Shown here: positions 1 to 64,000 of the stretch, piece by piece
Layout of the letters: each line of letters starts with the position of its first letter
How positions within the stretch are numbered: position 1 is the stretch's first letter
Origin: Nitrososphaerota archaeon
GTDB lineage: Archaea; Thermoproteota; Nitrososphaeria; Nitrososphaerales; Nitrosopumilaceae
Length of the DNA: 64,000 nt
Direction: 5' to 3'
Assembly: GCA_026708305.1 (NCBI GenBank)
Contig: JAPOVD010000001.1
Location: 159,497-223,496 of the forward strand
Program-made: the position numbers and the translations under genes
Notes under the pieces: generated by a model
The model's database searches: none
What the model was told of the DNA's origin: nothing
What the model saw: the letters and a program-made list of their open reading frames with translations, nothing else

Positions 1-90
1 AGTTGGTCCTTGAGGACCACGAATACCTCTCTCTCCAATCGGTCCTTTGTCTCCTATCGGTCCTTTATCACCAGTTGGTCCTTTGTCACC
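1..90 (-). repeat. Gly-X-Y triplet repeat (at least 10 units of 9 bp)
   Basis: Ten contiguous 9-bp units encode Gly-X-Y on the minus strand, with Lys, Thr, Ile, Arg and Pro/Gln in the variable positions. The array is cut by the window edge, so total length is unknown. Such coding repeats can change copy number by slippage. Confidence 0.85.
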
Positions 91-753
91 ATATAACGTA
101 TTATTTTTGTTTTGGTTAATTTTATTTTCTACTAACATTGCAACATCTAAATTTTTGCTAATTAATTTATTATTAATAGCCAAACTTTTATCTATTTTGT
201 CCAATAAGTTAAGCGTTAATTTATTTTGTTCATGTGGTGTTATGTTTGGGTTATTTTTATTAATTGAGGTATCTACATCAATTGATCTTTGTGTAACACT
301 AATTTGATTATTTATAAACGTAACTTCAAATTTATCATCAACTGAATAAATTTCATTTTTAGACAATTTAACTTCAAAGATAGAGCATACAGAAGAAAAT
401 AGATCAGATATTATTATCCATAAGTCTGAATAACTAAAAAGAATAGATGGTAAAGGATTATTAGCACTTCCTAAAATTTCTGTAAAAACAGCGTTTTTAA
501 CTTTTAGATGAAAATTATCATTCCATAAATAATCATAGTTATTACTTTTTATATCAATATCAGTTACTTTTTTATTAGTTATGCATATAACAACTTCAAA
601 AATTCCAGATTTTTGTTTGAATGGAGAAATACCATGTATTTTAATTCCAATACTTGTATTGATCAATTGAAACCAATCTAATTTTGATTCACATAAATAA
701 AAAATTTGTGCGGGATCATTAAGAATAGTATTTAACCAGATATGATCAATCAA
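1..753 (-). CDS. Collagen-like Gly-X-Y repeat protein, partial (runs off left edge)
   Basis: Read on the minus strand, an open frame runs from about 753 to the window edge. The first ~220 residues are non-repetitive and Trp/Asn-rich. A stretch rich in Leu, Lys and Asn (about residues 180-220) follows and could form a short coiled coil. Then come ten uninterrupted Gly-X-Y triplets (positions 1-90) of the type GDKGPT, GDKGPI, GERGIR, GPQGPT, continuing past the edge. I chose the TTG at 753 because it lies just outside the divergent TPR gene; the frame stays open further upstream into that gene, so the start is uncertain. No signal peptide is visible from this start. Collagen-like triplets normally trimerise and act at cell surfaces, but cellular location and function here are unknown. 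The C-terminus is not in the window. Confidence 0.75.
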   Translation of the reverse strand, partial: MIDHIWLNTILNDPAQIFYLCESKLDWFQLINTSIGIKIHGISPFKQKSGIFEVVICITNKKVTDIDIKSNNYDYLWNDNFHLKVKNAVFTEILGSANNPLPSILFSYSDLWIIISDLFSSVCSIFEVKLSKNEIYSVDDKFEVTFINNQISVTQRSIDVDTSINKNNPNITPHEQNKLTLNLLDKIDKSLAINNKLISKNLDVAMLVENKINQNKNNTLYGDKGPTGDKGPIGDKGPIGERGIRGPQGPT

Positions 754-758
754 TAATA

Positions 759-1865
759 ATGAATAATCATAATAATGAAAAAGGTTCTCATCACAAAGAA
801 CATTTAATAGATAAGAACCGTAGTCGCGATAAGTTTTTTAAAAAGGCTATAAACTATATGGCAGACGAAAAAATTGAAGAGGCCGTAAAGTTTTTTGAAA
901 AGGCTTTAACATTGGATCCTAACAATATAGATATATTACTCAAATTAGGCTATATGAAATTTCATCTAAATGATTATAATGATGCAATAAAGATATATGA
1001 CAAGATTTTAGATATAGACATAGTTAATGCTGAAGCATGGAACTTAAAATCGCTTATATATTATCAACAAAAAAACTATGTCAAAGCATTAAATTGTGTT
1101 GATAAAGCTGTTGAATCAAATCCATCATACGATATGGCATGGTATAACAAAGCATGTTTTCATTCTATTTTAAATCAAATACCAGAATCAATAGAATCAC
1201 TAAAAAGATCTGTTGAAATAAATGTAAAAAATGCTAAAAAAGCAGTAAACGATAAGGATTTTGCAAATATAAAAATAGATGATGGTTTTAAAAGAATCAT
1301 AGACGTAGTGGTTTTAGAATCAATAAAACAGGGCTATCATACAATAGGACCAATTGTATGGACTACATTTATTAGTAAAAAAGAAGTAGAACACTCTTTA
1401 CTGAAGCTGTTGGAAAAAGGTTTCATAATAAAACATGAAAAAAGACAAGGTCTACATAAGATACCTTTTTATGATTTTGTACCAGAAATGACTACCAAAT
1501 TACATAAATCTAAAAAATTTTTTACAAACGTAAAAACATCATCAATATCAGAAAAAAACTTAAAGAATATGAAACAACTAATTACAACATTAAAACTATC
1601 TATCGAAGAAGAGAATATCGAAGAAACAATTTCAGGTTTGGAATCATTAATAGATTCTAAAAAACATGGCGAACAAATGATCGAATATTTTTTTGAAGAA
1701 CATCGTGAGATAAGATTATTTAGAGTCAGGTTGCAGGATAACGGCCTAAGATACTTACATGAACATAAAAATATGATTTTAACTATATTAGAAAATATTG
1801 AACTTACAATAATGAGAAAATTAAGACAGGAAAATAATTTTTATTCTGCTGATAGATCCCAATAA
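759..1865 (+). CDS. TPR-repeat protein with C-terminal winged-helix-like region
   Basis: A 368-aa protein. Residues ~25-160 form about four tetratricopeptide units, recognisable from repeats such as AVKFFEKALTLDPNN, AIKIYDKILDID and ALNCVDKAVESNPS. Residues ~185-245 look like a winged helix, including a recognition-type segment ending in LEKGFIIKHEKR. The C-terminal ~120 residues are charged and helical. TPRs are protein-interaction scaffolds; combined with a winged helix this suggests a regulator or adaptor, but the partner is unknown. An AT-rich TATA-like run at 729-735 lies ~25 bp before the ATG, compatible with leaderless transcription. The 3' end overlaps the convergent rhodanese gene by 25 bp. 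Confidence 0.85.
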   Translation: MNNHNNEKGSHHKEHLIDKNRSRDKFFKKAINYMADEKIEEAVKFFEKALTLDPNNIDILLKLGYMKFHLNDYNDAIKIYDKILDIDIVNAEAWNLKSLIYYQQKNYVKALNCVDKAVESNPSYDMAWYNKACFHSILNQIPESIESLKRSVEINVKNAKKAVNDKDFANIKIDDGFKRIIDVVVLESIKQGYHTIGPIVWTTFISKKEVEHSLLKLLEKGFIIKHEKRQGLHKIPFYDFVPEMTTKLHKSKKFFTNVKTSSISEKNLKNMKQLITTLKLSIEEENIEETISGLESLIDSKKHGEQMIEYFFEEHREIRLFRVRLQDNGLRYLHEHKNMILTILENIELTIMRKLRQENNFYSADRSQ

Positions 1866-2653
1866 TTAGCATTGTTTTGCTTCTCTACTTTTTTATTTTG
1901 TTGCCTCCATTCTTTAAATGAACGTACATAAAGTTTAATATTTTTGAAACCTATAGATTTCAATGCATTATAAGCAAGACCAGATAATGTACCAGAGCTA
2001 CCACAATATGTTATGATCTCATCTTGTTCTTTTATATTTCTATTTTCGAATATTTGTTTTAATTCTTTTGGGTTTTTCAATATCTTGTTTTGAGAAGCAA
2101 ACATTTTATAAGGTATATTTATTGCATTAGGTATATGATGTTCTAAAAAGTTTAATCGTTCTCTGTTGTCTACAATTACAGTTTTATTGTCGTTTATCTT
2201 TTGTTCCAAGTAATTTATAGTTGACAATATAGAGTTATTTATATTTAATTTATGTTTCTTAATTTCAAAATCAACAATTTTGGAATTAGTTTCATATCCT
2301 AATGATTGCCATTTATCATAAGTTACATCCAACAATGAAACATTATCATGCCCTATATATGATAAACTCCATGTCAATCTTGAAGCTAAAGCTCCGAACG
2401 TATTATCATAAACAACTACATGTGTAGTATCATCAATTCCAAATGATTGAATTAATGTAAGTAGATGATTTGGTGAATCATTAGAAAGTATTTTGGACAG
2501 AGGTAAATTTACAGAATTAGGTATATGGTGTTGTAAGTAGTCACTTTTAGATCTTACATCAATAATTCTAGTATCATGATCATTAATTTCAGAAGTTAGT
2601 TTATTAGGATCAATAGTTATGTTCGATAGAGTTTCTTCTTTCAAGCAGCACAT
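1841..2653 (-). CDS. Two-domain rhodanese (thiosulfate/3-mercaptopyruvate sulfurtransferase)
   Basis: A 270-aa tandem rhodanese. The N-terminal domain (~10-125) carries DVRSKSDYLQHHIPNSVNLP but has VVYDNTFGA where the active loop should be, so it lacks the nucleophilic Cys and is structural, as usual in the family. The C-terminal domain (~145-265) has DNRERLNFLEHHIPNAINIP and the active loop YCGSSG with Cys217. Such enzymes move sulfane sulfur from thiosulfate or mercaptopyruvate to an acceptor. The start overlaps the 3' end of the upstream sulfite reductase gene by 13 bp, so the two are almost certainly co-transcribed and translationally coupled. Thiosulfate versus mercaptopyruvate preference cannot be settled by eye. 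Confidence 0.92.
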   Translation of the reverse strand: MCCLKEETLSNITIDPNKLTSEINDHDTRIIDVRSKSDYLQHHIPNSVNLPLSKILSNDSPNHLLTLIQSFGIDDTTHVVVYDNTFGALASRLTWSLSYIGHDNVSLLDVTYDKWQSLGYETNSKIVDFEIKKHKLNINNSILSTINYLEQKINDNKTVIVDNRERLNFLEHHIPNAINIPYKMFASQNKILKNPKELKQIFENRNIKEQDEIITYCGSSGTLSGLAYNALKSIGFKNIKLYVRSFKEWRQQNKKVEKQNNANYWDLSAE

Positions 2654-4431
2654 TCACCTTTGCCTGTACGTGTATGATAACTATCAAAACTACCATAATC
2701 ATAATAAAAATCAGAACTTTCTGTTTTATCAGGCACTTTGGTAAATGGCAATAATAATTTTTTAAGATCAGAAATAGATCTTATGTTTGTATCATTTTTT
2801 TCATTGACTATTTTATTTATCCATGATTTTAAATCGTCATCAGGTTTTTTGTCTTTTTTGAATATAGAAATTATTTTAAGTATAGTATCAATTACTTTTT
2901 TAGCTGGTATTCGTAAACAATTAACACCCAACATTGCATCATCATCAGATCTGCCACCTAATGACATCTGATAAATAGGATACATGTTTTTACCAGATCT
3001 ACCACCACCTCCATAAAATCCAATTGTAGCTATCTCATGTTGTCCACAAGAGTTTGGGCATCCACTTATTTTTATTGTAGCGTCTTTTAAATCATCGTCT
3101 TGATCTATTTTTAACGTTAATAGTTTACGTTGTATTTCCTTTGCTAATCTATGAGAATTAGTTAATGCTAAATTGCAAGATGTAGTCCCAGAACATCCAA
3201 TTGGAGATGCGATCGTCATTGCTCCAGGATTAGATAGTCCAACAGAGATTAATTTAGAATACAACATTTGAAGATGATCTTGATGTACCCATCTAATTAC
3301 AACATCTTGAGAAAACCCATTTCGTATCAAACGTTCTCCAGAAAATTCTTCACATATGTTAGCTAGATGACGAAGCTGATCTGATGTAATATCACCAGCT
3401 TCTAATGTTAAAAATACAGAATAATAATTTTGTTGTTTTTGTTTTATTGTATTGGTCTTTAACCATCTAGTGTAAGCTAATGAATCTAAATTAGTATTTT
3501 GATTAAATTTTGGAATATTTTGAATGTGTTTGTGGTGATTCACTGTAATATTTGTGATTATAGATTGAGTAACTCTAATTATAGCTCTTTCTTTTAAAAT
3601 TAATTTTTTAAATTCATCCCATCCTAGTTCATGTACTAGATATCTCATTCTGTTTCTAGCCAAGTTTTTTCTATTTCCAAGTCTATCAAATATTTTAATT
3701 ACTGCTATAGACGTATACAGCAAATCTTCTATCGGAGTAAATTCTTCTAGTTGATGCCCTACATAAGATTTATTTCCCAATCCACCACCAAGAAAAACTT
3801 TAAATCCTTGTTGCGTATTTTGTTCAGATTTGTTAATTATTGGTACCAATCCAACATCTACTATTCTTGCCATTCCATGCTGTTCACAACATGTAAAATT
3901 AAACTTGAATTTTCTAGGTAGATTTTGGTTTAATGGGTTACGTAACAAAAATTTTGCTAACGCCAATGCATAAGGAGTAGAATCAAACATTTCATTAGTG
4001 CACACTCCAGAAAGCGGACTGCACATGATATTTCGTATAGTATTACCACAAGCTTCGCGTGTTGTTAATCCAACTTTTGCTAGTTCAGCCATTATTTCAG
4101 GTACATCTTCCAAAACCACCCAATGAAGCTGAATATTTTGTCTAGTAGATACATGTGCACTTCCAATAGAAAATGAATCACATAGTTGAGCTATCTTAAT
4201 AAGTTGGTTTGGATGGATTTCGCCAGCCGGTATTTTAATTCTTACCATCGCATAATCATCAGTCATTCTAGTTCCGTATGCACCGTGTTGTAGTCTAAAT
4301 CTTCTAAAAGAATCAGAGCCCAATTTATTTTGCCTATAAAGTTTAAGCATTTTAGAAAAATGAGCAGATTCTTCAATTCGTGCCCAATTATTTGTTTCAG
4401 ATGGATTAATTGAATCTAATTGATTTTGCAT
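2641..4431 (-). CDS. Siroheme/[4Fe-4S] sulfite reductase (ferredoxin-type; nitrite reductase less likely)
   Basis: A 596-aa protein with two nitrite/sulfite reductase ferredoxin-like half domains and two siroheme domains. STRQNIQLHW near residue 100 is a siroheme-binding segment. The cluster ligands are C413 (IGCSGTTSC), C419, C458 (GCPNSCG) and C462; the spacing C-x5-C-x38-C-x3-C is the same as in E. coli CysI from memory. The reaction would be six-electron reduction of sulfite to sulfide in the cytoplasm using ferredoxin. Neighbouring rhodanese, cysteine synthase and TusA genes favour sulfite over nitrite as substrate. It is divergent from thi4 across ~95 bp. Confidence 0.9.
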   Translation of the reverse strand: MQNQLDSINPSETNNWARIEESAHFSKMLKLYRQNKLGSDSFRRFRLQHGAYGTRMTDDYAMVRIKIPAGEIHPNQLIKIAQLCDSFSIGSAHVSTRQNIQLHWVVLEDVPEIMAELAKVGLTTREACGNTIRNIMCSPLSGVCTNEMFDSTPYALALAKFLLRNPLNQNLPRKFKFNFTCCEQHGMARIVDVGLVPIINKSEQNTQQGFKVFLGGGLGNKSYVGHQLEEFTPIEDLLYTSIAVIKIFDRLGNRKNLARNRMRYLVHELGWDEFKKLILKERAIIRVTQSIITNITVNHHKHIQNIPKFNQNTNLDSLAYTRWLKTNTIKQKQQNYYSVFLTLEAGDITSDQLRHLANICEEFSGERLIRNGFSQDVVIRWVHQDHLQMLYSKLISVGLSNPGAMTIASPIGCSGTTSCNLALTNSHRLAKEIQRKLLTLKIDQDDDLKDATIKISGCPNSCGQHEIATIGFYGGGGRSGKNMYPIYQMSLGGRSDDDAMLGVNCLRIPAKKVIDTILKIISIFKKDKKPDDDLKSWINKIVNEKNDTNIRSISDLKKLLLPFTKVPDKTESSDFYYDYGSFDSYHTRTGKGECAA

Positions 4432-4526
4432 GTAAAATATAGTTCAACAATTTAAAATATAAATTTTTGATATAATCAATATAGGAACATAATAAACTTT
4501 TAATTTGGCTCAATATTTTTTATCAT

Positions 4527-5336
4527 GTGCAAGTATTAGATAATGTAAAATCCAAAAAAATTTTTGCTGATATTAGTGAAGTTGAAATAACTATGGCCAT
4601 AGCAAATGAATTTTATTCTGTTTTATCAGACAGATCACTTTCAGATGTAATAATAATTGGTGCCGGTCCTGCAGGACTAACAGCTGGAAGAGAATTATCA
4701 AATAGAGGTTTCAAAGTTTTGATAATCGAACAGAATAATTATTTAGGTGGCGGCTATTGGCTTGGTGGATACATGATGAATCCAGTAACAGTAAGAGAAC
4801 CAGCACAAGAAATGTGGGACGAATTAGGAGTTCAGTATAAAAAAGTAAAAGATGGTTTGTATATAACTGCTGGTCCCCATGCAGTATCAAAGCTAATTGC
4901 TTCTGCATGTGATTCTGGAGTAAAATTTTTAAATTTAACCAAATTTGACGATTTAGTCTTAAAAAATAATAGAGTGTCAGGGGTAGTGGTTAATTGGATG
5001 CCAGTATCAGCACTTCCACGTAATATAACATGTGTAGATCCAATAGCATTAGAATCTAAAATAGTAATAGATGCATCAGGACATGATTCAGTAGCAATAA
5101 AACGTTTGGTGAATAGAAATCTAGTACAATGGAAAGGAATGAATCCAATGTGGGTCAATGAAGGAGAAGAATACGTAATAGAAAAAACAGGAGAGATATA
5201 TCCAGGATTGATAGCTGCAGGAATGTCAGTTACTGAAACATATGGTTTAGCTAGAATGGGTCCTACTTTTGGAGCAATGTTGTTTTCAGGTAAAAAAGCT
5301 GCTGAAATAGCAGCCCAAAAAATTAAAGAGTTGTAA
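4527..5336 (+). CDS. thi4: Thiazole synthase Thi4 (ADP-thiazole synthesis, thiamine pathway), Cys-type
   Basis: A 269-aa Thi4. The dinucleotide-binding motif VIIGAGPAGLTAGREL lies at ~40-55 and is followed by IIEQNNYLGGGYWLGGYMMN. The enzyme makes the ADP-thiazole moiety of thiamine from NAD and glycine. In the sulfur-donor position the sequence is NITCVDP, with Cys169 directly before V-D-P. Yeast Thi4 has Cys205 in the same context and sacrifices it as sulfur donor; methanogen enzymes have His there and use free sulfide. The residue therefore predicts a single-turnover (suicide) enzyme. It is followed by trxB on the same strand, 88 bp downstream. Confidence 0.95.
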   Translation: MQVLDNVKSKKIFADISEVEITMAIANEFYSVLSDRSLSDVIIIGAGPAGLTAGRELSNRGFKVLIIEQNNYLGGGYWLGGYMMNPVTVREPAQEMWDELGVQYKKVKDGLYITAGPHAVSKLIASACDSGVKFLNLTKFDDLVLKNNRVSGVVVNWMPVSALPRNITCVDPIALESKIVIDASGHDSVAIKRLVNRNLVQWKGMNPMWVNEGEEYVIEKTGEIYPGLIAAGMSVTETYGLARMGPTFGAMLFSGKKAAEIAAQKIKEL

Positions 5337-5424
5337 AGAATCAAACAGCTATTTAAATTATGAATTAATATATTTTTATACATTCATCATAATTTAAATT
5401 GTTAATCAGTATTGTTATTGTATT

Positions 5425-6366
5425 ATGGACAAAAATCAAAAACAAAATAAATTTGATGTAATAATAATTGGGAGTGGTCCTTCAGGCTATACTGCAGGAA
5501 TTTATACTGCACGTGCCGGATATAAAACATTAATAATTTCAGGTATTTTAAAAGGTGGACAATTAATGAATACTACGGAAGTAGAAAATTATCCAGGTTT
5601 CCCAGAGGGAATACTAGGACCAGATCTAATGAACAATATGTTGCAACAATGTAAAAATATGGGCACTGTTTTAATAAGTGATGAAGTCTCAAGTGTAGAT
5701 TTTAAACAGTATCCTTTTTTGATCAAAATTAGTGAAAATAAATATTACTCCAGATCTGTAATAATTTGTACTGGAGCTACACCAAGAAAATTAGGCATAC
5801 AAAGTGAAAATTTTTTCAGTGCTAAAGGAGTATCGTATTGCGCAACATGCGATGGTCCATTTTTTAAAAATTTGGAATTAGCAGTCATAGGTGGTGGAGA
5901 TTCAGCTATGGAAGAAGCGATATTTCTTACAAAATTTGCGTCAAAAGTGCATATAATTCATCGACGGCAAAAATTAAGAGCTAGCAACATAATGCAAAAT
6001 AGAGCTATGACAAATGACAAAATCGTGTTTCATTTGGACACTAAAGTAGAAGAGATATTAGGAGATCATAAGGTAAAAAGCTTAATATTAAAAAACACAA
6101 TAACAAATAAAAATAAAAAATTAAATGTTGGAGGAGTATTCATTGCGATAGGTCATGTACCGAACACAAGTTTGTTTAAAGATAATATAGATCTGGATAA
6201 TAATGGTTACATTATTTTAAAAAACAAGTCAGAAACTAGTGTCAGAGGGATTTTTGCTGCAGGCGATGTTCATGACCATTCTTACAGACAAGCCATAACT
6301 GCAGCTGGATTTGGATGTATGGCAGCAATAGATGTAGACAAATTTTTAACTCGTATTGATAAATAA
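5425..6366 (+). CDS. trxB: Thioredoxin reductase (NADPH, FAD)
   Basis: A 313-aa low-molecular-weight thioredoxin reductase of normal length. FAD motif VIIIGSGPSGYTAGIYTA lies at ~14-31, the redox-active CATC motif is Cys139/Cys142, and the NADPH-binding segment is VIGGGDSAMEEA followed by HRRQKLRA. The C-terminal FAD contact GIFAAGDVHD is present. It passes electrons from NADPH to thioredoxin in the cytoplasm. The gene ends one base before the convergent cysteine synthase gene, leaving no room for a separate terminator. Its place in the sulfur block agrees with thiol redox maintenance. Confidence 0.96.
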   Translation: MDKNQKQNKFDVIIIGSGPSGYTAGIYTARAGYKTLIISGILKGGQLMNTTEVENYPGFPEGILGPDLMNNMLQQCKNMGTVLISDEVSSVDFKQYPFLIKISENKYYSRSVIICTGATPRKLGIQSENFFSAKGVSYCATCDGPFFKNLELAVIGGGDSAMEEAIFLTKFASKVHIIHRRQKLRASNIMQNRAMTNDKIVFHLDTKVEEILGDHKVKSLILKNTITNKNKKLNVGGVFIAIGHVPNTSLFKDNIDLDNNGYIILKNKSETSVRGIFAAGDVHDHSYRQAITAAGFGCMAAIDVDKFLTRIDK

Positions 6367-7389
6367 TTACGCATCATTTTTTGTGTATGCAAGTTTAGGT
6401 ATGTATTTTGATTTTTTCAATGCATAATCAAATTCGGATTGTGTAAAAATATTTTGGTTTACATAGATGCTTTTAAATTTTCTACCATCATCTGCAAATA
6501 TTCCAACAATACATTTTGTATCAATATCTGAATCAAAATTATATTTTTGCATAGCGGCATAAACTGTTGCCGATGAAGGACTAACGAGCATCTTATCTTT
6601 ATTCAATATGGTCTTTACTACACTAAATGCTTCATCGTTGGTTATTGTGATCCAATCATCTACAATTTTTTCTCTTTTTATAAAAAGTTCTGGTTTTGCA
6701 GATTCTTCAAAATTTCGTAATCCTTGGATAAGATGATTAATTTGTGGTTGAACAGCTATAATTTTAATTTTGGGATTCTTTTCTTTAATAAATGTAGATA
6801 CGCCAGTGATTGTGCCTCCAGTTCCAACACCTGTAAAAAAATGCGTAATGTCGCCATTGGTTTGTTTCCAAATTTCTGGACCAGTACCATTATAATGTCC
6901 AAAAAAATTGGCTTCGTTAGAATATTGGTTTGGAGAATAATAAATTTTAGGTCGTGATGATGCTATAGAAGTAGCTAATGCTATGCTTTGGTCTGTACCA
7001 GAACCAACTTTAGGGCAAAGATCATCAGTAGTTTCATATATTTTAGCACCTAGGGATTTAATTATATTTTTAGTTTCATTACTAGCTTTTTCAGGTATAA
7101 CTATTTCAATACCATAGCCTAGTGATTTAGCTATACCAGTTAATGCGATGCCTGTGTTTCCAGATGTAGGTTCTATTATTATGCTATGATTTTTTTTTAA
7201 GATTCCATTTTTTTCTGCTTCTATGATCATCCAATAAGCTGCACGATCTTTAATTGAACCATATGGATTATGGTTTTCAAGTTTAGCAAAATATGATTCA
7301 TTAGGTTTGGATAATGATTCTAATTCTATCAATGGTGTATTTCCAATCTTATTTAACAGATCATTCTGTTGATTAATTATTTTGTTCAT
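6367..7389 (-). CDS. Cysteine synthase family PLP enzyme
   Basis: A 340-aa fold-type II PLP enzyme. Lys47 in YGSIKDRAAYW is the Schiff-base lysine, PTSGNTGIAL the substrate-binding loop and GVGTGGTITGVS the phosphate-binding loop. There is no CBS domain. It condenses an activated serine (O-acetylserine or O-phosphoserine) with sulfide to give cysteine. The loop HLIQGLRNF resembles CysM/phosphoserine-type enzymes more than CysK, and a SerB-like phosphatase lies nearby, but the donor cannot be settled by eye. It is followed closely upstream by tusA on the same strand, suggesting co-transcription. Confidence 0.9.
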   Translation of the reverse strand: MNKIINQQNDLLNKIGNTPLIELESLSKPNESYFAKLENHNPYGSIKDRAAYWMIIEAEKNGILKKNHSIIIEPTSGNTGIALTGIAKSLGYGIEIVIPEKASNETKNIIKSLGAKIYETTDDLCPKVGSGTDQSIALATSIASSRPKIYYSPNQYSNEANFFGHYNGTGPEIWKQTNGDITHFFTGVGTGGTITGVSTFIKEKNPKIKIIAVQPQINHLIQGLRNFEESAKPELFIKREKIVDDWITITNDEAFSVVKTILNKDKMLVSPSSATVYAAMQKYNFDSDIDTKCIVGIFADDGRKFKSIYVNQNIFTQSEFDYALKKSKYIPKLAYTKNDA

Positions 7390-7406
7390 ATCATTATCAA
7401 ATTACA

Positions 7407-7658
7407 TTATTTACCTTTTTGGACAAGGAATTCAAAATAATTATTTTTTTGATTTTTTTGTAGCAATATATGTCCATTTCGATCAACCCAACGAGATATG
7501 TCGTCATCAGCTGCAGGATCATCAGCAAGTATTTTTAAAACATTACCTAATTGTAATTTTTCTAAAGCAATTTTAGTTCTAAATACAGGTTCAGGACAAT
7601 ATAATCCACGTGCATCTAAAATTTCAGAAACATCAATATTTAATTTATCGCTCACCAT
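7407..7658 (-). CDS. tusA: TusA/SirA-family sulfur carrier protein
   Basis: An 83-aa TusA-like protein. The conserved LDARGLYCPEP motif has Cys21, which carries a persulfide in characterised family members. The body KIALEKLQLGNVLKILADDP fits the two-layer alpha/beta fold, with usual length ~80 aa. It lies just 17 bp upstream of the cysteine synthase gene on the same strand. With the nearby two-domain rhodanese it could form a persulfide relay for tRNA thiolation or cofactor synthesis; the acceptor is not visible here. Confidence 0.93.
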   Translation of the reverse strand: MVSDKLNIDVSEILDARGLYCPEPVFRTKIALEKLQLGNVLKILADDPAADDDISRWVDRNGHILLQKNQKNNYFEFLVQKGK

Positions 7659-7693
7659 TAAATTAATTTATTGACATATTAATACCTATTGTG

Positions 7694-8608
7694 CTATTTT
7701 AATATAAAATACATCCATGATTTTAAATTTCTGTTTTTAATAGAAGTAATATCAAAGTCACAAAAATTTATTTTAAACGAAATATTTTGTAATGCAATAA
7801 TGCTAATTTTATAAAATAATTCCCATAGATTGTTATACATGTTATATTGATATGATTTTTCTAGTAAATGAAATATCAATTTAAATTTAGAATAATTTTT
7901 AGACACATAATTAGCAATGTAGTCTTTTGAATTATTTATTTTATATTTTAAATAATTCAACATTTCATATTCCTTTATGTAATCAGTTTTCTGTATTTTG
8001 ATTTTACCATGTTTCATCGCATATAATATATCATCTAACTTATTCACTGATTCAATTTTGTTCATACACCTACCAATAGTTGATTTAATATGTGAATCAC
8101 TACCACATACAGGTATTATTTTATGTTCGTCCGCAAATAACATTGCTTTTACATTTGAGAAAATGTCAATGTTATTGCTATTAAAAATTTCTATTAAATC
8201 ACAATATGTTGATTTATCACGTAGTGAGTCTATAATTCCAAAAGGATGAGGAGCAGATGAAATTGCATTTTGTGCATGTGCTTCATCCAAAGTTTCTTCT
8301 ACTGTTAAACCAGGTTTTATTGCATTATGAATTCCATATACCAATAAATGTTCACCTGTACTTGTAGTTATTTCTTCAGCCGGGTAAATTTGAATTGAAT
8401 TGTATTTATCATGATTATTTTTATAGCTAATCATTTGATTATAACCATATAATGTATTATGATTAGTAATGAAGATTAAATCTAATTTATTTCGTAATGA
8501 TTGCTCCAATTGTTCTATTATTCCAGTGCTAGAATCATATGGAGTGTCAAGCTTTCCGGTATGAAAATTAGAATAAATATTATGACAATGTAATTCTGCG
8601 TTCAACAT
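7694..8608 (-). CDS. PHP-domain metal-dependent phosphoesterase
   Basis: A 304-aa protein with N-terminal PHP motifs: ELHCHNIYSN (metal ligands HxH) at ~4-13, FITNHNTLYG around residue 48, SAPHPFG near 117 and CGSDSHIKS near 168. These metal-binding motifs are found in phosphoesterases acting on nucleotides or sugar phosphates and in polymerase-associated PHP domains. The last ~100 residues are Ile/Asn/Lys-rich and not recognised. It is the last gene of a minus-strand run after serB-like and cofE. The exact substrate is unknown. Confidence 0.85.
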   Translation of the reverse strand: MLNAELHCHNIYSNFHTGKLDTPYDSSTGIIEQLEQSLRNKLDLIFITNHNTLYGYNQMISYKNNHDKYNSIQIYPAEEITTSTGEHLLVYGIHNAIKPGLTVEETLDEAHAQNAISSAPHPFGIIDSLRDKSTYCDLIEIFNSNNIDIFSNVKAMLFADEHKIIPVCGSDSHIKSTIGRCMNKIESVNKLDDILYAMKHGKIKIQKTDYIKEYEMLNYLKYKINNSKDYIANYVSKNYSKFKLIFHLLEKSYQYNMYNNLWELFYKISIIALQNISFKINFCDFDITSIKNRNLKSWMYFILK

Positions 8609-8643
8609 AGTTAAAAGATTATAATAATATTAAACATGTTTAA

Positions 8644-9378
8644 TTATACAAATAAGTTTTCATTACGTTTTCTCAAAATGTCTTGAATGTTATTTTTAGA
8701 ATTGTGATTAAATTTATAATTACGTAATATAGCTGCAGGGCAATTATTAATTTTTCCCATTACTAGCTCAGCAGCAGAGCAAATTTCATCAACTATTGCG
8801 ATAGATGTGACACGTAAAGGTTTCTTATAAACATCTTTTGTTCCAATATAATCTATTAACAATTCAATACCAGATACACCAATAGCAAAATCTGTTTGCC
8901 CTAATCTAAATGGTCTGCCAAATGTATCAGAAATAATTACTGCAATTTTTTTTTTGGTTAATTTAAAAATCTGTTCACGGATAAATCTAGCAGATTTATC
9001 TGCATCTATTGGCAGTAATGTAACATAACCTTGTCTCACATTACTTTCATCTACTCCCGCATTAGCACATATAAATCCATGTTCAGTTTCGACTATAATT
9101 ACACCATTATACATTCTGATGATCTTTTTTGATTCTTTCATAATCACTTCAATTATTCTTGGATCTTTATCATATTCCAACGCAATGCCAATTGACAATA
9201 TTGATGGTTTAACAGTAGATAATTTAATCAGCCTACCTTCTTGTTTTGAAATAATTTTCTGCGAGATAACCAACACATCGTTAGTCTTAATTTTAATATT
9301 TTTAGAAATCAGATAATCTATTATAGTATAATCAATAGTGATTTCATTTTCAATATGAATTGGTATTATTTTCAACAT
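8644..9378 (-). CDS. cofE: Coenzyme F420-0:L-glutamate ligase
   Basis: A 244-aa CofE of typical archaeal length. Recognisable segments are DVLVISQKIISKQEGRL, IIVETEHGFICANAGVDESN, PIDADKSARFIREQI and ISDTFGRPFRLGQTDFAIG. The enzyme adds gamma-linked glutamates to F420-0 using GTP. The gene sits 7 bp after the SerB-like phosphatase gene on the same strand, probably in one transcript. F420 would serve enzymes such as the luciferase-like oxidoreductase at 56102-57193. Confidence 0.95.
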   Translation of the reverse strand: MLKIIPIHIENEITIDYTIIDYLISKNIKIKTNDVLVISQKIISKQEGRLIKLSTVKPSILSIGIALEYDKDPRIIEVIMKESKKIIRMYNGVIIVETEHGFICANAGVDESNVRQGYVTLLPIDADKSARFIREQIFKLTKKKIAVIISDTFGRPFRLGQTDFAIGVSGIELLIDYIGTKDVYKKPLRVTSIAIVDEICSAAELVMGKINNCPAAILRNYKFNHNSKNNIQDILRKRNENLFV

Positions 9379-9385
9379 AAAAACA

Positions 9386-10033
9386 TCAAGCTTTTTCTAC
9401 TGCTAAATCTAAGCTATAATGACTATTTATCAGGTTAATTATTTGTGTTAGATCTTTTTCTTCCAAATATGCGTCTGCCATACATTTAACAGAATCCTGA
9501 GCGCAGAATGCTATTCCAAATCCACATAAATCAAATAGTGTCAAATCATTAGCTCCATCAACCACAATAACTACATCTTTTTTTTGTTGTCTCCATTCAT
9601 CAACTTTAATCTTTGCACATTTAGCTTTATTAGAATCGACATTGATTTTTACTTCATCCAATAAACCATTAGTAAATATTAATTCATTAGAAAATACATA
9701 ATCTAAATTTAGTTCTTGTTTTAATCTATTTGTCATTATGGTAAATCCTCCTGTTACAGCCATTAATTTCCATCCAGCATTTTTGAGTGTTTTACAAACT
9801 AATTTAGCTCCATCCATTATTGGTAATGAGTTTGCTACCTCTTGGCAAGTATCATAACTTAATCCTCTTAATAATTCAATTCTAGATCTTAAACCATATT
9901 CCCAATCTATCTTTCCAGATATGCCTTTTTTTGTTATGTTCCAAATTTCCTTTTCTTTATTAACTTTTTCGGCCAAAAGTGGCAAATACTCAGCATCAAA
10001 TAAAACTCCTTCAACATCAAAAATTGCAAGCAA
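9386..10033 (-). CDS. HAD-family phosphatase, phosphoserine phosphatase-like
   Basis: A 215-aa HAD subfamily IB protein. Motif I is FDVEGVLFDAE with Asp6 as nucleophile but Glu where many HAD phosphatases have the second Asp; this DVEG form is common in archaeal SerB-like proteins. Motif II is AVTGGFT and motif III VDGANDLTLFD. It would hydrolyse phosphoserine to serine, feeding cysteine synthesis and one-carbon metabolism, though related phosphatases act on other phosphates. It is first in the minus-strand run serB-like, cofE, PHP. Confidence 0.8.
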   Translation of the reverse strand: MLAIFDVEGVLFDAEYLPLLAEKVNKEKEIWNITKKGISGKIDWEYGLRSRIELLRGLSYDTCQEVANSLPIMDGAKLVCKTLKNAGWKLMAVTGGFTIMTNRLKQELNLDYVFSNELIFTNGLLDEVKINVDSNKAKCAKIKVDEWRQQKKDVVIVVDGANDLTLFDLCGFGIAFCAQDSVKCMADAYLEEKDLTQIINLINSHYSLDLAVEKA

Positions 10034-10135
10034 TTGATTTCTAAATTTAAAACATTAGATTGGCTTATAAATCTAAACTTCAATATATGAATAAATTACA
10101 TTAGTTTTATATGATATTAACAAATATTTTGAATA

Positions 10136-10435
10136 ATGGATGAGTTGGAACATAAATATAAGGTTGAAATTAAAAAATCTACAAAACCTCAAAAATTATC
10201 TAAATCAACAAAAGAAGATTTAAAAAGTTGTGACATGATTAATGAAAAAGGAAAAATCAAGATAACTGGAATCAGTAACAAAATACTAAAAGTCATGAAA
10301 CAAGAATTTGTGACATGTCCAGTATTGAAAAGAGATGTTCATTTTATACAATGTTTTATATGTCCAAATTTTCAAAGTAGAATAATGGGAAAAGTGTTAT
10401 GTAAAGGCGAATCATTAAGTGTTACAAAAAATTAA
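10136..10435 (+). CDS. Small Cys-containing protein, function unknown
   Basis: A 99-aa protein. The N-terminal 50 residues are Lys-rich and probably flexible. The C-terminal half contains VTCPVLKRDVHFIQCFICPNF and ends with VLCKG, giving four cysteines (C-x13-C-x2-C plus one) that could bind zinc or an iron-sulfur cluster. It lies ~100 bp from the SerB-like gene and 60 bp before proS. I do not recognise the family. Confidence 0.7.
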   Translation: MDELEHKYKVEIKKSTKPQKLSKSTKEDLKSCDMINEKGKIKITGISNKILKVMKQEFVTCPVLKRDVHFIQCFICPNFQSRIMGKVLCKGESLSVTKN

Positions 10436-10495
10436 AACACTCAATATTAAGTTTATAACTAAAGTAAAAATTTAAAACAAAATTAAAGACCATAA

Positions 10496-11926
10496 TTGAT
10501 CAAAAGTAACCACATAAAATTCAAAAAAGCTAATAACTTTAGTGACTGGTATGTAGAAATTTTAATAAAATCTGAATTTGTAGACTATTCTCCAATAAAA
10601 GGATTTATGGTATTAAGACCTAATGGATATGAAATTTGGGAATTTTTACAGGACATAATAAATAAAAAACTCAAAAAATCTGGTCATCGTAATGCATTTT
10701 TACCCATTTTAATACCAGAAAACCTTCTGGTGAAAGAGAAAAATCATTTTAATGGTTTCAATCCAGAAGTATTTTGGGTTTCTAAATATGGAAACTCAAA
10801 CAAACTTGCATTGAGACCAACTTCAGAAACTTTGGCGTATTTTTTTTATTCTAAATGGATAAAAAGTTGGAGAGATCTACCGTTAAAATTAAATTTTTGG
10901 AATACAGCATTACGAGCTGAAATTAAGAGTACAAAACCATTTTTACGTACATCAGAATTTTTATGGCAAGAAGGTCATACAGCACATGCAACTCAAAAAG
11001 AAGCTGAAAACGAAGTTTATGACATATTATTCATGTATAAAAATATTATTGAAAATGAACTAGCTATTCCAGTAATTATAGGCAAAAAAACAAATAAAGA
11101 AAAATTTGTTGGTGCAGTATACACAACTGCATTAGAATCTATAATGCCTGATGGGAAATCATTACAGATGGGCACATCACATTTGTTAGGACAAAATTTT
11201 TCTAAACCATTTAAAATAAAATTTTTGGATAAAAGCAATGTAGAAAATTATGTATGGCAGACCTCATGGGGAGTTTCATGGAGATTAATAGGCGCAATGA
11301 TAATGATACACGGAGACGATAAAGGAATTATTTTACCTCCAAGAATATCGCCTATTCAAGTGATAATCATACCAATTTATTATTCTTTACAAGAACTTGA
11401 AAAAATTCTTGCAGTTGCAAATAAAATTCAAAATGCATTAGTTAACAAAAATGTACGTATAGAAATAGATAAACGAGATAATGTTACTCCAGGGTTTAAA
11501 TTTAATTATTGGGAGCTAAGAGGAATACCATTAAGAATAGAAATTGGACCAAGTGATATGAACAAACAAAAATTTGTTTTGGTAAATAGATATACAAAAG
11601 AAAAAAAATGTATGAATATCAATGAATTAGATGAGATAGTCAATATACTAGAAACAATCCAAAATGCAATGTTTAATTATGTCAAAAAAAGCATTAATGA
11701 AAAAATAGTTGAGGTTAAAAATTATGAACAATTTAAAATACATATCAAAAATGGAAAATCTGTTATGGCACCATTATGCAAAAATGAATTATGTGAAATG
11801 AAAATAAAACAAGAAACAAATGCTGATGTACGTGTAATTACATTTAATAAAACAAATTCAAGTAAGAAATGCATATATTGCAATTCTCGATGTAGTGAAT
11901 GGTCATTATTTGGTCATGGATATTGA
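10496..11926 (+). CDS. proS: Prolyl-tRNA synthetase, archaeal/eukaryotic type
   Basis: A 476-aa class II synthetase lacking the bacterial editing insertion. Motif 2 is around RPTSETLAYFFYSKW, motif 3 region ending GIPLRIEIGPSDM, and the protein ends in ...SLFGHGY, a C-terminal Tyr being characteristic of this type. The C-terminal Zn-binding-like domain includes KKCIYCNSRCSEW. It charges tRNA-Pro in the cytoplasm. The start is TTG at 10496; no better ATG lies before FSDWYVEIL. Confidence 0.95.
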   Translation: MIKSNHIKFKKANNFSDWYVEILIKSEFVDYSPIKGFMVLRPNGYEIWEFLQDIINKKLKKSGHRNAFLPILIPENLLVKEKNHFNGFNPEVFWVSKYGNSNKLALRPTSETLAYFFYSKWIKSWRDLPLKLNFWNTALRAEIKSTKPFLRTSEFLWQEGHTAHATQKEAENEVYDILFMYKNIIENELAIPVIIGKKTNKEKFVGAVYTTALESIMPDGKSLQMGTSHLLGQNFSKPFKIKFLDKSNVENYVWQTSWGVSWRLIGAMIMIHGDDKGIILPPRISPIQVIIIPIYYSLQELEKILAVANKIQNALVNKNVRIEIDKRDNVTPGFKFNYWELRGIPLRIEIGPSDMNKQKFVLVNRYTKEKKCMNINELDEIVNILETIQNAMFNYVKKSINEKIVEVKNYEQFKIHIKNGKSVMAPLCKNELCEMKIKQETNADVRVITFNKTNSSKKCIYCNSRCSEWSLFGHGY

Positions 11927-11958
11927 TTTTTATTTAGATTATATCAAAATAACTATAG

Positions 11959-13242
11959 ATGTTAAATAATATCATTATGGATTTCGTCAAAACTAGGAAA
12001 CGAACATTAGCTCTAGTAAAACACTTGGAAAATGATGATTTTGTAGTACAACCAACTAATTATATAAGTCCAATAAAATGGCATATTGGTCATGTAAGTT
12101 GGATGTATGAAGTGATTTTAAAAAAATTAGATCCACATTATATTTTTCATTCTAATGAATACGTGAAATATTTTAACTCATACTATCAAGGAATTACCGC
12201 ACCTTATGAAAAAATGTCTAGAGGTATTTTTTCTCGTCCTACAACAAAACAAATTTTTAAATATTTTCATATTATTACAAAAAAAATAATTTCAATTATA
12301 AACAAAAATGATGTAGATATCACGTTGCTACGACTTGCTATTAATCACGAATACCAACATCAGGAATTAATGATTTATGATTTACAATATATATTATCCA
12401 ATTTATATAAACCGTTTAAAAAAACAAATTTACAATCACCATATATGAAGATAAAATCAAAAATGATAAAAATAAGTTCTGGTATTTATAATTTAGGCCA
12501 TAATAGTACAAAATTTTCTTATGATGTAGAAAAGCCAGAACATAAAGTTTACCTAGAAGATTACAAAATTTGTATTTTTCCAGTTACTAATGGAGAATAC
12601 ATGAAATTTATCGAAGATGGAGGATACAATGATTACAAATATTGGCTAGCTGATGGGTGGAAAACTGTACAAGAAAATAATTGGGAAGCACCAATGTATT
12701 GGAAAAAAGATAACAAGCATGATAAATGGATCAAACAAGATTTTATTGGAAAAAGAATAATAAACCAACATGAGCCAGTTTCAAATGTCAGTTTTTATGA
12801 AGCTGATGCATATTGTAGATGGTATGGAAAAAGATTACCTACAGAAGCTGAGTGGGAAAAAGCTTCATGCTGGAATGAAAAAAAATGTCAAAAAACAATG
12901 TTTCCATGGGGAAATACAATATCTACTAAATTTGCAAATATATTAGAGTCATATTTATGGAAATGCACCGAAATTGGAAGCTATCCAGATGGAAAAAGCC
13001 CGTATGGATGTTATCAGATGATTGGTGATGTTTGGGAATGGACATCATCAGAATTCACTAAATATCCAGGATTCAAAAGTGAATTCAAGGAATACAATGA
13101 TAAATGGTTCACCAATCAAAAAGTGTTAAGAGGCGGATCCTTTGCAACTCCGAAAGATTCTATCCGATGTAGCTATAGAAATTTTTTTAGATTGGATGAA
13201 AGATGGTTATTTGCAGGATTTAGATGCGCAGAAGATATTTAA
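11959..13242 (+). CDS. egtB: Ergothioneine biosynthesis protein EgtB (sulfoxide synthase)
   Basis: A 427-aa protein with an N-terminal DinB-like helical domain and a C-terminal formylglycine-generating-enzyme/SUMF1 fold. The likely iron ligands are in KWHIGHVSW (His42/45 region) and NHEYQHQE (His130, His134). The C-terminal half has GEYMKFIEDGGY, RLPTEAEWEKA, GDVWEWTSSEF and LRGGSFATP. EgtB oxidatively joins a cysteine thiol to trimethylhistidine. It faces egtD tail to tail with 1 bp between stops, and no egtE-type lyase is nearby. Presence of both enzymes makes the assignment firm over other FGE-like proteins. Confidence 0.92.
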   Translation: MLNNIIMDFVKTRKRTLALVKHLENDDFVVQPTNYISPIKWHIGHVSWMYEVILKKLDPHYIFHSNEYVKYFNSYYQGITAPYEKMSRGIFSRPTTKQIFKYFHIITKKIISIINKNDVDITLLRLAINHEYQHQELMIYDLQYILSNLYKPFKKTNLQSPYMKIKSKMIKISSGIYNLGHNSTKFSYDVEKPEHKVYLEDYKICIFPVTNGEYMKFIEDGGYNDYKYWLADGWKTVQENNWEAPMYWKKDNKHDKWIKQDFIGKRIINQHEPVSNVSFYEADAYCRWYGKRLPTEAEWEKASCWNEKKCQKTMFPWGNTISTKFANILESYLWKCTEIGSYPDGKSPYGCYQMIGDVWEWTSSEFTKYPGFKSEFKEYNDKWFTNQKVLRGGSFATPKDSIRCSYRNFFRLDERWLFAGFRCAEDI

Positions 13243-13243
13243 A

Positions 13244-14257
13244 TTATTTTGATACTAATATTAACGCATAAAGTTTATTTTTGTCACATTGTATTGTCTT
13301 TAACTTTAAATTGGAATTTTGTATCAAATGCTTTATTTTATCAATAGTATATTTATAAGAATACTCTGTCATTATTAATTCGTCTTTATGGAAATTAATT
13401 AGACAATTGTCATGTTCAACAGTTTGATTTATAGTAGAACGTAAATACATTTCAATTCTTTGTTCTATTTCGTTATACTTAACTCCATGTTTAAATTTGT
13501 CAACATCGAAATTTGTTCCTATTAATTTATTTATGTTGGTCAAAATATTAAGATTAAACGCAGCTGTAAAATTACTTGAGTCATTATATGCTCTTAATAA
13601 TGTTTGTTTTTCTTTAACTAAATCCAATCCTAACAAAAATAGGTCATTAACATTAAGCATTTTTTTTATAGAATTTAAGAAGTTTTGACCTTCACTATAA
13701 TTAAAATTACCAAAACTCGATCCTAAAAAAAATACAAGCTTACGATCAGATGCATTGTTATAATCAATTAAATTAAATGCGTCTTGATAGTCAGATACTA
13801 TAGCTGAAACATATAAATTCGAATACTTATTTTGTAATTTGATAGAATTTGTTATTATCACATCAGATATGTCTATTGGAAAGTATTCTAAAGTATTTTG
13901 TTTTTTAAATATATCTAAGATTATTTCAGTTTTTATTGAATCACCACTACCAAGTTCAACTAATTGAAATTTACCTTGAATATATTTAGTAGCTTGTTTT
14001 GCAAAATTATTTAAAATTTCAATTTCAGCTCGTGTTAAATAATATTCATCAGTCTTACAAATTTCATTAAACAGTTTTTGTCCAACATCATTATAAAAAA
14101 ATTTTGGCGAAATAAATTTTGGTTTCTGTTTTAATCCATATAAAGCTTCAACAGCAAAATTTTGTGAAATATTTTGTTTATATTTAATAATATATAATTT
14201 ATCATTCAATGTAATAGTTTTGTAACCGAATTTACGTATTAAATCATGATCTAACAT
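13244..14257 (-). CDS. egtD: L-histidine N-alpha-methyltransferase EgtD
   Basis: A 337-aa SAM-dependent methyltransferase. The SAM-binding loop is FQLVELGSGDSIKTEIIL at ~95-112, preceded by ICKTDEYYLTRAEIEIL, characteristic of the EgtD family. FFLGSSFGNF and a C-terminal EYSYKY segment also fit. It trimethylates histidine to hercynine, the EgtB substrate. It is convergent with egtB rather than in one operon, so coordinated expression would need two promoters. Confidence 0.93.
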   Translation of the reverse strand: MLDHDLIRKFGYKTITLNDKLYIIKYKQNISQNFAVEALYGLKQKPKFISPKFFYNDVGQKLFNEICKTDEYYLTRAEIEILNNFAKQATKYIQGKFQLVELGSGDSIKTEIILDIFKKQNTLEYFPIDISDVIITNSIKLQNKYSNLYVSAIVSDYQDAFNLIDYNNASDRKLVFFLGSSFGNFNYSEGQNFLNSIKKMLNVNDLFLLGLDLVKEKQTLLRAYNDSSNFTAAFNLNILTNINKLIGTNFDVDKFKHGVKYNEIEQRIEMYLRSTINQTVEHDNCLINFHKDELIMTEYSYKYTIDKIKHLIQNSNLKLKTIQCDKNKLYALILVSK

Positions 14258-14315
14258 TTAAAATACGTTCTTTAATTTATTAATAAATTTATTGAATAAT
14301 AATAAAAAACAAAAC

Positions 14316-17300
14316 TTATTTAGCAATCGTAGGTTTTTTGTAGACAACTACTTGCGAAGTTCCATCTTTTGGATATACACCATAAATTAGATTTGCTTTT
14401 TCAATAAGGCTGTCTTTTAATGACACCATAATAAATTGACTTCCACATGAGCGTTCTTTTATAATATGTGACAGTTGTTTTGAGTTAGGCGCATCTAAAT
14501 GTGCATCAATTTCGTCAAATAGATAAAACGAAGATGATTTTAATTTTTGTAAAGCTAGAATGAAAACTATAGCTGCAAGGGTTTTTTCACCGCCACTTAT
14601 TGATGCAGTATCACGTTTCGGTTTGTTTGGAAATTGGACTAAATAAGAAACCCCACTTGAAAATATGTTGTCTTCATTTTGTAGTTCTAGCCATGCAAAT
14701 CCACTTGTCATTTTAGAAAAAATTAGTTTTATTTCTTTATCTACTATATCAAATGCGTGCAAAAAAGTTTGCCTTTTTTCTTTTTCTATTGATTCAATAA
14801 ATTGAACTATTGAATTTCTTTCTTTTTCTAATTCATTTTTACGATTAGACATAGATCTATAACCTTGAGAAATTTCTACGTATGAATCAGTAGCCTTGGC
14901 ATTAATTTGTAATAAATTTTTTTCTAAATTTAGTTGATTTATGATTGGTTCTACATCAAACAATTCAACCTCATTATAATGTGACTGGTACTTTAGTAAA
15001 TTAACACTTAATTTATTTCCAATTTTTTGAAGCTCAAAAATATCTCGATCTAACGAGTCAATTTTTCGTTCTAATTTGTTAATTTGTCTTAAAATTAATT
15101 GCTCATCTTTAATGAAATTTGATAAATAGTTATCAAATTCTGTAATTTTTGAAAAAAACGACGATGAACTTGAAATTATGTTTTGCTCATTTTGTCTTAG
15201 GCATATCAATACCTGTTGCGTTTTATATTTTTGATTTTTTAATTCTGATATCCTAGCCAAATATGATGATTTATTACAAACCAAAGAATTTTTTTCATTT
15301 TCAAGAATAATAATTTTGGAAGCAGTTGTTTTAAATGCTGAGATAATATTAGCTAAATGTAGGGTTTTTTTACTGTATTCATCAGATAAATTATTTTGTT
15401 GTGTAGTTAAATGAGATTTATACTTTGTTATTTTATTCAAACTAACTTTAACATCATCATAAGCTAGTTCTACATCAAGTTTTTGAATTTGTTGCGCTTC
15501 CATTTTAAGTTTATCAATTTCCAAAATTAATTTTCGTATTTGAAATGCTATATTATTTTTTTCTATTGTCAATGCGAATAAATTTTTATCAGTATTTGAA
15601 ACAGTATTACTGAGATTATTAATTTTAGGTAATAAATCTATGTAGTATGTTGTCATGTTACTTAAACCTAATTGATAATTAGATAATTGTTTTTGATTTT
15701 TTATTATAAAATTACTAACATTATTCATGTTGGATTCCAAATTTGAAATTAATTTTTGCAATGTTAAAATGTACTTATTGAGAGTCGATGTAGATGAACC
15801 AATAGTAATTATTTTTTCAAGATTGAATAATTTAGAATTACCATCTATTATAGCAATTTTACCATTGTTAAAATATTCACCATTCATAGTAACTGCCTTG
15901 TAGCCATTTCTAGATAATTCTAATGCATCTTCTTGTGTATGCGTAATAATAAATTTTCCAAATAAAAATTTTTTTAGATTATTTAATTTGAAATCACATT
16001 TAACAAATTCATCAAGTATGCCAACAATTTGAACTTTTGGTAAAGTCAACTTGTTTTGTTTGTTAATACAGTCTAAGGGTATTATTTGTAAGCGCGGTAA
16101 GTTTTCAGAATAAATAGTTTTTGAAATGTCCAATAATGTTTTAAAGTCTCTTACAACTACGATCTTCATCCAATTACTACACGTCGCTAAAACTGCTCGC
16201 TCATATTTTGGATCCCAATGAAATAAATCCTTAACAATTCCTACTATTTTAGATCGATCTAGTTTTTTTTCTGTTAATTTTGCAAATGTATAATCCTCAT
16301 GCAAGATTTTCTTTAAAACATTGATTCGAGTTTCATATTTGGACATGATAGTATTTGATAGTTTAATTATTGATGTTAAATCAATTAATTTATTTTTTAA
16401 TTCAATATATTTAGCTTGATTATTTTTTATATTTAGTTTAATTTGTTCCACTTTTTTTCTATGTGATGAGGTTATTAAATTTAGTCTTTTTTGTAATGAC
16501 TTTAGTCGATCTATTTGTTTTAATATATTTAACTTTTTTTTGTTATCTGCAATTAGTTTATTTTCTATAAATTTATAATTTAATTCAACTTTTGTAAGTT
16601 GTAAATTTATTTTGTTAGCTTTATCATCAAGTTCTTTTGTTTGATTATCAGAAATAATTTTTTTATTATTTAATAGGTTTTGACGATTTATTAAATTAGA
16701 AATTTGTGAATTTGTATTTTGAATTTTATTTTCAAATTTTTTTTTTTCTATTCGTATTTTACGTATTGAGCCAGATGTTATTTTCATTTTGTTATGTAAA
16801 TGTTTTTTTTCTATATGAAGTTGTGATATTTGATTTATAGTATCTGGAAGCTTATTGTCTATTGTTTTTAATTGTTTTGTATCAAATATAATTTCGCTAT
16901 TTATTTTTTCAAATTTTTGTATTGTATTTTGTAATTCGTTATCAATTGATTTTTTTTCTACATTATAATTTTTAATGTTCATCATGAGTTTTGATTTTTC
17001 TGTTTTAATATTATTAATTTGTGTTTTTAATTTTTGATATTTTACTTCTAAATTAGATTTTTTTTCTAATATAATTTGTTTTGATTTTTTATTATCAGTT
17101 ATAACATTTTGAATATATTTTAGTTTATTTGCCATTTTTATAGAATTAAATTTGTTTATTTCTTGTTCGAGAAATTCATAACGATTTTTTAAATTCATTT
17201 CTGCTTCTAATTCATTGATTCGTTTTTTTATTTCATTCATACGTACCAATGATATCTCTAATTTGTGATCTGCTTCTTCTAATTGCTTTAGTGCGTGTTC

Positions 17301-17828
17301 TTTTTTGTCATCAAAATATGATAATCCTATCAAATCTTCAATTGCAATTCTTTTTTCATCCGATGAAAATTCTGAAATTCTAGTGATGGTGCCTTGTTGA
17401 ATAGCATTTAATTGAGTTAAGCTTAGATTAGCTACATCTAGCAAATCTAAAAATTTTGTTCTAGTTATTTTTTTATTATTAATATAATATGTACTTTCAC
17501 CATTAATATCTAATTCTCTTGTGGATGTTACTATGTTTGATTCCAATGGTATTTTTCGATCAGAATTATCAAAATGTATACGTGCGCGTGCTATTCGTAT
17601 ACCATGTTTATTTTTGTTTACATCATGAATTAATGAAGATAATTTATCAACTCTCATCATTTTAGGTTTGTTTTCTCCGAGTGCAAAAATTATTGCATCT
17701 AGTATATTACTTTTTCCAGAACCATTTGGTCCTAAAATTGAGATTAATCCTTGCTTTAAATGTATAACAGTGTTTTTAAAACCAAATGACTTGAATCCAG
17801 CTATTTCAAGTTTACTGATGTAAACCAA
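14316..17828 (-). CDS. smc: Chromosome segregation ATPase SMC
   Basis: An 1170-aa SMC protein of full length. Walker A GPNGSGKSN at 33-41, long coiled-coil arms around a hinge at ~500-650 (segment near VGIVKDLFHWDPKYERAVL), ABC signature SISGGEKTLAA near 1085 and Walker B FYLFDEIDAHLD near 1115. The dimer embraces DNA and compacts or segregates the chromosome. No scpA/scpB partner is adjacent in this window. The coiled-coil arms are very rich in Asn, Lys and Ile, following the AT-rich codon bias. Confidence 0.97.
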   Translation of the reverse strand: MVYISKLEIAGFKSFGFKNTVIHLKQGLISILGPNGSGKSNILDAIIFALGENKPKMMRVDKLSSLIHDVNKNKHGIRIARARIHFDNSDRKIPLESNIVTSTRELDINGESTYYINNKKITRTKFLDLLDVANLSLTQLNAIQQGTITRISEFSSDEKRIAIEDLIGLSYFDDKKEHALKQLEEADHKLEISLVRMNEIKKRINELEAEMNLKNRYEFLEQEINKFNSIKMANKLKYIQNVITDNKKSKQIILEKKSNLEVKYQKLKTQINNIKTEKSKLMMNIKNYNVEKKSIDNELQNTIQKFEKINSEIIFDTKQLKTIDNKLPDTINQISQLHIEKKHLHNKMKITSGSIRKIRIEKKKFENKIQNTNSQISNLINRQNLLNNKKIISDNQTKELDDKANKINLQLTKVELNYKFIENKLIADNKKKLNILKQIDRLKSLQKRLNLITSSHRKKVEQIKLNIKNNQAKYIELKNKLIDLTSIIKLSNTIMSKYETRINVLKKILHEDYTFAKLTEKKLDRSKIVGIVKDLFHWDPKYERAVLATCSNWMKIVVVRDFKTLLDISKTIYSENLPRLQIIPLDCINKQNKLTLPKVQIVGILDEFVKCDFKLNNLKKFLFGKFIITHTQEDALELSRNGYKAVTMNGEYFNNGKIAIIDGNSKLFNLEKIITIGSSTSTLNKYILTLQKLISNLESNMNNVSNFIIKNQKQLSNYQLGLSNMTTYYIDLLPKINNLSNTVSNTDKNLFALTIEKNNIAFQIRKLILEIDKLKMEAQQIQKLDVELAYDDVKVSLNKITKYKSHLTTQQNNLSDEYSKKTLHLANIISAFKTTASKIIILENEKNSLVCNKSSYLARISELKNQKYKTQQVLICLRQNEQNIISSSSSFFSKITEFDNYLSNFIKDEQLILRQINKLERKIDSLDRDIFELQKIGNKLSVNLLKYQSHYNEVELFDVEPIINQLNLEKNLLQINAKATDSYVEISQGYRSMSNRKNELEKERNSIVQFIESIEKEKRQTFLHAFDIVDKEIKLIFSKMTSGFAWLELQNEDNIFSSGVSYLVQFPNKPKRDTASISGGEKTLAAIVFILALQKLKSSSFYLFDEIDAHLDAPNSKQLSHIIKERSCGSQFIMVSLKDSLIEKANLIYGVYPKDGTSQVVVYKKPTIAK

Positions 17829-17886
17829 TTTAAAAATAATAAAATTTATTTGGTTATAAAGTTGGTTATTTTTTATTTAATTTTAA

Positions 17887-18984
17887 TTATTTAACATTAT
17901 CAATAAAGTGTTGCAAATAAATTACTGCGTCATGATCACTTAACTGTTTTGGAGGATGCTTCATCAAGTACGCACATGCTGGTAAAATAGGGCCTCCAAT
18001 TTTTCTATCTAATGATAGTTTAGCCAATCTTATTGCATCAACAACAATGCCAGCAGAATTTGCTTTATCATCAACCTTAAGTTGAGTTTCAATAGTATAT
18101 GGAATGTTTGCCCATTGGTTCCCAACAATTCTTAGAAACATGATTTTATTATTTTCTAGGAATGGTATATAGTCAGATGGACCAACATGGATTTTATCTT
18201 CATGTAGTTCTTCATCCAATTGACTTTGTACGCTTTCAGTTTTTGAAATTTTCTTACTTTTCAATCGTTCATATTCTCTCATATTCAAGAAATCAGTATT
18301 GCCGCCAACATTAAGTTGGTACATGTTCTGAATTTTGGTTCCTCTGTCATTACATAATTTAGCTAGTGTTCTGTGTAATATAGTTGCGCCTATTTGTCCT
18401 TTTATATCATCACCAATTATTGGAATGTTTTTTTTGATAAATTTTTGTGCCCATTTTTCATCAGATGCTATGAATGATGGAACACAATTTATAAAAGCAA
18501 TATTTGTATCCAAACATAGTTGAGCCCAAAATTTAGTAGCTTGATCAGAGCCAACTGGTAAATATGAAACAAGTATTTCGGTTTTAGTTTGTTTAAGAGC
18601 TTTTTTAATTTCTTTAGTAAGCAAATTTAACGATTTAAAGTTTTCTGTTGGTTTAACTTTATCTTTAACCCATTTACCTACACCGTCTAAAATTGGAGAT
18701 TGATATACAATAGAATCCATATGTGGCATTTTGCTGCGAGGAATCCAATTAACAAGGTTAGGATTTTGATAAATTGCATCTTTTAAACTTTTGTTAATTT
18801 TATTTTTTCCAACATCAAATCCAATTACAAAATCAATATCGAAAATAGAATAGTTTTGTATTTTTTCATGAATTACTCCTGTAATTTGGTTTTTTGTTTT
18901 TTTATAATATTCAATTCCTTGTAATAATGCAGAAAAACAATTACCAACACCGATTATACCTACACGAATCCGATTTGTCAACAT
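17887..18984 (-). CDS. Myo-inositol-1-phosphate synthase
   Basis: A 365-aa protein starting with a Rossmann motif VGIIGVGNCFSALLQGIEYY and including SYLPVGSDQATKFWAQ, FINCVPSFIASD and GDDIKGQIGATILHRTLAKL. These are diagnostic of inositol-3-phosphate synthases, which convert glucose-6-phosphate to inositol-1-phosphate using NAD. In archaea the product is used for inositol phospholipids or solutes. Length matches the short archaeal/actinobacterial type. It is the next minus-strand gene after smc, 58 bp away. Confidence 0.95.
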   Translation of the reverse strand: MLTNRIRVGIIGVGNCFSALLQGIEYYKKTKNQITGVIHEKIQNYSIFDIDFVIGFDVGKNKINKSLKDAIYQNPNLVNWIPRSKMPHMDSIVYQSPILDGVGKWVKDKVKPTENFKSLNLLTKEIKKALKQTKTEILVSYLPVGSDQATKFWAQLCLDTNIAFINCVPSFIASDEKWAQKFIKKNIPIIGDDIKGQIGATILHRTLAKLCNDRGTKIQNMYQLNVGGNTDFLNMREYERLKSKKISKTESVQSQLDEELHEDKIHVGPSDYIPFLENNKIMFLRIVGNQWANIPYTIETQLKVDDKANSAGIVVDAIRLAKLSLDRKIGGPILPACAYLMKHPPKQLSDHDAVIYLQHFIDNVK

Positions 18985-19036
18985 TATAAATTAATTTATG
19001 TGTTTAAAAGTATGTATGTAAAATTTTATATGATTA

Positions 19037-19990
19037 ATGAATCTTCGTAATCTAATGATAAATAATGTGAAAGATTTATCAATAGATAATGATACCAATG
19101 TAACACAGATTTTTAATGAATTGTTATGTTCAGGTGGATTCCAATCAAAAAATTTAGCCGAAGGATTTAACATTTTATCTTCCATGATTAATGATAAAAA
19201 ATGTTTAAGATTTTGTTCTTTTGTAGGATCAATTATATCTACTGGTCTTCGCGGAATAATTAGAGATATGATCAAAAAAAAATGGTTTGATGTAGTTATA
19301 ACAACATGTGGTGCTTTAGATCATGATATAGCTAGATACTATGCTAAGTATAAAAGTGGGAATTTTGCATCTAATGATAAAAAATTAGCAAATGATAACA
19401 TTCATAGATTAGGTAATATTTTGATACCGTCAAATAACTATGGCCAAATAATTGAAAATAAAATGCAATTATTTTTAAAAAACAACAATTATTCTAATGG
19501 CGATAATATTGCTGTATCAGATGTAACTAAACTGATAGGCAAAAATATGGGAGAAGAGTCATTTTTGTATTGGGCATATAAAAATGATATACCTGTTATA
19601 GTACCAGGAATAATGGACGGAGCAGTAGGAACACAAATTTGGTTATTTATACAAAGAAATCAAAATCTAAGATTAAATATAACTTCTGATTCTGATCTTC
19701 TTTCCAGCATGGTATTTAAGGCAAAAAAATCTGGCGCGTTCATGGTAGGAGGTGGAATATCAAAACACCACACTCTATGGTGGAATCAATATAAAGGAGG
19801 ATTAGACTATGCAGTCTATATAACAACATCTGAAGAGTTTGATGGTAGTTCCAGTGGTGCCACTATAAGCGAAGCTATATCATGGGGTAAAGTCAAGCAG
19901 GATGCAAAACAAACTACAATCCACGCAGAAGCTACTACTGTATTACCTTTTCTTTATAGAGGATTATTAGATAAAGTTAAAAGTAATTAA
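19037..19990 (+). CDS. dys: Deoxyhypusine synthase
   Basis: A 317-aa deoxyhypusine synthase. Diagnostic segments are FVGSIISTGLRGIIRDMI, VITTCGALDHDIAR, VGGGISKHHTLWWN, EFDGSSSGATISEAISWGKV with catalytic Lys285, and HAEATTVLPFL. It transfers an aminobutyl group from spermidine to a lysine of aIF5A. It is divergent from the inositol phosphate synthase gene across ~50 bp. The pyruvoyl arginine decarboxylase at 35689-36243 could help supply the polyamine substrate. Confidence 0.96.
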   Translation: MNLRNLMINNVKDLSIDNDTNVTQIFNELLCSGGFQSKNLAEGFNILSSMINDKKCLRFCSFVGSIISTGLRGIIRDMIKKKWFDVVITTCGALDHDIARYYAKYKSGNFASNDKKLANDNIHRLGNILIPSNNYGQIIENKMQLFLKNNNYSNGDNIAVSDVTKLIGKNMGEESFLYWAYKNDIPVIVPGIMDGAVGTQIWLFIQRNQNLRLNITSDSDLLSSMVFKAKKSGAFMVGGGISKHHTLWWNQYKGGLDYAVYITTSEEFDGSSSGATISEAISWGKVKQDAKQTTIHAEATTVLPFLYRGLLDKVKSN

Positions 19991-19999
19991 CCATGTAAA

Positions 20000-20389
20000 T
20001 TATTTTTTTATATCTATTTCAATGGCAGACACATTTCTTTGTTTACCGTCTTGAGATGTTAATAAATCAGAAGAAATTCTTATACCACCAAGTTTATACC
20101 CCACAGTATTCATTCTTTTAATAATCATTTGAGAAACGTCTACTGCTTGTGTAATACGCTTACCACGTGCTTTAATGGTAACAGTTTGTTGATTAGATAA
20201 CTGTGTTAAAGTAGCTGTAACATATGTCATTATAGGTTTAGCACCAATGAAAATCACATTACGGACATAAGCATCATGTGTTTCTTGAGAAGGTGTAGCT
20301 ATCAATTTTTTTGAATTTTCAGCTTGTTTAAATTCTAAAAAAATTTCTTCAGCATCTGTTGGTTTTTTATTGACATTATCCATTTTCAA
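20000..20389 (-). CDS. albA: DNA/RNA-binding protein Alba
   Basis: A 129-aa Alba protein with an N-terminal extension of ~35 residues. The core begins VRNVIFIGAKPIMTYVTATL and includes VTIKARGKRITQAVDVSQMI and VGYKLGGIRISSDLL. Alba coats DNA or binds RNA as a dimer. The gene converges on the deoxyhypusine synthase gene, whose stop lies 9 bp from its own. Confidence 0.92.
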   Translation of the reverse strand: MKMDNVNKKPTDAEEIFLEFKQAENSKKLIATPSQETHDAYVRNVIFIGAKPIMTYVTATLTQLSNQQTVTIKARGKRITQAVDVSQMIIKRMNTVGYKLGGIRISSDLLTSQDGKQRNVSAIEIDIKK

Positions 20390-20408
20390 AATGAAACAAT
20401 CAATGAGG

Positions 20409-20654
20409 TTATTTAATGTTTAATTTATTTTGTGCGTATTTTTGTAATATCATATCTAAATTTTTACCATCCATTTTTTTGACTTTATTTACTAAATCAG
20501 TTTCTACTATTTCAAAACAATTTAAGAACAAGTTCTGGTCTCTATAAAAAAGAAATATTTTATTGTCATAAATACAGTAATATAATTTTTCTATGATCAT
20601 GTCTGAAATTCTAACATTGATTTTAGATTGCGATATTTGTATTGGATATTGCAT
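20409..20654 (-). CDS. Small hypothetical protein
   Basis: An open frame extends back to 20696, but an ATG at 20654 gives an 81-aa protein that avoids the divergent dinB start at 20695, so I prefer it. The sequence starts MQYPIQISQSK and ends in a basic helix with KKMDGKNLDMILQKYAQNK. No family is recognised. It is 19 bp from the alba start on the same strand and may be co-transcribed with alba. Confidence 0.6.
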   Translation of the reverse strand: MQYPIQISQSKINVRISDMIIEKLYYCIYDNKIFLFYRDQNLFLNCFEIVETDLVNKVKKMDGKNLDMILQKYAQNKLNIK

Positions 20655-20694
20655 AAGAATATGAAAGTTTATTATAATATATTTTATTTTAATC

Positions 20695-21783
20695 ATGATG
20701 CATAAGATAATAATGCATATAGATTTAGATTATTTTTTTGCACAATGTGAAGAATTACGTAATCCAACAATAAAAACAAAACCTGTGGTAGTATGTGTAT
20801 TTTCGAACAGAGGAAACAATAGCGGAGTAGTTGCAACATCAAATTATATCGCACGAAGATATCAAGTAAAATCTGGAATCCCAATTATAATAGCTAAAAA
20901 AAAACTAACTGGCACAAATGCAGTATTTCTAAAGTCAGATTATCATCATTATTCCAGAATTTCAGTCAAAATAATGAATATTATCAAAAAATATGCCGAT
21001 ATGTTTGAATATGTAGGAAAAGATGAAGCGTATTTAGATATATCAAAAACATCCAATGAAAATTATAAACAAGCTGAATTACTTGCATATAAAATTAAAA
21101 ATAAAATTTTTAACGAAACCAAGCTAACATGTTCAATTGGTGTATCTCACAATAAATTATTAGCAAAAATTGCGTCGTCATATAAAAAACCATCTGGTTT
21201 GACCATTGTGAAACCAGAAAATACAAATTATTTTTTAAGCCAACTAGAAATTTCTAAAATACCAAAAATTGGATCAAAAACAATTAAAAAAATGAAAGAA
21301 ATGAACATACATACAATATATGAATTAAAAAAACTAGATATTTTTAAAATGAATAAAACATTTGGAAAAAAAATTGGCACATATATACATAATTCAGCTC
21401 GAGGCATATGTAACGAAAAAGTAAAGATCAAAGATATAAATCAAATTAGCAAAATTATAACTTTATCTCGTAATTCAAATGAATATGAATATATTTTACA
21501 AAAATTATTTTATGTTTGTAAAAAATTACATGAGATTATAATTAAAAAAAATAAATTATTTAAAAATGTGACCATACAATTAGTTCAATCAAATTTAACA
21601 AATAAAATTGTGTCCAAAAAATTATTGAGAAGTACAAATGACATGTGGGAATTAAAAAATATAATAAAAAAATTATTAAAAAATGTTTGGAATGAAATTA
21701 ATAATAAAATACGACGAGTAGGAATAATTGTTTCAGATTTATCTACTCGTACTAACCAAGAGAAAATTGTCAATTTCTTTTAA
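20695..21783 (+). CDS. dinB: Y-family DNA polymerase IV (DinB) with C-terminal PCNA-binding motif
   Basis: A 362-aa translesion polymerase. Catalytic motifs are MHIDLDYFFAQCEELRN near the start and YVGKDEAYLDIS near residue 105 (acidic D-E pair). Tandem helix-hairpin-helix follows near KIPKIGSKTIKKM, then the little-finger domain. The last eight residues QEKIVNFF match the PIP-box pattern Q-x-x-h-x-x-F-F for docking on the sliding clamp PCNA. The gene overlaps the convergent archaeosortase-like gene by 4 bp. Confidence 0.96.
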   Translation: MMHKIIMHIDLDYFFAQCEELRNPTIKTKPVVVCVFSNRGNNSGVVATSNYIARRYQVKSGIPIIIAKKKLTGTNAVFLKSDYHHYSRISVKIMNIIKKYADMFEYVGKDEAYLDISKTSNENYKQAELLAYKIKNKIFNETKLTCSIGVSHNKLLAKIASSYKKPSGLTIVKPENTNYFLSQLEISKIPKIGSKTIKKMKEMNIHTIYELKKLDIFKMNKTFGKKIGTYIHNSARGICNEKVKIKDINQISKIITLSRNSNEYEYILQKLFYVCKKLHEIIIKKNKLFKNVTIQLVQSNLTNKIVSKKLLRSTNDMWELKNIIKKLLKNVWNEINNKIRRVGIIVSDLSTRTNQEKIVNFF

Positions 21784-22688
21784 TTTTTTGATTTCTTGTA
21801 TTCTATTGCTGTTACTATTAACAAAAAAATAATTAACCATGGAATAAATATTATCTCACCTGCCACAGAATGAAATTCTTCGAATTTAATTGGATTAGAT
21901 GAGATCTTTAATACAAATATCGATAATAGAAATATTCTAAGTATGTTAGCTAGTATAGTTCCAATTATACCAATAATGAAATAGATGAATTTATTAGTAG
22001 CAGTTATATTCATTTTGAGCAGAAATGCTATCATCACTAATGAATAAATGATAATGCTATGTACTCCTGCTGATGGCCAAAACACTTGCAATGCAAAAGG
22101 TCCGTGATCACCGTCAAGAAATAATAAGTTATTTTTTGCTATTATAGTACCAATTCCAAAAATTGTTATCAAATTTGCATTAATTTGTACAATGTATGGA
22201 ACAAAATATTGTAATGCACCTAATGTATCATAAGGAAATATTGCATCTAGAAATAGTATTATAGAATTACCAAATAAAAAAATAGGAGATGCTGGAGCTA
22301 ATTTTAGCCATTTTGAACCTAAAAATATACTTAAAATTGAACTTACAAAAATAGCCATAACCAAAAAATCCCACATAGTCAACCAAGAAAATGATAAATT
22401 GATGTCATATAATGATATTAAATAATTAAAATAATCTTCAAGTCCACGATCAAGAAATACAAAATAGGAAACTGTGCACATTATTGCTGATATTGCTAAA
22501 ATAAATTTTGTTTTACTTACATTAATACTAGGAATCAAAAATAATTCTACAAAAACAAATGTTAATGCAAAAATGAATCCACCTCTACCTTGATTCCAGC
22601 TAAGGTTAAAGCTATCAGGTTGAAGAATAATTACAAATAGAACTGGTAAAACCAACATTAAGACTATATGGATATTTCTATTGTTCAA
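21780..22688 (-). CDS. Archaeosortase/exosortase-family membrane protein with Ser at the Cys position
   Basis: A 302-aa integral membrane protein with about eight hydrophobic helices. The exosortase/archaeosortase pattern is visible: a nucleophile segment FWPSAGVHS, an Arg in ANILRIFLL (Arg251) and a His in FHSVAGEIIF (His273). In most of the family the first segment holds a Cys; here it is Ser206. These proteins are thought to cleave C-terminal sorting signals of exported proteins. I recall that a thaumarchaeal branch with this replacement exists but cannot verify it here. Its target proteins are not evident in the window. Confidence 0.8.
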   Translation of the reverse strand: MNNRNIHIVLMLVLPVLFVIILQPDSFNLSWNQGRGGFIFALTFVFVELFLIPSINVSKTKFILAISAIMCTVSYFVFLDRGLEDYFNYLISLYDINLSFSWLTMWDFLVMAIFVSSILSIFLGSKWLKLAPASPIFLFGNSIILFLDAIFPYDTLGALQYFVPYIVQINANLITIFGIGTIIAKNNLLFLDGDHGPFALQVFWPSAGVHSIIIYSLVMIAFLLKMNITATNKFIYFIIGIIGTILANILRIFLLSIFVLKISSNPIKFEEFHSVAGEIIFIPWLIIFLLIVTAIEYKKSKN

Positions 22689-22803
22689 TTAATGATATTA
22701 ATTCATTAGCAAATTAAATTTAACTTTATAAAATAATTAAGTACAATCTTGTAATATCAAATAGTTAAAAACAATAAAATAATGAATATGTTTTTTAATT
22801 AAG

Positions 22804-23667
22804 ATGACAGATATAGGAATCATAGGCACTGGCATGTTAGGATGTGCCATATGCAAACGATTATTAAAATTAGGATTTAAATTAACTGTATATAATAGAA
22901 CTAAATCAAAAGCTGATAATCTGGTTAAATTAGGTGCAACTATAGCAAATACTCCTAAAGATATAGCACTAAATTCAAATGTGATATTAACAGTAGTAAC
23001 TGATTCCCATTCTGTTAATTCCATATCATTTGGAAAAAATGGTATAGTATTCGGGAAGCATAAAGGATTAGTAGTATTTGACATAAGCACTATAAATCCA
23101 ATACACTCTATTAAAATAGCACAAAAATTTTCAAAATATAATATAGAAATGTTAGATGCTCCAGTTATGGGAGGTCCAAACGTTGCAGTAAATGGCAAAC
23201 TTATTATGATGATATCAGGTAAAAAAAAAATTTATGAAAAATACAAGCAGATCCTTAACTGTATTGCAAATAAAACATTTTATTTAGGAAAATATGGAAC
23301 ATCGCATTTGATAAAACTAGCATTGAATATACAAATTGCGTTTCTAGCTGTTTCAATTTCTGAAGGAATACTTCTTACTAAAAAATCATCAATAGACCCA
23401 AAATTATTTTTACATATACTCAATTCTACATATTTTAAAACTGGAATGAGTGAAAATAAAGCATATAAAATGATAGACAATAGTTTTCAACCAACATTTA
23501 CATTGAAAAATTTAAAAAAAGATTTGGATACAGTTATATCAACAGCACATAGTTTAAACTTAAAATTACCAATAACAAAAAATATTAACAACCTATACAA
23601 AAATGCTTTTAATAGTGGATTTGGAGAATTAGATTACACTGGCATTTTTAAGTATTTGACTAAATAG
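22804..23667 (+). CDS. NAD(P)-dependent beta-hydroxyacid dehydrogenase (3-hydroxyisobutyrate dehydrogenase family)
   Basis: A 287-aa enzyme. The N-terminal Rossmann motif is IGIIGTGMLGCAICKRLL with VYNRTKSKADNL; the signature LDAPVMGGPNVAVNGKLIM and the catalytic-Lys segment SHLIKLALNIQ follow. Family members oxidise or reduce 3-hydroxyisobutyrate, tartronate or succinic/glyoxylic semialdehydes. Substrate cannot be told by eye. In thaumarchaea a role in semialdehyde reduction is conceivable but unsupported here. Confidence 0.88.
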   Translation: MTDIGIIGTGMLGCAICKRLLKLGFKLTVYNRTKSKADNLVKLGATIANTPKDIALNSNVILTVVTDSHSVNSISFGKNGIVFGKHKGLVVFDISTINPIHSIKIAQKFSKYNIEMLDAPVMGGPNVAVNGKLIMMISGKKKIYEKYKQILNCIANKTFYLGKYGTSHLIKLALNIQIAFLAVSISEGILLTKKSSIDPKLFLHILNSTYFKTGMSENKAYKMIDNSFQPTFTLKNLKKDLDTVISTAHSLNLKLPITKNINNLYKNAFNSGFGELDYTGIFKYLTK

Positions 23668-23684
23668 AAAAAAATACAGCTAAT

Positions 23685-24647
23685 TTATTTATGTAATGGT
23701 TCAGAATCAATTCCTATTTTGTTAAGATGGTTTGAAAATTCTTTAGTAAATCCATGAATAGTATAAACCTTTTCAGCTTTTGTTCTATGTACTAGGTCCA
23801 CAAGCTCATTAAAATCACAATGATCACTCAATGAAAAAGAATAGTCATGTTGTCTTCCAAAATAAAATCTTTTTGAATTGGCCCATCCAGTAAAACCAAT
23901 TGTAACTGCACCAAATTTAGATTTCATTCTGGCTACAAATTGATTTTTTTCTGAAAAAAATGGAGCTATCATTATCCATGGTTTTTTATACAGCAATCCG
24001 CATTTCTCTGCTTCCATATCACTAATCCCAGATTTTAGATCCATTCCAAGTTTAATACATAAATCATTAATTTGTTTGACTTTATGTTGATAATAAATAG
24101 GCGTCCAATGTGAAAACAGCTTCGTTAAAATTTGAGCTTTTCCAAAAGCATGTCCTAATAATAACACAGGTATTCCTTTAGAATATAATCTAGAAATTAA
24201 TTTATTGACATTTCTTACTATTTCTGACAGTTTTGGAAAGGCAAATTCTGGCAGTCCAAAAGTGCATTCTGTGATTAATGTTTTACATTCAGGAATTTGA
24301 TTATTTTTAGTTATTCTTTCATCACGGATACAAATATCTCCAGTATAAAATGTATCATTGAATAACAAGCCTTTCGATCCTATTACATGACCAGTATCAA
24401 TTAATGAGAATCCATTTAGAGAATTGGTAAAGTTTTTCATATCAATACCATACAAACTTGCAATTTTGGTTGTTTCAATAGATGTAAGTATGATTCCGTC
24501 ATTATTAATAACAGTAGGAAGATGATCTTTGTGTGCATGTGATATGAAATTTATTGATTTTGGTATAAGGTGTTTTGGATCTAAGTTTATGGATAAATTT
24601 TTTGTTTTACAACATACGCCGTTTTTAGTATAATTTATTTGCATCAC
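23685..24647 (-). CDS. Metallo-beta-lactamase-fold RNA/DNA processing exonuclease-like protein
   Basis: A 320-aa protein. Metal-binding motif SHAHKDHLP is near residue 35; TGDICIRDERI carries the Asp ligand; TLITECTFG, LLLGHAFGKAQIL, SDHCDFNELVDLV and YTIHGFTKEF follow. The beta-CASP-like middle region resembles the Cft2/Ysh1 3'-end processing family and DNA-ligase-associated exonucleases. No ligase is adjacent. It would act on nucleic acids, but whether RNA or DNA is unclear. Confidence 0.85.
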   Translation of the reverse strand: MMQINYTKNGVCCKTKNLSINLDPKHLIPKSINFISHAHKDHLPTVINNDGIILTSIETTKIASLYGIDMKNFTNSLNGFSLIDTGHVIGSKGLLFNDTFYTGDICIRDERITKNNQIPECKTLITECTFGLPEFAFPKLSEIVRNVNKLISRLYSKGIPVLLLGHAFGKAQILTKLFSHWTPIYYQHKVKQINDLCIKLGMDLKSGISDMEAEKCGLLYKKPWIMIAPFFSEKNQFVARMKSKFGAVTIGFTGWANSKRFYFGRQHDYSFSLSDHCDFNELVDLVHRTKAEKVYTIHGFTKEFSNHLNKIGIDSEPLHK

Positions 24648-24698
24648 ATTGACGAATTAATTGTTTGATATAAATTACTGGTTTAGTGATTATACAAA

Positions 24699-25307
24699 AT
24701 GATAAATTTAGCTATTTTAATTTCAGGTAGAGGAAGCAATATGAGGGCGATACTAAAATTTGCATCTAAAAAGAAAACAATAAACCCAGTAATTGTAATT
24801 TCTAATAATCATCTTGCTCCAGGAATAAAGATAGCTTCAAAATTTGGAATTCAAACCGAAATAATAGAGAATACTAAAGATCAAAACGTTTATGACAAAA
24901 AATTGCTAACCACATTAAAAAAATATGATGTAACTCCAAAAAATGGTTTAATATGCTTAGCAGGTTTTATGCGGATTTTAAGTAATGACTTCATCAAAAA
25001 ATATAAAAACAGAATTATAAATATTCACCCTTCTTTACTTCCTGCATTTCATGGATTAAACGCACAAAAACAAGCCATACAATATGGAGTTAAGTATAGT
25101 GGCTGTACAGTTCATTTAGTAGATTCAGGGATAGATACCGGGCCTATAATTCTACAGGCAATAACAAAAGTAGATGAACACGATAATATTGTATCACTAT
25201 CAAAGAAAATCTTATCTAAAGAACATCAAATATACGTACGCGCCATAGAATTATTTGCAGCAAAAAAAATATGTATAAAAGGTAGAATTGTAAAAATAAA
25301 CAAATAG
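24699..25307 (+). CDS. purN: Phosphoribosylglycinamide formyltransferase
   Basis: A 202-aa PurN. N-terminal LAILISGRGSNMRAIL, the formyl-folate motif IINIHPSLLPAFHG and GCTVHLVDSGIDTGPII are all present with the catalytic Asn, His and Asp in context. It transfers formyl from 10-formyl-THF to GAR in purine synthesis. It leads a run with folD and the cyclo-ligase on the same strand, with purD convergent, making this a purine/folate one-carbon cluster. Confidence 0.96.
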   Translation: MINLAILISGRGSNMRAILKFASKKKTINPVIVISNNHLAPGIKIASKFGIQTEIIENTKDQNVYDKKLLTTLKKYDVTPKNGLICLAGFMRILSNDFIKKYKNRIINIHPSLLPAFHGLNAQKQAIQYGVKYSGCTVHLVDSGIDTGPIILQAITKVDEHDNIVSLSKKILSKEHQIYVRAIELFAAKKICIKGRIVKINK

Positions 25308-25358
25308 TTTTATTTGTATTTTGGAAGAGATTAATTACATCAATAGTTTGTAAGTAAT

Positions 25359-26204
25359 ATGACTGGAATAAAAATTGATGGCATACAAATATCAACAAAA
25401 ATTAAGCTGCAAGTAAAAAAAAAAATTAAAGAGTTGAAATCACGTGGCATACAACCATGTCTAGCAACTATATTGGTTGGCAATAATCTTGCATCATTAA
25501 CATATATAAAAAATAAACATACAGCATGTAAAGAAGTAGGAATCAAAACAATTGATCACAAGTTACCTCAGGATGTCTCCCAAAATGATATTAATAATTT
25601 AATAGAGGCGCTTAATAAAAATGATAAAGTACATGGAATATTGGTTCAACTACCACTATCAAACACTTTAAGCAAACTTGAAACAATATCTCGAATATCA
25701 CCTAAAAAAGATGTAGATGGTCTTACTCCACACAATTTAGGAATGTTAACATTTGGTAAAAAAACTTTAGTAGCTTGTACACCTTCAGGCATATTAGAAA
25801 TATTTGATCATTACAATATTTCAATCCAAGGTAAAAATGTTGTAGTTATAAACAGAACAGAGCTTATTGGAAAACCACTGTACAATTTATTATTAAGTAG
25901 GAATGCAACCGTTATATTGTGTCATTCTTTTACAACAGATCTAAAAAAATTATGTAAAATTGGAGACATCATAATAACTGCAGTAGGAAATAGACAAAAA
26001 TTTATTTTAACTGATTATATGATTAAAAAAAACGCAATAATTATAGATGTTGCAATATCTAGGCAAGATGGTAAATTAATGGGCGACGTAGATTTTAATA
26101 AAATAATAAAAAAAGCATCATACGTAACTCCAGTACCAGGTGGAGTAGGACCCATAACAGTAGCCATGTTATTAAAAAATACTACAATTGCTGCATTGTT
26201 ATAA
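25359..26204 (+). CDS. folD: Methylene-THF dehydrogenase/methenyl-THF cyclohydrolase
   Basis: A 281-aa FolD. Signature segments are VGNNLASLTYIKNKHTACKE with the catalytic Lys, GILVQLPLS, KDVDGLTPHNLG, VINRTELIGKP and PVPGGVGPITVAMLL. It interconverts methylene- and 10-formyl-tetrahydrofolate using NAD(P). It lies 51 bp after purN and abuts the cyclo-ligase gene directly, so all three are probably one transcript. Confidence 0.97.
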   Translation: MTGIKIDGIQISTKIKLQVKKKIKELKSRGIQPCLATILVGNNLASLTYIKNKHTACKEVGIKTIDHKLPQDVSQNDINNLIEALNKNDKVHGILVQLPLSNTLSKLETISRISPKKDVDGLTPHNLGMLTFGKKTLVACTPSGILEIFDHYNISIQGKNVVVINRTELIGKPLYNLLLSRNATVILCHSFTTDLKKLCKIGDIIITAVGNRQKFILTDYMIKKNAIIIDVAISRQDGKLMGDVDFNKIIKKASYVTPVPGGVGPITVAMLLKNTTIAALL

Positions 26205-26765
26205 TTGGAAAATAAAAAATCAATATTACGAAAAATAAAACAACATGAACGTAGTTTGATTCCAAAATCCATGCGTAAATCGTTAAGCAAAAAAATTTGT
26301 GAACGAATAATCAAAACTAATTTATATAGTAAATCGAGTAATATTGGTTGTTATTATCCAATAGGTAGTGAAGTGGATGTTAGATTCATTTTCAACAATA
26401 TTTTTAACAAAAATAAAAAATTGTTTTTACCTAAAATTAAAAATAAAACAATTGAATTCTATATGGTCGAAAATTTAAAAAATTTGGAGCAAAATCAATT
26501 TGGAATTTTAGAACCCAAATACGATCAGTATGAAATGTCAAATTCGTTGGATGTAGTTATAGTTCCATCCATAGCATTGACTAGACATGGAACAAGATTA
26601 GGGTATGGTAAAGGATATTATGACAAGTTTCTTTCTCTGTATAATCATAAAACTGTTTCTCCGATATATTCAAGTCAATTAATTAATTTTATACCTACAT
26701 CAAAATATGATGTAAGTATAGACTACATAGTCACAGAAATTAGTTTTTTTAAATCTTCATATTAG
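26205..26765 (+). CDS. 5-formyltetrahydrofolate cyclo-ligase
   Basis: A 186-aa protein. GCYYPIGSEVDVRFI and TRHGTRLGYGKGYYDKFL are typical of the family; the second is the ATP/substrate loop. It converts 5-formyl-THF to methenyl-THF with ATP. The TTG start at 26205 immediately follows the folD stop codon, a zero-spacing join that implies co-translation. Its stop is 1 bp from the convergent purD stop. Confidence 0.92.
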   Translation: MENKKSILRKIKQHERSLIPKSMRKSLSKKICERIIKTNLYSKSSNIGCYYPIGSEVDVRFIFNNIFNKNKKLFLPKIKNKTIEFYMVENLKNLEQNQFGILEPKYDQYEMSNSLDVVIVPSIALTRHGTRLGYGKGYYDKFLSLYNHKTVSPIYSSQLINFIPTSKYDVSIDYIVTEISFFKSSY

Positions 26766-26766
26766 T

Positions 26767-28029
26767 TTAGTTTCCTATGTCAGTTCGATTATATTTAGAC
26801 TTCCAATTTATGTGATTTACTAAATCATATGCTTTACTTGCAGCTAATTTTCTATTTTGTCCTAATCCAGTCACACCTAAAACTCTTCCACCATTTGTTA
26901 CAAATTTTTTATTTATTTTTTTTGTTCCTGCATGGAATATAAAACAATCTGGATCATTAATTGAATTCAATCCATAAATAGTCTCATTTGTATTGTAGTT
27001 ATTGGGATATCCATCAGATGCCAAAACTACACATACAGCATGTTTCTGTTTCCAATCAAGCTGGGGCATAATGGATAATTTTTTATTTACGCATGCGTTT
27101 AGATAATCATATAAATTTGAATTTAATCTCATCATTATAGATTGACATTCTGGATCACCCATTCTTGCATTAAATTCTAGAACATAAGGATCATCATCAT
27201 GTAATATAACTCCAGCGTATAGGAATCCAACAAACGGGCGTCCCATTTTTTTCATGCTCCATATAACACGTAACATTATTTGATTTAATTTTTTTTCAAT
27301 TCTTTCGTCTATATTTGCTGGCGAATATGATCCCATTCCTCCTGTATTGTCTCCTTCATCTTGATCATAAATTCGTTTATAGTCTTTGCTTGTAACCAAC
27401 GGAATCATGTGATCACCATCAGATAGTACAATGTATGATAATTCATTTCCATGCAAATATTCTTCAATGACTATTTTAGTACCAGCATTACCAAATTTTT
27501 TTTGTTGTAACATTTTATTAAGCACAGAAGATGATTTTGATATATCATTACAAATAAAAACTCCTTTTCCTGATGCTAAACCATCAGTTTTTATTACTAT
27601 TGGATGATGAGTTGATTGTACATATTGCATTGCATATTCATAATTATCAAATATTTCGAATTTTGCAGTTGGGATATTGTGTTTGGTCATGAACTTTTTA
27701 GACCAAATTTTACTAGATTCTATTCTGGTAGCCAAACGAGTAGGGCCAAAAATTTTTAAATTTTTTTTCTTAAATTCATTTACAATGCCAAGCTCTAATG
27801 GCAATTCAGGACCTACAATAGTAAAACAATCATGAATTAATGCAAATTTTAGTAGTTTATCTATATTATTTATAGGTATGTTAACATTGACATGCGTACC
27901 GCCATTACCCGGAGCAAAATATACTTTATCAACACCATCACATTTAGATAGTTTCCATCCCAATGCGTGCTCTCGTCCACCAGAACCAACAACGAGTATA
28001 TTAGTCACATAATAATAATATGCAGACAT
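26767..28029 (-). CDS. purD: Phosphoribosylamine-glycine ligase
   Basis: A 420-aa PurD of normal length with ATP-grasp fold. NILVVGSGGREHALGWKL at the start, FGPTRLATRIESSK, VIKTDGLASGKGVF, GDNTGGMGSYSPA and EFNARMGDPECQ are diagnostic. It makes glycinamide ribonucleotide, the substrate of PurN encoded on the opposite strand just upstream of folD. The ATG at 28029 gives a short N-terminal extension; a GTG seven codons in (VTNILVV) is an alternative start. Confidence 0.96.
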   Translation of the reverse strand: MSAYYYYVTNILVVGSGGREHALGWKLSKCDGVDKVYFAPGNGGTHVNVNIPINNIDKLLKFALIHDCFTIVGPELPLELGIVNEFKKKNLKIFGPTRLATRIESSKIWSKKFMTKHNIPTAKFEIFDNYEYAMQYVQSTHHPIVIKTDGLASGKGVFICNDISKSSSVLNKMLQQKKFGNAGTKIVIEEYLHGNELSYIVLSDGDHMIPLVTSKDYKRIYDQDEGDNTGGMGSYSPANIDERIEKKLNQIMLRVIWSMKKMGRPFVGFLYAGVILHDDDPYVLEFNARMGDPECQSIMMRLNSNLYDYLNACVNKKLSIMPQLDWKQKHAVCVVLASDGYPNNYNTNETIYGLNSINDPDCFIFHAGTKKINKKFVTNGGRVLGVTGLGQNRKLAASKAYDLVNHINWKSKYNRTDIGN

Positions 28030-28104
28030 GTATAATTACATTATTAAAATCGTTATGCAAATGACTTACTTTATAATGTCATAATAACAATATAAAAAAT
28101 ACAC

Positions 28105-31100
28105 ATGCAAATGACTAACAAGCTTAATTTGAAAAAAATTGAGAATCATATTCGTAAAAAAACAAAAATTTCACAATTGCATGAATTAATACGCAAGGCA
28201 AGAAAGAAAAAGATCATATTTATAGAAGGGCCTCCAACCATGAATGGAAAACCACATATAGGTCATCTTCGAGGCAGGATAATAAAAGATTTTTGGTATA
28301 GAAACAACACTCTAAAAGGTCACTATATAAAATTTAACTCAGGTTGGGATACTCAAGGGTTACCAATTGAATTACAAGCTGAAAAAGAACTAAATATACA
28401 CGGTAGTAAAACAACTATATTAAAATATTCAAGTATTGAAAAATTAGTATTAGAATGTAAAAAACTAGTGAATAAATATCAAAAATTTTGGATTTGTATG
28501 GATGAATTGTTAGGAATGTCATTCAATCAAAAATTAGCATATAAAACATGTGATGATCATTACATAGAAAAAGAATGGCAAATATTAAAAACAGCTTATG
28601 AAAACAAGATTTTGACAGAAGGATATATGGTAGTAGGATATTGTCCCAGTTGCCAAACATCTTTAAGTCATGCAGAAATAAACCAAACATATGAAGTTGT
28701 AGAAGATCCATCATTATATTATAAAGTAAGATTAAGTGATGAAAACGCTTTTTTAATTGTTTGGACAACCATGCCATTTACATTAATAACAGATGCAATG
28801 ATTGGGGTCAATCCAGAAGAATATTATGTGTATATAAAAACTAATAATGAAGTATGGATAATATGTGAAAAACGAATAAACGAATTTACAAAAGAAATGA
28901 AAATTTCAAGTTATCAGGTGATTAAAAAAATTAAAGGTATAGAGTTGGAAGGGAAAAAATATATTCACCCTTTATTACGAAATATACCAAAATTACAATT
29001 ACTAGCTAATGATGACAATTTTCATATTACAGTAGCTGAAAAATTTGTTGATGCTAACACTGGAAGTGGATTAGTTCATATTGCTCCTGCCAATGGAGAA
29101 GACGACTACGAAGTAGCAGTAAAAAGAAAAATATCAATTTTTAATCCAATAGATGATGAAGCAAAATTTAATGAAGATGCTGGCACATATGCAAATTTAT
29201 TTGTAAGAAACGCTGATAAAAAAATAATTAATGATCTAATAAAAAATGAAGCAATGGTGAAAATTGGGAAAATCAACCATAAATATCCATTATGTTGGCG
29301 TTCAAAACATAGAATAATTTGGTTAGCACGAAGAGGATTTTTTTATATGTTAGACAGATTAGGAAACAATGCAATAAATGCAGCTTCTTCTGCAAACTAT
29401 TTCTTTGCGAAATCAAGAAATAGATTTTTGAATATAGTACAAGAAAAACATCCGTGGTGTATATCACGTGAAAGATTTTGGGGATGCCCAATCCCTATTT
29501 GGAATTGTAAAAAATGTGGTAGAACGGAAAAACTATTTTCACGAAATGAGATAATTAACAAGGCATATAAATTACCAGACGGACCAAACTTTGAGTTACA
29601 TAGGCCGTGGATAGATAAGATCAGTATAAAATGTGAAAAATGCAATTCAATTATGGAAAGAGAACAATTTGTGTTGGACACATGGCATAATAGTGGTGCA
29701 GCAATGTATGCATCATTATCAAATGAAGAATATGACAATGAAACACCAGTATGCTTTCTAACAGAAGGCATAGATCAAACTAGAGGATGGGCATATACGC
29801 TACTAATTGAAAATGTGATTTTACAAAATAAATCAATTTCACCATATAAAACATTTTTGTTTCAGGGACACGTATTAGATAACAATGGAAATAAAATGAG
29901 TAAAAGTTTAGGAAATGTCATAGATGCAATAGATATAATGAATAAGTATCCAGTAGACATAATAAGATTTTATTTCATATGGAAATCAAATCCAATAGAC
30001 CCAATAAATTTTAATGAAGATGAAATAATGTTAAGACCATATCAAATAATAAATACTCTTTATAATGTACATGTTTATTTTAAACAAAATAGCGAATATG
30101 ACAAATTTATACCAACTAATAATAACAAAAAATTACAAATTGCAGATCAATGGATATTATCTAAATTTCAAAAATTAATAATCCAAATTGATGAAAATAA
30201 TGAAAATTGTAGGTTTCATGAAACTGCAAAACGATTGGAAGATTTTATAATAAATTCATTGAGTCAAATATACATACCAATGATAAGAGAAGAATTATGG
30301 AACGAATCAGGATTCAATAAAGATAGACGCGATCTTATTTACAATATATTATTCATAATTTTAAAAAATATATATTTGTTGATTCATCCTATTTCTCCAT
30401 TCATTAGTGAATTTTTATATTTGGATATAACTGGTAAACAGAATATATTAACAAGCAAATGGCCAAAACCTAAAATTGAACTAATAAATGACAATGTAGA
30501 AAAATCATTTGAGTTAATGAAAGATATAACATCCATGGTTTCTTCTGCACGAGTAAAAGGAAACATAAAAAGAAGATGGCCTTTAAATAATGCCAAAATT
30601 TATTTGAAAAAAGATCTTATGCTACAACTACTTCAAGTAAAAAAATTATTAATTAAACAAATAAATGTTAAACATTGCGAAATAATTGAAGTTCAAAATA
30701 AAAATGATAATACAATCAAAAATATTTTGGAATTATATAATCAAAATGCACCAATGAAACCAATAATTAAAGTAAACATGAAAACGGTAGCACCAAAGCT
30801 AAAAGAAAACACAAGTAGGCTTATAGACTTTATAAATGATAAAAATCCAATTGAATTATTAAAATTAATACAAAAAAAAGAAATTCTATATATCGATGAT
30901 GAATACGACATAGAAATTGATGAAAATGATTTGAAAGTTGATTTTATTGCTGAAAATGGATATATAAAATCTAGTAAAGATGATAAGTTAGTTTTTTTAT
31001 CTATAGAAAGAGACAAAGAAATGCTCATTGAAGGATTCACAAGAGATCTTGCTAGAAGACTACAATCATTACGAAAAGAAAGAGGGTATAAACCTACTGA

Positions 31101-31278
31101 TATATTAAATATCGCATCTATAGTCGGTTTAAAAAAAGATAAAATCAATCTAATCAGTAAAAAACGAAGCGAATTAGCTCAGCTAGTAAGAGTAAAAAAT
31201 GTAAATTTTATGGAAACGTGTAATGAATACAAGAATTATAATATAGATGGAGAAATAGTAATGTTATCAGTAGAATAA
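28105..31278 (+). CDS. ileS: Isoleucyl-tRNA synthetase
   Basis: A 1057-aa class I synthetase. HIGH motif at residues 51-54 (GKPHIGHLRG), editing domain with FLIVWTTMPFTLITDAM, zinc-type pairs CPSC and CKKCG, GWDTQGLP, GIDQTRGWAYTLL and KMSKSLGN near residue 600. The length and C-terminal domain fit the archaeal/eukaryotic-like type. It charges tRNA-Ile. It is divergent from purD across ~75 bp. Confidence 0.97.
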   Translation: MQMTNKLNLKKIENHIRKKTKISQLHELIRKARKKKIIFIEGPPTMNGKPHIGHLRGRIIKDFWYRNNTLKGHYIKFNSGWDTQGLPIELQAEKELNIHGSKTTILKYSSIEKLVLECKKLVNKYQKFWICMDELLGMSFNQKLAYKTCDDHYIEKEWQILKTAYENKILTEGYMVVGYCPSCQTSLSHAEINQTYEVVEDPSLYYKVRLSDENAFLIVWTTMPFTLITDAMIGVNPEEYYVYIKTNNEVWIICEKRINEFTKEMKISSYQVIKKIKGIELEGKKYIHPLLRNIPKLQLLANDDNFHITVAEKFVDANTGSGLVHIAPANGEDDYEVAVKRKISIFNPIDDEAKFNEDAGTYANLFVRNADKKIINDLIKNEAMVKIGKINHKYPLCWRSKHRIIWLARRGFFYMLDRLGNNAINAASSANYFFAKSRNRFLNIVQEKHPWCISRERFWGCPIPIWNCKKCGRTEKLFSRNEIINKAYKLPDGPNFELHRPWIDKISIKCEKCNSIMEREQFVLDTWHNSGAAMYASLSNEEYDNETPVCFLTEGIDQTRGWAYTLLIENVILQNKSISPYKTFLFQGHVLDNNGNKMSKSLGNVIDAIDIMNKYPVDIIRFYFIWKSNPIDPINFNEDEIMLRPYQIINTLYNVHVYFKQNSEYDKFIPTNNNKKLQIADQWILSKFQKLIIQIDENNENCRFHETAKRLEDFIINSLSQIYIPMIREELWNESGFNKDRRDLIYNILFIILKNIYLLIHPISPFISEFLYLDITGKQNILTSKWPKPKIELINDNVEKSFELMKDITSMVSSARVKGNIKRRWPLNNAKIYLKKDLMLQLLQVKKLLIKQINVKHCEIIEVQNKNDNTIKNILELYNQNAPMKPIIKVNMKTVAPKLKENTSRLIDFINDKNPIELLKLIQKKEILYIDDEYDIEIDENDLKVDFIAENGYIKSSKDDKLVFLSIERDKEMLIEGFTRDLARRLQSLRKERGYKPTDILNIASIVGLKKDKINLISKKRSELAQLVRVKNVNFMETCNEYKNYNIDGEIVMLSVE

Positions 31279-31365
31279 ATTATGAGGTATTAAATTAGAT
31301 ATAAATTTAGTCAAATTTGTTTACCAATCACCAAAAATTATGTAAATTAACAGGTATTCATCACG

Positions 31366-31391
31366 TTTTAATTTGTTAATTCAAATTAAAA
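31366..31391. terminator. Perfect 10-bp hairpin after ileS (possible terminator or operator)
   Basis: The arms TTTTAATTTG and CAAATTAAAA are perfect reverse complements around a 6-nt TTAATT loop. It lies 88 bp past the ileS stop and ~145 bp before sucC. The stem is almost all A-T, so it may equally be a protein-binding palindrome. Function is not established. Confidence 0.35.
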
Positions 31392-31520
31392 TTATGTACA
31401 GCTTCGTACTAGTTTAATTAGATCTATGTTTTGCAATGCAAACGTATCACGTAACTAAATTTAAACTAATCAATACCGTACAATTTATATCACAATAAAA
31501 TTTCATATAGGTTATAAAAT

Positions 31521-31526
31521 AAGGAG
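31521..31526 (+). promoter_or_regulatory. Shine-Dalgarno of sucC
   Basis: AAGGAG lies 8 bases before the sucC ATG, a good spacing. Most other genes here lack such a site, so sucC probably has a real 5' leader. Confidence 0.7.
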
Positions 31527-31534
31527 TAATTTTC

Positions 31535-32644
31535 ATGCGGTTATTGGAATATCAAGCTAAAGAAATATTTTCAAAGTATGATATACAGACACCTAAAGGA
31601 TTTGTATCAAATAATGTAGAAGAAGGATTAGCACATGCAATGAAATTAAAATTTCCAGTGATAATTAAATCTCAAGTTCCAGTTGGAGGTAGAGGAAAAG
31701 CTGGAGCTATACAAAAATGCAATAATGTTGATGAATTCATGTTGAAATATAATCAAGTTTTGAATATGAAAATAAAAGATGAAAAACCTAGAGCGATATT
31801 AACAGAAAAATTAACATCGTACGAAAAAGAACTATATTTATCAATATTTTTAAATCGTAATAAAAGATGTTATAACATCATCGCATCACTACAAGGTGGA
31901 ATTGAAATAGAATCTTTTAAAAATCAAATTATTCATGAAGCTGATTTAAATTCTTTTAATGAAGAATTAGCATCACAAATAGCTAATGAGATCAATTTAG
32001 ATGAAAAATCTAAATATAATTTTGTTCAAATTCTGCAAAAATTATTTAAATTAGTTGTAAATATGGAAGCAGAATTAGCAGAGATTAATCCATTAGTAAT
32101 GTTAAAAGATGGTAAATTATTAGCAATAGATGGAAAAATAATAACTGACGATAATGCAAATTTCAGACAACAAACATTACAAAACTTTAAACAAAAAACA
32201 GTAATAGAAGAAATAGCAGAAAAAAATGGGTTTTCTTTAGTAGAACTAGATGGAAATATAGCAGTTATTGGTAATGGAGCTGGATTAGTTATGTCAACAT
32301 TAGATGTTTTAACAGATAATGGAGGGAAAGCTGCATGTTTTTTGGATGTTGGTGGCAGTGCAACTATAAATTCAGTATATGAAGCATTAAAGATTATAAA
32401 TAAAATAAAAAATGTAAAAGGAATCTTGATAAATCTATATGGAGGGATAGTAAAAACTACAACTGTTGCTTATGCGTTGATTAAAGCATATGAAGACAAA
32501 TTAATCAACGTTCCAATATCAGCGAGATTAAAAGGAACTGAATTTCAAAAGTCAAAGGAGTTATTAGAAACTAAAAATATAAGCATGTTTGATTCTGTAG
32601 AAAGCGCAATAATTTTTATAATAAAAGAGGTAGAAAAATGTTAG
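31535..32644 (+). CDS. sucC: Succinyl-CoA synthetase (ADP-forming) beta subunit
   Basis: A 369-aa ATP-grasp protein. MRLLEYQAKEIFSKYDI, VPVGGRGKAGAIQ, ELAEINPLVM, GAGLVMSTLDVL and CFLDVGGSATINSVYEAL are typical SucC segments. With SucD it interconverts succinyl-CoA and succinate with ATP. It overlaps sucD by 7 bp. In ammonia-oxidising archaea it would link the partial TCA reactions with the hydroxypropionate/hydroxybutyrate carbon cycle; that link is background knowledge, not visible here. Confidence 0.96.
   Translation: MRLLEYQAKEIFSKYDIQTPKGFVSNNVEEGLAHAMKLKFPVIIKSQVPVGGRGKAGAIQKCNNVDEFMLKYNQVLNMKIKDEKPRAILTEKLTSYEKELYLSIFLNRNKRCYNIIASLQGGIEIESFKNQIIHEADLNSFNEELASQIANEINLDEKSKYNFVQILQKLFKLVVNMEAELAEINPLVMLKDGKLLAIDGKIITDDNANFRQQTLQNFKQKTVIEEIAEKNGFSLVELDGNIAVIGNGAGLVMSTLDVLTDNGGKAACFLDVGGSATINSVYEALKIINKIKNVKGILINLYGGIVKTTTVAYALIKAYEDKLINVPISARLKGTEFQKSKELLETKNISMFDSVESAIIFIIKEVEKC
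32627..32631 (+). promoter_or_regulatory. Shine-Dalgarno of sucD inside sucC
   Basis: GAGGT lies 6 bases before the sucD ATG, within the 3' end of sucC. This supports translation of sucD from a polycistronic message. Confidence 0.6.
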
Positions 32645-33546
32645 ATATTTTTGACTTATTAGTAGGTTGCAGCAATGATCATGATTATAAAAATAAATCA
32701 GTAATAGTACAAGGAATTACTGGAAAATTTGGATCCTTGCACACCAAAAACATGATCTCGTATGGTACAAACATTGTTGCAGGAGTGACACCAGGTAAAG
32801 GTGGAACAAAATTTGATAATATAAATATCTACAACACAGTTTCAGAAGCTATCAAGCAAACAAAATCAAAGATATCAGTAATGTTTATGCCGGCTAAGTT
32901 TTTTTTGGATGCTGCAAAAGATGCTATCAATTCGGGTATAAAATTACTAATAGCGATACCAGAACATGTACCAATCAAAGATACAATGATTGCATTAGAT
33001 CTAGCTAGAAAAAATAATGCAATAATAATAGGACCGAATACTCCTGGCATTATAGTACCAAACATAATTAAATTAGGCATAATGCCAGCAACTCCTTTTA
33101 AGTCAGGCAACATTACGATTTTATCAAAAAGTGGTACATTAATGTATGAAGTATCAGATGAAATAAGTAAATATGGTTTTGGCCAAAATATAGCTATTGG
33201 CATAGGTGGAGATCCAATAAATGGCACAAGGTTAATAGATGCATTCAACATGATAAAAAATAGATCTAGTTTAGCAGGTATAGTAATAGTAGGAGAAATA
33301 GGTGGAGATGCAGAAGAAATATTAGCACAACATGTAATAGATACAAACTTCAAAAAACCAATTGTGTCATATATAGCAGGTCGATCTGCACCAAAAGAAA
33401 AACATATGGGGCATGCAGGAGCCATAGTTTATGGTGAATATGGATCAGCAGAATCAAAAATTAAAATGTTTAACAATGCAAACATACCAGTTGCAAAAAA
33501 ACCAAGTGAGATACCAGGATTATTAGCAGAGAGATTAAAAATATAA
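32638..33546 (+). CDS. sucD: Succinyl-CoA synthetase alpha subunit
   Basis: A 302-aa CoA-binding protein. VQGITGKFGSLHTKNM (CoA-binding), TPGKGGTKFDN, GPNTPGIIVP, GIGGDPINGTRLIDA and the phospho-His region GHAGAIVYGEYGSAESK are present. It forms the catalytic complex with SucC, carrying the phosphohistidine. It overlaps sucC and has its own Shine-Dalgarno. Confidence 0.96.
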   Translation: MLDIFDLLVGCSNDHDYKNKSVIVQGITGKFGSLHTKNMISYGTNIVAGVTPGKGGTKFDNINIYNTVSEAIKQTKSKISVMFMPAKFFLDAAKDAINSGIKLLIAIPEHVPIKDTMIALDLARKNNAIIIGPNTPGIIVPNIIKLGIMPATPFKSGNITILSKSGTLMYEVSDEISKYGFGQNIAIGIGGDPINGTRLIDAFNMIKNRSSLAGIVIVGEIGGDAEEILAQHVIDTNFKKPIVSYIAGRSAPKEKHMGHAGAIVYGEYGSAESKIKMFNNANIPVAKKPSEIPGLLAERLKI

Positions 33547-33569
33547 GACAAACTAATGTGTAATTTATA

Positions 33570-33737
33570 ATGACAATAACAGATCCAGAAAAAAAAAAAT
33601 TAGCACAAGAAGTACGACTTCATTTAAAAATTTGCTTAGATTGTGGAGTAAGGAATTCTATTCATGCAAATAGATGTAGAAAATGTCACAAAAATAATTT
33701 AAGGTTAAAAAATAGAACATTACGTGCAAAGAAATAA
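33570..33737 (+). CDS. rpl40e: Ribosomal protein L40e
   Basis: A 55-aa ORF. It begins MTITDPEKKKLAQEV and contains the zinc-binding arrangement ICLDCGVRN...RCRKCH, i.e. C22, C25, C36, C39, followed by a basic tail ending RTLRAKK. This is the archaeal L40e zinc ribbon of the large ribosomal subunit. It lies 23 bp after sucD and 24 bp before a tRNA-Val gene. Confidence 0.93.
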   Translation: MTITDPEKKKLAQEVRLHLKICLDCGVRNSIHANRCRKCHKNNLRLKNRTLRAKK

Positions 33738-33761
33738 TATCAAAAGCAATTAAAAACAATT

Positions 33762-33853
33762 GGACTGGTAGTCTAGTGGCATGATGATGCCCTCACATGG
33801 CGTATAGAATATTATTCTCGCTAAGATCATGGGTTCAAATCCCATCCAGTCCA
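33762..33853 (+). tRNA. tRNA-Val (anticodon CAC) with noncanonical intron
   Basis: The acceptor stem GGACTGG pairs with CCAGTCC, discriminator A at 33853. The D-arm has GTC/GAT and a GG in the loop. The anticodon stem ATGCC/GGCGT surrounds loop CTCACAT with CAC at 33794-33796. The T-arm is ATGGG-TTCAAAT-CCCAT. Between the anticodon stem and T-arm lie 25 nt instead of about 5; removing 20 nt (33804-33823) gives a normal variable loop AGATC. CCA is not encoded. Confidence 0.93.
33804..33823 (+). other. Predicted 20-nt tRNA intron between positions 43 and 44
   Basis: The region folds as a bulge-helix-bulge. Exon GGCG pairs with intron CGCT (4 bp, one G-U), flanked by 3-nt bulges TAT and AAG; an inner stem AGAAT/ATTCT has an ATT loop. 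Cutting after the first base of each bulge removes exactly 20 nt and restores a full anticodon stem and 5-nt variable loop. The outer helix is weak, so it is a relaxed motif. Splicing would need the archaeal tRNA endonuclease. Confidence 0.75.
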
Positions 33854-33918
33854 CAAAAAACAAAATGAAAACATCTAGAAAATTATATAATATTCAAAAA
33901 GATACATAATATGATTAT

Positions 33919-35667
33919 ATGTATAAAAGCAGTAACTGGAATTTACAAGATCTGATAAAAAATAATCAGGAATTAGAAAATATGATGCAAAAAATTAAAC
34001 AAGATGTAGAAAAATTCAAAACAATGCATTGTGTTTTGAATCAAAAAATAACCTCAAATAATTTTTTAAAAATTTTAGACATGTTAGAAAAAATCTATAA
34101 AAATATTAATATAATTAGTTCGTTTGCATCATTATCCTATTCTACAAACACACAATCAGAAGAAAAGACATTATTGCTTACACAAATAAAAAAATTCAAT
34201 ATTGATATTTACAATGAATTATTATATTTTGATTTATGGTGGACAAAAATTAATAAAAAAATTGCAAATAAATTAATTAAAAAAGCAAACCATGTATCAG
34301 AATATTTAGAATATAAGCGTAAGTTACATAAACACACTTTAAATGAGAAAGAAGAAAAAATAATAAATATTTTAAATATGACTGGAATTTCTGCATTAAC
34401 TGAGATATACGTAAAAATAACCAATTCATTCAAATATAGATTAACAATAAATAGAAAATACGTAGAATTAACTAGAGATGAAATATCCAATTACTTTAGA
34501 GATGAAAATGCCACATTAAGAAAAAAGTCATATAATTCGGTATTAAGTAAATTTGAACAAAACCAAATAGTTTTAAGCGATATTTATCGCAATATAGTAT
34601 TAAATTGGAACAACGAAGGAATCAAAATTAGAAAATTTAAGTCACCAATTTCGATACGAAATATAGAAAACAACATTGGCGATAATGTAATAGAACAATT
34701 ACTAGAAGTTTGTAAAAAAAATATCAATATCTTCCAAAAATTTTTTACCATAAAAGCAAAATTATTGAAAATGAAAAAATTAAATCGTTATGACTTATAT
34801 GCACCAATATGCCCACAAAAAGAAAAATATAGTTACGATAAAAGTTTAAAGCTCATTTTAAAAACAATACAAAAATTTGATTTGCGATTATTTGAAAGTG
34901 CAAACAAAATTATCAATTCTGCTCACATAGACTCGATAATAAGATTTGGTAAAAAAGATGGAGCGTTTTGTAGTAGTATAGCTCCAGGGATTACTCCATA
35001 CGTGTTAGTGAATTTTACTGATAAATTAAAAGATATCTTTACAGTATCACATGAACTAGGACATGCAATGCATGGAGAAATTTGCAAACAACCTATGTTA
35101 GTATATGAACCAGTATTACCGCTTGCAGAAACAGCATCAACATTTACTGAATTATTAGTATATGATGAATTAATTAACCAAAAAAATGAAAATGAACAAA
35201 AAAAAGCCATGATGATAACAGAACGTATTAATGATTTGTATGCTACAATAATGCGACAAGCATTTTTCACAAAATTTGAAATAGATGTTCATAAAAAAAT
35301 AGCTAATGGTGCTACCACACATGATATATCAAAAATATATTTACAAAATCTCACTACACAGTTTGGTGATTCAATAAACGTACCAAACGTATTTTCTGTA
35401 GAATGGTGTTCAATACCACATTTTTTTCATGCACCATTTTATTGTTATTCTTATTCTTTTGGCAATCTATTGTCACTATCTCTTTTTCAAACTTTTAAAG
35501 AGGAACAATCTTCAGACATGTTTGTCAATATATTGATGGAAGGAGGATCCAAAAAACCAGAAATTTTATTGAAAAAATATGGCATAGACATAAATCAATA
35601 TGAATTTTGGGAACGTGGGTTTAAATACATTGAAGAACAATTGCAACAATTAGAAAAAATTTATTAA
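33919..35667 (+). CDS. pepF: Oligoendopeptidase F-like M3 metallopeptidase
   Basis: A 582-aa peptidase. The zinc motif HELGHAMH has His378, Glu379 and His382; the downstream ligand lies in LAETASTFTELLVYDE. C-terminal PFYCYSYSFGNLLSLSL is typical of PepF/M3B. It degrades short peptides in the cytoplasm; no signal peptide is seen. Length is near the family's ~600 aa. Confidence 0.94.
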   Translation: MYKSSNWNLQDLIKNNQELENMMQKIKQDVEKFKTMHCVLNQKITSNNFLKILDMLEKIYKNINIISSFASLSYSTNTQSEEKTLLLTQIKKFNIDIYNELLYFDLWWTKINKKIANKLIKKANHVSEYLEYKRKLHKHTLNEKEEKIINILNMTGISALTEIYVKITNSFKYRLTINRKYVELTRDEISNYFRDENATLRKKSYNSVLSKFEQNQIVLSDIYRNIVLNWNNEGIKIRKFKSPISIRNIENNIGDNVIEQLLEVCKKNINIFQKFFTIKAKLLKMKKLNRYDLYAPICPQKEKYSYDKSLKLILKTIQKFDLRLFESANKIINSAHIDSIIRFGKKDGAFCSSIAPGITPYVLVNFTDKLKDIFTVSHELGHAMHGEICKQPMLVYEPVLPLAETASTFTELLVYDELINQKNENEQKKAMMITERINDLYATIMRQAFFTKFEIDVHKKIANGATTHDISKIYLQNLTTQFGDSINVPNVFSVEWCSIPHFFHAPFYCYSYSFGNLLSLSLFQTFKEEQSSDMFVNILMEGGSKKPEILLKKYGIDINQYEFWERGFKYIEEQLQQLEKIY

Positions 35668-35688
35668 TACGATTATTTTATGATCATA

Positions 35689-36243
35689 TTAAAGTATTAA
35701 TACAGCAGAAGCAAAGACGGTTGTCCACCTTCCTTTTTTGTCACCTATAGCAGTTTGTGTTATGTTTGATGTTTTATATATTTCTCCAGATATGTTCCAT
35801 TGTTGTCTTTTTTCATCCCAGCTAGTGTCAATATCAAATGGTATTCCTAATGATGAAGCCAACATTTGTGCAGCTATATCTTCTGCATAGTCACCTGCTT
35901 CTTTTTCTGTTTTTCCAAACGAATGATATTCTGATAAATATCCATAATGTTTATTATTTTTTGGTCTAGCTATACCTACTGAAGATGCAGATAATCTATG
36001 AGGTTCACAATTTTGATTCTTAGAATATATTGTAAATAAGATCTGTCCAGGTTTTATAAGTCTAAGACCTTCATTTCTAGATATAAATTTAGCTCCTGGT
36101 GGAAATATACTAGATATGGAAACTAGATTTGTTCCAGCAATACCTGCATCTCTCAAAGCATATTCAAAACTAGTAAGCTTATCTTCATGTACACCTTTTC
36201 CTTTTGTTAAAAATAATTTTTTTGCCACTAAATCTAACATCAT
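35689..36243 (-). CDS. pdaD: Pyruvoyl-dependent arginine decarboxylase
   Basis: A 184-aa proenzyme. The segment LVSISSIFPPGAKF contains the Ser44-Ser45 bond where self-cleavage makes the pyruvoyl group. GKGVHEDKLTSFEYALRDAG and VGIARPKNNKHYGYLSEYH follow the family pattern. It makes agmatine from arginine as a first step to polyamines, needed by deoxyhypusine synthase. A switch in specificity to S-adenosylmethionine in related archaeal enzymes is possible. Confidence 0.93.
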   Translation of the reverse strand: MMLDLVAKKLFLTKGKGVHEDKLTSFEYALRDAGIAGTNLVSISSIFPPGAKFISRNEGLRLIKPGQILFTIYSKNQNCEPHRLSASSVGIARPKNNKHYGYLSEYHSFGKTEKEAGDYAEDIAAQMLASSLGIPFDIDTSWDEKRQQWNISGEIYKTSNITQTAIGDKKGRWTTVFASAVLIL

Positions 36244-36316
36244 GTATTCGAAAAAATATTTTGTATTTATATTTTGGCAATCACTAATTTACTAAATTTA
36301 ATGTTTCATAATAAAA

Positions 36317-36493
36317 TTATTTATACTTATTAAAAAATAACCATCCAAAAAATCCTCCTAAAGATAAATTGATTACTCCCAATATTGTCACCATAGGCTT
36401 ATGCATAAACAGTCCGAGTAAAATTCCATACATGCCTGTAAACAAAAAGACTAACAATAAAATTTTGACTTTGTGTTTTTTTAGTTTTTTCAA
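36317..36493 (-). CDS. Tiny two-helix membrane protein
   Basis: A 58-aa ORF starting at TTG (36493). The start is very basic (KKLKKHKVK), followed by two hydrophobic helices at ~11-29 and ~34-54 and a short basic tail NKYK. The positive-inside pattern predicts both ends in the cytoplasm. No family is recognised. It is divergent from tRNA-Thr and follows the pdaD gene region upstream. Support comes from a coherent hydrophobic pattern and a start context like that of other genes here. Confidence 0.55.
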   Translation of the reverse strand: MKKLKKHKVKILLLVFLFTGMYGILLGLFMHKPMVTILGVINLSLGGFFGWLFFNKYK

Positions 36494-36572
36494 TAGATGA
36501 TATACATAAGTAACAGTTAAAATGATTATTATTTGTAGTTAACAATTTAAGGATCAGAAAATAATTGCCTAT

Positions 36573-36647
36573 GCCAATGTAGCTCAGATTGGTTAGAGCA
36601 TTCGCCTTGTAAGCGAAAGGTCGAGGGTTCAAATCCCTCTATTGGCT
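36573..36647 (+). tRNA. tRNA-Thr (anticodon TGT)
   Basis: Acceptor GCCAATG pairs with TATTGGC (one G-U), discriminator T. D-arm AGCTCAGATTGGTTAGAGCA, anticodon stem TTCGC/GCGAA around CTTGTAA with TGT at 36608-36610, and T-arm GAGGG-TTCAAAT-CCCTC are all regular. No intron, no encoded CCA. Confidence 0.96.
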
Positions 36648-36701
36648 CATTTATAAAGATTTATAAAAATATTATTTACAAATTAATAGTATAATAAATA
36701 T

Positions 36702-37208
36702 TTGAAAAAATGTTGCGGCATGGTTAGAAAATTAATTAATAATAAATTAATGCTTATTTCAATTAGTATAATAAGTTTATCTATATTTTTTGTTTATAAT
36801 GAAACAAGCCATCAAGCAACATGCGAATCTTCTTACAACAACTTAATAAAACTACAAAATCAATTAAAAGAATTACAATCAAAATTTGATTCTAATATTA
36901 AATTATTCAAAAACAACATGATGAATAAAGATGATGTTATCAAACACTCTAAATCATATGGCAAAAATATAGAAAATTTAATAAATTCATATAAAAGATT
37001 AGATATTCCTATAGAAATGCATAATTCTGATATATTATACAAAATGTCTTTAGACACACAATACAAAAGCAATCAATTGATGATTAAATGGTTAAATAAC
37101 CAAAATGATAGTAACTTAATTCGATCAAATTATTTCTTACAAAATTCATTCGAATACGAATCAGGAGCAATAACATTATACAATAATCAAATATCAAAGT
37201 GTTTTTAA
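36702..37208 (+). CDS. Membrane-anchored hypothetical protein
   Basis: A 168-aa protein from a TTG start. One hydrophobic helix lies at ~17-33 (LMLISISIISLSIFFVY) after a basic N-terminus, then ~130 mostly helical residues with a coiled-coil-like segment LQNQLKELQSKFDSNIKL. The topology predicts a short cytoplasmic tail and an extracellular helical domain. Cys residues at both ends might pair. Not recognised. Confidence 0.7.
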   Translation: MKKCCGMVRKLINNKLMLISISIISLSIFFVYNETSHQATCESSYNNLIKLQNQLKELQSKFDSNIKLFKNNMMNKDDVIKHSKSYGKNIENLINSYKRLDIPIEMHNSDILYKMSLDTQYKSNQLMIKWLNNQNDSNLIRSNYFLQNSFEYESGAITLYNNQISKCF

Positions 37209-37268
37209 AAATATTTTTGTAATTTAAAAATATATAAATTAATAAATCAAAAATAATGAAACATCGTA

Positions 37269-37598
37269 TTGGAAAACATAAATGAATATAAAATCCAACA
37301 AATTATAGACAATGGAAATACTATACAATTATCACTTTTAGAAAACATTAATACCGAACCAATATCACAAAAACAAATTATCATGGAGTCATTACAAAAA
37401 GAACTAGACGATAAAACAAAAAAACAAATATTACCTTTGTTAAATGCGATCATGAAGATACAACCAACTATCAAAATTAAAAGTTATCAACAAATGTCTA
37501 TAATAATAACAATGCCAAAAACAAGATATAAAAGCGTAGGAAGTCCTAAAGTAGGCGAAATACTTGGAATCAACATACAAAAATTAAACCAAATATGA
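37269..37598 (+). CDS. Hypothetical protein
   Basis: A 109-aa protein from TTG at 37269. No membrane segment or motif is clear; the middle ([18 protein letters not shown]) looks helical. It overlaps the convergent YyaL-like gene by 15 bp. I do not recognise it; it lies in a stretch of lineage-specific small genes after tRNA-Thr. Confidence 0.65.
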
Positions 37599-39608
37599 TT
37601 TTAATTCATTAATATTTTTTATTGGTAACGAACAAACAAAGTTTTTACATGCATAAACAGTAGTAGTATTTGCATCATAGATCTTTCCATTAAAAAATGG
37701 ATATGTTACCAAGTCATTAAGTTGATGTTGATTTGATATATACACACATATTGATTCTGGTATAAACGATTCGTTTATTAGATCAATTATGTTATTATTT
37801 TGATTGTTCATCACTACTAATTCAATTGGTTTTTTCACATACATGTACATGGTATTAAGTAAATATCCATATGCGAATGGATTACCAGTTGCAGCAATGC
37901 AATTAGCTTCTAGAATTTGATTAGATATATCATAAAAAATTTTTGTTCCAGTTAAATGATATAATCGTAATAATGCATAAGCTGCAACTGAATTTCCAGA
38001 TGGTAATGAAAGATCATAATTATTTTGCGGTCTAATAATAAGTTTTTCTGCAAGATCAGACGTTAAAAAGAAATTATGATTTTCATTATTCCAAAAATGT
38101 TTTATCATATAATTTGCTAGATCATGTGCTAGATTCAAATAAAATAACGATGGGGCAATTTCAAAAAAATCAAGTAACGAATTTATAAAATACGAATAAT
38201 CTTCTAGGTATCCATTGATTTTAGTTGTTCCATTTTTGTATGTATGAAATAATTGTTTATTTTTGATCAATTTATTAATTATAAAATGAATACAGTCGTT
38301 AGCAGCAACCATAAATTTTTTTTGTTTGGTGATACAATATGTTTTGGTCAATGTTGTGATCATCAAAGAATTCCACGATGTGATTATTTTGTCATCTAAA
38401 AAAGGAGGTTGTCTCTGCATTCTCAGTGTCAATAATTTATCTTCGCCGCATCTAATTATTTTTTTCACATCATTTTCAGAAATTCCAAATTTTGCTGCTA
38501 GAAATGAAAAAGATGTTGTGTTATACAAGATATTTTTTGCATTAAAGTTACCACCGTCTGTTATATTATAATATGTACAAAAAATTTCATGATCTTTTAT
38601 TGCATTCATAATTTCTTTTTTGTCCCATAAATAATATTTTCCTTCTTCATCATCATAATCAGCATCTTGTGAACAATAAAATCCACCTTCTAGAGAGCGT
38701 AATCTATGTAAAACGTAATTCACAGTTTTTAATAATATATCCATATATTGTTTTTTCTTTGTGATTTGATATGCTTCTATATAAGCAAGTGGTATCAATG
38801 CATTATCATACAACATTTTTTCAAAATGTGGCGCAAACCACTTCTCATCAGTGGAATACCTATGAAAACCACCGTCTAGTTTATCAAATATTCCACCAGA
38901 TGCCATTTTATCTAATGTTTTAAACACAAAGCTATTGAATTTAGAAACATCGCCACATAATCTTGAGTATCTTAATATGAATAAAAGATTCATCACATTA
39001 GGGAATTTAGGAGTGGTACCAAAACCACCATTAAAATAATCAGATATATTAGATAGGTTAACGAATGCTTCATCTAAAATAGATTTATCAATTTTACTAT
39101 CAGTTGGTTTATGAAGTTGAATATTTGAGATCATATTGTTAGCTATTTGTTCTACATTATACTTATTTTCATTCCATTTTTTAGCTAATGTTTTAAGTGT
39201 CTCTGCAAAGCTTGGTCTACCATATGATTTTTGTAATGGAATATAAGTAGCAATATAAAATGGTTTCTGGTCAGGTGTAAGAAAAACACTTAATGGCCAA
39301 CCTCCTTGCCCAATACTGGATTGACATACTTTTTGATAAATGTCATCAATATCAGGTCTTTCTTCTCTGTCTACTTTAATATTTATAAAATGTTTATTCA
39401 TTATTTTAGCTATATCTTTATTTTCAAACGATTCGTATGCCATAACATGACACCAATGACATGAGCTATAACCTATACTTAAAAAAATTGGTTTATTTTC
39501 GTTTTTGGCTAGCAACAACGATTTATTATTCCATGAATACCATAAAACAGGATTGTGTGCATGTTGTAATAAATAGGGACTAGTTTCATGTATTAAATGA
39601 TTAACCAA
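37584..39608 (-). CDS. YyaL/SSP411-like protein with N-terminal thioredoxin fold
   Basis: A 674-aa protein. The N-terminal DUF255 thioredoxin-like domain has [17 protein letters not shown] (CxxC at ~47-50) and [10 protein letters not shown]; the rest is an (alpha/alpha)-barrel glycosidase/epimerase-like domain with [32 protein letters not shown] and [13 protein letters not shown]. The family is widespread but its substrate is not established. Cytoplasmic, no signal peptide. Confidence 0.93.
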
Positions 39609-39716
39609 CGTAATTATTTAAAAACAAAAACATATGTATGTTTTTTTACATTTAAAATACAATACAAATTTCAAATATTACAAATTTATAATCGTAATTA
39701 ATTTTGTATATTGTAT

Positions 39717-40718
39717 ATGAAGAAAAAAATGATGATATTATCTAAATTAGCACCAATTGAAACGAATCAACTTAAATTAAAACCAATAAATAGACATCAA
39801 TTAATTAATAGTTATGAATTATTAGTAAAAATAGAAGCTTGTGGCGTATGTCGATCACAATTACACTGAATAGAAGTAGATTGGAAAAAATAACATGCTG
39901 CCTAAACTTACAACGATACCAGTACATGAAATAGTTAACAAAATTATAGAAATATGCAAAGATGTATCTAAACTTAAGATTGGACAAAAAATAGGTATAT
40001 CACCATTACGAAATTCTTGCATGTGTTGTACTTATTGTAATTCTGGAAAAGAAAATTTATGCGAATCTGCAGACATAACTGGAGAATCTTTGATGTGAGT
40101 ACTCAGAATATATAACAATTAATGAAAATTTTACAACATTGGTTCCAAATAAGATCAAATCTGAATTAGCGGTTCCTTTGTTTTGTGCAGGAGTAACTGC
40201 ATACAAAGCAGTAAAAACAACAAACCCAAAACCTAATTCAACATTAGGTATTTTTGGAATTGGCGGCATAGGCCACATAGCAATACAATTTGCAAGTATA
40301 AGCAGATGCAAAGTATTTGCTATAACAAGAAGTGCATTACATATGAGCATATCCAAAAAGCTAAATGCATACAACATAATAAAATATACAAATCAATCAA
40401 CATTTATTAAAGAATTAAAAGAAATAGAAGGTTACTTAATAATGCAATTGTGTTTGCTCCATCAAGTAAAATTGTAGATACGGCAATAAAATCTGTTAAA
40501 AGAAAAGGCGTAATAACTATAGGTACATTTGTAAACATTACTAATTTTAATGCGGCAGAAGAAAAAATCTACGTGGTATATTAATAAGTAATAGAAAAGA
40601 TATGCGCGATGTTATAAACATAACTAACACCAGCAAAATAAAAACCATAATAGAAAAATATCCAATGGAACAAGCTAACCAAGTATTATTCAAACTGAAA
40701 AAATCACAAATATGGTAA
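39717..40718 (+). pseudogene. Zinc-dependent alcohol dehydrogenase pseudogene
   Basis: Reading through successive frames gives a nearly complete zinc alcohol dehydrogenase. The first piece contains EACGVCRSQLH and then hits TGA. Next comes LPKLTTIPVHEIVNKI with the structural-zinc Cys region CCTYCNSGKENLC. After a frameshift near 40096 come EYSEYITINENFTTLVPNK and the cofactor motif LGIFGIGGIGHIAIQFA. Another shift near 40440 leads to VFAPSSKIVDTAIKSVKRK, then stops near 40583 and a last piece ending NQVLFKLKKSQIW. At least one nonsense codon and three or more frameshifts make it non-functional; the relatively good residual similarity suggests recent decay. Confidence 0.9.
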
Positions 40719-40768
40719 AAACAGTACTAATTCCTAACTCTAATAGTTAATTTCATTCAATAAAATTA

Positions 40769-41065
40769 ATGTGTAGTGAAAAGAATAAATTTAGACTTAT
40801 AATATGTATTGATAAAATGATTGATTCACATAACTATAGAAGTGTAGGTTATTCCATGATTGCAATAGCAATATCGCTAACAATAATAGCTTTACTATAT
40901 GTAGTAATAGGCAACGATGTATTATATGGAGATAAAGTCCAAAGAAACAAAACCTCGATATATGAAGAGAATAAAGGCCAATTAGAATTTAATAAATTGC
41001 TAGAAAACAGTTTGTTTCTAATTTGGAATGGAAATAATGAACATAACACTAAAAATAATAATTAA
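40769..41065 (+). CDS. Small single-pass membrane protein
   Basis: A 98-aa ORF from ATG 40769; an internal ATG at 40817 (MIDSHNYRSVGYS) is an alternative start. A hydrophobic helix lies at ~29-47 (IAIAISLTIIALLYVVIG), followed by a hydrophilic Asn/Lys-rich tail. It follows the alcohol dehydrogenase pseudogene. No family recognised. Confidence 0.55.
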   Translation: MCSEKNKFRLIICIDKMIDSHNYRSVGYSMIAIAISLTIIALLYVVIGNDVLYGDKVQRNKTSIYEENKGQLEFNKLLENSLFLIWNGNNEHNTKNNN

Positions 41066-41463
41066 TAATACTGTTAATTTAAAAAATTGAATCAAATTAA
41101 GTATAAATGTCTTTATCAATATTATTGATGGAATCTAACTTTTTACTGTAAAGTTATCATCATATGATTAGTTTCTTTATTTAATAATTAATCCCATGTT
41201 ATTTAGTTCACATAAATATAAAACTGTTAGTTTACACATCACAATAACCATATAACAAGTTTCATGATTTCATTGTATTTCTTGTTTATAGTCATTTCAT
41301 ATAAACAATAAATGCATAAAATTGATGTAACAATATGCACAAAAATCTAAAGTCACTATACATTGACTTATTTACTAATTTTATCTTTTTGCATATCCAA
41401 TAGTCCGAAATTTCATTAGATTATAGAATCTAATCAAAATAAAAAATTGGTGTATGCGTTTCA
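41066..41463. other. Gene-free AT-rich stretch
   Basis: About 400 bp without a convincing open frame on either strand. The only structure seen is the inverted repeat at 41416-41433. It borders a pseudogene and small orphan genes, so it may be decayed coding sequence, but no residual protein similarity is apparent. Confidence 0.6.
41416..41433 (-). terminator. Hairpin downstream of the 41464-41646 gene
   Basis: TTAGATT and AATCTAA form a perfect 7-bp stem with an ATAG loop, 31 bp past the stop of the minus-strand gene. The position suggests a 3'-end structure; archaeal termination usually relies on T-runs, so this is tentative. Confidence 0.3.
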
Positions 41464-41646
41464 TTAATTAGCTGATTTTGAATATTCAGTATCTAATTCA
41501 TCAATTTTGTGCTCTATGATATTTTTTAACATATCATTGTGAATAGAACAAAATTTAAAGAAGTTATCAACAGTTTCAAAACACCCACATATCCAATTAG
41601 TTTTTTTATCACCTTCTACAGTTAATTTTGAATAAGTTGGTTCCAT
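41464..41646 (-). CDS. Small Cys/His protein, unknown
   Basis: A 60-aa protein, ATG start. WICGCFETV and FKFCSIHND give C-x-C and C-x2-H pairs that could bind zinc. The C-terminus is acidic and helical. It is the next minus-strand gene after the DUF2024 gene, 51 bp away. Not recognised. Confidence 0.6.
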   Translation of the reverse strand: MEPTYSKLTVEGDKKTNWICGCFETVDNFFKFCSIHNDMLKNIIEHKIDELDTEYSKSAN

Positions 41647-41697
41647 TTTAGTATTTAATAAAATAAATATAAAAAGTTTCAGTTTTTAGAAACTAAA

Positions 41698-41955
41698 TTA
41701 TGGACATCCTTCCATTTTTTGAATGAAGAAGCCGTTTTTTTTAATTTCATTAATTATTGGTTCAGGAGCTCCTTGAGAATGACAAAATTGGCATTCTTCA
41801 GATGTTACTTTAGCATTATTTTCACCAATATTAGCTAACCATTGTTTAGCAAATTCTATTGCTTTTTCATTGTTTTGCATATCTGTAATTACATCAAAAT
41901 GCATCGTATGACCATCTTGTGCTTTTACATATGTATCATATACATGTACTTCCAT
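41698..41955 (-). CDS. DUF2024 family protein
   Basis: An 85-aa protein beginning MEVHVYDTYVKAQDGHTMHF, characteristic of DUF2024. It includes EECQFCHSQGAPEPI with a CxxCH arrangement and ends GFFIQKMEGCP. The family is small and cytoplasmic with no established function. Confidence 0.88.
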   Translation of the reverse strand: MEVHVYDTYVKAQDGHTMHFDVITDMQNNEKAIEFAKQWLANIGENNAKVTSEECQFCHSQGAPEPIINEIKKNGFFIQKMEGCP

Positions 41956-42014
41956 GTAGCATATTAAAACAAACCCATATTTATTTCGAATAACTAAACA
42001 TTTTTATAATATCA

Positions 42015-42440
42015 TCATATTGATTTATTTTTATGTTTGTTATCATATATTGGAATTTCTACTATTGTATCAGAGTCCAATAAGAACGCTTGAAAATTAT
42101 TTTGTACATGTGAAAAAATAATCCAGCAAACTGGATTCAGTTTCATAAATTTTTTATCTATTTGAGACGGGTAAGAAATAGATCTAGGATGAGAATGAAA
42201 GATCCCTATCATTTCAAGTTTTTTAGAGTTAGCAAATAAATAACAATTTATTAGTTCGTTACTAGATATAGAAAACGTGGTTGTAGAAGGACTATGATTG
42301 TTAGTTAAATAAACATAATCTACAGTGTAGTTACTTTTATTACTACCTAATAATAATGCACACGATTCATTTGGATAATACATTGATGAATGCATATATA
42401 AAATTTGTTTATGCTGATTGTTTAAAACTACATATTTCAA
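42015..42440 (-). CDS. JAMM/MPN-domain metallopeptidase (Mov34 family)
   Basis: A 141-aa protein. The JAMM motif is Glu25 (PNESCALLLG), His82 and His84 (FHSHPRS) and Asp95 (QID), i.e. H-x-H-x10-D, so it is predicted catalytically active. Such enzymes remove ubiquitin-like proteins or process sulfur carriers. No ubiquitin-like gene is adjacent; the partner is unknown. It lies 1 bp after the cupredoxin gene on the same strand, so the two may share a transcript. Confidence 0.92.
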   Translation of the reverse strand: MKYVVLNNQHKQILYMHSSMYYPNESCALLLGSNKSNYTVDYVYLTNNHSPSTTTFSISSNELINCYLFANSKKLEMIGIFHSHPRSISYPSQIDKKFMKLNPVCWIIFSHVQNNFQAFLLDSDTIVEIPIYDNKHKNKSI

Positions 42441-42441
42441 A

Positions 42442-43242
42442 TTATTCTATAATTATTTCACTTACCATCCATGGATGCACTATGCACATATATTCATATT
42501 TATCTACTTCTATATCAGATGTATGCAATATGAATTCATCATTTGCATTCATCAAACCAGAATCAAATGTTTCTCCAAAGTCATTTGAACTTGTAACGGT
42601 GTGTGAAACTAGATCATTATTAGTCCATTTAATAACATCACCAACTTTCACATTTACTACATCTGGATCATAATCTGGATTATTTTGTTCAGATGAATCT
42701 AACAAAATCGATATATTAATTATATTAGCATCGTCTAGATCTAAAGTATCAGATATGCTGCCGCTAGTTTCTGCAAGTTCATTATCAGTATCTAACATAG
42801 ATAAGTATTGTGTATTAAATATTACAAATGTGATGATACCAACACTCACAGCAAGAGTAAAAATGATCGATACAGGTTTAGCGTATTCTGGCATTTTCAT
42901 TGAGACATAAGCAATTATTATTGATGGAATTGCTATTGAAATCATGATACCACCAAATACAGGTAATGTAGACACAGTATTAAGAGTAAATGCATATAAT
43001 CCAAATGAAAGAGAGATGGATAAAATTACCAACGTAGTAGCTTTAGCTCTATTACTAGTAGAAATTCCACCTTCTAGTATACCTGAAGCTAAAAAAATAA
43101 GTCCAAAAAACATTGTTAGTCCAGTCACTGCATGCATTCCATCTATAAATGTATGTGCTATTCCAGAATACGAAACTACAACACCAGCCAATCCAATAGA
43201 TGAAAGTCCCATCCCAGGCATCATAAGATCCCAATTACTCAT
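42442..43242 (-). CDS. Membrane-anchored plastocyanin-like blue copper protein
   Basis: A 266-aa protein. About five hydrophobic helices occupy residues ~10-150, then a linker rich in Asp/Ser, then a type-1 copper domain (~180-266) with VGDVIKWTNNDLVSHTVTS (His214) and EYMCIVHPWM (Cys253, His256, Met259). The full His-Cys-His-Met set is present. The domain should face outside the membrane. Such proteins are abundant electron carriers in ammonia-oxidising archaea, replacing cytochromes c. It is divergent from the heme O synthase gene. Confidence 0.92.
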   Translation of the reverse strand: MSNWDLMMPGMGLSSIGLAGVVVSYSGIAHTFIDGMHAVTGLTMFFGLIFLASGILEGGISTSNRAKATTLVILSISLSFGLYAFTLNTVSTLPVFGGIMISIAIPSIIIAYVSMKMPEYAKPVSIIFTLAVSVGIITFVIFNTQYLSMLDTDNELAETSGSISDTLDLDDANIINISILLDSSEQNNPDYDPDVVNVKVGDVIKWTNNDLVSHTVTSSNDFGETFDSGLMNANDEFILHTSDIEVDKYEYMCIVHPWMVSEIIIE

Positions 43243-43334
43243 ATGTCTTGTAAATGTGGTATCTGTATTAATTAATTCTTTTGAATTTGATGACGAATAA
43301 ATTAAATTATTAATAATATTTAGTTGATAACATA

Positions 43335-44207
43335 TTGGGATTAAAAGAATTAATAGAAATATCTAAACCTAGGATCGTTTTGTTATTAGTGATTATTGCT
43401 GTTACTTCTATGTATGCAGCTAGCAAAATGAATGGGTATGATTTAACATATTTAAATGTTTTACACATAATTATAGCAGGTACATTTGCATCAGCTGGAT
43501 CTAGTGCTTTAAATCATTACTATGATAGAGATATAGATCCTATGATGAATAGAACAAGCAATAGACCAATACCTTCTGGTAGAATAAATAAAAAGCATGT
43601 ATTACTATATGGTATAATAATTAGCATATTTGCTATTATTTATAGCGTAATTTTTATTAACTATATTTCAACGTTCTTTATTTTGTTAGGAATAATTTTT
43701 TATGTTGTAATTTACACAATGTGGTTAAAACGTAATAATCCATCAAATATAGTTATAGGAGGTTTTGCTGGAAGTGCAGCTTCAATGGCAGGATGGTCAG
43801 CAGCTACAAACAACATAGATATTACTGGTTTTTTAATAAGCATGCTAGTTTTTATCTGGACACCATCTCATTTTTGGTGTTTAGCTATGAAGATAAAAGA
43901 CGACTACGAATCTGCAAAAATACCAATGCTTCCAGTTATAATCGGAATGAAAAAAACATCACAATACATTTTCATAAACACAATAATTTTAATACCATAT
44001 TCAATTATGTTGTATACGTTTGGATTGGGACTATTGTACTTAGTAGTAGCAATAGTTTCGGGCGGATCAATGCTACTATATCATCATAAATTAATGAAAA
44101 ATCCTACCGTCAAAGTGGCCTGGAAAGCCTATAAAATCACTGCGCCTTATCTAATGATAATATTTATTTCTATTGCATTAGACGCATTGTTTAATTTTAA
44201 AATATAG
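43335..44207 (+). CDS. ctaB: Protoheme IX farnesyltransferase (heme O synthase)
   Basis: A 290-aa UbiA-family membrane prenyltransferase with about nine hydrophobic helices. ISKPRIVLLLVIIAVTSM, NHYYDRDIDPMMNRTSNRP (the Asp-rich motif), GFAGSAASMAGWSA and WTPSHFWCLAMKIKDDY are diagnostic. It makes heme O for the terminal heme-copper oxidase. Start is TTG at 43335. Adjacent to the cupredoxin gene, it belongs to the respiratory chain. Confidence 0.95.
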   Translation: MGLKELIEISKPRIVLLLVIIAVTSMYAASKMNGYDLTYLNVLHIIIAGTFASAGSSALNHYYDRDIDPMMNRTSNRPIPSGRINKKHVLLYGIIISIFAIIYSVIFINYISTFFILLGIIFYVVIYTMWLKRNNPSNIVIGGFAGSAASMAGWSAATNNIDITGFLISMLVFIWTPSHFWCLAMKIKDDYESAKIPMLPVIIGMKKTSQYIFINTIILIPYSIMLYTFGLGLLYLVVAIVSGGSMLLYHHKLMKNPTVKVAWKAYKITAPYLMIIFISIALDALFNFKI

Positions 44208-44212
44208 CTTAT

Positions 44213-44503
44213 TTATACTCCAGGAAAACTAGCTTCGTAGTCTTTTTTCATCATTTCTTTATTTTGTATGTCTACTTCATCCATATCACTCTCTTGTGGC
44301 ATCATTTCTATTCTTCTAGTATTTTTAGTAATCCAAGACACTTTGATAAATCCAGATATTTCAAGATCTAATAATATTTTATTAAATTTATCTTCAGGTA
44401 TTGCATATCCATTATTAGATAATAACTTAACAAGATTAGTATCAATGATCGAATTATGCTTATTTATTAAATCATATATAACATTTTTAAATGGCATATT
44501 CAT
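44213..44503 (-). CDS. Small winged-helix-like hypothetical protein
   Basis: A 96-aa protein. Residues 5-65 look like a winged helix (VIYDLINKHNSIIDTNLVKLL, then KILLDLEISGFIKV), followed by a Met/Glu/Asp-rich tail. It lies 5 bp after the cdc48 gene on the same strand and converges with ctaB. Function unknown; DNA binding is only a possibility. Confidence 0.7.
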   Translation of the reverse strand: MNMPFKNVIYDLINKHNSIIDTNLVKLLSNNGYAIPEDKFNKILLDLEISGFIKVSWITKNTRRIEMMPQESDMDEVDIQNKEMMKKDYEASFPGV

Positions 44504-44508
44504 GATGT

Positions 44509-46689
44509 TTACCCGTAAAATATTTTATCAGTTGTTTTTGGTATCACATTAGAGATATCATTGCTTATATCGACATACCATTGTTCAATTTCTTTCGTTA
44601 TGGATGGTTTGATTGTTTTTAATCCCACAGTAAAATCAATATTGGAAATTTTCGTAGCATGGTTCTGCATAGCATGAACAGCAGCTTCTCTACATAATGC
44701 AGAAATATCAGCTCCAGAATAATTTTTTGTAGATACAGATAATTCCTCTAATTTTACATCACCTGATATTGGCATATTATCAGTTAGGATTTTTATTATT
44801 TCCAACCTTTCTTTTTCATCAGGATGCTTAATATATAACATCAAGTCTAGTTTTCCAGCTCTTAATAGTGATGTATCCAACAAATCTGGCCTATTAGTAA
44901 TTCCTATTATTGCTATTCTAGAAGAGGAGCTATTCTCTATTTCAGTAAGTAGTTGACTCAATATGGTTTCACCGTATCCTTTTCCATCATTCGATTTAAA
45001 TCTAGCTATCGAATCTAATTCATCGAAAATAATTACGCATGGTGATGAGTTTTTAGCTTTCCTAAATATTTCACGTATCGCTTTCTCAGATTCACCTATC
45101 CATTTTGATAGAATTTCTGTTCCATGTACAAGAATCATATTGCCACCACTTTCCATAGCTAATGCTCTAGCTAAAAGTGTTTTACCACATCCAGGAGGAC
45201 CGTAAAGAAGAACACCTTTAGGTGGTTTAATACCCATATTGAAAAATTTATCCGGATTATTAATAGCAGTAATTAAATTATCATTTAATGTTTGTTTTGC
45301 TTTTTTCAAACCACCTACATCATTCCATCCTAGTTTTGGTTGCTCTACATAAAATTCTCGCATTGCTGTTGGCACCACTTCATGCATTGCCTCATAAAAA
45401 TCAGTTAATTGGATCTCCATAGATTGCAATATTGTCGAAGATATTTTTTCTGTTTCAAGATCTATTTTTGGTAAATATCGTCTAATTGCTTTCATAGCTC
45501 CCTCTCTACAAAGAGATCGTATATCTGCTCCAGTATACCCATGCAAAGCTGTTGAAAGAATTTTTAAGTTAACATTATCTGCTATAGGCATACCGCGAGT
45601 ATGTATTTGCAATATCTCCAATCGTTCATCTGAATTAGGCACTGAAATTTCGACTTCTCTGTCAAATCTTCCAGGTCTACGTAATGCAGGATCAACGCTA
45701 TCAGGTCTATTAGTAGCACCCAATACTATTACATTACCTCGATCAGTGAGTCCATCCATCAATGCCAAAAGTTGAGCAACTACTCTTTTTTCAACATCAC
45801 CATATGTTTCTTCTCTTTTTGGGGCAATAGCATCAATTTCGTCTATGAATATTATGCTTGGCGAATTGTCTTTAGCGTCTTTAAATATTCCACGTAGTTT
45901 TGCTTCTGTTTCTCCATAATATTTATTCATTATTTCAGGACCGTTGATAGAATACATATTAGCTTCAGATTCACTTGCAAGTACTTTAGCTATCAATGTC
46001 TTACCACAACCAGGAGGACCATATAACAATATGCCGCTATGAGGTTCAATTCCTAATTTACTAAAAACTTCTGGATGTCGCAATGGTAGTTCCACGATCT
46101 CTCTCATAGCCTTTATTTCTTCACGTAAACCTCCTACTTCTTCATAGGTAACACGTATTTTTTTATCTACAGTTGCTTCAGCAAGTATGTTGAGAATAGT
46201 ACTTTTATCTATTTTGACTACATGTTTTGGTAAAATTTTTTTAATTTTAAAATCTATTGAATTTCCTAGAATCATAACTGAGATGTCATCATCTTTAGAT
46301 ATAGGTAAGCCTTTTAATCTGTTTTTTACAAAGTCTGTGAATTCTTTATCAATTGTAACTACATCGTTAATTGGTATCAAAGTTACAGATTTAGCGTTTT
46401 TGATATGTGATTTTGTTATTTTCACCATATCATTTAACAAAGCACCAACATTTTTTCTGGTTTGGCCATCTATTCTTATAATATCATTTGATTTTTCATC
46501 TTCATACGGAGGCCAAACTATGGCATGACTTGATTTACGACCAATTATTTCAATTATGTCTCCAGGAATAACATTTAAATAATTCATTATTTTTTGGCTC
46601 AGTCTAACTCGTTTTTTCCCTATATCACGCTGTTTTGCTTCTCCAATTTTTACTTGCAAGATTTTATCTTTATGAGACAATATAATCAT
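44509..46689 (-). CDS. Cdc48/VAT-type AAA+ ATPase
   Basis: A 726-aa protein with an N-domain (~1-190) and two AAA domains. Walker A GPPGCGKT occurs at ~223 and ~496, Walker B at [12 protein letters not shown] and [10 protein letters not shown], and arginine-finger regions at [13 protein letters not shown] and LRAGKLD. It forms a hexameric unfoldase that feeds substrates to the proteasome. The second domain has normal Walker motifs. It is followed by a small winged-helix gene and preceded by aEF-1 beta. Confidence 0.97.
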
Positions 46690-46705
46690 TAAATAGTTGG
46701 TTATA

Positions 46706-46984
46706 TCACATGTTAACAGATAATCTACTTTGATTTGTTATTTCCAATTGGCTAACATCCATTATAGAATTAATTAGTTTTTCTAGTTCATCAAGTATTC
46801 CATCACGTTCATCAATTACAAATTCGCATTTTAAATAATGCAATCCAAATGCCAATGGTATTTTATCATATTTTCTTAATTGCATTCCAACAGAAAGAGT
46901 ATTTTTTATAATATTAGCTAAATTATCCAAATTAGTTTCTGATTCTTTAGGATATATTTTTGTTATTAACAGAATCTTTGCCAT
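46706..46984 (-). CDS. Translation elongation factor aEF-1 beta
   Basis: A 92-aa protein starting MAKILLITKIYPKESETNL with LRKYDKIPLAFGLHYLKCEF, the conserved core of archaeal EF-1 beta (nucleotide exchange factor of EF-1 alpha). Length is typical (~90 aa). Its ATG shares a base with the stop of the upstream Zn-ribbon gene, so the two are coupled. Confidence 0.93.
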   Translation of the reverse strand: MAKILLITKIYPKESETNLDNLANIIKNTLSVGMQLRKYDKIPLAFGLHYLKCEFVIDERDGILDELEKLINSIMDVSQLEITNQSRLSVNM

Positions 46985-47157
46985 TATGGACCTTCAAAAT
47001 TACATTGTGTACATAAATAAAATCGCACTGCTTCTCTACAGCTTTGACATCTCCACAATAAAATAGAACCACAATTAGGACAATTGAATTTGACACATTT
47101 ATCATTAGGAATAATATATCTATGACAACAATTACATAGAGGTAATGTCATTGACAT
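46984..47157 (-). CDS. Zn-ribbon RNA-binding-like protein (partner of aEF-1 beta)
   Basis: A 57-aa ORF. It has four CxxC-like pairs: LCNCCH, FNCPNCGS, RCQSCRE and LCTQCNF, typical of the archaeal double zinc-ribbon small protein found before EF-1 beta. The stop codon overlaps the EF-1 beta start by one base. It is thought to act in translation; the exact role is unknown. An alternative ATG lies two codons downstream. Confidence 0.88.
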   Translation of the reverse strand: MSMTLPLCNCCHRYIIPNDKCVKFNCPNCGSILLWRCQSCREAVRFYLCTQCNFEGP

Positions 47158-47260
47158 AATTGATTTTCAATTAAACATGATTTATAGTTTCCTTCTTTGT
47201 TTTGTATTATTATAATATTAGATAAAAAGTTTTTCAATAATTAATATCGATATAGAATTA

Positions 47261-47611
47261 TTGGATGTAAAACAAGTTGTAATTGTCAGAATGGATCTCA
47301 ACATGAGTAAAGGAAAAATTGCATCACAAGTCGGACATGCATGTGTAATAGGCGCAGAAAATGTAAGAAAAATTCATCCAAATTGGTTTAATGACTGGTG
47401 GTTAAATCAAAAAAAAATAGTATTGAGGGCTAAGAATCAAGAAGAACTAAACAACATACAAATAAAAGCATTAAAGTCAAATTTACCGTGTTCAAGGATC
47501 ATAGATGCAGGTAAAACACAAATAGATCCCAATACTACTACATGTTTAGTAATAGGACCAGCTCCAGAAGATGCCATAAACATAATAACTTCAAAGTTAA
47601 AATTATTATGA
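47261..47611 (+). CDS. pth2: Peptidyl-tRNA hydrolase, archaeal type (Pth2)
   Basis: A 116-aa protein with VVIVRMDLNMSKGKIASQVGHA, LNNIQIKALKSNLPCSRIIDAG and TTTCLVIGPAPED, the family hallmarks. It frees peptides from tRNAs. TTG start at 47261. It lies 11 bp before the beta-propeller gene and then truD, so the three could form one transcript. Confidence 0.95.
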   Translation: MDVKQVVIVRMDLNMSKGKIASQVGHACVIGAENVRKIHPNWFNDWWLNQKKIVLRAKNQEELNNIQIKALKSNLPCSRIIDAGKTQIDPNTTTCLVIGPAPEDAINIITSKLKLL

Positions 47612-47622
47612 CATAGTGAGAA

Positions 47623-49113
47623 TTGAAAAAAAAAGGCGTATTATTAATTATATTCATATCTTTTATGTTGATTTTGTGGGCAACTGTATCATCATTACCA
47701 TCATTTAAACCACAAAAAGAAATATCGAACGTTACTGATCTAAAAAATACACAATTATGTGGAAGCGATATCACAATGTCTAATCTATATTTAAATGAAT
47801 ATAAGTTACCAGAAAAATGTGGACAGCCTCTAGCACTAATTAGTGATCCGTATGAAAATTTGTGGTTCACACAAACTACCACCAATAGTGTTTCAAAATT
47901 TAACCAATTTAAAAAACTATTTTATACATATCACAATAATTATCAAACAAAAGAAAAATCAATGATATGGGGGATGGACTATTCTCATAACGAACTTTGG
48001 TATACTGGAAATCAAGACCATATTTGGAATTTTGATACAATTAGTAAAAATTACTATAAAATTTTATATCCATACCAAAATTCTTTACCTCAACGTATAA
48101 AAATAATGAATTATGAAATGATAATAAACGATTTTACAGGTAATAAAATTGTCATCATATCGCCAATTCCTATTTCACCAGACACAAATTATTTAGCAAT
48201 TACATCACCACTCAAAAACTCATTTACTAGTGATTTTGCAATAGATAGTAAAAAAAATATATGGTATACAAATTGGATATTTCAACAACATGGAAGTCTG
48301 ATAAAAACAAATTATCTGCTATACAAAAATGGCAATAATGATTTAACTAAACAAATGAAAGTTTATGAGTTACCTGATGATGTTATATCTCCAAACGGTT
48401 TAAGTATAGATAAAAATGATAATATATGGATAACAGACACATCTAGTAATTCATTCTTCAAATTTGCACCAAAATATGATGATAAAAATTTTATCAATTA
48501 CACAACATCAAATCCTCCTATATCCACATATGGAAATTATTCAGAAGTTATAAAAAATCCTATATCAAGACCGTATTGGAATGAAATTCAAGATGATAAA
48601 ATAATATTTAATGAACAAACTTCAAATTCAATTGCAGAATTCTATATAATGGACGAAAAATTAATTGAACGTTTAATACCTACAAAAAATCCAAACTGGG
48701 CAGATTGTGGTCATATTTTAGATTGTGGTATAAGTCAGTTATTTGGATTTACAATACATGAAAACAATATTTGGTTTACTGAATGGGTAGAAAATAATCT
48801 AGGAATGATAAATACATTAACATCAACATCATTTGATGTTAACATCATAGAATCACTTAAAACAAAAAACAGAATCCAGCTTATATTAAAAATATATTCA
48901 AAAGCTAATAACAACGTTATCAATATAATTAATAATACTACAAGTTTAAATACAGCTATAAACACACATAAAAATAAAATAATATTAGACGAAAATGAAT
49001 TTGTAGAATTAAAAAGCATTATAACTACAAACTCTTATTCAAAAGAAAAAATTTTAATAGGTGGTCGGAATAGCGATCTAACAATTTCAAAATATGTGAC
49101 AATAAATAATTGA
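47623..49113 (+). CDS. Membrane-anchored beta-propeller protein (streptogramin-lyase-like)
   Basis: A 496-aa protein. An N-terminal hydrophobic helix (GVLLIIFISFMLILWATV, ~5-22) anchors or exports it. Repeats resembling virginiamycin-B lyase blades follow: NLWFTQTTTNSVSKFN, ELWYTGNQDHIWNFD, NIWYTNWIFQQHG, NIWITDTSSNSFFKF and NNIWFTEWVENNLGMIN. The blade motif is clear but lyase activity is not implied; these propellers usually bind ligands at the cell surface. It overlaps truD by 4 bp. Confidence 0.85.
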   Translation: MKKKGVLLIIFISFMLILWATVSSLPSFKPQKEISNVTDLKNTQLCGSDITMSNLYLNEYKLPEKCGQPLALISDPYENLWFTQTTTNSVSKFNQFKKLFYTYHNNYQTKEKSMIWGMDYSHNELWYTGNQDHIWNFDTISKNYYKILYPYQNSLPQRIKIMNYEMIINDFTGNKIVIISPIPISPDTNYLAITSPLKNSFTSDFAIDSKKNIWYTNWIFQQHGSLIKTNYLLYKNGNNDLTKQMKVYELPDDVISPNGLSIDKNDNIWITDTSSNSFFKFAPKYDDKNFINYTTSNPPISTYGNYSEVIKNPISRPYWNEIQDDKIIFNEQTSNSIAEFYIMDEKLIERLIPTKNPNWADCGHILDCGISQLFGFTIHENNIWFTEWVENNLGMINTLTSTSFDVNIIESLKTKNRIQLILKIYSKANNNVINIINNTTSLNTAINTHKNKIILDENEFVELKSIITTNSYSKEKILIGGRNSDLTISKYVTINN

Positions 49114-50318
49114 TTCCAACAATTGATGAAAAAATAGGTATTTTTGTATATAGTACTAAGTTCAGTGGATGTAGAGGAATTATAAAAAAAAATATTGATG
49201 ATTTCATAGTTAAAGAAATTTTATCTAATAAAATAAAATATTTGTTAACAAACAATGACTATGGATATTCTCTATACAAATTAAAAAAATGGAATATGGA
49301 CACAATACATGCTTTAAATCATATATCAAAGAGATATAAAATACGACTAAAAGCAATAGGATTAAAAGATGCAAGAGCCATTACAGAGCAATATGTTTGT
49401 ACAATAAATAAAACTAAAATTAAAGAAAATATAAAAGAAAAACATTATAACTTAAATCCAGTATGTTTGTTATCAAAACCATTAACAAAAAAATATATGA
49501 TTGGTAATAGATTTAAAATTAAAATATCTAATTCAAATTCAAAACTAGCTAAATTTGAAGAATATGATGAAATTCTAAATTTTTTTGGGTATCAAAGATT
49601 TGGATCAAAACGGCCCATAACACACTTAATTGGAAAAGCAATATTACAAAAAAAATTTATGAAAGCAATAAAAATATTGTTGTCATCAACATCAAAATAT
49701 GATACAAAACAAAATATCGAAATAAGAAAGAAACTAGATGATGAATCAAATTATATAAAATACATTAATAAAATTCCAAGTAAAATGGATCTGGAGAAAA
49801 TAATACTTCGCGAAATGATCTTGCATAAAAATCCATTACGGTCTTTACGATCACTACCATTGTTTATTAGACGTTTTTTTATACAGTCTTATCAATCTTT
49901 TTTGTTCAACAAAACTTTAAGCATGGCTACTAAAAATAACGAAGTATATAAGCCATTAGAAAACGATGTATGTTTTGATGAAGAATTTAAATTGTGTAAA
50001 TTTAGTAGTGTAAGTAACAACATTAGACATAAATTAGCTGTTCCAATTATTGGATTTACGTATTACAAGAAAACAAGATTTCATCAATATATTAATAAAA
50101 TTTTGAATGATGAAAGAATAAGTCCAAAAGATTTTTTTATAAACGATATGCAAGAAAGCAGTAATGAAGGAGGTTTCAGACACGCTTTAATCAATTACGA
50201 TGATGATTTATACGTCAACGATAACATCATAAAATTTACTCTAAACAGAGGATGTTTTGCAACGATAGTGTTACGAGAGATAATAAAACCTGATGACCCT
50301 ATAAAATCTGGATTTTAG
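49110..50318 (+). CDS. truD: tRNA pseudouridine synthase D
   Basis: A 402-aa TruD/Pus7-type enzyme. DDFIVKEILSNK, RLKAIGLKDARAITEQYV with the catalytic Asp, NFFGYQRFGSKRPITHLIG and, near the C-terminus, LNRGCFATIVLREI are family landmarks. It isomerises a uridine (position 13 in tRNA, in characterised members). TTG start overlaps the preceding stop as TTGA. It converges with the geranylgeranyl reductase gene. Confidence 0.94.
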   Translation: MIPTIDEKIGIFVYSTKFSGCRGIIKKNIDDFIVKEILSNKIKYLLTNNDYGYSLYKLKKWNMDTIHALNHISKRYKIRLKAIGLKDARAITEQYVCTINKTKIKENIKEKHYNLNPVCLLSKPLTKKYMIGNRFKIKISNSNSKLAKFEEYDEILNFFGYQRFGSKRPITHLIGKAILQKKFMKAIKILLSSTSKYDTKQNIEIRKKLDDESNYIKYINKIPSKMDLEKIILREMILHKNPLRSLRSLPLFIRRFFIQSYQSFLFNKTLSMATKNNEVYKPLENDVCFDEEFKLCKFSSVSNNIRHKLAVPIIGFTYYKKTRFHQYINKILNDERISPKDFFINDMQESSNEGGFRHALINYDDDLYVNDNIIKFTLNRGCFATIVLREIIKPDDPIKSGF

Positions 50319-50320
50319 AT

Positions 50321-51529
50321 TCAAATACAAGTTAAATTATTTTTATGAATTGCTTGTTGCAAAATTTTAAAAAAATTACGAACTATAAAAGTTGGGTTTT
50401 TTCTAATCAGTTTTAGTAAATCTAGTACATCAAAATCAGACTTCATGAAATTTATTAATTCTGTTGCAGTAAAATTCTTTATTACATTAAGTTCTCTATC
50501 CCATTCATTATCCGTGAGTTTTAGCCATCTCTTTTGTATAACATAAGATAAAATTATCTTTTTATAGATAGATTTTTTCCATTGATTTTCATATTCAGCA
50601 AGGGAATGTTCAGAATAATTACTTTTATATATAGCTTTTGATGCTACTTTGCCTGCTACTTCACCAAATTTTATAGCATATCTTATTCCTTCTAAAACTA
50701 ATGGATTTGAATAGCCAGCAGAATCTCCAACAAGCAATAAATTATCATAAACTGTTTTTCTAGGACCATCATTCGGTACTAACCCATAATGTAGTTCTAT
50801 TGGAGTTATTTTTCCCAAATCATTAATAGGTCCGATCTTATTTTTAATAATTTTGTTTAAATTATCAATAGGATTTATACTAGAGTAGGGACGAGTGATT
50901 CCAACTCCAATTCGTACTATTTCTTTATTTACAGGAAATATCCATGCGTATCCAGATGGAGAATATTTACTTCCTACCATAAGAGACCAAGTATCAGGAA
51001 CAATGTTTTCAGCATATGATTCATATTCAGCGCCCACTCCAAATACATTCCATTGTTTTACCAATCCAAGAGATTGCGCAACAATAGATCTGAATCCACT
51101 TGCATCAATAATTATTTTTGATGAAAATCGATCATTATTTATGCTAATGCAATTTTGTTCTTTTTTCACGTTATATATTCTATTACCGGTAAATAATTTT
51201 GCTCCTTTTTTAACAGCTCTCATGGCCAAAAATTTGTATGTTTGTCTAATATCTAACACCGCTACAAATGGAGCTTTGTTTTTTATCATTATTTTATTAT
51301 TGGGAGAATAAAAAGCATAATTTTTTATTTTATTATAAAAATTTTTAGGTATTGAAAATTTTTCCATGTCATCTATCCATGTTACACCACTAGTTCTGAT
51401 TTTATTTGCTATATTATGTTCTTTTTCTATAATGGCTACTTTTATTCCATTAGACGCAGCAGAATAAGCCGCAGATGAACCTGCAGGCCCAGCACCTACA
51501 ACTATTAGATCATAATTTGTTTTATGCAA
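50321..51529 (-). CDS. Geranylgeranyl reductase family FAD oxidoreductase
   Basis: A 402-aa flavoprotein. FAD motif LIVVGAGPAGSSAAYSAA at ~6-23, the family segment around GYAWIFPVNKEIVRIGVGI, and LLLVGDSAGYSNPLVLEGIRYA are present. It would saturate isoprenoid chains of membrane lipids or quinones. Substrate specificity is not determinable by eye. Confidence 0.92.
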   Translation of the reverse strand: MHKTNYDLIVVGAGPAGSSAAYSAASNGIKVAIIEKEHNIANKIRTSGVTWIDDMEKFSIPKNFYNKIKNYAFYSPNNKIMIKNKAPFVAVLDIRQTYKFLAMRAVKKGAKLFTGNRIYNVKKEQNCISINNDRFSSKIIIDASGFRSIVAQSLGLVKQWNVFGVGAEYESYAENIVPDTWSLMVGSKYSPSGYAWIFPVNKEIVRIGVGITRPYSSINPIDNLNKIIKNKIGPINDLGKITPIELHYGLVPNDGPRKTVYDNLLLVGDSAGYSNPLVLEGIRYAIKFGEVAGKVASKAIYKSNYSEHSLAEYENQWKKSIYKKIILSYVIQKRWLKLTDNEWDRELNVIKNFTATELINFMKSDFDVLDLLKLIRKNPTFIVRNFFKILQQAIHKNNLTCI

Positions 51530-51584
51530 TTTAACAAGTATTAAGAACGCAATATAATCGATATTACAAGTCTTTCATACAAAA

Positions 51585-51794
51585 TTAAGTTTTCAATACA
51601 GATTTACCTTCAGAATCATTACGTCGTTCTTCATCCATACAAGATGTGTTAATCAGATCTCTATGCATATAACTATAATGTTTACCAGGTGTTTTTCTGC
51701 AAAATTTTTTATGCACAGCATGTTCAATTTTTAATGTTTGTTCATTCTCATGAAACATTTTTTTCCCACAATCTTGACAAATTAATTCAGGCAT
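51585..51794 (-). CDS. Small zinc-binding protein, unknown
   Basis: A 69-aa protein. LICQDCGKKMFH and the segment IEHAVHKKFC give a C-x2-C...H-x3-H-x3-C set consistent with a zinc finger. The C-terminal tail is polar. Divergent from the PNPOx-like gene across ~50 bp. Confidence 0.65.
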   Translation of the reverse strand: MPELICQDCGKKMFHENEQTLKIEHAVHKKFCRKTPGKHYSYMHRDLINTSCMDEERRNDSEGKSVLKT

Positions 51795-51847
51795 AATGTA
51801 TTAACTCAATATAATTATATATTTATTTTCAGAAGTAAAAACTAGAT

Positions 51848-52480
51848 ATGAAATTTATTGGTAAATTAAAAATGAAATCACGTAATAAGATAATTGAATT
51901 TTTAAACACTGAACATGTAGGAAGAATTGCTACTATAGACACAAATGGGTTTCCACAAGTAATTCCTATGAATTTTGTTTTTGCTAATGACTTCATATAT
52001 ATGCACTCGCATGTTAACGGAGAAAAGTTAGATAATATTGAATCAAATTCTAAAACAGGATTCGAAGTAGATAAAGAACTTGAATATTTACCTAGTTATT
52101 TTGAAGATGATGAAGATGCATCTTTTGCAGACACATTATACATAAGTGTAGTGATAAAAGGACTAAGCAAAATAATAAAAGGCAGGCATGAAAAAACATT
52201 CGCTTTAAATTCATTGATGAATAAATATCAACCAGAAGGAAGATACAAGCCAATAGAACCAAATATGAAAATACTTGATGCAGTTAAAATCATCCGAGTG
52301 AATCCAATAAGCATGACTGGTAAATATAAAATCGGTCAAAATTTGTCTGATAATGAAAAAATAGAACTGGCTAAAAAAATTCTAAAACGAAATTCGAATA
52401 CAGCAAAAGAGACATTGAAAATCATGGGAATTACGATTAAAGACGAGATTTTAAAAATTACCAGTGATTCAAACTGGTAA
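51848..52480 (+). CDS. Pyridoxamine 5'-phosphate oxidase-like flavin protein
   Basis: A 210-aa split-barrel protein. NTEHVGRIATIDTNGFPQVIP and YMHSHVNGEKLDNI are the flavin/F420-binding landmarks. Family members are FMN- or F420-dependent oxidoreductases. An internal acidic insertion (YFEDDEDASFAD) is notable. Substrate unknown. Confidence 0.88.
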   Translation: MKFIGKLKMKSRNKIIEFLNTEHVGRIATIDTNGFPQVIPMNFVFANDFIYMHSHVNGEKLDNIESNSKTGFEVDKELEYLPSYFEDDEDASFADTLYISVVIKGLSKIIKGRHEKTFALNSLMNKYQPEGRYKPIEPNMKILDAVKIIRVNPISMTGKYKIGQNLSDNEKIELAKKILKRNSNTAKETLKIMGITIKDEILKITSDSNW

Positions 52481-52538
52481 ATTTAATTAACATTTATTCA
52501 TATTGATTTAAATTCGATGTAAAGTTCAACATAAATAA

Positions 52539-54452
52539 TTGAATACTAATTTTTATCTAAGATCAAAATTCATTCCAGCTGGAGATCAACCACATGCAAT
52601 AAAAAAATTAACAATTGGATCAAAAAATAATAAAATTCAGACTTTGATGGGCGTTACTGGAAGTGGCAAAACATTTACGATTGCAAATATAATTAAAAAT
52701 CTATCGAAAAATACTTTAGTTATATCACATAATAAAACACTTGCTTTTCAATTATATACTGAATTCAAACAATTTTTTCCAAAAAACAATGTTGGTTATT
52801 TTGTAAGTTATTATGATTACTATCAACCAGAAAGCTATATATCACAAACTGATACATACGTAGAAAAAGCTACAAAAATTAACTCAAAAATAGAGAAAAT
52901 GAGATTAGATGCAACCACGATGTTGTTATCTGGAGAACCTACTATTATAGTATCTACAGTATCATGTATTTATTCTATAGGTGCACCAGAAAAATGGAAG
53001 AATTTAATATTATTGCTTCACGTAAATCAAAAAATCGCAATGTATTATGTAATTACAAAATTAATTAATGCAATGTATGAAAAAACAAACGATATATCAA
53101 AATCTGGTTGTTTTTATACAAGATTAAATGCATTATATATAACTTCACCATATAATGAATGCATCATAAGGATATTATTTAATAACAGTACAATAAAAAA
53201 TATTTGGATTTTAAACAAAACGAACTTAACTAGTAAAGAAGAAGTAAAAAAAATAAAAATTTTTCCAGCCAAACATCATGCAGTTGATGGAGACATAATA
53301 AAACGTGTAGTGAGATCCATTAAACGAGAATTAAAACTAAGGTCACAAGAATTAAATGGGATTAATAGGGAAAGATTAGAAACACGTGTCAATTACGATA
53401 TAGAAATGTTAGAGGAAACAGGCCATTGTAAAGGAATTGAGAACTATTCACGTTATTTTGACAATAGATCAATTGGAGAAAAACCATCATGCTTGTTAGA
53501 TTATTTTTCTAACGATTATTTGTTAATAATTGATGAGTCTCATGTAACAATACCACAATTACATGGCATGTATAATGGAGATCATGCACGTAAAAAAATG
53601 TTAGTGAATTATGGATTTAGATTACCTAGTGCATATGATAATCGGCCACTAAAATTCGAAGAATTTGAAAAATATATGAAAAATACTATATTTTTATCTG
53701 CAACTCCATCAAAGTACGAATTAGAAAAATCATCTCAAATAGTAGAACAGATAATAAGACCTACAGGATTAGTAGATCCTGAAATATTTGTAAAACCGAC
53801 TAAAAACCAAATGCAAAATATAATTTTCGAAATAAGAAAAAGAATGCAACAAAATAAACGTGTGCTTATAACCACGTTAACGAAGAGGATGGCAGAAGAT
53901 CTTACAGATTATATTTTAGAAAAAAATATTAGAGCAAAGTATATACATTCTGAGATCATCAATTTAGAAAGAACAAAAATAATAAACGAATTGCGTACAG
54001 GAGAAATAGACGTTTTAGTAGGAATAAATCTACTTAGAGAAGGATTAGATATACCTGAAGTATCATTAGTGATTATTTTAGATGCAAACAAAGAAGGATT
54101 CTTGAGAAATACAACAAGTTTAATTCAAACTTTTGGTCGTGCTTCTAGAAATAAAAATGGCGTTGTCATTATGTATTCTGACAATATTACAAAATCAATG
54201 CAAACTGCAATTGACGAAACAAATAGACGTAGAAAAAAACAATTGGAACACAATAAAAGATTACAGATAACACCAAAAACTATCAATAAACCAATAGAAG
54301 ATAAAATAGATAAAATATATAATGATGATATTAATGTATTGAACATTAAAATGAAAGATGCATCACATAGTCTAGATTTTGAAGAAGCTATAAAATATAG
54401 AAATATCATTAATGCTATAGAAAAAAAACGTACAAATACAAATTCAAAATGA
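52539..54452 (+). CDS. uvrB: Excinuclease ABC subunit B
   Basis: A 637-aa UvrB. Walker A GVTGSGKTFTIA near residue 38, beta-hairpin region YYDYYQPESYISQTDTYVEK, the DEAH-like box LLIIDESH, YGFRLPSAYDNRPL, helicase motif LREGLDIPEVSLV and motif VI QTFGRASRN. The C-terminal UVR domain (SLDFEEAIKYRNIINAIEKK) is intact. Residues ~165-255 (damage-binding domain 2) are strongly diverged and shorter than usual. TTG start. uvrC follows 66 bp downstream; uvrA is not in the window. Confidence 0.96.
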   Translation: MNTNFYLRSKFIPAGDQPHAIKKLTIGSKNNKIQTLMGVTGSGKTFTIANIIKNLSKNTLVISHNKTLAFQLYTEFKQFFPKNNVGYFVSYYDYYQPESYISQTDTYVEKATKINSKIEKMRLDATTMLLSGEPTIIVSTVSCIYSIGAPEKWKNLILLLHVNQKIAMYYVITKLINAMYEKTNDISKSGCFYTRLNALYITSPYNECIIRILFNNSTIKNIWILNKTNLTSKEEVKKIKIFPAKHHAVDGDIIKRVVRSIKRELKLRSQELNGINRERLETRVNYDIEMLEETGHCKGIENYSRYFDNRSIGEKPSCLLDYFSNDYLLIIDESHVTIPQLHGMYNGDHARKKMLVNYGFRLPSAYDNRPLKFEEFEKYMKNTIFLSATPSKYELEKSSQIVEQIIRPTGLVDPEIFVKPTKNQMQNIIFEIRKRMQQNKRVLITTLTKRMAEDLTDYILEKNIRAKYIHSEIINLERTKIINELRTGEIDVLVGINLLREGLDIPEVSLVIILDANKEGFLRNTTSLIQTFGRASRNKNGVVIMYSDNITKSMQTAIDETNRRRKKQLEHNKRLQITPKTINKPIEDKIDKIYNDDINVLNIKMKDASHSLDFEEAIKYRNIINAIEKKRTNTNSK

Positions 54453-54518
54453 CATAAATATGTTTAAAATTTTGTCATATAAAAAATATTCTTATATGCT
54501 AATTCATAAATAAGTTAA

Positions 54519-56123
54519 ATGATTTTTAATATCAATAATATAAAACAAATTCCACAACACACTGGTATCTATATAATGAAAAATGAATCTTCTGATATTT
54601 TATATATTGGCAAAGCAAAAAATTTAAGAAATCGTATACGATCATATTTAAATAATCAAGATGTCAAGACCAGAAAATTATTAAATGAAGTTTACGACAT
54701 AATATTTATACTAACTAACAATGAAAAAGAAGCTTTTCTCCTAGAATCAAACATGATAAAACAATATCGCCCCAAATTTAACATAGAACTAAAGGATCAG
54801 CAAAAATATACATATTTAATGATCACGAATGAAAAATTTCCACGACTCTCTGTAGCACGTAGATCAAAAGATGGTAAATTTATAGGGAAGGGTAAAGTAT
54901 ATGGGCCAATAACTGTAGGTAGTTCCAAAACATTGACAATTGGTAAATTGCGTAAAATATTTAAAATTCGAATATGTAAAAATTTACCATCAAAGGCATG
55001 TTTGGAATATCATATAGGCAATTGTGATGCCCCATGTGAATTTAAAAGTGCACAAATTGAATATAACAAAAATGTTCAAGAATTGGAAAAAATATTAGCT
55101 GATAAAAATGAATTAACTAATTTTAGAAATAAATTAGAAATTAAAATGATGCAATGTGCAAATTTATTAAAATTTGAAGAATCATTAGAAATAAAAAAGA
55201 CATTAGCTTTAATAGACGAACTTAATACTGAACAGAGTATAGAACATGTAAATTATTATGATGAAGAATATTTTGGTTTAAAAATAGATAAACAAATTGT
55301 GTATATCATGACATTTAGGCAAAAATATGGTGTGATTAGAGACAATAAAAGATTTTCATTTGATTTGATATGCGACAACACATTCAGTAATTTTTTATAT
55401 CAATATTATTCCACATCAGAAATTCCTAATGTGATAATATCTAATGAACTCCCTAGCAATGTTAAACTTTTAGAATTGTTATTTTCTGAAAAAAGCAATA
55501 AACAAGTAAAAATAATAACACCATTAAATATACGACAAAAAAACTTGATGAAGTTGATTATGAAAAATATCAATCAACACATGAGTATATTGTCACCAGG
55601 AACATTAGAATTAAAACAAATGTTAAAAATGTTAAATGAACCAAAAATAATTGAGTGTTTTGATGTATCTAATTATGGAAATGAATATGCAGTGGGATCA
55701 ATGTCTAGATTTGTAGATGGCTATCCTGATACATCAAATTATAAAAAATTTAGAATTAAAACAATATATGGTGTAAACGATTTTGCTATGATTTATGAAA
55801 TTGTAAAACGCAGATATTGTAAAATTAATCAAAAATTAATGCCAGATCTGATATTAATTGACGGTGGAAAAGGACAATTAAGAATGGCCGAAAAAGCACT
55901 ACGTGAGTTAAAATTTGATACACCATGTATATCTATTGCAAAAAAAAAAGAAAAAGTTTTCATGCGCAATGAAACTATTATAATGCCAAAAAATAATTTA
56001 GGATTAATGATTTTACAGCATGCTAGGGATGAAGCACATAGATTTGCAATAAATTATAATAAAACTATTAGAAAAAAATATTTAAGTAAATCACATCATG
56101 ATCATTTTGTGTTTTTGAAGTAA
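54519..56123 (+). CDS. uvrC: Excinuclease ABC subunit C, short form without HhH domain
   Basis: A 534-aa UvrC. GIY-YIG nuclease TGIYIMKNESSDILYIGKAK (~12-31), UVR motif LLKFEESLEIKKTLALIDEL, then the RNase H-like nuclease with ECFDVSNYGNEYAVG, LILIDGGKGQL and DEAHRFA supplying Asp, Asp and His. The protein stops about 20 residues later, where full-length homologues (~600 aa) continue into a helix-hairpin-helix pair. Overlaps the convergent luciferase-like gene by 22 bp. Confidence 0.95.
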   Translation: MIFNINNIKQIPQHTGIYIMKNESSDILYIGKAKNLRNRIRSYLNNQDVKTRKLLNEVYDIIFILTNNEKEAFLLESNMIKQYRPKFNIELKDQQKYTYLMITNEKFPRLSVARRSKDGKFIGKGKVYGPITVGSSKTLTIGKLRKIFKIRICKNLPSKACLEYHIGNCDAPCEFKSAQIEYNKNVQELEKILADKNELTNFRNKLEIKMMQCANLLKFEESLEIKKTLALIDELNTEQSIEHVNYYDEEYFGLKIDKQIVYIMTFRQKYGVIRDNKRFSFDLICDNTFSNFLYQYYSTSEIPNVIISNELPSNVKLLELLFSEKSNKQVKIITPLNIRQKNLMKLIMKNINQHMSILSPGTLELKQMLKMLNEPKIIECFDVSNYGNEYAVGSMSRFVDGYPDTSNYKKFRIKTIYGVNDFAMIYEIVKRRYCKINQKLMPDLILIDGGKGQLRMAEKALRELKFDTPCISIAKKKEKVFMRNETIIMPKNNLGLMILQHARDEAHRFAINYNKTIRKKYLSKSHHDHFVFLK

Positions 56124-57193
56124 GGAATAACAGTAGATGCAAATTTGTCTATTGAACCAAAATAATTTTTGCCCCAAAATCGTATTACAAAATGATTAAC
56201 TCCTGCTTTGATAAATCTTTCAAATACAGGTATCATATCATCTGGATTCCCAACTGCTGTAGATGAACGAGACACAGAATCTGGTATAGTAGTAGCGGCT
56301 TCTCTCATTTTCACGATCCATTCTTGATTAGACATAGAATATTCAGTGAAGTATTTTTTGAAATCAAATCCTTCTATTTCTTTAATATTATGAACTCGTA
56401 ATATTTCTGGTTTAAATAAACTTACTTTTACAGCTTCTTTCATTCTTGCCCATGATGCTTCTGCATCATCAGAAAAATAAACATCTATATCTAATGCATA
56501 TTGGAAATCATCATCATCTCGATTATTATCTTTCATTGATCGTTTTATTACAGATTTATGATCCTCAAATAATTCAGGAGTGTAACCTATTGGTAACCAA
56601 CCGTCTCCATATTTACCTACTAATGCAAGAGTTCTTTTTCCACCAGCAGCCATATAAATTGGAGGATGTGGTTTTCTTATAGGTTTAGCTTGTAAGCAAG
56701 CATTACCTAACTTATAAAATTTACCATCAAAATTAACTAGATTATCCGGAGATGAATTATAAAGGAGTTTTATTACTTGTAATTGTTCTTCCCATTTGCT
56801 AACTGGCTTTTCAAATGGAATGTAAAATTCCTTTAAATTTTGAGCTTCACCAGCACCTATACCAAGAATTCCTCTTCCTTTTGATACTCTATCAAGAGTT
56901 ATAGAAGACAAAGCAATATTGGAAGGATGCCTTCTAATTGCATCAGTAACACAAGTACCAAGTTCTACATTTTGTGTAATGGAAGCTAATGCAGATAACA
57001 TAACCCAGGGATCATTAACTATAGCTTTCGGCCATTGAGGTACGTTAGAATGATCCATATACCATATAGAATCATAGCCAATTTTATCTGCAAGCATACA
57101 AGCTGTTATAATTTGATCTTCAGAAAGTCCAGCTCTAGCAACATTTAAACCATTTTGTATTCCAAATTTTAACATATCTAGTTTACTCATCAT
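56102..57193 (-). CDS. Luciferase-like F420-dependent oxidoreductase (methylene-H4MPT reductase-like)
   Basis: A 363-aa LLM-fold enzyme. The N-terminal FGIQNGLNVARAGLSED, DSIWYMDHSNV, ELGTCVTDAIRRHPSNIA and GRGILGIGAGEAQNLKEF fit the MER-like branch that uses F420. With CofE in the window, F420 use is plausible. The substrate (pterin, or another carbonyl compound) is not clear. The start at 57193 has a second Met three codons in. Confidence 0.87.
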   Translation of the reverse strand: MMSKLDMLKFGIQNGLNVARAGLSEDQIITACMLADKIGYDSIWYMDHSNVPQWPKAIVNDPWVMLSALASITQNVELGTCVTDAIRRHPSNIALSSITLDRVSKGRGILGIGAGEAQNLKEFYIPFEKPVSKWEEQLQVIKLLYNSSPDNLVNFDGKFYKLGNACLQAKPIRKPHPPIYMAAGGKRTLALVGKYGDGWLPIGYTPELFEDHKSVIKRSMKDNNRDDDDFQYALDIDVYFSDDAEASWARMKEAVKVSLFKPEILRVHNIKEIEGFDFKKYFTEYSMSNQEWIVKMREAATTIPDSVSRSSTAVGNPDDMIPVFERFIKAGVNHFVIRFWGKNYFGSIDKFASTVIPYFKNTK

Positions 57194-57247
57194 ATAAGTG
57201 AAGTAACGATGTACTTAAGTTTAGTCTGCTGATTTATGAAATATTGC

Positions 57248-58192
57248 CTATAAATTACCATTGTTAATATCAGTAAGACACTTCATAATATCATTTTTAT
57301 TTACTTTGATAGGATTTGGATTTAAGTGACCTACATCAGTCATTATTATATCTGCAGCTTGATCTATTGGAATTTTTAAATTTAATTTATCAAATCCTAA
57401 TTTTTCTATACATTCTTTAAATTCATTATAAAAAATGGATTTGTTAAATTTATGGGCAACTGTAGTACAAGAAGATAAAGAATAGCCATGAGGTATTCCT
57501 TCATTAGAATAAGCATATGATAATGCATGTCCCAATGTAGTTGAACAATTACCAAATCCCATACCAGAAAGCATTGATCCATATGGATAGCATTCTGGTT
57601 TATTATTCATGATAGCATCATAAAGAATTTCAAATGCTTTTTTACATAGTGTTTTGGTAAAATCGTTTCCCAGTTTGCTATCATAGCCTTCTGTAGCTTG
57701 TGCACATGCATCACAAACAGAATTTTTGATAATTTGTTCAGGAGTACCGTCTAAAAAGTAAGAATCTACAATAGCGACGTCTGCCAAAAATTCATCTTCA
57801 CGTAATAATTTTTTTTTACCATCAAATTTTAGTACGCAATAAGTTGTCATCTCAGCACCCGTACCAAATGTTGTTGGTATTAAAATTTTGGTAGTATGCA
57901 TCTTGGCTGAAGAATATTTGGCTACATCTAGAGAGCTACCGCCACCCAATCCTATAATAGCAGATAGATTTTTAGATTTATGTTTATCCATTACAGAATT
58001 AATATCATCAATAGATGGTTCTGGCATCACAGTATCATGTAAGATGTAATCTTGGATTTTCATTTTATCAATCCATTTATACGATAGATCTTTAGATGCT
58101 GTAGTTATAATTAATGCGTTTTTTGGGTATTCTGTCTCAGACAATGCATTCTTGCCAAAATTAATGACTTTAGGGATTTTAACACTAAACAT
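57248..58192 (-). CDS. Iron-containing alcohol dehydrogenase-like protein
   Basis: A 314-aa group III-type dehydrogenase. The NAD motif is IIGLGGGSSLDVAKY, followed by ILIPTTFGTGAEMTTYCVLKF; metal-ligand region DACAQATEGYDS and LGHALSYAYSNEGIPHGYS supply Asp and His ligands. It is shorter than the usual ~380 aa. In thaumarchaea related enzymes have been proposed for semialdehyde reduction or phosphonate synthesis; neither can be decided here. Confidence 0.85.
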   Translation of the reverse strand: MFSVKIPKVINFGKNALSETEYPKNALIITTASKDLSYKWIDKMKIQDYILHDTVMPEPSIDDINSVMDKHKSKNLSAIIGLGGGSSLDVAKYSSAKMHTTKILIPTTFGTGAEMTTYCVLKFDGKKKLLREDEFLADVAIVDSYFLDGTPEQIIKNSVCDACAQATEGYDSKLGNDFTKTLCKKAFEILYDAIMNNKPECYPYGSMLSGMGFGNCSTTLGHALSYAYSNEGIPHGYSLSSCTTVAHKFNKSIFYNEFKECIEKLGFDKLNLKIPIDQAADIIMTDVGHLNPNPIKVNKNDIMKCLTDINNGNL

Positions 58193-58231
58193 AGTTATTA
58201 ATATTTATAATTATTATTATATCTTAGTATA

Positions 58232-59542
58232 TTGATTAGCAATGGATATAAACAATTTATTAAAAATTATTTTGAATTAGCTACCAATAAGAATAAAAAA
58301 TTAGTTTTGGATATTTTAATACATGGTTTAAATTCATCAAATCCATTATCTACAATGTCAAGAATAATTAATAATAATAAAATTATGTTTCGTAATCATT
58401 CTGTAGTTTTATCAAATTTTGATAATTTATATACAATAGCTATAGGTAAAGCTGCAGACGCCATGACTATGTCAATAAATAACATAATCAGAATAAAAAA
58501 AGGAGTGATAATAATTCCCAAAAATACAAAATCAATAATTTATCATAAAAAATTTAAAATTATTAACTCTGGGCATCCACTTCCAAATAAAAATAGCATA
58601 AGCGCAGCAAGATATGTTATTAAATTTTTACAGGCAAGAAAAAAGAATGAGTTTATAATTTTTCTCATATCAGGAGGTGGATCTGCTTTATTAGCCAATC
58701 CAGACAAAATTACATTAGAAGATAAAATAAAAACTACAGAAATTTTGTTAGAATCAGGAATGACTATCCATGATGTAAATTTGATAAGAAAATACATCTC
58801 AAAAATAAAAGGTGGCAAATTACTTGAATACGTTAATTGCAATTGGATAACTTTAGTAATTTCAGATGTAGTTGGTGACAAATTAAACACTATTTCATCA
58901 GGATACACGTATTATAAAAAAGAAAATAATTTAAAAGCTTGGAAAATATTATGCAAATACAACCTACTAGAGAAATTACCAAATAATGTAATAAATAAAA
59001 TACAATCTGATATTTTTAAAATAGAAACAATAAATGCAAATCAAAATTTTAAAAATCATATAATTTTAAATAATTATGATTGTCTTGTAGCCATGTCAAA
59101 ATATGCACAAAAATTTGGAATCGATGTCACAATATTAAATAACATAAATGAAAATGTGGAAAAAATAGCTACAAAAATAGTTAAATTAATACCAAATAAA
59201 CAAAAATCATGTATTATATTTGGTGGAGAAACAACTGTCAACATATCCAATTCCGATTATGGGGTTGGAGGTAGAAATCAAGAATTGGTTTTGCGAATAT
59301 TAAAAAAATGTAAAGATAAAAAACAAAATCTGATTATAGCTTCTATCAATACGGATGGAGTCGATGGGAATACTAAATATGCAGGAGCTATATTAGAAAA
59401 CAAGCCAATACGAGATAATGAAATAGATAAGTATTTAAAAAATCATAATTCAAGCCTTTTTTTTAAGAAATATAATGGATTAATAAACACAGGACCAACT
59501 CATACTAATTTAGCAGATTTTGGAATTATATTTCAATCATAA
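58232..59542 (+). CDS. Glycerate 2-kinase (MOFRL family)
   Basis: A 436-aa protein. TIAIGKAADAMTMSIN, NSGHPLPNKNSISAARY, FLISGGGSALLANP and IFGGETTVNISNSDYGVGGRNQE outline the kinase N-domain and MOFRL C-domain; TDGVDGNTKYAGA is the C-terminal landmark. It phosphorylates glycerate to 2-phosphoglycerate. TTG start at 58232. Divergent from the Fe-alcohol dehydrogenase gene across 39 bp, so the two may share a control region. Confidence 0.92.
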   Translation: MISNGYKQFIKNYFELATNKNKKLVLDILIHGLNSSNPLSTMSRIINNNKIMFRNHSVVLSNFDNLYTIAIGKAADAMTMSINNIIRIKKGVIIIPKNTKSIIYHKKFKIINSGHPLPNKNSISAARYVIKFLQARKKNEFIIFLISGGGSALLANPDKITLEDKIKTTEILLESGMTIHDVNLIRKYISKIKGGKLLEYVNCNWITLVISDVVGDKLNTISSGYTYYKKENNLKAWKILCKYNLLEKLPNNVINKIQSDIFKIETINANQNFKNHIILNNYDCLVAMSKYAQKFGIDVTILNNINENVEKIATKIVKLIPNKQKSCIIFGGETTVNISNSDYGVGGRNQELVLRILKKCKDKKQNLIIASINTDGVDGNTKYAGAILENKPIRDNEIDKYLKNHNSSLFFKKYNGLINTGPTHTNLADFGIIFQS

Positions 59543-59549
59543 TTAATTA

Positions 59550-60554
59550 TCAAACCAATTTTCTATTTAATTCACGCAAAAATTTTTTGATTTTTGATTT
59601 TGGTATTACTGCACCGCATGCATTTTTATGTCCACCACCAGAACCACCACATTTAGATGCGATATTATTAGTTATTCTTCCAAGATGAAATTTGCATGAT
59701 TTTGAACCTCTAATTGATACTGCATATGCACCATGTTCAGATCTTTCTTTATATGCAACTCCAACATTTTTACCAGAAAGACCTAGAACAAAATTAACTG
59801 CGCCGCTAGCTCCAGAATCAAAAATTTCAACATATCCTAAATTACTCATTTTTTTCATATTTTTTTTGATTTTATCGATCATCAACGATAGTTTTTCTAC
59901 TTGAATTTGAGCTAATTCAAATGAGTTTGGAATTTGATGCGGATATTTTGAATTAGATAGTTCATCAACCAAATATAATAAATAATCTGGATCTTTTTGG
60001 TGACCTACAATATTGTAGGTCAATACAGTAGCATTGATTAATGTAAATTGTCTATCGTATATTTGTAGCAGCTGTGATGCTTTTTTTCTGTCATCCATAT
60101 AATCTGTTATTGAAGCACATGCAGCTAAGAATCTAAAGTGTCCAGAGAGTTTTCTCTTGTATTTGTCATAAACTTGTACTGTAGTACACTCTTTTATGTC
60201 ATGAATTACATTAATTTTTAGTTTGGTTAATCTAGTAATTACAGAAACAGATGCATCATGATGATCTATATATGTAATAGATATGCCATTATTTTTTAAT
60301 TCTGCCATTATTTCTATAAATACATCTTGATTTTTCTTGTTTAGGCCTAGATCACATATAAAAAGTTTTTTTAGTGTTTTATCGTGTTTTAGTTTTTCTA
60401 ATGTATCCATTTGTCCATGATAATCAACCAAGATTGAATCTCCACCAAATATTGCTTTAATCAATGCAGCTGAACATATACCATCTGCATCTTCTTTATG
60501 AGATAAACAAACTGTTGTTGTACGCTTAATTTTTTTTTCTGATTTTTTTTTCAT
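59550..60554 (-). CDS. DHH-family phosphoesterase
   Basis: A 334-aa protein. N-terminal SHKEDADGICSAALIKAIF (metal Asp residues), FICDLGLN and ITYIDHHDASV provide the DHH motifs; C-terminal DHHA1 carries GGSGGGHKNACGAVIP. Such proteins hydrolyse nucleotides, short RNA or cyclic dinucleotides. No fused regulatory domain is seen. Substrate unknown. Confidence 0.92.
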   Translation of the reverse strand: MKKKSEKKIKRTTTVCLSHKEDADGICSAALIKAIFGGDSILVDYHGQMDTLEKLKHDKTLKKLFICDLGLNKKNQDVFIEIMAELKNNGISITYIDHHDASVSVITRLTKLKINVIHDIKECTTVQVYDKYKRKLSGHFRFLAACASITDYMDDRKKASQLLQIYDRQFTLINATVLTYNIVGHQKDPDYLLYLVDELSNSKYPHQIPNSFELAQIQVEKLSLMIDKIKKNMKKMSNLGYVEIFDSGASGAVNFVLGLSGKNVGVAYKERSEHGAYAVSIRGSKSCKFHLGRITNNIASKCGGSGGGHKNACGAVIPKSKIKKFLRELNRKLV

Positions 60555-60658
60555 TATATTATAGACTAACTTCCTAAATTTAAATTAAAAAAATTCTATT
60601 AAATCTAAAAATTGTTTAATACATTAAATATTTATAATTTTTTCACGTTATTATTCAA

Positions 60659-61825
60659 ATGGGCACAAAGAATATTGGTTTACGGAACATAGAAGTGGCT
60701 GACACAAAAATATCTAGCATTGATGGGCAAAGAGGAAGATTAATTTACAGAGGTTATGATATATTAGATTTAACAAAAAACTCAAATTTCGAAGAAACAT
60801 GCTATTTGCTTTTATATGACGAATTACCTACAGCAAGCTCGTTAACAAAGTTTAAAAATAGTTTGTCAAGTGCAAGTGTAATACCAAAACAAATGCAAAA
60901 TAATATGAAAAATTGGCGTAAAGATGCAGATCCCATGGACATGTTACAAGCATTTGTGGCAGCTTTAGCTGGTTATTATGATGAAGAATTTTCTGATAAA
61001 AATTCTAGTTACGCTAGAGCTATAAATTTAATTGCTAAAATACCAGTTATAATAGCCAATTGGAATAGAATACGAAATAATTTAGATGTTATAGAGTCTG
61101 ATCCGAATTTAAATCACGCAGAAAATTTTTTGTATATGTTAACAGGCGAAAAACCTGATAATGATATCTCCAAGATTTTTGATGTATGTTTAGTTTTACA
61201 TGCGGATCATTCTTTTAATGCGTCTACTTTTACCGCAAGACAAGTAGCGTCTACTAGAGCACATATGTATTCAGCTGCAAGTGCAGCAATAGGTGCATTG
61301 AGTGGAGAATTACATGGTGGTGCTAATTATGAAGTTATGAAAATGTTATTAGATATTGAAAGTGAAGACAGAGTTGAACTATGGATAAAAAAATGTTTAA
61401 AAGAAAATGGAAAGATTATGGGCATGGGTCATGCAGTTTACAAGACATATGATCCTAGAGCTCAAGTGTTAAAGGAATTATCAAAAAAACTTGGAAAAAA
61501 AACTAATGAACCTTGGTTTGATATAACCCAAAAAGTAGAAAAAACAACAATTAAAGAAATAAAAAAAACTAAATGTTTAGATATATACCCTAACGTTGAT
61601 CTATATAGCGCATCTATTTATTATATGTTAAATATACCAGTAGATTTGAATACTCCAATATTTGCTATATCTCGAGTTGCTGGATGGACTGCACATATAA
61701 TTGAAGAAAAATTTGCAGAAGCAGCTCCAAAACCAGCTCTATATAGGCCTAAAGCTACATATGTAGGAAAATATTGCGGACCACATGGTTGCAAATACAA
61801 GACATTAGATTTAAGAACTAAATAA
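60659..61825 (+). CDS. gltA: Citrate synthase
   Basis: A 388-aa citrate synthase. GLRNIEVADTKISSIDGQRG, LVLHADHSFNASTFTARQVAST (catalytic His), GALSGELHGGANYEVM (His), GMGHAVYKTYDPRAQVLK (His) and FAISRVAGWTAHIIEE (Arg) are all in place, as is a C-terminal YVG segment. It condenses oxaloacetate and acetyl-CoA. Divergent from the DHH gene across ~100 bp. Confidence 0.97.
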   Translation: MGTKNIGLRNIEVADTKISSIDGQRGRLIYRGYDILDLTKNSNFEETCYLLLYDELPTASSLTKFKNSLSSASVIPKQMQNNMKNWRKDADPMDMLQAFVAALAGYYDEEFSDKNSSYARAINLIAKIPVIIANWNRIRNNLDVIESDPNLNHAENFLYMLTGEKPDNDISKIFDVCLVLHADHSFNASTFTARQVASTRAHMYSAASAAIGALSGELHGGANYEVMKMLLDIESEDRVELWIKKCLKENGKIMGMGHAVYKTYDPRAQVLKELSKKLGKKTNEPWFDITQKVEKTTIKEIKKTKCLDIYPNVDLYSASIYYMLNIPVDLNTPIFAISRVAGWTAHIIEEKFAEAAPKPALYRPKATYVGKYCGPHGCKYKTLDLRTK

Positions 61826-61843
61826 ATTGGCAACAGTATATTA

Positions 61844-62008
61844 TTAGATATCATTGTGTAAAACATGATAAATGACTTCATAAAATGTGATGTGTTTATC
61901 CTGTGCCAATTGATCTAATTGCTTTATTTCTTTTGCCAGTTGTTTATCACAAAATGATAATTCTACAATACTATCTACCATATTGATAAAGAATTTAGAG
62001 TCAATCAT
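61844..62008 (-). CDS. Small hypothetical protein
   Basis: A 54-aa ORF with ATG start on the minus strand. Composition is normal and helical (VDSIVELSFCDKQLAKEI, then a segment ending VIYHVLHND). No hydrophobic anchor or metal motif. It lies between gltA and the 62085 gene and is convergent with gltA. It is supported only by a coherent open frame. Confidence 0.5.
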   Translation of the reverse strand: MIDSKFFINMVDSIVELSFCDKQLAKEIKQLDQLAQDKHITFYEVIYHVLHNDI

Positions 62009-62084
62009 ATAATGTTATTTAATAATGATGTCATAATCTATATATTCAAATTATATAGACCATCAACTATTTTTTGATTGACAA

Positions 62085-62459
62085 ATGAAACATATTCTTT
62101 ATATGGACGGCAACAAAGAAAAAATTTCATGGGTTATAAAGTCTCGTGAAACAGTTAAACAAAGTAGAAAACATGCAGAAATATATTATAACAAGGTTAC
62201 AACAGAACAATCAAAATATATTGCATTACATGTAGGACTTTTTTGGGGAATTGGAACATTCATCATAAAAAACGAAGATAAAATATCTATAATGATAGAC
62301 TTAAAATCTATGTATAATGTGTTAACAGGTAATATTAAGAATAACGATTTTTTAATCAAAACTAGAATTAATTTTATAAATCACTTATTAAAATTACGCA
62401 AATTGGATTTAAAATATATTTTCATAGATCAGAAAGAAAATTTAGCAAAAATAACATAA
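62085..62459 (+). CDS. Hypothetical protein
   Basis: A 124-aa protein. It has an alternating strand/helix look (ISWVIKSRETVKQ, IALHVGLFWGIGTFIIKNED, ISIMIDLKSMYNVL) that could be a small alpha/beta fold, but no catalytic motif is clear. It converges with the TrmB-type regulator gene. Not recognised. Confidence 0.7.
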   Translation: MKHILYMDGNKEKISWVIKSRETVKQSRKHAEIYYNKVTTEQSKYIALHVGLFWGIGTFIIKNEDKISIMIDLKSMYNVLTGNIKNNDFLIKTRINFINHLLKLRKLDLKYIFIDQKENLAKIT

Positions 62460-62488
62460 TTATTGATTAGTAAGTGCACATAATAAAT

Positions 62489-63613
62489 TTATAATCGTTT
62501 GCTAAATTTTATATTAATTTTTTTCTGATTGTCAAATTTGTAAAATATTTTTGTTTCATACTCATGTTTTTGAAGGTAGTCATTTAGTAAGAATGCCCAT
62601 GGAAATAATGAATAGTTTATTTTGGATTCCAATATTATGTTTTTTGCGATTGGATCAAAATACAAATTCCCAAAGCACGTAATATTTAAAATAGAATTAA
62701 TCATATCTAAAAATTCTGATAGTGGTTTAATACTTACATATATGCCATACTTTTCTAAATATTCTAACAAATTTATACGTAGACCATTCGAAGAAAAAAA
62801 TTTAAATATGTAATCATGATTGCTATTTATTACGTTCATTGTTTCATATATTTCATGTGCCTGTTCTGTTGTCATGTCATGTAAGCTATTTATTTCATAT
62901 GAACAATCCCATAAATTACTAAATATTTTTGACATGTTAACATTCAATATTTTATCATCGTGAAATATAGCTGAAATATTATTTTTATTATCTAGGAATA
63001 AAATTTCTGATTCGTCAAAAATAAAACAATTTTGTATTATTTTCGATATACGTATTTTAGCTCCATTTGGAATTATTTTAAACTGTTTAGTGTTAATAGA
63101 TTGAGGAAGCATTAAAATTTGTATCTTTACGTTATTTTTCATCAAGTTAATAAGATGTTGTTTGCATTTAGATAATAATTCAATTCCATTATGATCCACC
63201 ATAACTTTTATAGTTGATTTCACATTCTTGAATAAAAGTTGAATTTTGAAGAAATTATTATATATATCTATGTGATGATAAATTTTTTCATCTAGTTTTT
63301 GTTTATTGTTTAAACTGATTTGTTTTAAATCATCAATAACTTTATTCATATTAGTAACTTTATGAATTTGTTTTTGTATGATCGAATTAAATGCATTAGT
63401 AGGACTTATCGCAGTACATATAATTGGTTTATATTTGGAAATAAGCACTAAATGTTTTTTTTCCAACTTCATCAATGTAGAATAAATTTTTGTTCTAGGA
63501 ATTCCCGAATGATATGCTAGATCACTAGCTGAAAGTGGTCCTTGAGATAGCAATGTTAAATATGCATTACTTTCATATTTGCTCAATCCAAATTCATCAA
63601 GTCTTATGTTCAA
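62489..63613 (-). CDS. TrmB-family transcriptional regulator
   Basis: A 374-aa protein. The N-terminal winged helix is LSKYESNAYLTLLSQGPLSAS, SGIPRTKIYSTLMKLEKKHL, the signature of TrmB-type regulators, followed by a coiled coil and a long effector-like C-domain rich in Asn/Ile. It is divergent from cdvC and could bind the palindromes in the shared 230-bp region. The ligand is unknown. Confidence 0.88.
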   Translation of the reverse strand: MNIRLDEFGLSKYESNAYLTLLSQGPLSASDLAYHSGIPRTKIYSTLMKLEKKHLVLISKYKPIICTAISPTNAFNSIIQKQIHKVTNMNKVIDDLKQISLNNKQKLDEKIYHHIDIYNNFFKIQLLFKNVKSTIKVMVDHNGIELLSKCKQHLINLMKNNVKIQILMLPQSINTKQFKIIPNGAKIRISKIIQNCFIFDESEILFLDNKNNISAIFHDDKILNVNMSKIFSNLWDCSYEINSLHDMTTEQAHEIYETMNVINSNHDYIFKFFSSNGLRINLLEYLEKYGIYVSIKPLSEFLDMINSILNITCFGNLYFDPIAKNIILESKINYSLFPWAFLLNDYLQKHEYETKIFYKFDNQKKINIKFSKRL

Positions 63614-63712
63614 TGCTGTTATTTGATGTGATTTTTATTTAACTTTAGATGTAATATTCCATCAAAATATTAGGTATGTTAATTTTTTATTTTATAAAAA
63701 AATAAAAGATTT

Positions 63713-63729
63713 ATAGATATAATATCTAT
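63713..63729. promoter_or_regulatory. 17-bp palindrome in trmB-type/cdvC spacer
   Basis: ATAGATAT-A-ATATCTAT is a perfect palindrome with a single central base, about 100 bp from the regulator's start. All-AT-rich composition makes chance formation easier, so it is only a candidate operator. Confidence 0.3.
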
Positions 63730-63788
63730 GTGTAAGTACTATCAAAAATTAATCTTTACGTTGTATAATTTTTTTAACCAAATTTTCG

Positions 63789-63816
63789 ATACCTATTTAC
63801 TCTATAGAATAGGTAT
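63789..63816. promoter_or_regulatory. Inverted repeat upstream of cdvC (candidate operator)
   Basis: ATACCTATT and AATAGGTAT form a perfect 9-bp inverted repeat with a 10-bp spacer, at -56 to -29 of the cdvC ATG. It overlaps where the basal promoter should be and contains G-C pairs, so it is stronger than random AT palindromes. A regulator bound here could control cdvC. Confidence 0.4.
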
Positions 63817-63844
63817 GCAAATGTAGTATTTATGTTGATAACAT

Positions 63845-64000
63845 ATGAGTTTAGCGCCACAAGAATTAGAGAACAGTGCAAGCAAGTATGCGTCTGAAGC
63901 TATAAAATATGATTCTAGTGGGTCATATGGAATGGCAATTACACATTATCAAAAAGCAGTTGATTCATTAATGAAGTTAATGAAATTTTATCCTAATAAT
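63845..64000 (+). CDS. cdvC: CdvC (Vps4-like) AAA ATPase, 5' part only
   Basis: 52 codons to the window edge: MSLAPQELENSASKYASEAI, then YGMAITHYQKAVDSLMKL. This is an MIT domain like the N-terminus of thaumarchaeal CdvC, the ATPase of ESCRT-III-type cell division. The AAA domain lies beyond the edge. The identification rests on the MIT domain only. Confidence 0.8.
   Translation, partial: MSLAPQELENSASKYASEAIKYDSSGSYGMAITHYQKAVDSLMKLMKFYPNN

Follow-up and report, generated by a model that had tools for sequence, protein, structure and literature searches.

A predicted bulge-helix-bulge intron at position 44/45 of tRNA-Val(CAC) in Nitrosopumilaceae

A tRNA-Val(CAC) gene with 20 additional nucleotides after its anticodon stem raises three questions: whether the insert is an intron, at which bond it would be excised, and for how long the lineage has carried it. 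The gene lies in a window of 64,000 nucleotides (G000:C3:159497-223496), the whole stretch of DNA analyzed here, from a genome of 0.84 Mb that is 95% complete and belongs to an archaeon of the family Nitrosopumilaceae. Judging from the structure that the sequence can form and its comparison with relatives, the gene almost certainly harbors a small archaeal bulge-helix-bulge (BHB) intron that is predicted to be spliced; its site, 44/45, is non-canonical.

The tRNA-Val(CAC) gene and the register of its insert

The first-pass annotation had placed a tRNA-Val(CAC) at 33762-33853, and this was borne out by ARAGORN, which called tRNA-Val(CAC) at 33762-33854, and by a match to Rfam RF00005 (33762-33853, 54 bits). 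Upstream lie ORFs that we take, from their translations, to encode succinyl-CoA ligase subunits and a short Cys-rich ORF that, by eye, is presumably L40e; the ORF after the tRNA is presumably an M3-type peptidase. In congener G002, the tRNA gene (L032) occupies the same place, with gene order alike by eye. Two other tRNA-Val genes were found in the host, one for tRNA-Val(TAC) (L010) and L011, both without an insert. Elsewhere in the window (52539-56123), adjacent ORFs have translations resembling, by eye, the bacterial-type excision repair proteins UvrB and UvrC. The features of the tRNA gene, with the evidence for each, are as follows.

33762..33853, forward strand: pre-tRNA-Val(CAC) gene, without encoded CCA (ARAGORN; Rfam RF00005, 54 bits; sequence)
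33762..33804, forward strand: 5' exon, tRNA positions 1-44 (parse of row L031, the same tRNA)
33794..33796, forward strand: anticodon CAC (sequence, ARAGORN, parse of the gene)
33797..33798, forward strand: outer helix, 5' strand, positions 37-38, partner 46-47 (parse, comparison; absent from the minimum-energy fold)
33799..33802, forward strand: central BHB helix, 5' strand GGCG, positions 39-42 (parse, comparison; present in the minimum-energy fold)
33803..33805, forward strand: 5' bulge U-A/U, inferred 5' splice site after 33804 (scan; bulge in the minimum-energy fold)
33805..33824, forward strand: predicted 20-nt intron between positions 44 and 45 (BHB geometry, orthologue comparison, intronless L191)
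33806..33818, forward strand: inner helix AGAAU/AUUCU, 5 bp, loop AUU (parse, minimum-energy fold)
33819..33822, forward strand: central BHB helix, 3' strand CGCU, inside the intron (parse, comparison, minimum-energy fold)
33823..33825, forward strand: 3' bulge A-A/G, inferred 3' splice site after 33824 (scan; not formed in the minimum-energy fold)
33825..33853, forward strand: 3' exon, tRNA positions 45-73 (parse of the gene)
33826..33827, forward strand: outer helix, 3' strand, positions 46-47 (parse, comparison)

Positions 39-42 make up the 3' half of the anticodon stem once the tRNA is mature; in the 44/45 register they pair instead with the end of the insert at all four positions of a central helix (one pair being G-U), and this helix is set between two 3-nt bulges; the outer helix of the motif is 2 bp only. 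The precursor was scanned for excisions of 10-59 nt that combine a fully paired central helix with a sum of three or more pairs in the inner and outer helices. Seven excisions were listed, of which 33805-33824 ranked first and, by our reading, was the sole one to cut into neither the anticodon loop nor the T arm. Its removal leaves a normal tRNA of 72 nt with 7/7 acceptor pairs and 5/5 anticodon-stem pairs, and L191 is an intronless orthologue of this spliced form. The site is 44/45 and not the canonical 37/38, one nucleotide 3' of the anticodon.

By convention, the cut is placed after the second base of each bulge. When this rule was applied to eight host introns read as 37/38, the central helix was complete (4/4) for Ile, Tyr, initiator Met and Ser(GGA), had 3/4 pairs for Ser(CGA), Gln(CTG) and Leu(TAA), and had two pairs for Leu(CAA). 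The convention is a fair but not perfect guide to splice sites, and our confidence in the 44/45 BHB intron is slightly lowered because four of these eight lack a full central helix.

Across 200,000 shuffles of the insert, a full central helix together with an inner stem of at least 5 arose at a frequency of 0.00014, and together with an inner stem of at least 3 at 0.0011. The unconstrained minimum-energy fold of the precursor (-31.1 kcal/mol; z -3.0, with 2/200 shuffles equally stable) includes the intron hairpin and, of the BHB itself, the central helix and 5' bulge; here 33823, not 33826, is the partner of 33798, which closes the 3' bulge, and no outer helix forms. In the minimum-energy fold of the spliced 72-mer, a single-sequence prediction, the D/anticodon region is not a cloverleaf; unmodified tRNAs often misfold in such predictions.

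The first-pass annotation had described a 20-nt insert after the anticodon stem whose excision gives a normal tRNA, and both statements hold, but its boundaries, 33804-33823 (43/44), are one base off. The BHB intron that it proposed is likewise strongly supported by the comparison of orthologues described below, but not the placement of the motif at 43/44, where a single one of the four central pairs can form.

Comparison across the family and alternative readings

We searched 200 Nitrosopumilaceae genomes for tRNA-Val(CAC) genes in which GCGTA is followed by an insert, and 111 of them matched this pattern, in 20 of 22 genera (85 of the 119 genomes with at least 90% completeness and at most 5% contamination). 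The corresponding fixed-length pattern for an intronless gene matched 42 of the 200 genomes, in 3 of 22 genera (g5, g8 and g27). No genome matched both patterns and 47 matched neither exactly, so that 111 and 42 are lower bounds. A wider pattern without the GCGTA requirement matched 154/200, including one extra genome (G181), apparently a chance hit.

Parsing of 104 loci gave 101 rows; no row came from L147, a chance hit in Acidovorax, or from L200 and L202, which had been fetched without the target. The rows comprise 85 with an intron, 15 without and one chance hit (L122) that was excluded from the intron counts, and some rows repeat one gene; the tRNA of L133 is identical to that of L033 (congener G001), and that of L152 to L032 (congener G002). 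The introns in the 85 rows are 16-25 nt long, and 55 distinct intron-bearing sequences remain. These sequences are related, not independent, so that the counts below overstate the number of evolutionary events.

All four central pairs form in 54 of the 55 distinct sequences, the exception (L118) having one mismatch. When introns were dealt anew among the sequences in 500 trials, the full helix formed in a mean of 31.9 and a maximum of 41 of 55, and sliding the partner strand by -3, -2, -1, +1 or +2 gave a full central helix in 0/55 each time. The pair 39/-3 is U-A in 39 sequences, A-U in nine, G-U in four, G-C in two and mismatched in one (n = 55), and the inner helix likewise varies in step. 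Since position 39 is the partner of 31 in the anticodon stem as well (55/55), the end of the intron echoes the 5' strand of that stem. The outer pair 38-46, U-A in the window and C-G in the other 54 sequences, contributes a single double change. These genes point to a BHB structure that is conserved with covariation across the family.

The comparison also bears on the register. Splicing at 43/44 would yield an identical mature RNA in the host, since 33804 (position 44) and 33824 are both A, and the host product is thus compatible with either cut. In the 43/44 register, however, central pairing is reduced to 1/4 here and, among the 55 distinct sequences, to one pair in 16 and two in 39, never more, and the two cuts would give different products in 13/55, including congener L033, where 43/44 splicing would turn position 44 into U and only 44/45 leaves A44 as in the other relatives. 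We consider splicing at 43/44 very improbable.

Less likely still, in our estimation, is a stable long variable arm, as in a class II-like tRNA-Val, retained in the mature RNA. The insert does sit at the variable loop and form a hairpin, but its end pairs with the anticodon stem (completely in 54/55), which would destroy the mature anticodon arm; moreover, it is absent from 42/200 family genomes and from the host genes L010 and L011. Class II membership does not fit either, given that the isotype is Val and not Leu or Ser (or bacterial Tyr) and that the insert pairs with 39-42. A decaying pseudogene, with GUG read by tRNA-Val(UAC), can be dismissed with about the same assurance: the host has a tRNA-Val(TAC) gene, whose product could in principle wobble to GUG, but the acceptor (7/7) and anticodon (5/5) stems are intact, the gene scores 54 bits and holds the same place in a congener, and the changes in its intron are compensatory. 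On these grounds, we reject all three alternatives.

Probable inheritance and loss of the intron

Every one of the 55 distinct intron-bearing sequences has U43 and A44, the two exon bases of the 5' bulge; part of the parsed loci came from the GCGTA pattern, and the listed family intron matches of the wider pattern also read GCGTA. Both bases occur in 1 of the 15 intronless rows, L191 of genus g8, which has the anticodon stem ACGCA/TGCGT followed by A44 and GGTC. This is the form that 44/45 splicing yields in relatives with that stem, and in L191 the intron seems to have been lost cleanly. Both intron states occur in genera g5 and g8, and g27 is intronless only, among its matches; the intronless state in these three genera would represent losses rather than absent gains.

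Within Nitrosopumilaceae, the intron thus seems to be inherited and not newly acquired by the host. We lean slightly towards a history in which one non-canonical intron has been present in tRNA-Val(CAC) since the family ancestor or earlier, kept by structure alone as its sequence turned over, fixing U43-A44 while present, and lost in at least three genera, once cleanly (L191). If this reading of an old intron with losses is true, natural before-and-after pairs exist. The 111 intron-bearing and 42 intronless family genomes form a set in which the loss of such introns, and the constraint they place on the tRNA, can be studied.

Beyond the family, a sample of 300 genomes was searched at the level of the order, and among the matches listed, 50 rows are from outside Nitrosopumilaceae, chance hits included, with 25 of intronless length. 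Two of these listed matches, both in family f10 (L205 in G267 and L206 in G283), carry inserts at 44/45, 27 and 29 nt long, that form 4/4 central pairs. Also among the matches listed, and read by hand, an insert in G297 (f10) fits 44/45 and a 13-nt insert in G242 (f2) fits 43/44. The inserts in tRNA-Val(CAC) of f10 and f2 may reflect one old site or repeated gain. One further locus read by hand, G290:C19:4269-4318 in family f8, carries an intron of the type seen in the window's family, for which contamination or transfer is possible.

Splicing machinery, annotation and known introns

For the spliced 44/45 intron that we favor, the sequence suggests the following course. In the precursor, positions 39-42 would leave their normal anticodon-stem partner and pair with the intron end, giving a 4-bp helix flanked on either side by a 3-nt bulge; the two-subunit endonuclease of the host would cut in both bulges; and ligation of the exons by RtcB would then let the normal anticodon stem form. 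We infer cleavage and ligation, descent from the family ancestor, and no other role for the intron.

The host genome encodes an RtcB ligase (PF01139) and two PF01974 proteins, L070 and L088. The best match of L088 is M. jannaschii EndA (1A79; E 1.2e-25), and in this alignment L088 has no His at the catalytic position. The best EndA matches of L070 are 2CV8, which we take to be a Sulfolobus structure, 3P1Z and 3AJV, then 2ZYZ. In the alignment of L070 with the A. pernix endonuclease (query residues 7-179, E 7.1e-39), Tyr118, His126 and Lys157 fall on the A. pernix alpha catalytic residues, His126 corresponding to A. pernix His133, and the loop lysine Lys37 aligns, by our counting, with A. pernix position 44. 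In the sections of PMC6379350 consulted, 3P1Z and 3AJV are from A. pernix and 2ZYZ from P. aerophilum; 3AJV is listed there as an H133A mutant, in agreement with the Ala that 3AJV shows opposite L070 His126. The same sections link the endonuclease loop lysine to broad specificity.

The host genes thus probably encode a two-subunit splicing endonuclease, alpha plus beta, of the (alpha beta)2 type, with the full catalytic triad in one subunit only, which fits the two-protein endonuclease ascribed to thaumarchaea in the consulted parts of PMC4090602 and PMC3218864. The first-pass annotation had suggested checking the subunit type, and the answer is two PF01974 genes, one (L070) with the catalytic residues and the loop lysine and one (L088) without the catalytic His. 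It had also held that an intron at such a site needs an endonuclease of broad specificity. The gene type for this is present in the host, but "needs" is too strong because the tRNA-Val motif has a strict 3-4-3 BHB core and is not a relaxed motif, the case for which broad specificity matters according to the consulted text of PMC6379350.

ARAGORN, with introns on or off, reported no intron in this tRNA-Val(CAC), and reading of the raw sequence caught a non-canonical tRNA intron that the program missed. With introns off, the host tRNA-Ile(GAT) (L029) was called tRNA-Ser(TGA); with introns on, a 17-nt intron was found. Annotation of genomes in this group calls for a tRNA finder that is built for archaea and recognizes BHB motifs. 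Several other host tRNAs (L092, L098, L099, L101 and L102) have apparent introns outside 37/38. In the elongator Met tRNA, an 11-nt insert fits 30/31, without an inner helix, and Gln(TTG) has an insert in the D arm; two introns each seem to be present in Gln(CTG), initiator Met and Leu(TAA), the second ones partly read by hand.

A listing of the 44/45 intron in tRNA-Val(CAC) was not found in the literature searched on tRNA introns of thaumarchaea, as far as consulted in main text (PMC4033280, PMC4090602, PMC3218864, PMC6379350 and PMC8450103), nor did a search find papers that name the two congener isolates; 44/45 is not named among the sites in the consulted text of PMC4090602, whose list ends in "etc.". 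The intron has probably already been listed by automatic annotation of relatives, for example sequenced Nitrosopumilus. The kind of intron is already known, and this case is ordinary for its clade. The earlier remark that introns outside 37/38 are unusual may be true of archaea in general but does not apply to this clade, with 111/200 family genomes matching at the same site and with the thaumarchaeal introns covered by PMC8450103 as far as consulted. There, 107 non-canonical introns are reported in Thaumarchaeota genomes, and a BHB model built from Thaumarchaeota introns was made for tRNAscan-SE 2.0; the intron of the window shares with them the phylum, the BHB and a site outside 37/38.

According to the consulted text of PMC4090602, sites such as 45/46, 29/30 and 25/26 occur in Thermoproteales and other Crenarchaeota with a two-subunit endonuclease, and these introns combine a BHB, a site other than 37/38 and a two-subunit endonuclease, as in the host. 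The enzymes compare in part: the putative alpha subunit L070 is like that of the A. pernix endonuclease, with His126 and Lys37 aligned, whereas the host beta subunit is nearest to M. jannaschii EndA (1A79) instead. Different tRNAs of Thermoproteales have similar introns, for which transposition has been proposed (PMC4090602), whereas here one site in one tRNA was followed across a family.
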